Below are positions 1 to 31,247 of a DNA stretch of 31,247 nucleotides, in pieces. The notes beneath the pieces were generated by a model. That model worked only from the letters and a program-made list of their open reading frames with translations, did no database searches and had not been told where the DNA came from. The stretch is from a virus. How positions within the stretch are numbered: position 1 is the first letter of the stretch; each line of letters begins with the position of its first letter. The stretch lies in the IMG/VR virus record IMGVR_UViG_3300027503_000046, positions 1-31,247 of that record; one strand, 5' to 3'. The translations under genes and the position numbers were made by a program.

Positions 1-23
1 TCTAGTTTTGTTTTAACTAACAT
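1..23 (-). CDS. Portal protein, first codons only (cut by window edge)
   Basis: The ATG at 23-21 overlaps the terL stop codon as TAATG and opens MLVKTKL, the same N-terminus as the complete portal gene ending at 28791. Only seven codons fit before the window begins. This is the left image of the portal start, present because the contig ends overlap, and not a second gene. Confidence 0.9.
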
Positions 24-491
24 TATCTTCTAAACATCCTTTTTAAATTTTCTCTCTCGCTTGATTCTCTTTCAAAGTGAATAAAATGTGTTGATGGCAA
101 TGATGCACCTGAAACTGGTATAGGATTTGTATATTGATCCAAGTTTCTAACCATGTAAATCAGACTTGCCAGAGCGTCATAATGTCCATACATATCACTA
201 ACATCAAATTGAGTTCTCTGTTTATTCCATATTCCAGCCCGTAAACATCCAATCAATTCCTGACAATTGTCAGACACGTATAATCTTCCTTGTCCAATAA
301 AGACTCTGAGTTCATTGACCATTGCAAGTAAAGTATCTTTTGAAGTTGGAGCAAAGTGAACATTGTGCATGAGAGACATGTCTTGTAAAAGTATTACATT
401 GTTATTGTCTGCTATTCTTCTAATATTGTTTTGTCTTTTGAATAACTCAAGTTCTTTTGATACTATTGTTTTTGCAATCAAATCGGTTGTT
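1..491. repeat. Left copy of a 491-bp terminal direct repeat
   Basis: Bases 1-491 match 30757-31247 end to end, with 14 substitutions by my count and no insertions or deletions (about 97% identity). The repeat covers the first seven codons of the portal gene and the C-terminal third of TerL. It closes the contig into a circle or circularly permuted unit of about 30,756 bases. The differences fall almost entirely at synonymous positions of terL, so they look like two natural alleles rather than sequencing errors. Confidence 0.95.
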
Positions 492-1417
492 GTGTCCTGA
501 CCCGTTAAGATTGACTCATCAACTACTTGTAATACTGATTTTCTGAAATCATAATAGCCATATAGAATTGCAGTCTTGTGTCTTCCACCAATATCCATAC
601 TTACATAATTTTGGTAGTACATTCTCCATGCGTCTAGTTCGATTTCTCCTATGTAACTATCGTTCCATTCTGGTATAATTACACTTGCTTCATCCACTAC
701 AAACTCGCATAAATACTCTCTCTTCCATGTAGTTGAATTAACCCCACCGGCTTCATTGCAATACAAATCTATAATTTCAGGTTTTAAACTTGTGTTGTCG
801 TATATCGTAAACTTAGAATAGAAGTTTCCCCAGATTGCCTCCTGGCATAGTCTGGGATAATAATGTGCCGGTGTTCTTGGGGGAGTACTTGAGATTATAG
901 TCCTTCCGTTAGTAGTCAATGTCTGAGGCATGAGAATATCTTTTATTACATACTCAAGGTCCGATATACTACCTGCCTCATCGATTAAGTTTAAGTCTGA
1001 TCTATGCCCTCTCAGGTTTTCAGCGTTTCCATTGTCACATCCTGCAATATGTATTTCACTTCCATTTGGGAAAACGTACTTTGAATCTTGAACTTTGAAT
1101 GTTGGCTTCAACCCCTCAGGACAATCTTTTAATATTTCCTGCATAATTGGTTGAATAATTTCTTTCAATTGTTTTTGTGTTGGAGCCGCAAACCTAACTA
1201 GACTTCCATTCTTTTTTAATGCTTCCTCAATTGCCAATATACAAAGTATGTAAGATTTCCCAAATCTTCTAGTACAGTTTATTACGTGTTTTATGTTTTT
1301 ACTATTTTTAATTTGGTCATACAGTTTTATTTGATGGGATAATAATTTAAAATACAAATCACCAGAATACCAAGATTCCTGGATGAGATCATTATATAGT
1401 AATAAAGACTTATCCAT
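23..1417 (-). CDS. terL: Terminase large subunit (TerL)
   Basis: This is the ATP-driven DNA packaging motor with a headful or site-specific nuclease. The 464 residues are a normal TerL length. The N-terminal ATPase shows a Walker A variant RRFGKSY (50-56), Walker B LNLIDEA with D146/E147, and coupling motif ISSTPP (175-180). The C-terminal RNase H-like nuclease shows the first acidic residue in MDIG (D275), VVDES (D300/E301) and HYDAL (D414). The start overlaps the TerS gene by 8 bases and the stop overlaps the portal start as TAATG. A diverged second copy of the last 150 codons lies at the right end of the window. The assignment is secure; the packaging mode is not determined. Confidence 0.96.
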   Translation of the reverse strand: MDKSLLLYNDLIQESWYSGDLYFKLLSHQIKLYDQIKNSKNIKHVINCTRRFGKSYILCILAIEEALKKNGSLVRFAAPTQKQLKEIIQPIMQEILKDCPEGLKPTFKVQDSKYVFPNGSEIHIAGCDNGNAENLRGHRSDLNLIDEAGSISDLEYVIKDILMPQTLTTNGRTIISSTPPRTPAHYYPRLCQEAIWGNFYSKFTIYDNTSLKPEIIDLYCNEAGGVNSTTWKREYLCEFVVDEASVIIPEWNDSYIGEIELDAWRMYYQNYVSMDIGGRHKTAILYGYYDFRKSVLQVVDESILTGQDTTTDLIAKTIVSKELELFKRQNNIRRIADNNNVILLQDMSLMHNVHFAPTSKDTLLAMVNELRVFIGQGRLYVSDNCQELIGCLRAGIWNKQRTQFDVSDMYGHYDALASLIYMVRNLDQYTNPIPVSGASLPSTHFIHFERESSERENLKRMFRR

Positions 1418-1844
1418 TATTATTACTTATCTCTACTCTAAGTTTTTCTATTAACTGTCTTCTTTCTTCTGGACTGAGTTTTTCTTGTGTTATTGATTCT
1501 CCTTTGCTTGTCACATCTAATAATTCCGATACTTTACCATGTCCAGAGTCAAAGAGTTCTCTAAATGCCTGCACGTCTCCTTTTAGTGCTTTTCCTATAA
1601 GAGAAATAACAAGATGATCTTGTATCTGAAGTGTTTCGTTTTGTCCTGTGATGGGATTTATTTTCTTGTAAGTAGTTTCTAGCCATTCACGGACTATTGT
1701 AGATCTGTTTCTTGATCCTTTTGGCCTACCATTGGGATTATGAGATGGTTCACCTGCTTTTTGTGGCTTTAAGTTTTCTACTCTTCCCTTAGATTTTCCT
1801 TGGATATTTCTTGGTTTTTGAATGTTATTAGATTTCGATTCCAT
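1410..1844 (-). CDS. terS: Terminase small subunit candidate (TerS, DUF5681-like)
   Basis: This 144-residue protein probably recognises phage DNA and loads TerL. Residues 36-50 contain the NPNGRPKGSRNRS signature typical of DUF5681-type proteins encoded directly before TerL. The N-terminus is basic and low in complexity, followed by helical segments and an acidic C-terminal helix (EERRQLIEKLR). It overlaps terL by 8 bases and the broken methyltransferase upstream by 17 bases. The role rests on the motif and on its position immediately before terL; a DNA-binding site was not identified. Confidence 0.8.
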   Translation of the reverse strand: MESKSNNIQKPRNIQGKSKGRVENLKPQKAGEPSHNPNGRPKGSRNRSTIVREWLETTYKKINPITGQNETLQIQDHLVISLIGKALKGDVQAFRELFDSGHGKVSELLDVTSKGESITQEKLSPEERRQLIEKLRVEISNNNG

Positions 1845-2221
1845 TTCTTTTTACCTTCAAAGATGGATCTAGCTTTCTCATTCTATCTATAATAACTTGG
1901 CAGTATTTTGGGTCGAGTTCCATTCCATAGCATACTTTGTTTAATTGATGAGCGGCTACCATTGTCGTTCCACTACCTAAATATAAATCTAGTATTAATT
2001 TGTCATTTTTTTCTAAGAAACCAATACACCATGCTATTATACCCACTGGTTTTTGAGTGGGGTGGTTATATCTCTCTTCTTTTCCCGCACGTAACATACC
2101 ATTCCATAAATGTTTTTTTAATGATTGATTCCACAAGTTTATGAAATTTATCATCCTTAATAATTCTAGGGTTATTAGGATTAGATTTGATCTCAGAAAG
2201 GTTTACTTCTCTACTATTCAC
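1828..2221 (-). pseudogene. Broken ParB-domain/DNA methyltransferase, internal deletion and frameshift
   Basis: Two pieces of one familiar phage gene type are joined here in different frames. From a GTG at 2221 a 51-codon frame reads MNSREVNLSEIKSNP and continues NNPRIIKDDKF, a ParB-like N-terminus, then drifts out of register and stops at 2066. The other frame (ATG 2154 to stop 1828, 108 codons) reads a methyltransferase C-terminus: NHPTQKP and motif I LDLYLGSGTT, ending ELDPKYCQVIIDRM. The rest of ParB and the catalytic DPPY region are missing, and the junction is near 2110-2130. The C-terminal fragment alone cannot methylate because it lacks motif IV. It overlaps terS by 17 bases. It could instead be a chimera made by the assembler. 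Confidence 0.75.
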
Positions 2222-2553
2222 TTTAATTCATCCTTCAACTCTTCACATAATTTAATAATATTTAAGCTCCAATTATTAAATATTATTTTTGTAGTATTAA
2301 TATCATATACTATATTTTTAATTTTTTCCAAATTGTATAAAGTCCCATCATTAAGTTTTTTATTCCAAAAGTTTTTTTGATTTAATAAATTTATAAATCT
2401 TTTTTTGACGAACTCTTTATCTAAATTGATTTCCTCTTGCATATCTTCAATATAGCTTTCTATATTATCAATTTTTTCTTTTATTGTTTTTGGCTCGAAT
2501 GTAAATTTAGATTTAATATTATGCATAAACCCAGGAAATTCATTCTCAATCAT
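2218..2553 (-). CDS. Hypothetical protein, 111 aa, helical
   Basis: I do not recognise this protein. It is highly charged and predicted helical, with an acidic first half (KIDNIESYIEDMQEEINLDKEF) and a basic middle rich in Asn/Lys. No cysteine cluster, signal peptide or membrane segment is visible. It overlaps the preceding gene by four bases (ATGA) and its stop overlaps the GTG of the ParB remnant, so it is translated within the packaging operon. It lies between a conserved small phage protein and the broken methyltransferase. Confidence 0.75.
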   Translation of the reverse strand: MIENEFPGFMHNIKSKFTFEPKTIKEKIDNIESYIEDMQEEINLDKEFVKKRFINLLNQKNFWNKKLNDGTLYNLEKIKNIVYDINTTKIIFNNWSLNIIKLCEELKDELK

Positions 2554-2810
2554 TTTGTAATCTCACTCACTGGTTTCTTACTCCACATTGAGCATGACCA
2601 ATATTTTGGAGTAGTCTTATCCTTTGCTTCACTACATCCATGTCTTGCTCTAAATGATGCCCTTCTTTCAGGAGAATCTCTTTTGATGTCCATGTTAGGA
2701 TCCCCAAAAGTGACTTTAATAATATTGCCAGACTTTCCTCTGACATACACACCAAACTTCTTATTTGATCCTTTTGGTAATCTAAAAGGTTTATTCAAAA
2801 CTTTGTCCAT
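2550..2810 (-). CDS. Conserved small phage protein with HGCS...YWSC motif
   Basis: This 86-residue protein belongs to a family I recognise from many tailed phages but cannot name. Its core GDPNMDIKRDSPERRASFRARH is followed by HGCS and YWSCSMW (about residues 36-77). The two cysteines plus histidine could bind a metal, which is inferred only. Homologues usually sit beside head and packaging genes, as here. The function is unknown. It begins one base after the stop of the upstream membrane-protein gene and overlaps the next gene as ATGA. Confidence 0.85.
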   Translation of the reverse strand: MDKVLNKPFRLPKGSNKKFGVYVRGKSGNIIKVTFGDPNMDIKRDSPERRASFRARHGCSEAKDKTTPKYWSCSMWSKKPVSEITK

Positions 2811-2811
2811 A

Positions 2812-3021
2812 TTATTCCCTTCTTCTCATTCCTTGAGAAATTTTAAGTGTGCTTACCTGGTCTTCTAATTGCTTCAATCGTTCATTTAATTTTTCTATAT
2901 CCAACAACACATCATTCTTTTCGCTCATTTCCTGCTTCGGTTTAGATCGACTATTGAAATACAATATAGTCAATACTATCTCAGTTGCTATTATCACTAG
3001 TGCAATACTAAACCAAAGCAT
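2812..3021 (-). CDS. Small membrane-anchored coiled-coil protein, 69 aa
   Basis: Residues 1-24 (LWFSIALVIIATEIVLTILYF) form one hydrophobic segment, followed by a charged linker and a heptad-like helix (EKLNERLKQLEDQVSTLKI). The topology is probably N-terminus out, with a cytoplasmic coiled coil. It is the first gene after the promoter at 3028-3054, whose predicted start site falls at or within a few bases of this ATG, so it may be translated from a leaderless mRNA. No strong Shine-Dalgarno sequence precedes it, unlike most genes here. The function is unknown; holin or spanin roles are possible but the lysis genes lie elsewhere. Confidence 0.75.
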   Translation of the reverse strand: MLWFSIALVIIATEIVLTILYFNSRSKPKQEMSEKNDVLLDIEKLNERLKQLEDQVSTLKISQGMRRRE

Positions 3022-3027
3022 AATTTA

Positions 3028-3054
3028 ATTATATCCATCTTTTACAATTGTCAA
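3028..3054 (-). promoter_or_regulatory. Promoter for the packaging/structural operon
   Basis: On the minus strand TTGACA (3054-3049) is followed after 15 bases by TATAAT (3033-3028), or after 17 by TAATTA. Both hexamers match the sigma-70 consensus. It lies directly behind a terminator and before the first packaging-side gene. With usual spacing the transcript begins near 3021, the A of the ATG. Confidence 0.65.
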
Positions 3055-3056
3055 GC

Positions 3057-3080
3057 AAAAAATTCCCTCGATTAGAGGGA
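3057..3080 (-). terminator. Rho-independent terminator ending the early operon
   Basis: On the minus strand a perfect 6-bp stem TCCCTC/GAGGGA with a 5-base loop (3064-3080) is followed by A and six T residues (3062-3057). It lies after the last early gene (nuclease, stop at 3108) and before the next promoter. Confidence 0.85.
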
Positions 3081-3107
3081 TAGTGGGGGTAACTAATGAA
3101 ATAAAAG

Positions 3108-3542
3108 CTATACAATATTTTTTTTCTCTCCCCATTTGCTATCGATCTCTTCTAATATTTTTGCACTGTATCCATTTACGGCATAATCAGTCTGGCTGAC
3201 TCTAAAGAAATGACTCGTGCAAAGTCTTATCAATCTATACCCTGCCAATGTTATAAGATTATATTTTTCCATATCTGCCTGAAATCCATATCCTCGTTGA
3301 TGTCTACCATTAGACCATTGACCACCCTCAATCTCAATTATACAATTATAATCAGGTAGATAAAAATCACATCTATATCTTCTATCCTTAAATGGTTGAT
3401 ATTGTCTTACATATTTTATGTTTTTAAAAGATAGCCATAGAGCAAATGGATTTTCCAATTTTTTGTCATTACTAACAGTTAATATTTTTTTCTTAGGTAT
3501 TATTTTTAATTTATTCCACTTGTCTTGCGTTTCTCTATCCAT
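3108..3542 (-). CDS. PD-(D/E)XK-type endonuclease, likely in recombination/replication
   Basis: This 144-residue protein has the restriction-fold core RCDFYLPDYNCIIEIEGGQW, with D59 and the E70-x-E72 pair as likely metal ligands. GRHQRGYGFQADMEKY and GYRLIRL follow, a pattern of DUF559-like phage nucleases. It is the final gene of the early operon, in the same block as SSB and a Sak4-like ATPase. This suggests a role in branched-DNA processing or recombination, which is inference. It overlaps the next gene upstream by 8 bases and is followed by a terminator. Confidence 0.8.
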   Translation of the reverse strand: MDRETQDKWNKLKIIPKKKILTVSNDKKLENPFALWLSFKNIKYVRQYQPFKDRRYRCDFYLPDYNCIIEIEGGQWSNGRHQRGYGFQADMEKYNLITLAGYRLIRLCTSHFFRVSQTDYAVNGYSAKILEEIDSKWGEKKNIV

Positions 3543-3744
3543 GATCTAACTTATCCCTTAGTGCTCTAAGTTTTAATTCTAATTCAAATATTGAATAATT
3601 AAATGAATGTTTGCAATCACTAAAAATAAATATAAATCTATTTATATCATCAATATCATCAATTAACAATAACTCTTTTATGTCTGTATAGTAACTTTCA
3701 ACTGCATCCAGTTTTTCTTTTATTTTTCTTATATAATTATTCAT
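3535..3744 (-). CDS. Hypothetical protein, 69 aa
   Basis: I do not recognise this small helical protein. It starts MNNYIRKIKEKLDAVESYYTDIKELL and contains an acidic Asp/Ile run (DDIDDINRF). Its ATG sits immediately downstream of the SSB stop and its end overlaps the nuclease start by 8 bases, so it is co-translated with both. It may be an accessory factor of either neighbour; nothing in the sequence decides this. Confidence 0.7.
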   Translation of the reverse strand: MNNYIRKIKEKLDAVESYYTDIKELLLIDDIDDINRFIFIFSDCKHSFNYSIFELELKLRALRDKLDHG

Positions 3745-4122
3745 TTAAAATATAGGATCTCCCAAATCTAAAGTTTCTGGATAAATTGCTTCATCCGGTT
3801 TATCAGTAAAATTCTGACTCTTTGGAATTAACATAACATTATTTACCCGTAAGACAATTTTACTTACTGGCTTTCCATCTTTATTAGTCCATTTCTCTTG
3901 ATCGAGAGATCCTGTAATAATTATTAATTCACCTTTTTCTATATTTCTAACTTTATCTGCAGTCTTATTCCAAGCTTTACAATCAAAAAACATTCCTTCG
4001 GATTGCTTATCTTTAGTATATTTATTTTGTGCAATTGTAAATGATGCAAGTTTGGAATCGTTGAATTCCTTCATTTCCGCTTTACGTGTAAGTCTTCCGA
4101 CTATTTGAAAAGTATTATACAT
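3745..4122 (-). CDS. ssb: Single-stranded DNA-binding protein (SSB)
   Basis: SSB coats single-stranded DNA during phage replication and recombination. The 125 residues show the OB-fold pattern of bacterial SSBs: MYNTFQIVGRLTRKAEMKEF, then ASFTIAQNKY, FFDCKAWNKTADKV, GELIIITGSL and VLRVNNVMLI (1-107). The C-terminal tail ends LDLGDPIF, an acidic, aromatic-ended tip resembling the DDDIPF tip that recruits partner proteins in bacteria. The start overlaps the preceding micro-gene by 8 bases. Confidence 0.93.
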   Translation of the reverse strand: MYNTFQIVGRLTRKAEMKEFNDSKLASFTIAQNKYTKDKQSEGMFFDCKAWNKTADKVRNIEKGELIIITGSLDQEKWTNKDGKPVSKIVLRVNNVMLIPKSQNFTDKPDEAIYPETLDLGDPIF

Positions 4123-4291
4123 ATCTATCCTTAATATATTTAATTAAATTGTCCATTTTATTTATAATTTCTTCCAGCCTAATCATAACATCATTTGTGT
4201 CTTTATGATTTGCAAATTCTATTCTAATTAAAGCAAGATCAAATTGTAATTCAAAAGCTTTATGAATTGCTTTTATGGTATCGTATTTCAT
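4115..4291 (-). CDS. Small hypothetical protein, 58 aa
   Basis: The ATG at 4291 forms an ATGA overlap with the stop of the upstream 101-codon gene. The frame runs 58 codons (MKYDTIKAIHKAFELQFDLA...) and stops 8 bases inside ssb. Tight coupling on both sides and a coherent amphipathic-helical composition support translation. No known family is recognised. It may act with SSB. Confidence 0.72.
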   Translation of the reverse strand: MKYDTIKAIHKAFELQFDLALIRIEFANHKDTNDVMIRLEEIINKMDNLIKYIKDRYV

Positions 4292-4593
4292 ACTTTTATT
4301 CTAATCCAAGTCCCTTCAATTTTATTCCTACTTTTAATTTCTGCATAATAATTAACTATATATTCCTGCCCTTCCAGATCTTCATATTCTTTGATATATT
4401 CTTCTATTTCCTCTTCACTCAAAATGTCATCTTCGCTTTGATAATATTCCAGATGCCCCATGATATCAATCTTAGATGCATAATATTTTTCAAATTGCTC
4501 TGATCCACATCCCACTTCATCATCTACCCAAATATGTATTTCATCTTCTGGGTTTTGTTTTTGTAGTTGTGCAATTAGTTCTTTTACTTTCAT
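4288..4593 (-). CDS. Conserved small acidic phage protein, 101 aa
   Basis: It begins MKVKELIAQLQKQNPEDEIHIWVDDE, a pattern shared by many small phage proteins of unknown function. The centre is very acidic (EDDILSEEEIEEYIKEYEDLEGQ, about 54-76) and the end is basic. No catalytic motif or membrane segment is visible. The start directly abuts the stop of the preceding micro-gene (TAA-ATG) and the end overlaps the next by ATGA. Confidence 0.8.
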   Translation of the reverse strand: MKVKELIAQLQKQNPEDEIHIWVDDEVGCGSEQFEKYYASKIDIMGHLEYYQSEDDILSEEEIEEYIKEYEDLEGQEYIVNYYAEIKSRNKIEGTWIRIKV

Positions 4594-4716
4594 TTATTGC
4601 TCTCTCTCATCATCTATATCTACTATTCTACTCATAAAATAATATAATATGCATAAACATACAGAACAGGCTAAACACCATAATACATAAATAAACATTT
4701 CTTTAGGACTAATCAT
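4594..4716 (-). CDS. Small single-span membrane protein, 40 aa
   Basis: The frame begins MISPKEMFIYVLWCLACSVC and has one clear hydrophobic segment (residues 7-28) containing three cysteines, followed by an acidic tail (DIDDEREQ). Its ATG overlaps the end of the previous gene by 8 bases and its stop touches the next start codon, so the packing fits a real gene. The function is unknown; small early phage membrane peptides often act on the host envelope. Confidence 0.65.
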   Translation of the reverse strand: MISPKEMFIYVLWCLACSVCLCILYYFMSRIVDIDDEREQ

Positions 4717-4933
4717 TCTCTCTTTCTTCCAACATTGCTATTCTAACATCCTCATCTTTGAGCTCTTTTATCATTGCTTTACAATAATCTTGATATACCG
4801 ACAACAATTCCATTTTATTAATAAAACTAAATGCCATAGCAATTGTGGATAAAGTTTCTGATTGGGATAATTTTTTTAAATAAGTCTGGCTATATGTAAT
4901 TTTATATAGACTTTTATCAACCGGTTCAATCAT
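4709..4933 (-). CDS. Hypothetical protein, 74 aa
   Basis: I do not recognise this protein. It is helical with an alternating hydrophobic pattern (LSTIAMAFSFINKMELLSVYQDY) and ends strongly charged (KELKDEDVRIAMLEEREND). It has no signal peptide; the hydrophobic stretch around residues 28-45 is too polar for a confident membrane segment. It joins its neighbours through an ATGA overlap upstream and an 8-base overlap downstream. Confidence 0.72.
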   Translation of the reverse strand: MIEPVDKSLYKITYSQTYLKKLSQSETLSTIAMAFSFINKMELLSVYQDYCKAMIKELKDEDVRIAMLEEREND

Positions 4934-5097
4934 AATAATTTTCCTAGCACAAACCCAAATATCATTCCAGATATAAAACTAATCAATACATAGACTATAT
5001 ATACTGTATTAATTGGTTCTATTTGATTAATCATGTCCATGTACTTCGCCTCCTGAGTAATACGGTCTTTAAGTGCTTCTATGTCTGTTTGTTTCAT
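4930..5097 (-). CDS. Small tail-anchored membrane protein, 55 aa
   Basis: The 55-codon frame starts MKQTDIEALKDRITQEAKYM, a soluble charged helix, and ends in a hydrophobic segment (TVYIVYVLISFISGMIFGFV, 31-50) with a GxxxG-like face. ATGA overlaps at both ends support translation. It resembles tail-anchored phage micro-proteins. No specific role can be assigned. Confidence 0.68.
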   Translation of the reverse strand: MKQTDIEALKDRITQEAKYMDMINQIEPINTVYIVYVLISFISGMIFGFVLGKLL

Positions 5098-5573
5098 TTG
5101 TATGGATTTGCCTTGTAGTTATAATTTTTAATGTCATTCAATCTATTTTCGTAGTTTAATTTTTTTTGCTTTAGATATTTTTGATAGCAATCATTAAGAT
5201 CATCAATTTTAAAATAATATGTATTATAATTATACATCTCTTTTGGAATGTTAAATATTTTAGTAGCTTGTAATAATGTGAAATAACTACATCCTAATTT
5301 TTTACAATGCTCATTAACTGTTGTATATCCTTCTCGCACCTGTGGCTTGATTGGATTTTTATTTTTATAAACTCCAGGCACTACAATTTTCTTTCTATTC
5401 TCAATTTCTATTGCATAATCATTTATAAATTTTTTATCAAAATACCATTTATGCTTAACTTTAATTTTTTTTAATGTATTGGATGCCATAACAACAGAAA
5501 CACTCCAATTTAGTATCTCTGCTACCTGCTCCTTATCATAATAATTATTTCTATCAAATACTTCAATTTTCAT
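5094..5573 (-). CDS. Putative DNA-binding protein with excisionase-like HTH, 159 aa
   Basis: Near the N-terminus YYDKEQVAEILNWSVSVVMA, then a basic KKIKVKHKWYF and KKFINDYA, resembles the MerR/excisionase helix-turn-helix with its wing. A second repeat-like segment, EHCKKLGCSYFTLLQATKI, may be another recognition helix. The ATG at 5573 (MKIEVF) is preferred because it overlaps the upstream gene by only 11 bases; an in-frame ATG at 5603 would add ten residues. It could be a transcription regulator of the early operon. This is inferred from the motif only. Confidence 0.65.
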   Translation of the reverse strand: MKIEVFDRNNYYDKEQVAEILNWSVSVVMASNTLKKIKVKHKWYFDKKFINDYAIEIENRKKIVVPGVYKNKNPIKPQVREGYTTVNEHCKKLGCSYFTLLQATKIFNIPKEMYNYNTYYFKIDDLNDCYQKYLKQKKLNYENRLNDIKNYNYKANPYK

Positions 5574-5808
5574 AAGTTCCAAATTTTTTATCTCCATAAA
5601 CAATTTCTATATACTGTTTCGCATCAAATGAATTAATATGTATAAAACTCTTACACTTGTATTGCCCTTTGAATTTAATCGGTTTAAACTCTACCCAGAC
5701 ATCATTTTTAATATCTCCTATTAACTTAAACCTCATGCAAATCTTGCGAATAGGACAAGAATCATTTGCACATAATGAAAGTCTGTTTGTTATAATATTA
5801 CTGCTCAT
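5563..5808 (-). CDS. Small cysteine-containing phage protein, 81 aa
   Basis: The cysteine pattern LCANDSCPIRKICMRF (residues 12-27) plus YKCKSFI (near 50) suggests a small metal-binding protein. Similar C-x4-C-x5-C...C proteins of about 80 residues are frequent in phage early regions and have no established function. It starts 4 bases after the preceding gene and its end overlaps the next gene. Confidence 0.75.
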   Translation of the reverse strand: MSSNIITNRLSLCANDSCPIRKICMRFKLIGDIKNDVWVEFKPIKFKGQYKCKSFIHINSFDAKQYIEIVYGDKKFGTYEN

Positions 5809-5812
5809 AAAT

Positions 5813-6064
5813 TTAGCTCAAATAATTTATATTAAGACTATATTTTTTTGCAATAACTTTTTTTTCTTTACTCATATTTTTTATCAGTCTTTCCAAATAC
5901 CATTTAGCTTTATACAAATCTTCAATTCCATTCTTGCCTTTATATCGTAATACATACTTAATGATATTTCCTTCATGGAATCCCAGATTATTAGCCTCTA
6001 TAATATCTATTGCCTGTATTTTAGTTTTATAATATATAGGATCTATTTTAGTTTCAATCTCCAT
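5813..6064 (-). CDS. DUF3310 family protein, 83 aa
   Basis: The signature YYKTKIQAIDIIEANNLGF, then GNIIKYVLRYKGKNG and EDLYKAKWYLERLI, is that of DUF3310 proteins, which are found in many phages near replication and nucleotide-metabolism genes. The domain occupies nearly the whole protein, followed by a short basic tail. The biochemical role is not established. It overlaps the end of the replication gene by 11 bases. Confidence 0.88.
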   Translation of the reverse strand: MEIETKIDPIYYKTKIQAIDIIEANNLGFHEGNIIKYVLRYKGKNGIEDLYKAKWYLERLIKNMSKEKKVIAKKYSLNINYLS

Positions 6065-7526
6065 AATATCCTCGCATTGTTGACAATTCCGCTACCCTCT
6101 CTCTAATCCAGGGTTCTGGTTTTATATTGCTTCGAAACATTTCCGCTGTCATCTCTCTTAGTCTATTTAATTCCATTTCTTCCTCATGTGTTCTACATCG
6201 TACTACTTCTAAAGTTTCAGTAGATCTATTTTTGCCGGTCATGATATTATGTAATCTATTCTGCCATGCAATACGTTCGCTCTCCGGAATTGAGTTATAC
6301 TCCTCAGCTTTACGATATGCTTCTAATCTTGCCAGTTCTTTTTGTTTCTCCTCTTGTATTTCATCTAATATTTTTTTATTCTTTTTATCTATCAGTCTCT
6401 TAATCTCATCATACACTCCATCAATATCATTACTAAATCCACCAAAACAGTATTTCAAAGTAGGATTGCAATTAAGATATAGCACAAGATTTTTATCCAA
6501 GATTTCCGGATAAAGTTTTCCTCTAAACTCTTCTCCGAATTTTTTGATATAGTAAATTTTAATCATTAACTCCAAAGCTTGATAAAGTCTTTTGGATAGT
6601 GCTGACCTTGTCTCGGGATTAGCAGATTTGTATTTTGCAATAAAATCCCGAACTACCTCTACATCTTTCGCATCCTCCATTATGTGATGGTCATTGGGAA
6701 GTGAATTGTAGATCTTGTTGAGTATCCTCCGAGGGTTGTCGTCAAAACCAATACCGAGGGTCTGCATCAACTTTTCGGAGTTTCCGATGAGTTCTGTTGT
6801 AGTAAGTTTTGGAACCTGTCCAAGGATATTGTCGTATTTAGTATTTATGTCCCTTATCTGTAGTTCATACTTGCGTTCAATCTCTGAATTATCAATAAAA
6901 TCGATTTTAAGACTATCCAGAAAGATTTCCTCTACCTTGGGTATATCCAAGTGGTTTGTGTGTGCTTCTGGTTGATTTAATGATGTTTTTTGGATTATGT
7001 CTCTATTAATTGTGTGTGTGTGCGAATCTTTTGCCAGTTCGATTAAATTTTCGTTTTTCTCTATATTATTTAATACATCGTGGTTTGATTCTTTTTTTTC
7101 TTCACACACCTCATTTTTTAGTGCACCCGTTTTAATTGGATTGGTTTTCTTTATATTGTTATTCTTATTGGATACCCCCAAAACCGATTTATCGCTTTCC
7201 GACATATCGCTTTTGGGTATATCGGTAAATTTATTTCCGAACATGTTTAATATATAAGTCCAGTTACCCTTATTCCCTGCCTCTCTGGTAATATTAAGAT
7301 AGCCATTTTTTTTAAGTTCTTGAATACCGGTCTGAATAGCTTTTTTCCCATCTGCTCCATGTTTAATTAAGGTTTTACTTGTTATTATAAATCTATCAGT
7401 ATCGTGACTTAAGAGATGACATAAAATTCCTTTTGCTTTATAACTAATATTTTGATCGGATAACATCTTATTTGATACTTGAGTAAATCCTTGACGGTTT
7501 TTTATTATAAAATTTCGTTCTTTCAT
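6054..7526 (-). CDS. Phage replication initiator-like protein with N-terminal winged helix
   Basis: The 490 residues start with a winged helix-turn-helix of the phage replication-organiser type (residues 10-85: ISYKAKGILCHLLSH, then TLIKHGADGKKAIQTGIQEL). A low-complexity linker follows (about 90-200), encoded by the short DNA repeats at 7184-7228. The C-terminal region is helical (about 230-400), ending in a charged coiled coil. The layout of DNA-binding head, repeat-bearing linker and helicase-recruiting tail parallels lambda O, although sequence kinship is not claimed. With no polymerase or helicase gene in the genome, the phage presumably recruits host replication proteins. It is linked by ATGA to a smaller winged-helix gene upstream. 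Confidence 0.75.
   Translation of the reverse strand: MKERNFIIKNRQGFTQVSNKMLSDQNISYKAKGILCHLLSHDTDRFIITSKTLIKHGADGKKAIQTGIQELKKNGYLNITREAGNKGNWTYILNMFGNKFTDIPKSDMSESDKSVLGVSNKNNNIKKTNPIKTGALKNEVCEEKKESNHDVLNNIEKNENLIELAKDSHTHTINRDIIQKTSLNQPEAHTNHLDIPKVEEIFLDSLKIDFIDNSEIERKYELQIRDINTKYDNILGQVPKLTTTELIGNSEKLMQTLGIGFDDNPRRILNKIYNSLPNDHHIMEDAKDVEVVRDFIAKYKSANPETRSALSKRLYQALELMIKIYYIKKFGEEFRGKLYPEILDKNLVLYLNCNPTLKYCFGGFSNDIDGVYDEIKRLIDKKNKKILDEIQEEKQKELARLEAYRKAEEYNSIPESERIAWQNRLHNIMTGKNRSTETLEVVRCRTHEEEMELNRLREMTAEMFRSNIKPEPWIRERVAELSTMRGYYGD
7184..7228. repeat. Candidate origin iterons inside the replication gene
   Basis: On the plus strand two 15-base units, CCGATTTATCGCTTT (7184-7198) and CCGACATATCGCTTT (7199-7213), are adjacent, and a degenerate third unit (7214-7228) keeps TATCG in exact 15-base register. 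Imperfect inverted sequences (ATACCCCCAAAA and TTTTGGGTAT) flank them, and an AT-rich stretch lies at 7141-7170. Lambda-type origins use iterons inside the initiator gene in the same way. Confidence 0.5.
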
Positions 7527-7744
7527 TCTTTAACCTCAATCATATTTTTCTTGATAATAACCCCCTGCTCAATCAATTCATCAATCGCTTTTGTGGTTGC
7601 AACAAATCCAGATGTAGACGAATCGATCAAGTCCTTAATGTTGATTGATCCCCCATCGGGAGAGATGTGCTTAAGATAAAAATAAAGTCCCTTGGCAGAT
7701 AAGGACAAGTTTTTATTTTGTAGTACTTCAGTATTAATTATCAT
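7523..7744 (-). CDS. Small winged-helix protein, 73 aa (initiator-like)
   Basis: The whole protein is one helix-turn-helix domain: LSLSAKGLYFYLKH, then NIKDLIDSSTSGFVATTKAIDELIEQGVI. This matches the N-terminal domain of the downstream replication protein in layout (SxKAKG-like start, second helix pair, wing). It may be a split or duplicated initiator head competing for or modulating origin binding, which is inference. A good ribosome binding site (AGGAG) precedes the ATG and an ATGA overlap links it to the replication gene. Confidence 0.75.
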   Translation of the reverse strand: MIINTEVLQNKNLSLSAKGLYFYLKHISPDGGSINIKDLIDSSTSGFVATTKAIDELIEQGVIIKKNMIEVKE

Positions 7745-7755
7745 TTTGTCTCCTG

Positions 7756-8526
7756 TTAAAATAATTTTTGTTGAACACTAGATATTCTTTTATTTATAAT
7801 TTCGCAGTATTCAGATGATATTTCGCTTCCTATCCAATTTCTTTTATTTGCAATACACATTTTAGCAGTAGTGCCTGAACCCATAAATGGATCGTAAATT
7901 AATTCATTTTCATTAGACCATGAAAGAATATGGTCATTGACTAATTCTTCAGGAAATACAGCAGGATGTTCTGTAGTATTATTTCCTCGTGATATTTCCC
8001 AAACATTAAATCTTCTCGAATATTCCTTGACAATTCTAATTTCATTTAATATTATTCTATCTTCTCTGCATGATCTTGTTTCCTTTTTGCTTATACTACC
8101 AAAAGATTTATTTTTTTTATCATTTAATAAATTCAATGTTTTTGGTTTACCTTTGCTTAATATAAACATATATTCAAAAACATCATAATATCTTGATTCT
8201 GTTGGAACTTGCGGAGACGGTTTATGCCAAATCATTGTATCATGAATATTAAATCCAATCTCTTTAAAATATAATGCTTGTTTAAAACTTGTTCCTGTTT
8301 CGCTACCATCTATAGTAGCATCACTAACTATCCAAACTACCACACCACCTTGTTTTGTGACTCTATATAATTCCTTTGCTACGTTTTGAAAATCAAAACT
8401 ATATCCCTTGTAATTTCTAAGATTATCGTATGGAGGACTTGTAATTGTTAAATCCACAAAATTATCTTCCATGCGAGACATGGTGTCCAAACAGTTTTCA
8501 TTATAAATTTTATTAATTTCTATCAT
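7756..8526 (-). CDS. DNA methyltransferase, beta class, SPPY type
   Basis: This enzyme transfers a methyl group from S-adenosylmethionine to an exocyclic amino group in DNA. Catalytic motif IV TSPPY is at 29-33 and the AdoMet-binding motif I DPFMGSGTT at 212-220, the beta-class order. SPPY is typical of N4-cytosine enzymes, but N6-adenine cannot be excluded. The 256 residues are a complete small methylase. No partner restriction enzyme is adjacent, so it is an orphan, perhaps protecting phage DNA or marking replication or packaging sites. It overlaps the antirepressor gene by four bases (ATGA). Confidence 0.93.
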   Translation of the reverse strand: MIEINKIYNENCLDTMSRMEDNFVDLTITSPPYDNLRNYKGYSFDFQNVAKELYRVTKQGGVVVWIVSDATIDGSETGTSFKQALYFKEIGFNIHDTMIWHKPSPQVPTESRYYDVFEYMFILSKGKPKTLNLLNDKKNKSFGSISKKETRSCREDRIILNEIRIVKEYSRRFNVWEISRGNNTTEHPAVFPEELVNDHILSWSNENELIYDPFMGSGTTAKMCIANKRNWIGSEISSEYCEIINKRISSVQQKLF

Positions 8527-9260
8527 TTTAGTTTATCCGTAAAATATATTTGTCCTTTGCCGGTGATTAAAGTTTTAATTTTAGATTCCTTTTTTTTATC
8601 TATTAAATACTCTATGACTTTAAAATACCCGCTCTCTATATATTTTTGATAAGGAATATTATTAGCCATTAAATATTTATTATCTCTCAGCCATAAGAAA
8701 AGTTTATTTTGTCCCCAGCCAATAAGTTTAGAAAATTCGCCAATAGAAATTGAATTTTTGCTATCTAACACTTTATCTGCAAACTCTACTTTCGGTTTAT
8801 CTTGTTCTATTTTTTTTGCTTGCTCTTCAATTCTTTCGGCTTGATCAGCGGCAAGTCTTAAAGCTTCGGCATAAGTTTGTGGAATCTTAAATTCAGACTG
8901 TTTAATTGAGTATGATCCTGTCTTGCGAATTGACGGAAGAACTTGACCGGTAACCCAATCCTTAAATTTTTTTGAATTATTAGTTTCTGATTTTAAAATT
9001 AAAGAATATAAATCAGATTCATTTATTAAAGTTAATTCTTGAAGTCCTCCTTTAGTAGGGAGTTTCATTTTGAAACCCCCTTTAGTATGTGTAATTACTG
9101 CTTTTCTGCCGTCGGAATATCCTAAAATTTTTGTAACATCACTGGCAACAAACCAGATTTGCTCATCAATTATTACAGTTCTAACATCCTGATTTTCAAA
9201 ATTAAATATACTAACTTCTTTCGATTGTGGTTGATTTTGATTAAATAAATTTTGTTCCAT
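8523..9260 (-). CDS. BRO-N/KilAC antirepressor-like protein
   Basis: The 245 residues comprise a BRO-N DNA-binding domain (about 17-115: FENQDVRTVIIDEQIWFVASDV, SDGRKAVITHTKGG, FKDWVTGQVLPSIRKTGSY), an acidic helical linker, and a KilAC domain (about 155-243: ADKVLDSKNSISIGEFSKLIGW, ending ITGKGQIYFTDKL). Such proteins act as phage antirepressors or early regulators. No repressor is visible in the genome, so the target is unknown. The ATG at 9260 has an AAGGAG ribosome site, but that site is buried in a hairpin within an unusually structured leader. It is followed without a gap by the methylase. Confidence 0.9.
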   Translation of the reverse strand: MEQNLFNQNQPQSKEVSIFNFENQDVRTVIIDEQIWFVASDVTKILGYSDGRKAVITHTKGGFKMKLPTKGGLQELTLINESDLYSLILKSETNNSKKFKDWVTGQVLPSIRKTGSYSIKQSEFKIPQTYAEALRLAADQAERIEEQAKKIEQDKPKVEFADKVLDSKNSISIGEFSKLIGWGQNKLFLWLRDNKYLMANNIPYQKYIESGYFKVIEYLIDKKKESKIKTLITGKGQIYFTDKLK

Positions 9261-9386
9261 TATTGGACTCCTTAAGTTGAGTCCCGATGGGGTGGATATT
9301 CTAAGGTAGGTTCCTATTGCTATAATCTTCCCTATAAAGATCCACCCGATGATAGGGACATCGGGCTTGAGTCAATTATGTCTCTA
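9261..9386 (-). ncRNA. Structured leader, candidate translational RNA switch
   Basis: Read on the minus strand, three structures can be drawn. (A) Stem CCCGATG/CATCGGG (9365-9359 with 9351-9345), whose 7-base loop is fully complementary to ATAGGGA at 9335-9329, a possible H-type pseudoknot. (C) Stem GGACTC/GAGTCC (9284-9279 with 9270-9265), which encloses the AAGGAG of the antirepressor gene. (B) A long-range stem of 8 + 5 bp pairing 9281-9285 and 9290-9297 with 9355-9359 and 9340-9347. B uses bases needed by both A and C, so A+C (site covered) and B (site free) exclude each other. The region is much richer in GC than its surroundings. It matches no riboswitch class I know. Confidence 0.5.
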
Positions 9387-9563
9387 TTAGTTTTTTTGTA
9401 AACCTTTTTTTAGCAAATAAAAACGAATTTCATCCAGGGTTTTTAAGTCCTTGTCGATCTCGTCTTTTTGACTTTGTGTAATATACGGGTTCTGGAGCAA
9501 CTTAACTATATCAATATATATACTAAGTATGTCCTCTAAGTTTGTCAGCTTATTGATGTCCAT
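9387..9563 (-). CDS. Small hypothetical protein, 58 aa
   Basis: The frame starts MDINKLTNLEDILSIYIDIV and ends LLKKGLQKN. It is an all-helical, charged micro-protein with no recognised family. The ATG lies four bases after the stop of the 142-codon gene upstream, with a weak GGTGG ribosome site inside that gene's last codons. It ends where the structured antirepressor leader begins. Confidence 0.68.
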   Translation of the reverse strand: MDINKLTNLEDILSIYIDIVKLLQNPYITQSQKDEIDKDLKTLDEIRFYLLKKGLQKN

Positions 9564-9567
9564 TATT

Positions 9568-9996
9568 TTACCACCATTTTAATAATATTTTATTTTCGTC
9601 TATTTGCGGACTAAATTCTCGTAATAAATCTTTTTTTATTAATGTGATACTAATTAAACTATTTTTGCAATTCCCATTGTATATTGTATAATCTTGCAAT
9701 ACATGAAAAATTTTGTTCAGATATATTTCACAGTCATCGATTTTTTCTTCAGTTTCTTCAGCTACGTCAAAACTAAGCTTCCAACTATCTGGGTATTCAG
9801 GATCATCTACACTATAAACGTTTCTATGCAATTTATATCTATAATAATATAGCTTATTGTTATCATAATAAAGTAATTTTATTTTATGTTTCTTTTTGTT
9901 TTCAACGAATACATCTAATAATAATATGTCATCATTAGTTTTGTATAAATTGATTTTATATTTATTGGCACATTCATATTTTTCTACTATCATCAT
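9568..9996 (-). CDS. Hypothetical protein, 142 aa
   Basis: I do not recognise this protein. It is rich in Lys, Tyr, Asp and Asn with beta-strand-like alternation in the first half (KINLYKTNDDILLLDVFV, KLLYYDNNKLYYYRYKL) and a helical second half; it ends KWW. No membrane segment or catalytic motif is visible. An AGGAG site precedes the start (MMIVEKYECA). The gap upstream contains an inverted repeat at 10011-10038, so it may begin a sub-operon with the antirepressor. Confidence 0.75.
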   Translation of the reverse strand: MMIVEKYECANKYKINLYKTNDDILLLDVFVENKKKHKIKLLYYDNNKLYYYRYKLHRNVYSVDDPEYPDSWKLSFDVAEETEEKIDDCEIYLNKIFHVLQDYTIYNGNCKNSLISITLIKKDLLREFSPQIDENKILLKWW

Positions 9997-10010
9997 ATCT
10001 CCTTATTAGA

Positions 10011-10038
10011 TGCTTGCTAATTATACAACTAGCAAGCA
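10011..10038. repeat. Perfect 9-bp inverted repeat between ATPase and hypothetical gene
   Basis: TGCTTGCTA (10011-10019) and TAGCAAGCA (10030-10038) are exact inverted copies with a 10-base centre that contains TATAAT on the minus strand. TTGATA lies 19 bases upstream of that hexamer. No T-run follows, so it is not a standard terminator. It could be an operator over an internal promoter or a processing hairpin. Confidence 0.55.
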
Positions 10039-10046
10039 AGTTTGTA

Positions 10047-11339
10047 TCAATCGTGATAAGTTGCCATTGCTATCTGCATTCTTTTGGCACGATAAAATTC
10101 AGAGTGATCTTTAAGTCCAAACCACCCGGATAATGTTTCTAATAATCCAAGTTTGTCCTCGTTAAAATTCCTCTCTTTATAATGATCTAATAACCTAATC
10201 ACATCATCTTTAATACTATCCTGATTTTCTGGGATGTATTTTTCTGCATCGTAAAACTCTTTGTAATTAAATCCTCGCTCAACTATATCGTAAATTCTAT
10301 TCACAAAACTTTGACCGTTAAAATACTCTTGTAGATCATCATATTTAAACAACTTACAAACCTCAGCAAGTTGCTTTTTATAATCCAGGTCAATTATCAC
10401 CAGAGAAGATTCAATTTGGTTCTGTAATTTTAACAATTCGTTTTTGGTATGTTGTAATACTGTTCCCCATTGTTGTGCAGTAAACCCTTTACTGAGATCC
10501 AATATTTTAACTGTCATATCCACCAATCGCTGACCGTTCATACTAGCAATTGCATCGGTAAAAGATTGGTTAAACTTAGTAATTGTTTGATCTGCATTGG
10601 ATTTAGGTTTAGCTTGTGGTTGTGGTTGCTCGATTGGTTTAGGTATTTCTTTGGGAGGGATATATGCACCTTCATTAAGCCACTCAATCAACTCAGATCC
10701 AAACGATTCATCAGGATTTTTTATAATTTTATCCTGGAATTTTCCGGATCTGTCTTTGATAATTGTAGCAATGTGGTCGGTAGTTATCTCAATTAAAAAA
10801 TCAAACTCGTATTCAATCCCCTTCCCCTGCTCCGGACTTGTTCCTACACGAATCAACTTTTTATTTTCGTTAGTCTCCCATTCAGTTTTAGCTCTCATCG
10901 ATGCTATTATATGACCGTCAAAGTTAAGTATTGCATCAATAAGACTTCTTTGTTTGGGAGTCCCCTGTGACCATGCAGACCAGGTATTTCCTTTAAATTT
11001 TGTTTGTGCTATATGGTCAATTTCTTCTAGTAGCTCCTGCCAAGCATGAGATAAAGAATCAATTACTAATATTTTATATTGTGCTTTTTGTGCTTCTTTT
11101 ATAGCATCAATATAATTAGTAATATTTTTTTTCTCAAGTTCGAGCACGTCAAAATCGAACTTGTCAGCGTATTTCGATGCACTTCCCCGTTCTGTGTCAA
11201 TCACTGCTATTTGCGATTGTATGACGTTTTGAAAACCTTTTGCAATCTTTAGGCTCGTGTAGGTTTTGCCGGACCCGGATGCTCCGAAAATCGCAGCTCT
11301 TAATTTTGATTGTGATTTTGTTGCTTTTTTAAAACTCAT
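10047..11339 (-). CDS. AAA_24/Sak4-like RecA-fold ATPase
   Basis: The first 230 residues form a RecA-like ATPase: Walker A GASGSGKT (19-26), VIDTERGSA (47-55), Walker B ILVIDSLSHAW (90-100), then WSQGTPKQRSLIDAIL and IIASMRAKTEW. This matches phage AAA_24 proteins of the Sak4 type, which promote single-strand annealing and recombination with a phage SSB; an SSB is in this operon. A Pro/Gln-rich linker (about 233-247) leads to a helical C-terminal region of unknown role, so the protein is longer than minimal Sak4. Translation is coupled to the gene upstream by ATGA. Confidence 0.85.
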   Translation of the reverse strand: MSFKKATKSQSKLRAAIFGASGSGKTYTSLKIAKGFQNVIQSQIAVIDTERGSASKYADKFDFDVLELEKKNITNYIDAIKEAQKAQYKILVIDSLSHAWQELLEEIDHIAQTKFKGNTWSAWSQGTPKQRSLIDAILNFDGHIIASMRAKTEWETNENKKLIRVGTSPEQGKGIEYEFDFLIEITTDHIATIIKDRSGKFQDKIIKNPDESFGSELIEWLNEGAYIPPKEIPKPIEQPQPQAKPKSNADQTITKFNQSFTDAIASMNGQRLVDMTVKILDLSKGFTAQQWGTVLQHTKNELLKLQNQIESSLVIIDLDYKKQLAEVCKLFKYDDLQEYFNGQSFVNRIYDIVERGFNYKEFYDAEKYIPENQDSIKDDVIRLLDHYKERNFNEDKLGLLETLSGWFGLKDHSEFYRAKRMQIAMATYHD

Positions 11340-11548
11340 ATATTATCCTTATCTCCTGTAGGGTATATATCTATATAATTTTTGCATTTAAACTTACCAT
11401 ATCCACCACGTAGATTATCAATCATAGCAAGCAAATGTCTGAGACTATTTGCTTTATCTTTTGCAGTATTGTAATCACATGGGACACGATCTACGGTAAG
11501 ATAGTTGTATCGTACAGTAGGACGATAATAATAATAATCATAATCCAT
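11336..11548 (-). CDS. Tyrosine-rich small protein, 70 aa
   Basis: The preferred start (11548) gives MDYDYYYYRPTVRYNYLTVD, an unusual Tyr cluster, then a helical stretch and KFKCKNYIDIYP near the end. An in-frame ATG at 11593 would add a hydrophobic MFIVCLLLVIWQVDC leader, which could be a signal peptide, but it has no ribosome site and lies inside the overlapping 24-codon frame. No family is recognised. It overlaps the ATPase gene as ATGA. Confidence 0.6.
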   Translation of the reverse strand: MDYDYYYYRPTVRYNYLTVDRVPCDYNTAKDKANSLRHLLAMIDNLRGGYGKFKCKNYIDIYPTGDKDNI

Positions 11549-11612
11549 ACAATCTACCTGCCATATAACCAAGAGCAAACATACTATAAACATAAAATAT
11601 GATTTTTATCAT
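11538..11612 (-). CDS. 24-residue hydrophobic micro-protein with perfect Shine-Dalgarno
   Basis: The frame MIKIIFYVYSMFALGYMAGR plus four residues is preceded by AAAGGAGG six bases before its ATG, the strongest ribosome site seen in the window. The peptide is one likely membrane helix. It overlaps the RHH-like gene upstream by four bases and the Tyr-rich gene by 11. It could be a functional membrane peptide or a leader frame coupling translation into the next gene. Confidence 0.55.
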   Translation of the reverse strand: MIKIIFYVYSMFALGYMAGRLYGL

Positions 11613-11779
11613 AGTTGTCCTCCTTTTGCATAAATCGTTAAGATGAGATTAACGATATTTTTTTTGCTGACATACTCTCTCATCAAACCGCTTTCCTCTT
11701 CGTGTCGCCTAAAGCACTGCTCTAATAACTCATCGGATATTGATACCGACGAGTATTTTAATTTTTTTTTACTTTTCAT
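11609..11779 (-). CDS. Small basic protein, possible ribbon-helix-helix regulator, 56 aa
   Basis: The frame starts MKSKKKLKYSSVSISDELLE and ends NIVNLILTIYAKGGQL. A basic arm, an alternating strand (YSSVSI) and two helices fit a CopG/Arc-like ribbon-helix-helix DNA-binding fold, though the turn is unusual and the call is tentative. It is preceded by AGGAG and overlaps the upstream gene by 11 bases. A perfect palindrome (11634-11656) lies within its 3' coding part. Confidence 0.6.
   Translation of the reverse strand: MKSKKKLKYSSVSISDELLEQCFRRHEEESGLMREYVSKKNIVNLILTIYAKGGQL
11634..11665 (+). repeat. 8-bp inverted repeat followed by T-run on plus strand
   Basis: ATCGTTAA (11634-11641) and TTAACGAT (11649-11656) are perfect inverted copies around 7 bases, followed on the plus strand by A and eight T residues. 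The stem is AT-rich. It could stop antisense transcription or be an operator; it lies inside the RHH-like gene. Confidence 0.4.
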
Positions 11780-11978
11780 TTTTGATCTCCTGTATTATTA
11801 ATTCCCCAATTTCGCATTTCCATCGATTCGCAATTATATTTAGTGATTTGGTAGATGGTCGCACTTTATATGCTTTTAAATGGGTTAAATTATGATTTGT
11901 ATAAACAACTTCGTATTTATATCCTAATGATAATAAATGTTTTCTAATCATTTTGATCTCTGAATGTTTTCTAATCAT
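11769..11978 (-). CDS. Hypothetical protein with duplicated start, 69 aa
   Basis: The frame opens MIRKHSEIKMIRKHLLSLGY. The first nine codons and the second start are a 27-base tandem repeat that includes the AGATCAAA upstream of each ATG (11978 and 11951). The first ATG has the better ribosome site (AGGAG). The remainder has a basic strand-helix layout (THLKAYKVRPSTKSLNIIANRWKCEIGEL). No family is recognised. Confidence 0.7.
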   Translation of the reverse strand: MIRKHSEIKMIRKHLLSLGYKYEVVYTNHNLTHLKAYKVRPSTKSLNIIANRWKCEIGELIIQEIKNEK

Positions 11979-11987
11979 TTTGATCTC

Positions 11988-12191
11988 CTATTTAATTTTA
12001 ATTTTTGATTTTGATATAAATTCCAATCCAGGGTAATCACCATTTAATGTCTCTCTGCAATATCCACAGCACCTACCGGTGCCATCATCCCAAATTGAGT
12101 AGTAGTAAGCGTATTTATTACCTACTCCTATCAATTTTAACCCAGTTTTTACATACTCGCCAATTCTGTTTTTTAGTTCTGATTTATTCAT
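11988..12191 (-). CDS. Small cysteine-containing protein, 67 aa
   Basis: The start at 12191 (MNKSELKNRIGEYVKTGLKL) is chosen because AGGAG precedes it by a normal distance; an ATG at 12245 would run backwards through the hammerhead ribozyme. The centre GRCCGYCRETL clusters three cysteines, possibly a metal site. A strand-rich segment NKYAYYYSIWDD precedes it. No family is recognised. After ribozyme cleavage this gene would be first on the 3' product with a 25-base leader. Confidence 0.72.
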   Translation of the reverse strand: MNKSELKNRIGEYVKTGLKLIGVGNKYAYYYSIWDDGTGRCCGYCRETLNGDYPGLEFISKSKIKIK

Positions 12192-12211
12192 TTTTAATCT
12201 CCTATTAGTTT

Positions 12212-12264
12212 CTAGCGACCCCGAAGGGTTTCGGGAGGGAACCACCCTCCCATCGTCAGGCTAG
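12212..12264 (-). ncRNA. Type I hammerhead self-cleaving ribozyme
   Basis: Read on the minus strand every core element is present in order. Stem I 5' strand CTAGC (12264-12260); core CTGACGA (12259-12253); one extra U (12252); stem II GGGAGGG/CCCTCCC with loop TGGTT (12251-12233); GAAA (12232-12229); stem III ACCC/GGGT capped by the extra-stable TTCG tetraloop (12229-12218); cleavage nucleotide C17 after U16.1, giving GUC (12217); and stem I 3' strand GCTAG (12216-12212). Cleavage is expected between 12217 and 12216. The open helix is stem I, hence type I. The single departure is the extra base after A9; an extra base there is known in a natural viroid hammerhead. It separates two early genes, and the upstream stop codon (12263-12261) lies in stem I. 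Confidence 0.92.
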
Positions 12265-12707
12265 TTTTCTCGATACGAATATGAATTCCAAATGTCACTA
12301 CTAACATTATTTACCTTATAAGTACAATCTATCACTTGACCTCGTTTTCCACCGATTTTTATAATCTCTACTTTTACTCTGCCAAATTTTATAATAAGGT
12401 CATTGTAACTGGCTGTTATCATGTCCATTCCTTTTTGATAATAGTAATTAAGAGTAATCGCTTCCCTAACAAGAACCCTTCTCTTATTAAGTTCACGAAG
12501 GTGATTAACTAAATTCTGAACTTTGCGAAATGCTACTTTTAATTTTTGGTTTTCTGGGTTTCTAGGAAGTCTCATAATTTTAGCTTCATGCTTACTTAAT
12601 TCAAAAGATGATTCACGAGCAAAGTTAATACCAAATATGCAACCTGACATAAAATGACTGCCAATGATGCTCCTAACTATATTTATTGATTCCTTATCTA
12701 TTTCCAT
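12261..12707 (-). CDS. First early gene, hypothetical protein, 148 aa
   Basis: I do not recognise this protein. It is basic and largely helical (KLKVAFRKVQNLVNHLRELNKRRVLVREAITL) with a strand-rich C-terminal part (KFGRVKVEIIKIGGKRGQVIDCTYKV), which could suit a nucleic-acid-binding or host-takeover protein; this is inference. AAAGGAG lies 6 bases before the ATG. It is the first gene leftward from the divergent control region. Its TAG stop is inside stem I of the hammerhead, so terminating ribosomes would disturb ribozyme folding. Confidence 0.78.
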   Translation of the reverse strand: MEIDKESINIVRSIIGSHFMSGCIFGINFARESSFELSKHEAKIMRLPRNPENQKLKVAFRKVQNLVNHLRELNKRRVLVREAITLNYYYQKGMDMITASYNDLIIKFGRVKVEIIKIGGKRGQVIDCTYKVNNVSSDIWNSYSYREN

Positions 12708-12726
12708 TGTTTTCTCCTTTTGATCT

Positions 12727-12766
12727 CTGATATTTATTATCGTAAATTAGATCAAAAAAAAGTAAA
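12727..12766 (-). promoter_or_regulatory. Likely early promoter region (exact hexamers uncertain)
   Basis: The 152-base gap between divergent genes is very AT-rich with long A and T tracts. On the minus strand TTTACT (12766-12761) with GATAAT (12741-12736, 19-base spacing), or TTGATC (12755-12750) with TATCAG (12732-12727, 17-base spacing), are candidates. An early promoter is required here by layout; neither match is strong. Confidence 0.4.
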
Positions 12767-12807
12767 CAAAAAAATATAAAAAAAGAAAAAAAAGTTTAAA
12801 TTTTTTT

Positions 12808-12838
12808 TGTTAAGCAAACTTGGAAACCTGCCTATAAT
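12808..12838 (+). promoter_or_regulatory. Promoter for the rightward membrane-protein gene
   Basis: A consensus TATAAT (12833-12838) is preceded by TTGTTA at 19 bases or TTAAGC at 17 bases. The predicted start near 12845 leaves a leader of about 15 bases carrying AGGAG before the ATG at 12860. Confidence 0.55.
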
Positions 12839-12859
12839 ATCTCTAGGAGACATATTGAC

Positions 12860-13351
12860 ATGGCAAACAAATCAAAGTTTTTTGAGTTTTTTAGAACTAA
12901 ACGACTAAAATTAAGTTTAGTAATATTTTTTGGGACTGTGGGAGTAATATCTAACTACTCTGCACTTAAGTATTTTTTGGGACAAACCAGATTAGATTTT
13001 CTTGGATCTGAATTTAGTCTTACAGTATATGCAATTGGTATTACAATGGCTTTAGATGTAAGTATTATTGTATTTCACTTGGCTAGAATATACCCTTTAA
13101 TGATAGGATCAAGCATACTTGCATTTATGATCTCATTAGGAGCAAATACAACTACATATTTTGCTTGTGCGGGATCTTGTAAGAATGCTTTAGATGACTT
13201 AGGCACTATTATAATGTTCGGGCAATCATTAATAATGAGTATATTACCTATAATAATTATTATATACCTAACTGAACTTGCAATAAAACAATATGATTAT
13301 GAAGTCAGTGAAGTTTATGAGCGAAGCAAAGACCACATAAAATTTAATTAA
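12860..13351 (+). CDS. Four-helix membrane protein, sole plus-strand gene
   Basis: The 163 residues contain four hydrophobic segments, at about 18-36, 53-75, 79-100 and 112-138, with a basic N-terminus (KSKFFEFFRTKRLK) and a charged C-terminal tail (YDYEVSEVYERSKDHIKFN), probably cytoplasmic. No channel, transporter or enzyme family is recognised. It is the only gene on this strand, has its own promoter and ribosome site, and faces the end of the lysis genes across a bidirectional terminator. This separate control and the envelope location fit a superinfection-exclusion or host-modifying protein, which is inference. Confidence 0.85.
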   Translation: MANKSKFFEFFRTKRLKLSLVIFFGTVGVISNYSALKYFLGQTRLDFLGSEFSLTVYAIGITMALDVSIIVFHLARIYPLMIGSSILAFMISLGANTTTYFACAGSCKNALDDLGTIIMFGQSLIMSILPIIIIIYLTELAIKQYDYEVSEVYERSKDHIKFN

Positions 13352-13360
13352 CAATATCAA

Positions 13361-13389
13361 TAAGCCAGTCTATTAATTAGATTGGCTTA
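13361..13389. terminator. Bidirectional terminator between convergent genes
   Basis: TAAGCCAGTCTA (13361-13372) and TAGATTGGCTTA (13378-13389) form a 12-bp stem with a 5-base loop. The one non-Watson-Crick position is G-U in the plus-strand RNA. AATTTTAA follows on the plus side. It separates the rightward membrane gene from the leftward spanin gene, whose last codons it overlaps. Confidence 0.65.
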
Positions 13390-13760
13390 AATTTTAAGTA
13401 AATTTGAATAGCTATATAGATAAATCCTAAGATACTAATAAGCAGAACACTACCTTTGATCATCCTCCAGGGTCTTACTTCCTCTTCCAGATCATTGATT
13501 CTATTGAGTAGTTTTTGGTTTTCTGCTTTCAAGTCATCTATTTGTTTTTGGTTTTGTGTCACAATTTCATAAGCTTTTTTGGAATAATCTTCACAACTAT
13601 TTAGTGCCTGAATAGTTCTTGTTTTGATTGGTTCAGATAGTGTAGTTTTTTTGATTTCTTCTATGATTGGTTTGTTATCTATTGGGGGATCTAATTTAAT
13701 TATAGATTTTTGACAGGAATAAATAAATAGTAAGAATGCAATCCATCTCACTCTATCCAT
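13377..13760 (-). CDS. Unimolecular spanin (u-spanin) candidate, 127 aa
   Basis: U-spanins tether both membranes of Gram-negative hosts and fuse them at lysis. The N-terminus MDRVRWIAFLLFIYSC is a short lipoprotein signal with C16 as the lipidation site. The middle (about 55-95) is a long helical coiled coil suited to the periplasm (KQIDDLKAENQKLLNRINDL). Residues 104-122 form a C-terminal membrane segment followed by KFKPI. This lipobox-plus-C-terminal-anchor layout is the T1 gp11 type. It overlaps the lysin gene by 13 bases and ends the lysis cassette. The lipobox (IYSC) is not canonical, which lowers certainty slightly. Confidence 0.78.
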   Translation of the reverse strand: MDRVRWIAFLLFIYSCQKSIIKLDPPIDNKPIIEEIKKTTLSEPIKTRTIQALNSCEDYSKKAYEIVTQNQKQIDDLKAENQKLLNRINDLEEEVRPWRMIKGSVLLISILGFIYIAIQIYLKFKPI

Positions 13761-14341
13761 AAAAATCTATAACCAGTTTTTGATGTTGCGACTCTTGATG
13801 ATCTTTCCATGGCTATTTTTAATTTTTCTCTTGGATACTTTGCAAACTCTCCAGACTTCCCACCTATTTTTAAATATCCATTAGATTCAAAATTAAATAA
13901 ACCAAAAGGATCATGGACTATAAAATTATCAGAGTCATAACCTACAATAACAATATAATGTCCCGATGTAGTAAGCATCGTACTACACATAATTGGATTG
14001 CCTGCATCAATAATACTCTGTATTTCGCTATCAGTACCTGAGTGCAATTTTATTTTAGCTTGTTTGTTAATATTATTTTCTTTTAAATAATTATTTAATA
14101 CTTTTGGATAGCTCGATAGACTTGAACCCAATCTTGTTTTTGATTGTCCTGAAAGGAAATCTCTATCCATGTATTCAACAAACTCACCTAAGAATATATC
14201 ATTGTCTGCTTGTTTAATGTAGTAAGACAATATCATACAAGCTGAAGTATATCCACATTGTGCCGTTGGTTTTAACTTAGTAAATGCTATATTATCGCAT
14301 TGATTATTATACTTGACTTGTATTATTTTTTGTTGTATCAC
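13748..14341 (-). CDS. C39-like cysteine peptidase, probable endolysin
   Basis: The papain-like C39_2 signature is complete. From a GTG start at 14341 (197 residues) the catalytic cysteine is C29 in AQCGYTSACMIL, the histidine H128 in SGHYIVIVGYD and the aspartate D144 in VHDPFG. An ATG at 14395 in the same frame would add 18 residues but overlaps the holin gene by 89 bases, so the GTG is favoured. The gene lies between holin candidates and a spanin, so the protein probably cuts peptide bridges in host peptidoglycan; a capsid-maturation role is less likely here. No signal peptide or cell-wall-binding domain is seen. Confidence 0.78.
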   Translation of the reverse strand: MIQQKIIQVKYNNQCDNIAFTKLKPTAQCGYTSACMILSYYIKQADNDIFLGEFVEYMDRDFLSGQSKTRLGSSLSSYPKVLNNYLKENNINKQAKIKLHSGTDSEIQSIIDAGNPIMCSTMLTTSGHYIVIVGYDSDNFIVHDPFGLFNFESNGYLKIGGKSGEFAKYPREKLKIAMERSSRVATSKTGYRFLWIE

Positions 14342-14549
14342 TTGGATATTCCATAAAAAAATTAGATAGAAACTTGCCGATGGTTCCGACGACAATAAAG
14401 ATAATTGCTAGTGTAGTATTTTCGTTTATTACTGCGTATCCGGTAGCAAACTGGCATGATCCTAAAAGAGCATCTCCAAACTTGCGAATATTAGCCGGTG
14501 TTGGTTGGTAGTAAGATTTAAGATTGAATTTGTAAACTTTCTTTTTCAT
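14307..14549 (-). CDS. Holin candidate, 80 aa, two membrane segments
   Basis: Two hydrophobic segments (about 27-42, ALLGSCQFATGYAVI, and 46-66, TLAIIFIVVGTIGKFLSNFF) are joined by a short NENT turn, with a basic N-terminus and polar C-terminus, as in class II holins. It precedes the lysin gene, which begins inside its last codons. Its ATG overlaps the stop of the membrane coiled-coil gene (ATGA). Size, topology and position all support a role in timing membrane permeabilisation, but there is no conserved motif to prove it. Confidence 0.7.
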   Translation of the reverse strand: MKKKVYKFNLKSYYQPTPANIRKFGDALLGSCQFATGYAVINENTTLAIIFIVVGTIGKFLSNFFMEYPSDTTKNNTSQV

Positions 14550-14749
14550 TTTCTATCTTTCAATAATTGCTTTATATCAGATTTAATTTCTTTAAGTTCT
14601 TCTTTAATTTCAATTATTATCTGTCTATCTCTTTGTGTTTCGCTTTCTAATTTGACAATTCTTACTTCGTGGGTATAGTATGCAACTGTTAGTGATACAA
14701 TAAAACTGCCATAAGTAAGAATGTCCTTAAAATCTAAATTAAGTTTCAT
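14546..14749 (-). CDS. Small membrane protein with cytoplasmic coiled coil, lysis cassette
   Basis: Residues 10-27 (ILTYGSFIVSLTVAYYTH) form one membrane segment, followed by a strongly charged helix (RQIIIEIKEELKEIKSDIKQLLKDRK). Its place between the lysis promoter and the two-span holin suggests a second holin, antiholin or pinholin-like component; this is inference. ATGA overlaps link it to both neighbours. Confidence 0.65.
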   Translation of the reverse strand: MKLNLDFKDILTYGSFIVSLTVAYYTHEVRIVKLESETQRDRQIIIEIKEELKEIKSDIKQLLKDRK

Positions 14750-14877
14750 TTTTTCTTTTTAGCAGGCTTTACCATTTCTTTTCCAACTTTTACTGGTATT
14801 CCTACTTTCTTTGCAAATTTTGGATTGTGAGCGACCGCCTGCATTAATTTCTCTTGTGCTTTTGATTTTGTGGGCAT
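14746..14877 (-). CDS. Small basic phage protein, 43 aa (DUF3008-like start)
   Basis: The frame begins MPTKSKAQEKLMQAVAHNPK and ends with a Lys-rich tail (KPAKKKK). The MPxKSKAQ opening is shared by small basic proteins of many phages; the function is unknown. It has a strong AAGGAG ribosome site, is the first gene after the promoter at 14899-14926, and overlaps the next gene by ATGA. Confidence 0.82.
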   Translation of the reverse strand: MPTKSKAQEKLMQAVAHNPKFAKKVGIPVKVGKEMVKPAKKKK

Positions 14878-14898
14878 TTGTAAGACTCCTTTCTATCT

Positions 14899-14926
14899 TT
14901 TATATATGTTCAAAATAATCTGTCAA
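14899..14926 (-). promoter_or_regulatory. Promoter for the lysis cassette
   Basis: On the minus strand TTGACA (14926-14921) is followed after 16 bases by TATAAA (14904-14899). The predicted start near 14892 lies just before AAGGAG and the ATG at 14877. The promoter sits right after the stop of the last ejection-protein gene. Confidence 0.65.
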
Positions 14927-14928
14927 AT

Positions 14929-16671
14929 TTATTTTTCTACTCTATTTTGATTGTCTTGCTCAAATTTTGATTTCATAGTCTGTCGTCTCTCCACTTCGCT
15001 TCTATTGTCAGACAAAAATTGATCTAATAATCCTCTTTGCAAACCTTGTTGTGTAGCAACTGATTTTATAGGTCTTGTGACTGCTTCAGGAATAGTTGCT
15101 TTGGTTATTGGCTCAAAGGCTTTTAAAGTTTTTAATGCCATTTGACCACCTCTTTTTTCTACCTCAGAGCCTGCTATTGCTCCTAATCCTGTCCCAATTG
15201 CTCCACCTGGTAACCCTCCGACAGAAGAACCTGCCATTGTAAATAGTCCGGTTAATCTATTTGATATTGATGAGCCCTTACCTCCATATTGTTCAATATC
15301 TCTTTTTAATGCCATGTCATTTAAAAATTCATTTAATTTTAATTCGTTTTCAAATCCACCCGCTCTTCCATATGCTCCTAGTCGTTTAAAATCTTTTTGT
15401 AAATTAGTATCTGTTTTTCTTAATTGAGAGTTTAAAGTATTTGCAATTTTATTTTCATCAAATCCTCTTTCGGTAGCAAATCTTTTAGTAAGATTATTTG
15501 ATAATTGATAATCTTGTGATACTTTTTTCATTAGTCTTTTATATTCTGGTACTTGTGATTTTAAATCTTTATCCATTGCAGATCTGGCATTTTCTAGTCC
15601 ATCTCTATATAGATTATTTTTTAAAGGATTTTGCCATCCACCCGCCGCCATAATATCATCATCAAGACCTTGCAATATTGGTTTTAATTCATTTCCTTGA
15701 ATGTTTTCTGGCAAAGTATCAAAAACTTTTATTTTATCTTCCAACATTTTTATAGCTTGATTTCTTACGTCAGAAACTCCTTTAGATTTTTCTAATATTT
15801 TTATTTGATCTTGTAATGCATTAATGGCTAAATTTTTATTTATTTTAGTATCTTCTGGTATTGATTCAACTGCTAATTTACTATTTTTAATTGCTCTTTT
15901 AGCAATCGGATTGTCGGACATAAAAGATTCTACTACATTTGCTTTAGCTGGAATTAAATCTTTTTTAATATTTTCTCCTGCATAAACTTTTAATATTTTT
16001 TCAACAGCTTTAGGATTTTTTTCAGCTTCAGTTAATAATTCAGATGATACGCCTAATCCTCCTTGTAATCCTTTTTTTAATACTGTGCTTGTTGCTTGAG
16101 GTATAGTCTGAATTCCTTTTGCAATTCCTTTTCCTACTACTGGTAATGCTCCGCCCAATGCCCCACCTATTGCAATATCCTTTGTTAATTCTGGCAATGT
16201 TTCCGCTTCTGAATATCCCAACCCTCCAACTGCTCCTAATCCTGCTCCACGAACTGCACCTTGTAATAAGGTTTTTCCTGTCGCAAATTGTCCGACTCCA
16301 GGAATTAAAAAAGGCAATACACCTCCTGCAATCTCAGATCCTGTATAAGTAACAGGATTCGCTTCTTGTGCTTGTTTGTATGCTCGTCTTGACTCTCTCA
16401 ATGCTTGTTCATATGGCACGCCTTTTATAATTGATTCTAATCTTGCGGTTGCCTCGTCAGACAATCCCATTGTAAGACCCTGAGCTCCACCACGTATCGC
16501 AGATTCTAAAGGAGAGACTTGAGAGGTTATAGGTTTAGATTGATCAGATTGTTCATCAAAATTTATTGAATATTTTTTTTTAATTCTTTCTAATTTATCA
16601 TAATCTGCTTGTGTTGGATTATCTGGAAAATTTTTAACTATTTGTCCATTATCTAATCTTATATCTGGCAT
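14929..16671 (-). CDS. Large virion/ejection protein with glycine-rich membrane-active segments
   Basis: The 580 residues open MPDIRLDNGQIVKNFPDNPT, a start common to internal virion proteins of short-tailed phages. Gly/Ala-rich hydrophobic stretches (about 110-190 and 480-510; GALGGALPVVGKGIAKG, SSVGGLPGGAIGTGLGAIAG) look capable of inserting in a membrane. The centre is charged and helical. It closes the group of three Gln-rich virion genes and is followed by the lysis promoter. By analogy with P22 gp7/gp16/gp20 and T7 gp14-16 it probably leaves the capsid to form the DNA-transfer channel. No lytic transglycosylase motif was seen. Confidence 0.72.
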   Translation of the reverse strand: MPDIRLDNGQIVKNFPDNPTQADYDKLERIKKKYSINFDEQSDQSKPITSQVSPLESAIRGGAQGLTMGLSDEATARLESIIKGVPYEQALRESRRAYKQAQEANPVTYTGSEIAGGVLPFLIPGVGQFATGKTLLQGAVRGAGLGAVGGLGYSEAETLPELTKDIAIGGALGGALPVVGKGIAKGIQTIPQATSTVLKKGLQGGLGVSSELLTEAEKNPKAVEKILKVYAGENIKKDLIPAKANVVESFMSDNPIAKRAIKNSKLAVESIPEDTKINKNLAINALQDQIKILEKSKGVSDVRNQAIKMLEDKIKVFDTLPENIQGNELKPILQGLDDDIMAAGGWQNPLKNNLYRDGLENARSAMDKDLKSQVPEYKRLMKKVSQDYQLSNNLTKRFATERGFDENKIANTLNSQLRKTDTNLQKDFKRLGAYGRAGGFENELKLNEFLNDMALKRDIEQYGGKGSSISNRLTGLFTMAGSSVGGLPGGAIGTGLGAIAGSEVEKRGGQMALKTLKAFEPITKATIPEAVTRPIKSVATQQGLQRGLLDQFLSDNRSEVERRQTMKSKFEQDNQNRVEK

Positions 16672-16672
16672 T

Positions 16673-17731
16673 TTATTTTTCCTTTGAAAAATCTATTGAT
16701 GTATTAATATCAATTGCATTTGGATTTTGATATTGTGAAATTGATGTATCTCTTTGTCTTTTAACCATATTTCTAAAATTTTGTATTTGTTTTAATGCAG
16801 TTGATTTTGAAGTTAATGCTCCAGATACTCCTCCTAGTCCTAAACTTGCTCTAACTCTATCAGCTTCACCTTCTCTAACAGTACTATTTGGATCTTTAAT
16901 TTTACTATAATCTGTTGCAATACTATCTATTAATTGTTGCATTGTATTTGATTCAGGTCCGAAAATTTCAGTAGTCCCATATTTTGATACTAATTTTTCT
17001 AATTCATCTAATGCATCTATAGTATTCTTTGATTTAATATTTATTTCAGTTATTTCTTTCTGAAAAGGATTTTTCTTTTCTTTCTCTACTTTAGGCTGTG
17101 CTACACCTACTTGTTTTGGCATCTTTGCCATTTGTGCCTGTATAGATTGCTGTTTTAAACTATTAAGTACTACGGGATCTTCTAAATCACTTGCCGAAAC
17201 ATCTTCAGGAATAGGCAGACCTAAAACTTTTTTGTATAAATTTCTTTTTTTTTGGCTTTCCTGACTTTTTGGATCCATTAATTTTTTAGCTTGATCTATT
17301 TGTTTTTGTCTTTCATCTGATCTTCGCTGATAATATCTCATATCTTCTATAGATTCTGCAGTCCTCATCGGATCACGTCCTGCAATACCAGATCCAAACA
17401 TAGCAACACCTTGCCCTAAAAGAGAAGCAAGAAATCTATTATTATTCTGTTCTTCTTCGTTTTGTATTTCAGGTTGTGTTACTTGAGGAGAAATAGATGT
17501 TGGTTTATTTAATCTATTTATTTCTTCTAATGCACCTGTACTAAGCATTTCTCCTGGGAATAATGGATTTTCAACATTTGATAAATTAGTATCTATATTT
17601 TGCATTGCAGGAATAGTTTTTTGAATATTCTTATTTATTGGTTGATATAAAGAAACTGATCTTGATGGAATATTTCCAAAAATATTACTTGCAACTTGTT
17701 CTCTGGTTAATGGTAACTTATCCTTTTGCAT
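16673..17731 (-). CDS. Putative internal virion protein, 352 aa
   Basis: It is a Gln/Asn-rich, helical protein. A hydrophobic segment NRFLASLLGQGVAMFGSGIAG (about 96-116) lies before long charged helices (SIEDMRYYQRRSDERQKQID). It overlaps the preceding gene by 14 bases and is one base from the next. Its position within the ejection-protein cluster and its composition support a virion role. No enzymatic motif was found. Confidence 0.65.
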   Translation of the reverse strand: MQKDKLPLTREQVASNIFGNIPSRSVSLYQPINKNIQKTIPAMQNIDTNLSNVENPLFPGEMLSTGALEEINRLNKPTSISPQVTQPEIQNEEEQNNNRFLASLLGQGVAMFGSGIAGRDPMRTAESIEDMRYYQRRSDERQKQIDQAKKLMDPKSQESQKKRNLYKKVLGLPIPEDVSASDLEDPVVLNSLKQQSIQAQMAKMPKQVGVAQPKVEKEKKNPFQKEITEINIKSKNTIDALDELEKLVSKYGTTEIFGPESNTMQQLIDSIATDYSKIKDPNSTVREGEADRVRASLGLGGVSGALTSKSTALKQIQNFRNMVKRQRDTSISQYQNPNAIDINTSIDFSKEK

Positions 17732-18737
17732 ATGCGGCTCCTAATAATCCCCCAGTTTGTATTCCAGTGCCTAATAATTGTGCTTGAGTTTGATATTGAT
17801 TCATTGCTTGTTGTGCTTGTGAACCTGCTATTCCTCCTAGCCCACCGGATACTCCACTCGTGTATGTCGATTGTAAACCATATTGTGCAAGAGGTTTATT
17901 GACTATATTCTGTTGCCTTTGTTGATTTATTAAATCAATATTAGCTTGCCTAAGAGCATTTCTTTGAGCAATATTTTGTTCTGCTAATCTTTGCTTAGTT
18001 GCTTGTAATTCTCTTCCTGACTGAATCCTATTTGCAACATTAAATTGATTAATAACATCCTGAGCTCTTGCAACGTTTGCCGCTCTCTCGTAATCAGTTT
18101 GTTCTAATCCTCCTGCCATCTGTGCTACACGAGCCAAAGCCTCCTGTCTATTTGCCTGTTGTTGTGCCGCTAATCTCATTCCTTCCTGTGATGCTCTTTG
18201 TGCAGATTCTTGCCCTGCCAATAAACTGGATGCCAATTCTTGACCACTGCCTGCCATGCCTCGTTGAGCCATATTTGCAAGGATTGCTTCTCTTTGTCCT
18301 CTTTCTTGTCTTGCAAGTTCATTTTGTATGTCAGCCAATGCCGCTCTATCTATTGCAGTAAGTCCTTGTTCTCCCTGTTCTTTGTATTTTTGCAATACAT
18401 CAAGTTGAGCCTGCCTGAATTCAGGACTTGCTTTAAGTTGTCTTAATTGAGTATCGGTTAATGCTTCAGGTGTATAAGATGCAACTAACTGATATTCCTC
18501 AGGCATTTCATATTGTTGATATTGTATATCTTGTATTTCAGGAGGTTTATTAAGTGCCTGAGCCAATGTTGCCAATGCTTGTAATCTATTAGATCCAGCC
18601 ATAGCCTGGGCTTGTTTGCCTGCTAAATACTGTCCTCCTAATTGTCCCAATATAGCACCACCACCAAGACCGATGGCTGTCATTGTTATTGGATCAATTA
18701 AATATCTATTACCGAATTGTCTTATGACATTTATCAT
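17718..18737 (-). CDS. Putative internal virion/ejection protein, Gln/Ala-rich, 339 aa
   Basis: After a short N-terminus there is a glycine-rich hydrophobic stretch (MTAIGLGGGAILGQLGGQYLAG, about 18-39). The remainder is long Ala/Gln-rich helix (LAALADIQNELARQERGQREAIL), as in DNA-ejection proteins of P22-like and T7-like phages. The C-terminus is again Gly-rich. An ATGA overlap couples it to the larger Gln-rich gene upstream. The function is inferred from composition and order. Confidence 0.68.
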   Translation of the reverse strand: MINVIRQFGNRYLIDPITMTAIGLGGGAILGQLGGQYLAGKQAQAMAGSNRLQALATLAQALNKPPEIQDIQYQQYEMPEEYQLVASYTPEALTDTQLRQLKASPEFRQAQLDVLQKYKEQGEQGLTAIDRAALADIQNELARQERGQREAILANMAQRGMAGSGQELASSLLAGQESAQRASQEGMRLAAQQQANRQEALARVAQMAGGLEQTDYERAANVARAQDVINQFNVANRIQSGRELQATKQRLAEQNIAQRNALRQANIDLINQQRQQNIVNKPLAQYGLQSTYTSGVSGGLGGIAGSQAQQAMNQYQTQAQLLGTGIQTGGLLGAAYAKG

Positions 18738-20170
18738 ATTATACCTCTATTTAAAATATCTTCATATCCTTGCCCTGCCAATTGCCCTAATGCCTGAATT
18801 CTGCTTAATCTACTTGGATCATATTGTTGTAATAATTGCTGTCTATTTAAATTTAATTGTTGTTGATATTGTGCTAATTTTGGCTGTAAAGACCAATCTT
18901 GAGTTTGATACCATTTATTTAAAGATTCCGTATTTCCTGCTATTGTATTATATTGATTTTGCAAATCATTTCTAAGTGTTGATTCATTATTTAATCTTGC
19001 TTGTAAATTGTTTATTTCGTTTTGAATTTTGTTTCTTTCATCATTTTTATTAACAACTTGACCTTCAAATTGAATAGATGGATTTCTATCTGAAGATGCA
19101 ATATTGTTAAATCTTTCGAGTCTTGATTGCAAATTATTTATTTCATTTCTTGTATTATTTATTTGTTGATTAGAATTATTTAAATTAGTTCCTATATTTT
19201 GCATTGCTGAATTATTTTCAGCAATTCTTTGATTATAATTATCTAATGATTGCTGTCTATATTGTGCTACTTCAAGATCAGTAAATCTTGGATCTGCAGT
19301 TCTTGCAGATAAACCTGTCTTTTCTTGGACATAAGAAGGATTGATTGTTTGTAAAAATTGTTCTTGTTCTTGTCTTTTTTTTGCTAATTCATTTTGTATT
19401 GCAGACTGAGAAATAAATGGCATTTGTCCTATTTGGCTTGCAAGTTCTTGTTGTGATGCAAAACTTTCTGGTTGTAAAGCTTGCAAAGTTTCCGCTTGTT
19501 TTCTACCTGCCTCAAGTTGTGCTATTCCTCCTGGAGTCTGCTCTGCTATAAACCTATCAAGTTGTGATTCTCCTCTGGTTGCAAGTTCAGGTTTTGCCCT
19601 TTGAGATCTTAGATATTCCTGAAGTCCTCCTCCTGTTATATCTGTTTGTAATCCAGTAGCTAAATTTTGTCTAGTAGATTGTAGCTGTTGTTGAGATTGC
19701 TCTAAAGGACTTAATAAAGATTGTGCTGTTGGTATATTTTCTGCTCCTGTTCTTAATGCTGTAAAACGCTCTAATTGTGGAGTCTGTTTTATAAATTCTT
19801 CAGGAGACTTAAAAGCACTTTCAACAAGTTGTCCTCTTTCTCTAATTCCTTCTAGCCCTTTTTGTGCTTCAGTTTGTGCTGTCCTAAATGCTCCTAGACC
19901 TGACTCTGCTCCCGTTTGTGCTTGACCTACTCTTTGCTGTATCAATCTTGCATTTGGATTTAATTCACCGCTCTCGGGTTCATTTGCTCTAATGTAACTT
20001 TGTAAATTTGTAAAACGTCCACTGCCTTTTGTTCCAGAAGAAACTGATCTTTGTCCCTGTCCTGGAATTACACCTTGACCCAAGACTCCGATTGATTGTC
20101 CTAATATTGGAGCCATAGAATTATTTTGAGTTTGATCTTGATTTTGTGGTTGAGATTGAAATATTGCCAT
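18734..20170 (-). CDS. Putative internal virion protein, Gln/Asn-rich coiled coil, 478 aa
   Basis: The sequence is dominated by Gln, Asn and charged helix, including heptad-like blocks (NNSNQQINNTRNEINNLQSR and NEINNLQARLNNESTLRNDL, about 325-420). No signal, membrane segment or catalytic motif is present. It begins the three-gene Gln-rich cluster after the tail genes. An ejection or internal core role is likely by position. Confidence 0.65.
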   Translation of the reverse strand: MAIFQSQPQNQDQTQNNSMAPILGQSIGVLGQGVIPGQGQRSVSSGTKGSGRFTNLQSYIRANEPESGELNPNARLIQQRVGQAQTGAESGLGAFRTAQTEAQKGLEGIRERGQLVESAFKSPEEFIKQTPQLERFTALRTGAENIPTAQSLLSPLEQSQQQLQSTRQNLATGLQTDITGGGLQEYLRSQRAKPELATRGESQLDRFIAEQTPGGIAQLEAGRKQAETLQALQPESFASQQELASQIGQMPFISQSAIQNELAKKRQEQEQFLQTINPSYVQEKTGLSARTADPRFTDLEVAQYRQQSLDNYNQRIAENNSAMQNIGTNLNNSNQQINNTRNEINNLQSRLERFNNIASSDRNPSIQFEGQVVNKNDERNKIQNEINNLQARLNNESTLRNDLQNQYNTIAGNTESLNKWYQTQDWSLQPKLAQYQQQLNLNRQQLLQQYDPSRLSRIQALGQLAGQGYEDILNRGII

Positions 20171-20173
20171 GTC

Positions 20174-20590
20174 TTAAAATCCTATTAAAGTTACTATATA
20201 TTCTTTGTTATCTTCCAAGCCTGCAATGTAATGAATAGTAATTGTCCCATCGTTATTGTCATACCATGATACCGATAAGGCATTATGTTTTTTACTTGGA
20301 TTCCCTGCCTCTAAAACTTGTCCTAATAATAATACAGCTGTCTTACGTCCTAAGGTATTAAGATAATTAATTTCAGTGAATACTTTACTTGAGTAATTTG
20401 TAGCAGTTCTAAAATTTAAAACTTTTATTTGTCCTTTTACATTTTCAGGTATAGTAAGATTTCGATTAAATGCAGAATAAACTTCTTCTATAAATTGATT
20501 CAATGGAGATAATAAAGAATCGACCCATTGAGGAATGTCTCCTCCGAGATCTGACCTTTGAACTCTCTTTATTGTAGGCAGGCTAGCCAT
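20174..20590 (-). CDS. Putative tail-associated virion protein, 138 aa
   Basis: It has the pattern of a small podovirus virion protein found next to the tail nozzle: an N-terminal helix (DIPQWVDSLLSPLNQFIEEV), ALNR-like NLTIPENVKGQIKVLNF, then a beta-rich C-terminal half with VSWYDNNDGTITIHYIAGLE. The start overlaps the stop of the nozzle gene (TAATG). I recognise the style of protein but not an established function. Confidence 0.68.
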   Translation of the reverse strand: MASLPTIKRVQRSDLGGDIPQWVDSLLSPLNQFIEEVYSAFNRNLTIPENVKGQIKVLNFRTATNYSSKVFTEINYLNTLGRKTAVLLLGQVLEAGNPSKKHNALSVSWYDNNDGTITIHYIAGLEDNKEYIVTLIGF

Positions 20591-23043
20591 TATTTAAACC
20601 TCTCCGACATTGGCTCAAACATTGCAGATAGTCCCTGTATTGCAAAATAAGATTGTGCTTTTTTGGATCTCACTCTAAAAAATACCCACGATGCTCTTCG
20701 TTTTAATAAAGGAATATAAGTTCTTATTGGATAAGCAAGTCCTGTCCCTAGCCCCCAAGGAATCGAATTCCAAGCAAAACTTCCCCATTGGTCTGATCTT
20801 AATGGACTAATTTCTGTGTATTCCACATTCGAGTCAAAATTGGAACTAAATCCCACTTCAATACTGCTAAAATCAGCAGTTCTAAAAAGCATTGTAATTT
20901 CTCGCCAATGTTTCAAGATCCCAGGGTTCTGGCTGTCATTTTGAGACCACTCTAAGATTGATTGAATTGGCTGATATGCATTTGCAGATCCTGCCACAAA
21001 TCCTACTCCACTTTCAACAGTAACGTCATTTCCAAGTTTTGCAGTTACTACAGATGATACTGCTCCCTGCCTTATCACCATGTCAACAGATACATTTGTA
21101 GCACTAGCCATAGTTAAAACATTATTATTGATTGAATTTATTGTAATACTAAAAGCATCATCAACATAATCGGTAGAATTAAATGATTTTCTTTCTTTGT
21201 AAATATATCCATCAACTCCGCCCATATACAATCTACTATCGAATACTATTCCACAGGATCTATTATGTATGTACTTAGTCCATGCATTTGTAAAAAAATT
21301 ATAAACATAAGCTTGTGTAGGATAAGAATCAGTCTCTAAAGTTTTACAATAGAATAAATATTTTCTATCTACTTCATAAGATACACCAAACGATAAAGTA
21401 CTAAAATTACTTAATGTTTCTGACTGAAGTATTTGATCTTCTATTGGTCTTGATAATATCTCAATTCCATTGTCTGATATTGCACTTATTCCCTGATCTG
21501 TATAGCAATATATTTGATTATTAATTTCAACTGCTGACTCAATAGCTAATAATTTAACAGTATTATCAAATAATGATATTCTTAAACTACCTGGGTCTTC
21601 TCCAATAATTCTATAAACACCATCTTCTTTTAATACAAATACAGAATCTCTTAACGGAATAACTCTAAATATTTCTATTCCTCTAGATCCAGCATCAACA
21701 TAATTTAATAAAGGGACTGCCTCAGGTTGTTGTAATTTACTAAAATATATTCTGTTGGGATTCTCATCATTAGTGCTTGCATTGTCAGTCCCTGAAGTTT
21801 GTAGTACTGGATTCCAGCATGTAGTCCTTGATGATATTAGATAAAATGTATTTACGCTATAATCATTTGCCTGAAGCCATATCCTTCCAGGTAGATCATC
21901 ATAACCGGATATATAATAAGCACTAAGATTTGTGTCTTTAAGATTTATAATCTTAACTAAACTTCTAGCAGTATCGGCTATATTGCTCGCCGCTGTTCCA
22001 GATGTTACAAGCTGGAATTCTCCATTGGCTGAATTTTCTGCACTCTTGGCAGTATATACTATGCTATTTATTGTTATCGTATCATTAAGAACTAATCCTG
22101 GACTTGATCCAGTAGCAGATATTAAAGTAAGATAAAAGTTTTGTCGAGACTTAGTATTTGCGTAAAAAGTCATATTTTTATAAGTGCAAATATCAATAGA
22201 AAAAGGAGGTTCATCGTTAGATTGCAATATGCCTTCCTGTGTTGGAGAAGTATAAAGATATGCTCCTAGTAATGCCTCCGGAGTAATATCAGTAAAGTCA
22301 ACATACCCATTTGTGATATCTGTATTTGTAATAAGACCTTCATAGACTAACTGTAAATCATCAGAGGGTGTAATACTACTATCTACAATAATAGATCTAT
22401 AGGCTTGAAAAAAATAATCTGTACTATTTATTTTGTCAGGAATATAAAGTCTTAACGATATTTGTTGATTTGATCCACTACTAGCATTAGTAACAATTAA
22501 TCGACCTGAAGGACTGCCATAAATTAAATTATCATTTGCGTCTCTATATCCCCAAAGAAATCTATATGCCACTGATTTGGCATTTGATAAAAATCCACCT
22601 GATGAAAATGATAAAAAATACCCATCTAAAGCCTTAGGCACTCCTGAGTTTATTGGAGTATTTGCAATATTATCTAATTTTTTAATATTTGCATCGGTAG
22701 TAAAATAAAAGTTTTTATTTGCTTGAGTCGATTTAATTCGATGCCCACTAGGAGGAGTATAAGTACCTGTGAAATCTGTGAATGTCCCAGAGCCATTATC
22801 TTTAGCAAGTTTATTATTATAACTTACAAGTAAGGTTCCATTATACTCATATAATGCACTTACTACTCCAGTATAAGACCCAGGCAATTGACCGTATTTT
22901 GATTGTCCTCTTCTAGGTTCTGCCACTGAGCCTTTATCAATTTGAATATTATCAGCTCTTTGAAGTGACCCTTCTGGGATCTCGCTAAATTGATTAGGGT
23001 TAGTATATAATCCTGATATTTTTAGATTTAAAGTTTGAGCCAA
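20590..23043 (-). CDS. Tail hub/nozzle-like protein, beta-propeller type, 817 aa
   Basis: The N-terminus (NQFSEIPEGSLQRADNIQID, then VAEPRRGQ) and repeated beta-blade-like segments (GVVSALYEYNGTLLVSYNNK, FRVIPLRDSVFVLKEDGVYRI, INNQIYCYTDQGISAISDNG) are typical of the tubular nozzle that closes short tails, comparable in role to T7 gp12 or P22 gp10. A small inserted beta domain (NNNVLTMASATNVSVDMVIRQ region, about 645-685) may be a decoration. It follows directly after the adaptor gene, as expected for a head-to-tail joining order. Confidence 0.72.
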   Translation of the reverse strand: MAQTLNLKISGLYTNPNQFSEIPEGSLQRADNIQIDKGSVAEPRRGQSKYGQLPGSYTGVVSALYEYNGTLLVSYNNKLAKDNGSGTFTDFTGTYTPPSGHRIKSTQANKNFYFTTDANIKKLDNIANTPINSGVPKALDGYFLSFSSGGFLSNAKSVAYRFLWGYRDANDNLIYGSPSGRLIVTNASSGSNQQISLRLYIPDKINSTDYFFQAYRSIIVDSSITPSDDLQLVYEGLITNTDITNGYVDFTDITPEALLGAYLYTSPTQEGILQSNDEPPFSIDICTYKNMTFYANTKSRQNFYLTLISATGSSPGLVLNDTITINSIVYTAKSAENSANGEFQLVTSGTAASNIADTARSLVKIINLKDTNLSAYYISGYDDLPGRIWLQANDYSVNTFYLISSRTTCWNPVLQTSGTDNASTNDENPNRIYFSKLQQPEAVPLLNYVDAGSRGIEIFRVIPLRDSVFVLKEDGVYRIIGEDPGSLRISLFDNTVKLLAIESAVEINNQIYCYTDQGISAISDNGIEILSRPIEDQILQSETLSNFSTLSFGVSYEVDRKYLFYCKTLETDSYPTQAYVYNFFTNAWTKYIHNRSCGIVFDSRLYMGGVDGYIYKERKSFNSTDYVDDAFSITINSINNNVLTMASATNVSVDMVIRQGAVSSVVTAKLGNDVTVESGVGFVAGSANAYQPIQSILEWSQNDSQNPGILKHWREITMLFRTADFSSIEVGFSSNFDSNVEYTEISPLRSDQWGSFAWNSIPWGLGTGLAYPIRTYIPLLKRRASWVFFRVRSKKAQSYFAIQGLSAMFEPMSERFK

Positions 23044-23046
23044 AAC

Positions 23047-23931
23047 TTACCTCCACAAATATCTTGATAATCTATTTTTAACCGAGATCTTTTTTGGTTG
23101 TGCATCTACCCTAGGACTTATCAATCCTCTATTGTCAGATTCCATTTGTGCATAAGTTAATAGACCTGCTTGCAATCCATTAGTATCACCCATATATTCC
23201 ATCATGCGAACAACTACTGATTGAATCAATAAAGGAATAGTATCTTGTGGAATTTGAGCGAATGGTGATTCATCTTTAGAGCATACATAATACCCAACAG
23301 ATATATCAGAAGTGTCAGACAAATTAACTGTTGCTCCTGATACTGTGCCGGCAGTAGTTTCTTTGGTTGTATCCCAAGGCTGAATATTTTTTACAATATC
23401 AATCTCGCTTCCGGTTGTTATATTTGCAGGTAAATTTGTACTACATACTATTGATGTATTAGTATTTATTGTTGATACTATTGCCCATCGTGTAGATGTT
23501 ACAATTTCAGATGGTCTTTTATAGTAATATATTCTTAACTTTCCACTAGATATTGCCTTAGGATATAATTTAATTTTATTGCCTTCTATGTAATATCCAC
23601 CGAAATAATCGTTTATTTGCGAAGGTGTAAGACGTGGTATAGTTGCAAAAAAAGAATCATTAGTTGTTGAAGTGTAAAGAGTAATTTGATTTATTTTATT
23701 TCCAATTGCATCATAAGGAATATCAATTTCTTCTTGAGTTCCGTCTTGAGTAATCTCATTATAAGTAAGAAAATAATCTTCTCTTACATTCATTATGTAA
23801 GGGATTATTCTATTTTGTAATTCTTCATTCAGCATATCTATAATGTCTGAAGAAGTAAATAAATTTTGTGATGTTGGTATTAATGCCCTTCTCTTGATCT
23901 GAGCAATTAGACCAGTAGAAGTAAAATCCAT
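23047..23931 (-). CDS. Head-tail adaptor-like protein, 294 aa
   Basis: The opening LIAQIKRRALIPTSQNLFTSSDIIDMLNEELQNRIIPYI is the helical motif of connector proteins that dock under the portal (gp4/gp11 role in P22/T7). GNKIKLYPKAISSGKLRIYYYKRP follows in the middle. An inserted beta-rich section (about 170-215) separates it from a helical C-terminal part with basic end (KNRLSRYLWR). It sits between the small tail-side genes and the nozzle gene. Confidence 0.72.
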   Translation of the reverse strand: MDFTSTGLIAQIKRRALIPTSQNLFTSSDIIDMLNEELQNRIIPYIMNVREDYFLTYNEITQDGTQEEIDIPYDAIGNKINQITLYTSTTNDSFFATIPRLTPSQINDYFGGYYIEGNKIKLYPKAISSGKLRIYYYKRPSEIVTSTRWAIVSTINTNTSIVCSTNLPANITTGSEIDIVKNIQPWDTTKETTAGTVSGATVNLSDTSDISVGYYVCSKDESPFAQIPQDTIPLLIQSVVVRMMEYMGDTNGLQAGLLTYAQMESDNRGLISPRVDAQPKKISVKNRLSRYLWR

Positions 23932-23934
23932 GTC

Positions 23935-24276
23935 CTACATTACGCCTTTAAGTTTTTTTCTTAATCTTCCTAAAACTGAATTAGGATCTATTTCCTCTTC
24001 GGTCTCTGGTGGTTCTCCCTCTGACACATCTTCTGCTTGATCTTTGATTGTATTTTCAGGAGGTTCATTTTCTTCCGATGCATCTTCCGCCATATGATCT
24101 TTCATCGGAACTTTATTTGATTCTACTTTTACAATCGTAATACCTTTTTTTTCTGGTTTTATTTTTTCCATGTCAGACATTTCTTTAGGCATAAGTTTTT
24201 CAAGTTCCATGTCTTCCATTTGTGATATAATATCCATAATTGCTTTCATTTTTGCTTGTTTCATGATTCCAGGCAT
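23935..24276 (-). CDS. Acidic Met/Glu-rich protein, 113 aa
   Basis: The start at 24276 (MPGIMKQAKMKAIMDIISQM) is preferred because GGAG lies 8-10 bases upstream; a GTG at 24291 would also be in frame. The first half is Met-rich helix and the second half a disordered acidic linker (EENEPPENTIKDQAEDVSEG) ending in a basic helix (LGRLRKKLKGVM). No known family is recognised. It may be a minor scaffold or assembly factor. Confidence 0.65.
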   Translation of the reverse strand: MPGIMKQAKMKAIMDIISQMEDMELEKLMPKEMSDMEKIKPEKKGITIVKVESNKVPMKDHMAEDASEENEPPENTIKDQAEDVSEGEPPETEEEIDPNSVLGRLRKKLKGVM

Positions 24277-24290
24277 TGTCTTACACTCCA

Positions 24291-24446
24291 CTATTTTTTC
24301 TTTTTGCTAGTCTTTGCTGACTCTTTAAAGTCTTTTGCAGATGGTGCATATTTACTTTTAGGACTTCTCATTCTTTCAGGAGAGCCTTGCTTTATTCGTT
24401 CTCTCTTCGCATGAATATTTTCCCATAGTCCTTTTTTCTTTTCCAT
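24291..24446 (-). CDS. Small basic phage protein, 51 aa
   Basis: The frame MEKKKGLWENIHAKRERIKQ followed by GSPERMRSPKSKYAPSAKDF is a pattern recurring in tailed-phage structural regions, typically a 50-70 residue basic protein beside connector genes; the function is unknown. It starts one base after the chaperone-like gene stop and its stop lies just before the acidic gene. It is under 60 codons and easily missed. Confidence 0.85.
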   Translation of the reverse strand: MEKKKGLWENIHAKRERIKQGSPERMRSPKSKYAPSAKDFKESAKTSKKKK

Positions 24447-24447
24447 T

Positions 24448-24672
24448 TTATTTGCTCCAAATTGGTTGAGGTTCTTCAGGAAAGATTGGATCTTCCACTG
24501 GGTTTAATATTAAATTTCTTAATTGGCTTCGATAGTTTTCAAATTCTGACTTGTTAGATATATTCACATCTGGCAATACAGACCAATCACAATTTGCAAT
24601 ACGTTTTTTTGATTCTGATTTGCATTGTTCTTTTTTAAATTGAGATAATCTTATCTGATCTACTACTATCAT
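24448..24672 (-). CDS. Tail-fibre assembly chaperone-like protein, 74 aa
   Basis: The pattern CDWSVLPDVNISNKSEFENYRSQLRNLILNPVED, then FPEEPQPIW, matches small phage tail assembly chaperones (DW...LPD...YR..LR...P..P). It follows the fibre gene by one small gene, where such chaperones are usually encoded. The start at 24672 (MIVVDQIRLSQF) gives an ATGA overlap; an ATG at 24684 would add four residues. Confidence 0.75.
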   Translation of the reverse strand: MIVVDQIRLSQFKKEQCKSESKKRIANCDWSVLPDVNISNKSEFENYRSQLRNLILNPVEDPIFPEEPQPIWSK

Positions 24673-24932
24673 TGCACTGCCCATTCATTATATTCAGGAT
24701 ATTTTTTTGCAAACTCTTCTTTTGTAAGACCTATTCCATCAGCATTGTCTTTATTGATTTCCATAATCCAAAAGTTTCTTGTTTCACGAGAAGGCAAATC
24801 AGATTCTTTTACAAGTTTATAATATAAACCACTTGGGACATCTTTGTCTGCTATAATTTTAATATCAATATTTTGTATTGCAGGGATAAGTATTTTTAAT
24901 CCTTCTATTATATCATTATATACAATTATCAT
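24669..24932 (-). CDS. Hypothetical fibre-associated protein, 87 aa
   Basis: It has mixed alpha/beta composition: MIIVYNDIIEGLKILIPAIQ, then KIIADKDVPSGLYYKLVKESDLP and RNFWIMEINKDNADGIG, ending in a helix EEFAKKYPEYNEWAV. This resembles small proteins that sit between phage fibre and chaperone genes. It overlaps the fibre gene by four bases (ATGA) and the chaperone gene by four. Confidence 0.7.
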   Translation of the reverse strand: MIIVYNDIIEGLKILIPAIQNIDIKIIADKDVPSGLYYKLVKESDLPSRETRNFWIMEINKDNADGIGLTKEEFAKKYPEYNEWAVQ

Positions 24933-26047
24933 CTAAATATACCTATTGAAATATTATCCGCATCATATAATGTTCCACTTTGTTGTGATGATATTCTTAC
25001 AGAACTAGTAGATTTAGGACTAGCTTGATTTACTCCGGCTATATAAGAATTATAAGCACTACTGCTATTAGATCCTGCAACAGATCCCAATATACAATAA
25101 TTTACATCCGGCATAGCAGTTGTAAAATTAACAGTATAATCGCCTACTCCATTATCAGTAATACTTGTCACATTTCCGCTTGCTCTAATTGCAACAGTAC
25201 CTGTACCATTAAAATTCACCCATGCACGACACTTATATTCATTATATAAAGTTGTATTACTTCCTGATAAATCTGGTACTACTGAACTTTGTTGTCCTAT
25301 TGAATTTAATCTTGATCTTGATACTCCTCCAGTCACAAAATCCAAAATATCAGCGGAACTATGACCTATCCCTGTGTTTGTATCTCCTGTGAAAGTTATG
25401 GGAGGTGCAGTTGTGACATTAGTGGAATTACTAGCTGTCAATATTCCGCTTGTAGTTATATCTGATGTTACTCCGAGAGTTCCTGCAATTGAAGTATTGC
25501 CAGTCAATGCTGTTACATTAAATTTATTTGTGTTGATTGCAACATCACCAATAACACTTAGAGTATTAGACAAAGTAGTGGCACCAGTAACTCCAAGAGT
25601 TCCGCCAACAGTTTCATTTGCGCTAATAGCAACATCACCAACAACATCAAGAGCCTGAGCAGGAGTTGTTTTATTTATTCCTACTCTATTATTTGCTGGA
25701 TCAACATATAAAGTTCCAGAATCTACATTTACAATTCCAGTGACTCCGATTGTGTCAGAGTTTGCATTTCCTAATTGAGTATTTCCATTTACTGTTAAGT
25801 TGTTGGTAAGTGTTACATTTCCTGTAAGACTAGTTGTCCCACCTACAGAAAGATTTGCATCAAGAGTAGTATTTCCAGTTACATCAAGAGTTCCAGGAAG
25901 ATCAACTGTAGTACCTGTAGACAGACCAACTTTAGCAAATGCAGATGATGTTTGAACGGCAAAGTCAGTCGCTTCATCTCCCCAGTTTGTATCACCAGTT
26001 TGAGGATAATTAATAGACTCGCCGTTTACATTTACTACTATGGACAT
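24929..26047 (-). CDS. Tail fibre/receptor-binding protein, 372 aa
   Basis: The N-terminus (NYPQTGDTNWGDEATDFAVQ) is a virion attachment motif common in phage fibres. Residues 50-230 are repeats of the form TLxVTGxTTL, predicted to build a trimeric beta-structured shaft. The C-terminal domain begins near 268 (YKCRAWVNFNGTGTVAIRAS) and continues YTVNFTTAMPDVNYCILGSV, a widespread phage fibre tip likely contacting the host surface. No intramolecular chaperone domain is seen; a separate chaperone-like gene follows two genes later. Confidence 0.88.
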   Translation of the reverse strand: MSIVVNVNGESINYPQTGDTNWGDEATDFAVQTSSAFAKVGLSTGTTVDLPGTLDVTGNTTLDANLSVGGTTSLTGNVTLTNNLTVNGNTQLGNANSDTIGVTGIVNVDSGTLYVDPANNRVGINKTTPAQALDVVGDVAISANETVGGTLGVTGATTLSNTLSVIGDVAINTNKFNVTALTGNTSIAGTLGVTSDITTSGILTASNSTNVTTAPPITFTGDTNTGIGHSSADILDFVTGGVSRSRLNSIGQQSSVVPDLSGSNTTLYNEYKCRAWVNFNGTGTVAIRASGNVTSITDNGVGDYTVNFTTAMPDVNYCILGSVAGSNSSSAYNSYIAGVNQASPKSTSSVRISSQQSGTLYDADNISIGIFR

Positions 26048-26115
26048 TATTTACCTTTTTTCTTGCTTACAGGTTTTTTAACTGGCATCTTAGAGCCTGA
26101 TTTTTTACCGTACAT
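26047..26115 (-). CDS. Very short basic protein, 22 aa
   Basis: The frame MYGKKSGSKMPVKKPVSKKK ends GK and its stop overlaps the fibre ATG as TAATG. AAGGAG lies 6 bases before the start. Such MYGKKs-type Lys-rich micro-proteins recur next to capsid genes in many phages; the function is unknown. A translational-coupling leader for the fibre gene is an alternative. Confidence 0.72.
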   Translation of the reverse strand: MYGKKSGSKMPVKKPVSKKKGK

Positions 26116-26138
26116 GTTTTCTCCTTATATGTATTTCA

Positions 26139-26160
26139 GAGAGGGAATTTACTCCCTCTC
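26139..26160 (-). terminator. Stem-loop after the capsid gene
   Basis: On the minus strand GAGAGGGA (26160-26153) and TCCCTCTC (26146-26139) form a perfect 8-bp stem with a 6-base loop. No T-run follows. It may be a partial terminator or an RNA 3'-end protector that keeps capsid mRNA more abundant than the downstream genes. Confidence 0.6.
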
Positions 26161-26171
26161 ATTTAGTTTGT

Positions 26172-27692
26172 TTATGCTACTGTAAACCCAGTGACTTTTG
26201 TGCACTTAGCTGGAGCCATACAGAGTAAAGCTTGATCTGCATATGCTCTAACTTCATACCCAGCATTACTTGGAAGTTGCAGAAATATTTCTGTGCTATC
26301 CATCCCAGGAGTTTGAAAAGTTACATCTGTTGCACCTACTCGGATAAACTGTTTTTTAGGAATAATGAAAATCTCGCCAGCTTTTACAATTGGATGAGGT
26401 TCAATTTCTATCTTTCCATTTGCACCATAAAAGGCAAGCGATTGAGTTCCATTTTCAAGTTTTGCAGGTTTGTAAGACTGGTCATATCTTCTTAGTCCTG
26501 ATTCGGTAGATGCCAGAGAATTCCATGAAGATATTGGAACATACGCACAAACATCTTCCATTAATCCTTGTGCTACAGCGTTTTCAGTAGCGGCAATAAT
26601 AGACGATAGACTGATTGCTCCGGATGCTGTATATTCGTTACCTTTGAAGAGAGAATATACACTATTATCAATACCAAATAAAGAACCTGAAGTAGTGATG
26701 ATCTTATCAATACCTAAGAAATCTTTTCCTTTGGTTCCGTTGAAATACACATAAATTCCACCATTGAAATCAGCTTGTGCTACTGCCAACAAAGCAGTTA
26801 CACCAGTTGATGTTCCAGTTAATTTTAATCTTTTATAAACTGGATCAACAGTAGAAATTGTGAATACTGAATCAGTAGAAGAGGAAATTAAAGTTGAATT
26901 ATCGTCTTTATAAAATTGTAATTCAGCTCCTGCTTTTCCAGCCCAAAGACCTGTTGACCATTGAGCCTTATCAACATAATACCATGCAGTTGTTGAGGAT
27001 GGAGAAATCTTTACAAAAGGACCGATTGTGCAAGCCTGAGCAGTCGCATTAGTACCGGTATTTACTGTCAATGTAAAAGTCTTAACTCCCGTAACTGTAA
27101 TAATTCCAGTAGTAGCAACAACAGAATTTCCAGCATCGTCAGTAAAACTTACGGTATCGCCATTTGCAAGACCATGATTATTTGCAGTTGTTACTGTTGC
27201 AGTTGTAGATGATCTTGTGTAAGTAGCGGCGCCTAAAGATGATCCAGAAGAACCCGAACCACTGCCGGAACCTAAAGAAGAACCACCATAAAAAGCAGAA
27301 AGTTCCAATCTGTTAGACATAGACTCAACCATATTTTCAAACAAAGTTGCCGTAGCGTCGGCAAATGCTTCTTTGTTGGAAGTAGCCGCTGCTGCTGCTT
27401 TGTAAGAAATCTGAGATTGTAATACTTTTTCCGCACCTCTGACTTGTGCATTCTTGGTTCCCATTGCAAGAGCACCATTTAATGCAAATGCTGTTCCATC
27501 CCCATCGTTATAAGTGAATCCTTGTTCTGCTTGAAGAACTACAGGAACATTATAATAATCCCCTAGTTTTTTTCTTCTCTCGAAAGGAACTTCTTTTATA
27601 AATTTTGCACTCTCAGGAATCAGATTGATGAGAGAGTCGCCATAGATTTGTTTGTAAAAACCGTTTAGTGTTGCTAGTGTATTAGCTGACAT
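26172..27692 (-). CDS. Major capsid protein with inserted NHGL-type domain
   Basis: The 506-residue product of the gene after scaffold is the HK97-fold-like coat candidate: FIKEVPFERRKKLGDYYNVPV (33-53), acceptor-loop-like region 55-110, and a C-terminal half with QGLMEDVCAYVPISSWNSLA and IEPHPIVKAGEIFIIPKKQF. Residues 137-153 are a Gly/Ser linker that leads into an inserted beta domain (about 155-222) with NNHGLANGDTVSFTDDAG. That insert would probably protrude on the capsid surface. It has its own strong promoter and a GAGG ribosome site. The coat assignment rests on gene order and length; the fold is inferred. Confidence 0.85.
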   Translation of the reverse strand: MSANTLATLNGFYKQIYGDSLINLIPESAKFIKEVPFERRKKLGDYYNVPVVLQAEQGFTYNDGDGTAFALNGALAMGTKNAQVRGAEKVLQSQISYKAAAAATSNKEAFADATATLFENMVESMSNRLELSAFYGGSSLGSGSGSGSSGSSLGAATYTRSSTTATVTTANNHGLANGDTVSFTDDAGNSVVATTGIITVTGVKTFTLTVNTGTNATAQACTIGPFVKISPSSTTAWYYVDKAQWSTGLWAGKAGAELQFYKDDNSTLISSSTDSVFTISTVDPVYKRLKLTGTSTGVTALLAVAQADFNGGIYVYFNGTKGKDFLGIDKIITTSGSLFGIDNSVYSLFKGNEYTASGAISLSSIIAATENAVAQGLMEDVCAYVPISSWNSLASTESGLRRYDQSYKPAKLENGTQSLAFYGANGKIEIEPHPIVKAGEIFIIPKKQFIRVGATDVTFQTPGMDSTEIFLQLPSNAGYEVRAYADQALLCMAPAKCTKVTGFTVA

Positions 27693-27793
27693 CGTTATAC
27701 CTCGATAAATTTAATAATGAGATTTAGAGTTCTCTTCTCTGGTATATCGAATCAGCTTGTGACCCTTGTTGTAATATGTATTGCGAGTAAGTT

Positions 27794-27832
27794 TTCGCTT
27801 AAAATAAGGAGATCAATGAGACCATAAGCGAA
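27794..27832. promoter_or_regulatory. Inverted repeat over the capsid transcription start (operator candidate)
   Basis: TTCGCTTA (27794-27801) and TAAGCGAA (27825-27832) are perfect inverted copies spaced by 23 bases. The second arm spans the gap between the -10 hexamer and the predicted start, so in RNA only one arm would remain. This favours a protein-binding site over an RNA hairpin, unless transcription starts further upstream. Confidence 0.4.
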
Positions 27833-27860
27833 TTTTAACCATACTATTTTTATTTGTCAA
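27832..27860 (-). promoter_or_regulatory. Strong promoter for the major capsid gene
   Basis: On the minus strand TTGACA (27860-27855) is followed after exactly 17 bases by TAAAAT (27837-27832). It lies in the 175-base gap after the scaffold gene, with a leader of about 130 bases before the capsid ATG at 27692. Confidence 0.75.
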
Positions 27861-27867
27861 GTATTTT

Positions 27868-28776
27868 TTAATTTTTAATTCTTTCCGCCAATTCCTTCCT
27901 CCATTCTTCTTTTGTGAGTTTCTTGTTTTGTGGTTTTGGTTTTGGCTGTGATTGTGTGGATACCGATTGATTTTGCTTGAGTCTCGCCAGATCATCCTGT
28001 CTGATTTGTTTGAGCAAATCTTCCCCAATGTAATTTATTCTATTAGATGGATCAAGACTTCTCAGTATCTGAGCATTAAGATTTCTCAAGTCCTCTTCGA
28101 CTAATGGCACTACCTGTTTAGGATTAACTGAGATTCCTTTTTGTTCCGCTAGGTACATATAGTTTGCAATACGCTTCACCACATCGGGATTTTTTGGAAG
28201 ATTGCTCCCTTCTAAAGCATCAATGATCTGACTGGTAATTTCCTTTTGTGCTTGTTCGACCTGTAAATTAATTTGCTCTTGTTCTCTCCTGGAGAGCTCT
28301 TCTTTATATTGTCTTTCTAATTCTTCTTTCTCTTGTCTTACTCTTTTAAGTTCTCGCTCATTTTCAGGCAACATTTCCTCTTCTATTACTTGAGTCAAAT
28401 ATTCTTCGGCTAATTGTCTCGGATTGTATCCAGCTCTTTGCAATAATTCCCATGGATTTTGTTGGATTAATTGAGCAATCTCATTGACAAGTTTTTCCTG
28501 TTGCCTTGCATTCCGTGTTGCAATATCGCTTGTCTTTTGTGCCTTGTAAGACGAGACCATTGTTTTAAATTCTTTGTCTGTAATCGGCTCATTCTCTGGT
28601 AATCCCCAAAGTGCTTTAAGCTGTCTTTCATTGATCTGTAAAGTTTGACCACCGACATCAATTTTAGCTTCTCTTAATGGTATTTCAGTCTGTGTTTCTT
28701 GTGTTACCGGTTCGCTTGATTCTATTGATTCAGACGGGACTGATTCTTCAATCGCTTCTGTTGTTTCGTTTTCCAT
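27868..28776 (-). CDS. Scaffolding protein, 302 aa
   Basis: It has the composition of a phage capsid scaffold: an acidic Ser/Glu/Thr N-terminal tail (1-40), a helical body with long charged coiled coil (about 135-190; NERELKRVRQEKEELERQYK), NPWELLQRAGYNPRQLAEEYL, and a basic C-terminal helix (KKLTKEEWRKELAERIKN) likely to contact the coat. It lies between portal and coat genes, the usual scaffold position. No protease motif is visible. Confidence 0.82.
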   Translation of the reverse strand: MENETTEAIEESVPSESIESSEPVTQETQTEIPLREAKIDVGGQTLQINERQLKALWGLPENEPITDKEFKTMVSSYKAQKTSDIATRNARQQEKLVNEIAQLIQQNPWELLQRAGYNPRQLAEEYLTQVIEEEMLPENERELKRVRQEKEELERQYKEELSRREQEQINLQVEQAQKEITSQIIDALEGSNLPKNPDVVKRIANYMYLAEQKGISVNPKQVVPLVEEDLRNLNAQILRSLDPSNRINYIGEDLLKQIRQDDLARLKQNQSVSTQSQPKPKPQNKKLTKEEWRKELAERIKN

Positions 28777-28790
28777 TTTATTTTCCTTTG

Positions 28791-30779
28791 TTAAATTGGT
28801 ACTGCACTTGCTCCACTAGGAGTTTGGTATTGTTCTCCAGTCATAGGGTTTCTTGGCAAATTAGGAAGAGACCCTGTTACTTGTTCCATCGGGTTTATAC
28901 TCGCTCCTTGTGTCACGCTTGGAATGTTAGATTGATCGGGAGTTTGAGGAGGCAAGTTCTGCATTCCGAGAATTGCAAATAGATCCTTGTCGCCAGTTCT
29001 TAATTGATTGATATGCTCTTGGATATGAGCTAATACTACAACTACTAAATCAGGATTGTTTCTTGCCTCTGGACTATCTAAGAGTTGTTTATGTTCCTGA
29101 ATGTGCATAGAATGATTATCGGTCATCAATACAGGAGGATTATTTCCATCCGACAAAGATTCATTCTCTTGTGCTATAAGCATAAGTTGTCTTTGGACTG
29201 GGTCCATAATAGAGTCTAATCTACCATTTTGCAAGACAGAAAAATACATATCTGGATTCTTAACAAAACCATATTGCAATAAAGTATCTGCAATTTGGAT
29301 TTTCCCAGCAGTTGTTTTTGACAAAGGATTTCCCATGTCTACTATAACCCTATTTACATTTTCTAAATCATCTCCTTTAAATTCTTTCATGTATGGCGTG
29401 TTCATTTTTCCGACGATTGTCGCTACTCTTGGAACAGTGGCATACTGTTTTAACATTGATATGATCGCCGTACCACTATCTTCTAATAATTGAACATATC
29501 TTTGTTGAGTCAATTGTAAGAATTGTATTGCTTGACTTGCAACTAATGCCAATGCCGCTCCTGATTTCAAACTTGACTCTGGATTTCCTCTCACTACTGA
29601 ATTGATGCCAGAAATAGATTCCATTTCATTTACTAATTCTTTATATCTATTAAATATCTCTACAGGTGTCGCAGTTAAATTCATAGGTTCTGGCTTGCCC
29701 ATCTTTGCATCATACTGGACTATATTTAGTCCTCCAGAAAGTTCCTCTACTGATATGTCACTCCCTTTTGGGACAAGAACATTTTGTACTCCAAAAGCTT
29801 CTTGATTAGTCTGAATTGTAGATGCTAGACCGTCAATTGCTCTCTGGATTGGCAACATATCGAAACTTACTGAATAACCAAAAGGAGAAGCATAGATAGA
29901 TCCTGGATGCAATGCATAAACTGGTATTTCAGGATATGGTAAATCAGAATCAAATAATACAGTCCCACCTTCTATAAATTCAGAATATCTCCCATTTGGA
30001 ACAGACTGAGTTTTGTCATGGTAGAATCTATATAAAGGTATTAAGTCAGAATCTGTAATACGGTAGAAATCCAAGAAATCATTTTTAAGATTGCCAGTAA
30101 ACATTTCAGAATTAATAATATCACTTTCAAACTCCGGATATTTTTTTGCTAGTTCATATTTATTTACAAATTCTCTAACAATCAACCAATGCCTTTCCTC
30201 AAACTTTCTTAAGTATGGATGTCGTATAATATCAACACCAGAGCATGACATGAACTTAATATCTCCCTCTTTGACTGGTTCATTGTTTTGTCCTACGCCA
30301 TATTCTCTGCCAAGAGCCACATCCCAATTAAGTGCAATATATCCTTCCCCTGACCATATAGCAAATTCAACCGCTTCTGCTACATATCTCTCAAGTCTTT
30401 TTTCTCGCATATAATAATCAAGTAATCCCTGTGCGAGTTTAGTTTGTGCTTGACTTGAATAGTCATTATTGACTGCTCTTGCATCAAATGTCGGTCTTTG
30501 AGATACAGTAATTGATAGGATAGCTTGTAATATAGATCGAAAGTGATTTACAAAAAGAAAACTATATTCTCCGACTTCTCCGCCACGAACCATGTCGCCT
30601 AAATGGTATCCTGCTCTAAAGTATTGCCTATATGATTTTCTCCATAGATCCAACATCCCATTGATGCGAACATACTGATAGTAATCATCTACTTTCTTTT
30701 GTAGTTCTCCACCAATTTCATCTACTGTAAGATTTGCAAAATATATTGCATCTTGTTCTAGTTTTGTTTTAACTAACAT
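28791..30779 (-). CDS. Portal protein, 662 aa
   Basis: The portal dodecamer is the DNA gate at one capsid vertex and the docking site for TerL and the adaptor. The length and order (after terL, before scaffold) fit large podovirus portals. Visible features include WRKSYRQYFRAGYHLGDM (46-63), the clip/stem region with FGYSVSFDMLPIQRAIDGLA (about 299-318), a helix-rich RGNPESSLKSGAALALVASQ (about 390-410) and a Pro/Gln/Asn-rich C-terminal tail (MQNLPPQTPDQSNIPS). The ATG overlaps the terL stop as TAATG. Confidence 0.88.
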   Translation of the reverse strand: MLVKTKLEQDAIYFANLTVDEIGGELQKKVDDYYQYVRINGMLDLWRKSYRQYFRAGYHLGDMVRGGEVGEYSFLFVNHFRSILQAILSITVSQRPTFDARAVNNDYSSQAQTKLAQGLLDYYMREKRLERYVAEAVEFAIWSGEGYIALNWDVALGREYGVGQNNEPVKEGDIKFMSCSGVDIIRHPYLRKFEERHWLIVREFVNKYELAKKYPEFESDIINSEMFTGNLKNDFLDFYRITDSDLIPLYRFYHDKTQSVPNGRYSEFIEGGTVLFDSDLPYPEIPVYALHPGSIYASPFGYSVSFDMLPIQRAIDGLASTIQTNQEAFGVQNVLVPKGSDISVEELSGGLNIVQYDAKMGKPEPMNLTATPVEIFNRYKELVNEMESISGINSVVRGNPESSLKSGAALALVASQAIQFLQLTQQRYVQLLEDSGTAIISMLKQYATVPRVATIVGKMNTPYMKEFKGDDLENVNRVIVDMGNPLSKTTAGKIQIADTLLQYGFVKNPDMYFSVLQNGRLDSIMDPVQRQLMLIAQENESLSDGNNPPVLMTDNHSMHIQEHKQLLDSPEARNNPDLVVVVLAHIQEHINQLRTGDKDLFAILGMQNLPPQTPDQSNIPSVTQGASINPMEQVTGSLPNLPRNPMTGEQYQTPSGASAVPI

Positions 30780-31247
30780 TATCTTCTAAACATCCTTTTT
30801 AAATTTTCTCTCTCGCTTGATTCTCTTTCAAAGTGAATAAAATGTGTTGATGGCAATGATGCACCTGTTACCGGTATAGGATTTGTATATTGATCCAAGT
30901 TTCTAACCATGTAAATCAGACTTGCCAGAGCGTCATAATGCCCATACATATCTGACACATCAAATTGTGTTCTCTGTTTATTCCATATCCCAGCCCGTAA
31001 ACATCCAATCAATTCCTGGCAATTGTCAGACACGTATAATCTTCCTTGTCCTATAAAGACTCTGAGTTCATTGACCATTGCAAGTAAAGTATCTTTTGAA
31101 GTTGGGGCAAAGTGAACATTGTGCATGAGAGACATATCTTGTAAAAGTATTACATTGTTATTGTCTGCTATTCTTCTAATATTGTTTTGTCTTTTGAATA
31201 ACTCAAGTTCTTTTGATACTATTGTTTTTGCAATCAAATCGGTTGTT
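30757..31247. repeat. Right copy of the 491-bp terminal direct repeat
   Basis: This matches bases 1-491 with 14 substitutions and no indels. Differences include a Ser codon exchanged for a different Ser codon family (AGT against TCA). It shows that the window ends are overlapping samples of the same locus from two close relatives, or diverged terminal redundancy. Confidence 0.95.
30779..31247 (-). CDS. terL: Terminase large subunit, C-terminal part (cut by window edge)
   Basis: The frame is open to the right edge and reads TTDLIAKTIVSKELELF, identical to residues 310-326 of the complete TerL, through the nuclease-domain aspartate in HYDAL to the same C-terminus KRMFRR. One residue differs (Thr for Ser in NPIPVTGASLP). 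An internal ATG at 31237 should not be taken as a start. This is the second image of terL at the contig junction. Confidence 0.92.
   Translation of the reverse strand, partial: TTDLIAKTIVSKELELFKRQNNIRRIADNNNVILLQDMSLMHNVHFAPTSKDTLLAMVNELRVFIGQGRLYVSDNCQELIGCLRAGIWNKQRTQFDVSDMYGHYDALASLIYMVRNLDQYTNPIPVTGASLPSTHFIHFERESSERENLKRMFRR

Follow-up and report, generated by a model that had tools for sequence, protein, structure and literature searches.

The purpose of hammerhead ribozymes in phage genomes has been a standing question since 2011. In the part of Perreault et al. (PMC3088659) considered here, the type I hammerheads of bacteria and prophages have three stems, an invariant core and an open stem I. 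They share a pseudoknot of loop II that aligns stems I and II, they have no fixed neighbour genes, and in prophages several copies flank single genes. The same part of that study reports pseudoknot-type contacts of loop II in about 40% of hammerheads and cleavage of triple phage-type hammerheads in E. coli. In the haloviruses HF1 and HF2 the ribozyme (HHphage) lies a few nucleotides before an early phage gene, and the mapped 5′ end of the early transcript is within 3 nt of the predicted cut. Perreault et al. also saw no in vitro activity for 4 of 18 consensus hammerheads, which counts against activity at the locus described here.

The plus-strand hammerhead of Chrysanthemum chlorotic mottle viroid (CChMVd; De la Pena & Flores 2001, via the part of PMC3705267 considered) has one extra nucleotide between A9 and G10.1. 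Its natural residue is A, the fastest variant has U at position 10, being 3-4-fold faster than the natural A, and C and G are harmful at this position. It serves viroid replication and uses a loop-loop contact. In the pseudoknot hammerhead of Zhan et al. 2024 (PMC11300833) the core is stabilised by a pseudoknot, which replaces helix II.

Here we describe a hammerhead in a 31.2-kb phage record (IMG/VR IMGVR_UViG_3300027503_000046; the whole stretch of 31,247 nucleotides is referred to as the window). Judged by its sequence, it is a real hammerhead, namely a variant of the known ribozyme type with U at position 10 (U10) and a pseudoknot. Its subfamily has a fixed extra U after A9, whereas the hammerheads in the cited part of PMC3088659 have inserts at A6a, U13a and 2a/2b, and HHphage, which belongs to an archaeal virus, has inserts near C3 and not after A9. 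U10 copies may nevertheless already be among the alignments of Perreault et al. The insert places the element close to that of CChMVd, but the phage ribozyme is intercistronic and has a pseudoknot with the 3′ tail instead of a loop-loop contact. As in the ribozyme of Zhan et al., the core is presumably stabilised by a pseudoknot; however, the phage element retains a helix II of 7 bp, to which the pseudoknot comes in addition.

Sequence and descriptor scan agree that positions 12264-12212 of the minus strand make up an entire type I hammerhead, in which no core residue is missing and A9 is followed by one extra U. The 5′ strand of stem I (CTAGC, 12264-12260) includes the TAG stop codon of the upstream gene (12263-12261) and forms 5 bp with the 3′ strand GCTAG (12216-12212). 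It is followed by the core C3-A9 (CTGACGA, 12259-12253; CUGACGA in the RNA, with C at N7), the extra U (12252) between A9 and G10.1, and stem II (12251-12233), in which GGGAGGG (12251-12245) pairs with CCCTCCC (12239-12233) across loop II, TGGTT (12244-12240). Core residues G12, A13 and A14 (GAA, 12232-12230) lead into the 4-bp stem III (12229-12218; strands ACCC, 12229-12226, and GGGT, 12221-12218), made of A15.1-U16.1 and CCC/GGG and capped by a UUCG tetraloop. Hammerhead numbering predicts the cut between C17 (12217) and G1.1 (12216). The type I core C3 U4 G5 A6 N7 G8 A9, G12 A13 A14, A15.1-U16.1 and H17 is thus intact. Stem I is open, with both RNA ends located there, and the other two stems each end in a loop. 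The extra U at 12252 departs from the strict consensus, which has zero nucleotides between A9 and 10.1. RNAfold recovers all three stems (−24.9 kcal/mol, z −1.93), and the GC content of the element is 0.57 versus about 0.31 in the surrounding DNA. The first-pass annotation had recognised the complete minus-strand hammerhead, its intact core and the GC island in AT-rich DNA, and on these points our analysis agrees with it. Its three stems are also correct, but the structure was not complete, since a pseudoknot was missed and the element extends to 12206.

This pseudoknot is formed by loop II, UGGUU (12244-12240), and the 3′ tail AACUA (AACTA in the DNA, 12210-12206). In relatives with loop II TGGTY the tail after GCTAG reads AACYA, and in those with TTGCY it is mostly AGCAA, so that the pairing covaries from UUGC/GCAA to UGGU/ACYA. 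Over 120 distinct loop/tail pairs the mean complementarity run is 4.08 versus 3.26 (sd 0.065) with the tails dealt among copies, exceeding 2,000 permutations, and for sequence farther downstream it drops to about 2.8-3.1. With one copy per locus and unique loops the values are 4.17 versus 3.27, above all 5,000 permutations. A tertiary contact between the loop of stem II and the stem I region is therefore present as covarying loop II and 3′ tail. Sequence, descriptor, pair counts and a family covariance model (84.8 bits) together delimit the whole element as 12206-12264 on the minus strand.

The record carries terminase, portal, anti-repressor, replication and Sak4-like genes. The ribozyme separates two genes of the early operon, as was noted at first pass. 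Upstream is the first gene of the operon (12261-12707, minus strand, 148 aa), whose stop codon is inside stem I, and downstream is a 67-aa gene (11988-12191, minus strand); protein searches assign neither to a known family, and neither has relatives in the viral contigs and phages searched. The predicted cut is 25 nt ahead of the downstream ATG at 12191, as had also been stated. The Shine-Dalgarno sequence AGGAG of the downstream gene (12203-12199) begins 2 nt past the pseudoknot strand. The intergenic gap of 69 nt holds the ribozyme and the leader only, leaving no room for a separate promoter. A divergent membrane-protein-like gene on the plus strand (12860-13351) is conserved in relatives and serves as a syntenic anchor of the early promoter region.

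DNA similarity to the window was not found in the phage collection. An intrinsic terminator (GC hairpin and U-run) was considered and rejected, as the site lacks a U-run and no terminator is called there. A coding explanation is excluded by indels of 1, 2 and 4 nt between copies. The pistol ribozyme model RF02679 has matches in other phages and none in the window. Scans of the window for type II and III permutations gave a single weak match, type III-like and due to chance, within the methyltransferase gene (7756-8526), and it was discarded. RNA ligase or end-healing genes, which would hint at RNA circles, are absent among the window proteins searched, a set that covers part of the small ORFs. 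Several other features of the record were observed. The 3′ half of the terminase occurs at both ends (23-481 and 30779-31237, 97% identical over 459 nt), which makes the record a circular or terminally redundant phage genome joined across strain variants, though classed linear. At 11935-11985 (minus strand) a ribosome-binding site and start are duplicated in tandem (AGATCAAAATGATTAGAAAACATT twice), giving a 69-aa ORF two in-frame starts. The ORF at 1828-2154 (minus strand) matches a DNA methylase over its C-terminal part only, the full methyltransferase being that at 7756-8526.

A portal protein search yielded sixteen related loci (83-93% identical). The element is present in seven of the eight related records covering the early region, one of which (G012) carries two. 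In relatives other than G012 it follows the first gene of the early operon, 320-600 nt past the start of the divergent gene, and the genes flanking it are not conserved. A conserved structure amid unconserved neighbours speaks for the ribozyme explanation. The close relative G002 (L024/L025) covers the early region without a ribozyme, its early genes being consecutive with short gaps; the ribozyme is therefore not essential. A Silvanigrella phage with a portal 29% identical has no type I copy.

In the alignment of the ten nearest copies the core residues are invariant, and CTAGC/GCTAG and the extra U are also kept in all of them. Two-sided changes occur in seven pairs, with 17 two-sided cells versus 5.3 after shuffling and 0-1 for slid controls. 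Compensatory changes are located in stems II and III and the pseudoknot, stem I being invariant at this distance. The family covariance model built from these ten copies scores the window at 84.8 bits with E about 1e-22, the window being among its own building sequences, and does not find a second copy there. It extends to 102 copies from 63 viral loci. Among these, all five stem I pairs covary, 96.5% of cells pair and two-sided cells number 403 versus 103 shuffled; these counts come from a model alignment biased to its own structure and from a collecting pattern that pre-set the first stem I pair and two stem II pairs. Among the raw pattern matches, before any model, 102 of 115 lengthen the forced first stem I pair to at least 5. 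Compensatory changes in homologous phages, on which the first-pass annotation had staked its reading, are thus found in all three stems: in II and III among near relatives and in I over the 102 copies. We consider this comparison of sequences decisive for the hammerhead, and it establishes structure, conservation and place.

The extra U was initially taken for the single deviation of the element. It is indeed present, but it is hardly a deviation, as it is fixed across a large subfamily: all ten copies of the near alignment have it, and more than 100 further phage copies share it. With a pattern free as to the insert, every one-base insert with complete stems is U. In scans with a forced insert (U, A and C; G was excluded as indistinguishable from a canonical stem) complete elements number at least 106 for U, five for A and one for C. 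On these counts the phage preference matches the best position-10 residue of the viroid kinetics. The CChMVd hammerhead is active with A10 and more so with U10, which means that the no-insert consensus is not absolute and the label ‘variant’ is appropriate. The extra nucleotide would thereby be no longer the peculiarity of a single viroid but a rule, the phages strongly preferring at this position the residue that did best in biochemistry.

Chance is a poor source of such an element. The descriptor scan finds one hammerhead in the window, and a type I match of any kind (minimum stems 5/6/4 bp, loose loop lengths) arose in 2 of 6,898 dinucleotide shuffles of the window. In 257 Gb of bacterial genomes, a pattern that sets stem I and the core and leaves stems II and III free has 14 chance matches, and stems II and III form in none of them; in viral contigs both form in most of its matches. 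Searched for in full as a strict DNA pattern, the element had zero matches. Rfam reports no match in the window at the gathering score, at E 10 or with RF00163 (Hammerhead_1) alone, and none of the hammerhead copies in fifteen phage loci. On ten phage records with canonical or U10 hammerheads RF00163 reaches at most 28.6 bits, canonical no-insert copies included, with a curated cut-off of 34 bits. Because this model, which describes the same ribozyme type, also leaves canonical phage hammerheads below its cut-off together with the window element and its relatives, that threshold has no diagnostic value for phage copies and the Rfam null is uninformative. A sub-threshold covariance score, put forward at first pass as part of a refutation, was obtained but does not refute the hammerhead.

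The position of the element was regarded at first pass as special to this case, with a stop codon in stem I and a start codon close behind. This does not hold, as such a layout is typical of phage hammerheads. In 138 of 166 distinct phage copies a co-directional ORF has its stop codon between −15 and +10 nt relative to stem I, versus 8% of random positions; this count is inflated by the UGA inside CUGA, and the conservative figure, for stops between −14 and +4 with that UGA excluded, is 97/166. In phages with multiple copies all of them are on one strand, about one per gene, with a median spacing of 0.6 kb. In six loci (L086, L109, L147, L162, L170 and L175) a single strand bears 4-6 hammerheads, and most of these loci combine U10 with canonical cores within one stretch; in L162 and L170 pistol ribozymes occur within the same gene clusters as U10 hammerheads. 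The 131-kb phage record L054 has 2 hammerheads and 8 pistol ribozymes over 5.7 kb (2912-8574). Its ten slots after gene stops, at nearly every gene, hold one or the other, each starting at or within some 25 nt of the stop, with the next start about 30-40 nt further on. An association between ribozyme classes has been noted (PMC10085705). Two unrelated ribozymes in the same slot suggest that cleavage is the selected trait.

Hence, we suggest that the ribozyme of the window is very probably active and that it probably cuts the early mRNA in two between the first two genes of the early operon. The best explanation, in full, is that the RNA cleaves itself during transcription and thereby parts the first early gene from the remaining operon, to which we assign a probability of roughly 70% (0.72); cleavage activity, its timing and its effect on expression are what we infer here. 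The ribozyme would be transcribed within the early polycistronic mRNA and would fold once the RNA polymerase clears 12206 and the ribosome leaves the UAG in stem I, as a terminating ribosome would be expected to block folding. The RNA would then cut itself between C12217 and G12216. The mRNA of the first early gene would have two stable hairpins near its 3′ end, which would carry a 2′,3′-cyclic phosphate. The remaining operon, i.e. the 67-aa gene, small DNA-binding-like genes, the Sak4-like gene and on, would become a separate mRNA with a 25-nt leader and an open Shine-Dalgarno site, and its new 5′-hydroxyl end may be expected in infected cells. The purpose of this may be different stability and translation for the two parts of the mRNA. 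Precedents for such cutting are the phage-type triple hammerheads cleaved in E. coli and the transcript end of HF1 and HF2.

The stop codon inside or adjoining stem I, here and in most relatives, brings in a gated version, in which ribosomes terminating at the UAG prevent cutting, and the cut reports translation or repression of the first gene and resets the rest of the operon. With its established footprint a terminating ribosome would cover the 5′ strand of stem I and the core. However, any intercistronic element in tightly packed phage operons adjoins a stop codon, and the stop offsets, spanning −14 to +4, keep no single fixed register. We hold such gating to be improbable. Still less credible is a relic without catalysis, or a simple RNA structure that works as translation insulator, decay block or terminator-like hairpins. 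GC-rich hairpins alone can protect RNA ends, but the site has neither U-run nor terminator call, no core residue varies over the ten copies, and the conservation of core, pseudoknot and U10 together is best explained by catalysis.

Comparison of relatives shows that the ribozyme sits exactly at gene-exchange points, as cause or bystander. The upstream DNA of G007 and G009 is 98% alike up to the ribozyme, stems II and III differ and the downstream DNA is unrelated. In G011 and G016 the likeness starts at CTAGCC, i.e. from the ribozyme onward, and continues downstream only. In L055, a phage lacking a matching portal, the divergent gene is 83% alike and the element lies at a similar distance. From these junctions it could be argued that an active hammerhead is conserved mainly as a fixed joint for gene exchange, with stem I, core and tail as short homology for early-gene swaps, and with cleavage tolerated or just insulating the mRNA of the swapped gene. 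A joint of mere homology, however, has no need of compensating changes in stems II and III and in the pseudoknot or of a preference for U10, and we consider this explanation unlikely, at about the level of gating. Self-cleavage between the first early gene and the rest of the operon is thus the reading we prefer.

Last but not least, standard Rfam annotation overlooks phage ribozymes of the U10-pseudoknot kind, which leads to an underestimate of their abundance. The interest of the family lies in the size of the subfamily, its invisibility to Rfam and the natural comparisons that it offers, with and without the ribozyme and with swapped neighbours. It is a clean test system for the role of phage hammerheads, having a single copy whose place is fixed and whose neighbour genes on either side are unrelated, and close phages with diverged copies and G002 without the ribozyme are at hand. 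Tentatively, and with doubt prevailing, we extend this to U10-pseudoknot hammerheads as a large, mostly Rfam-invisible phage subfamily that forms a standard module boundary, providing self-cleavage of the mRNA and marking sites of gene exchange, as the ribozyme is the sole conserved stretch between swappable genes. If true, any newly acquired gene would automatically be insulated at the RNA level.
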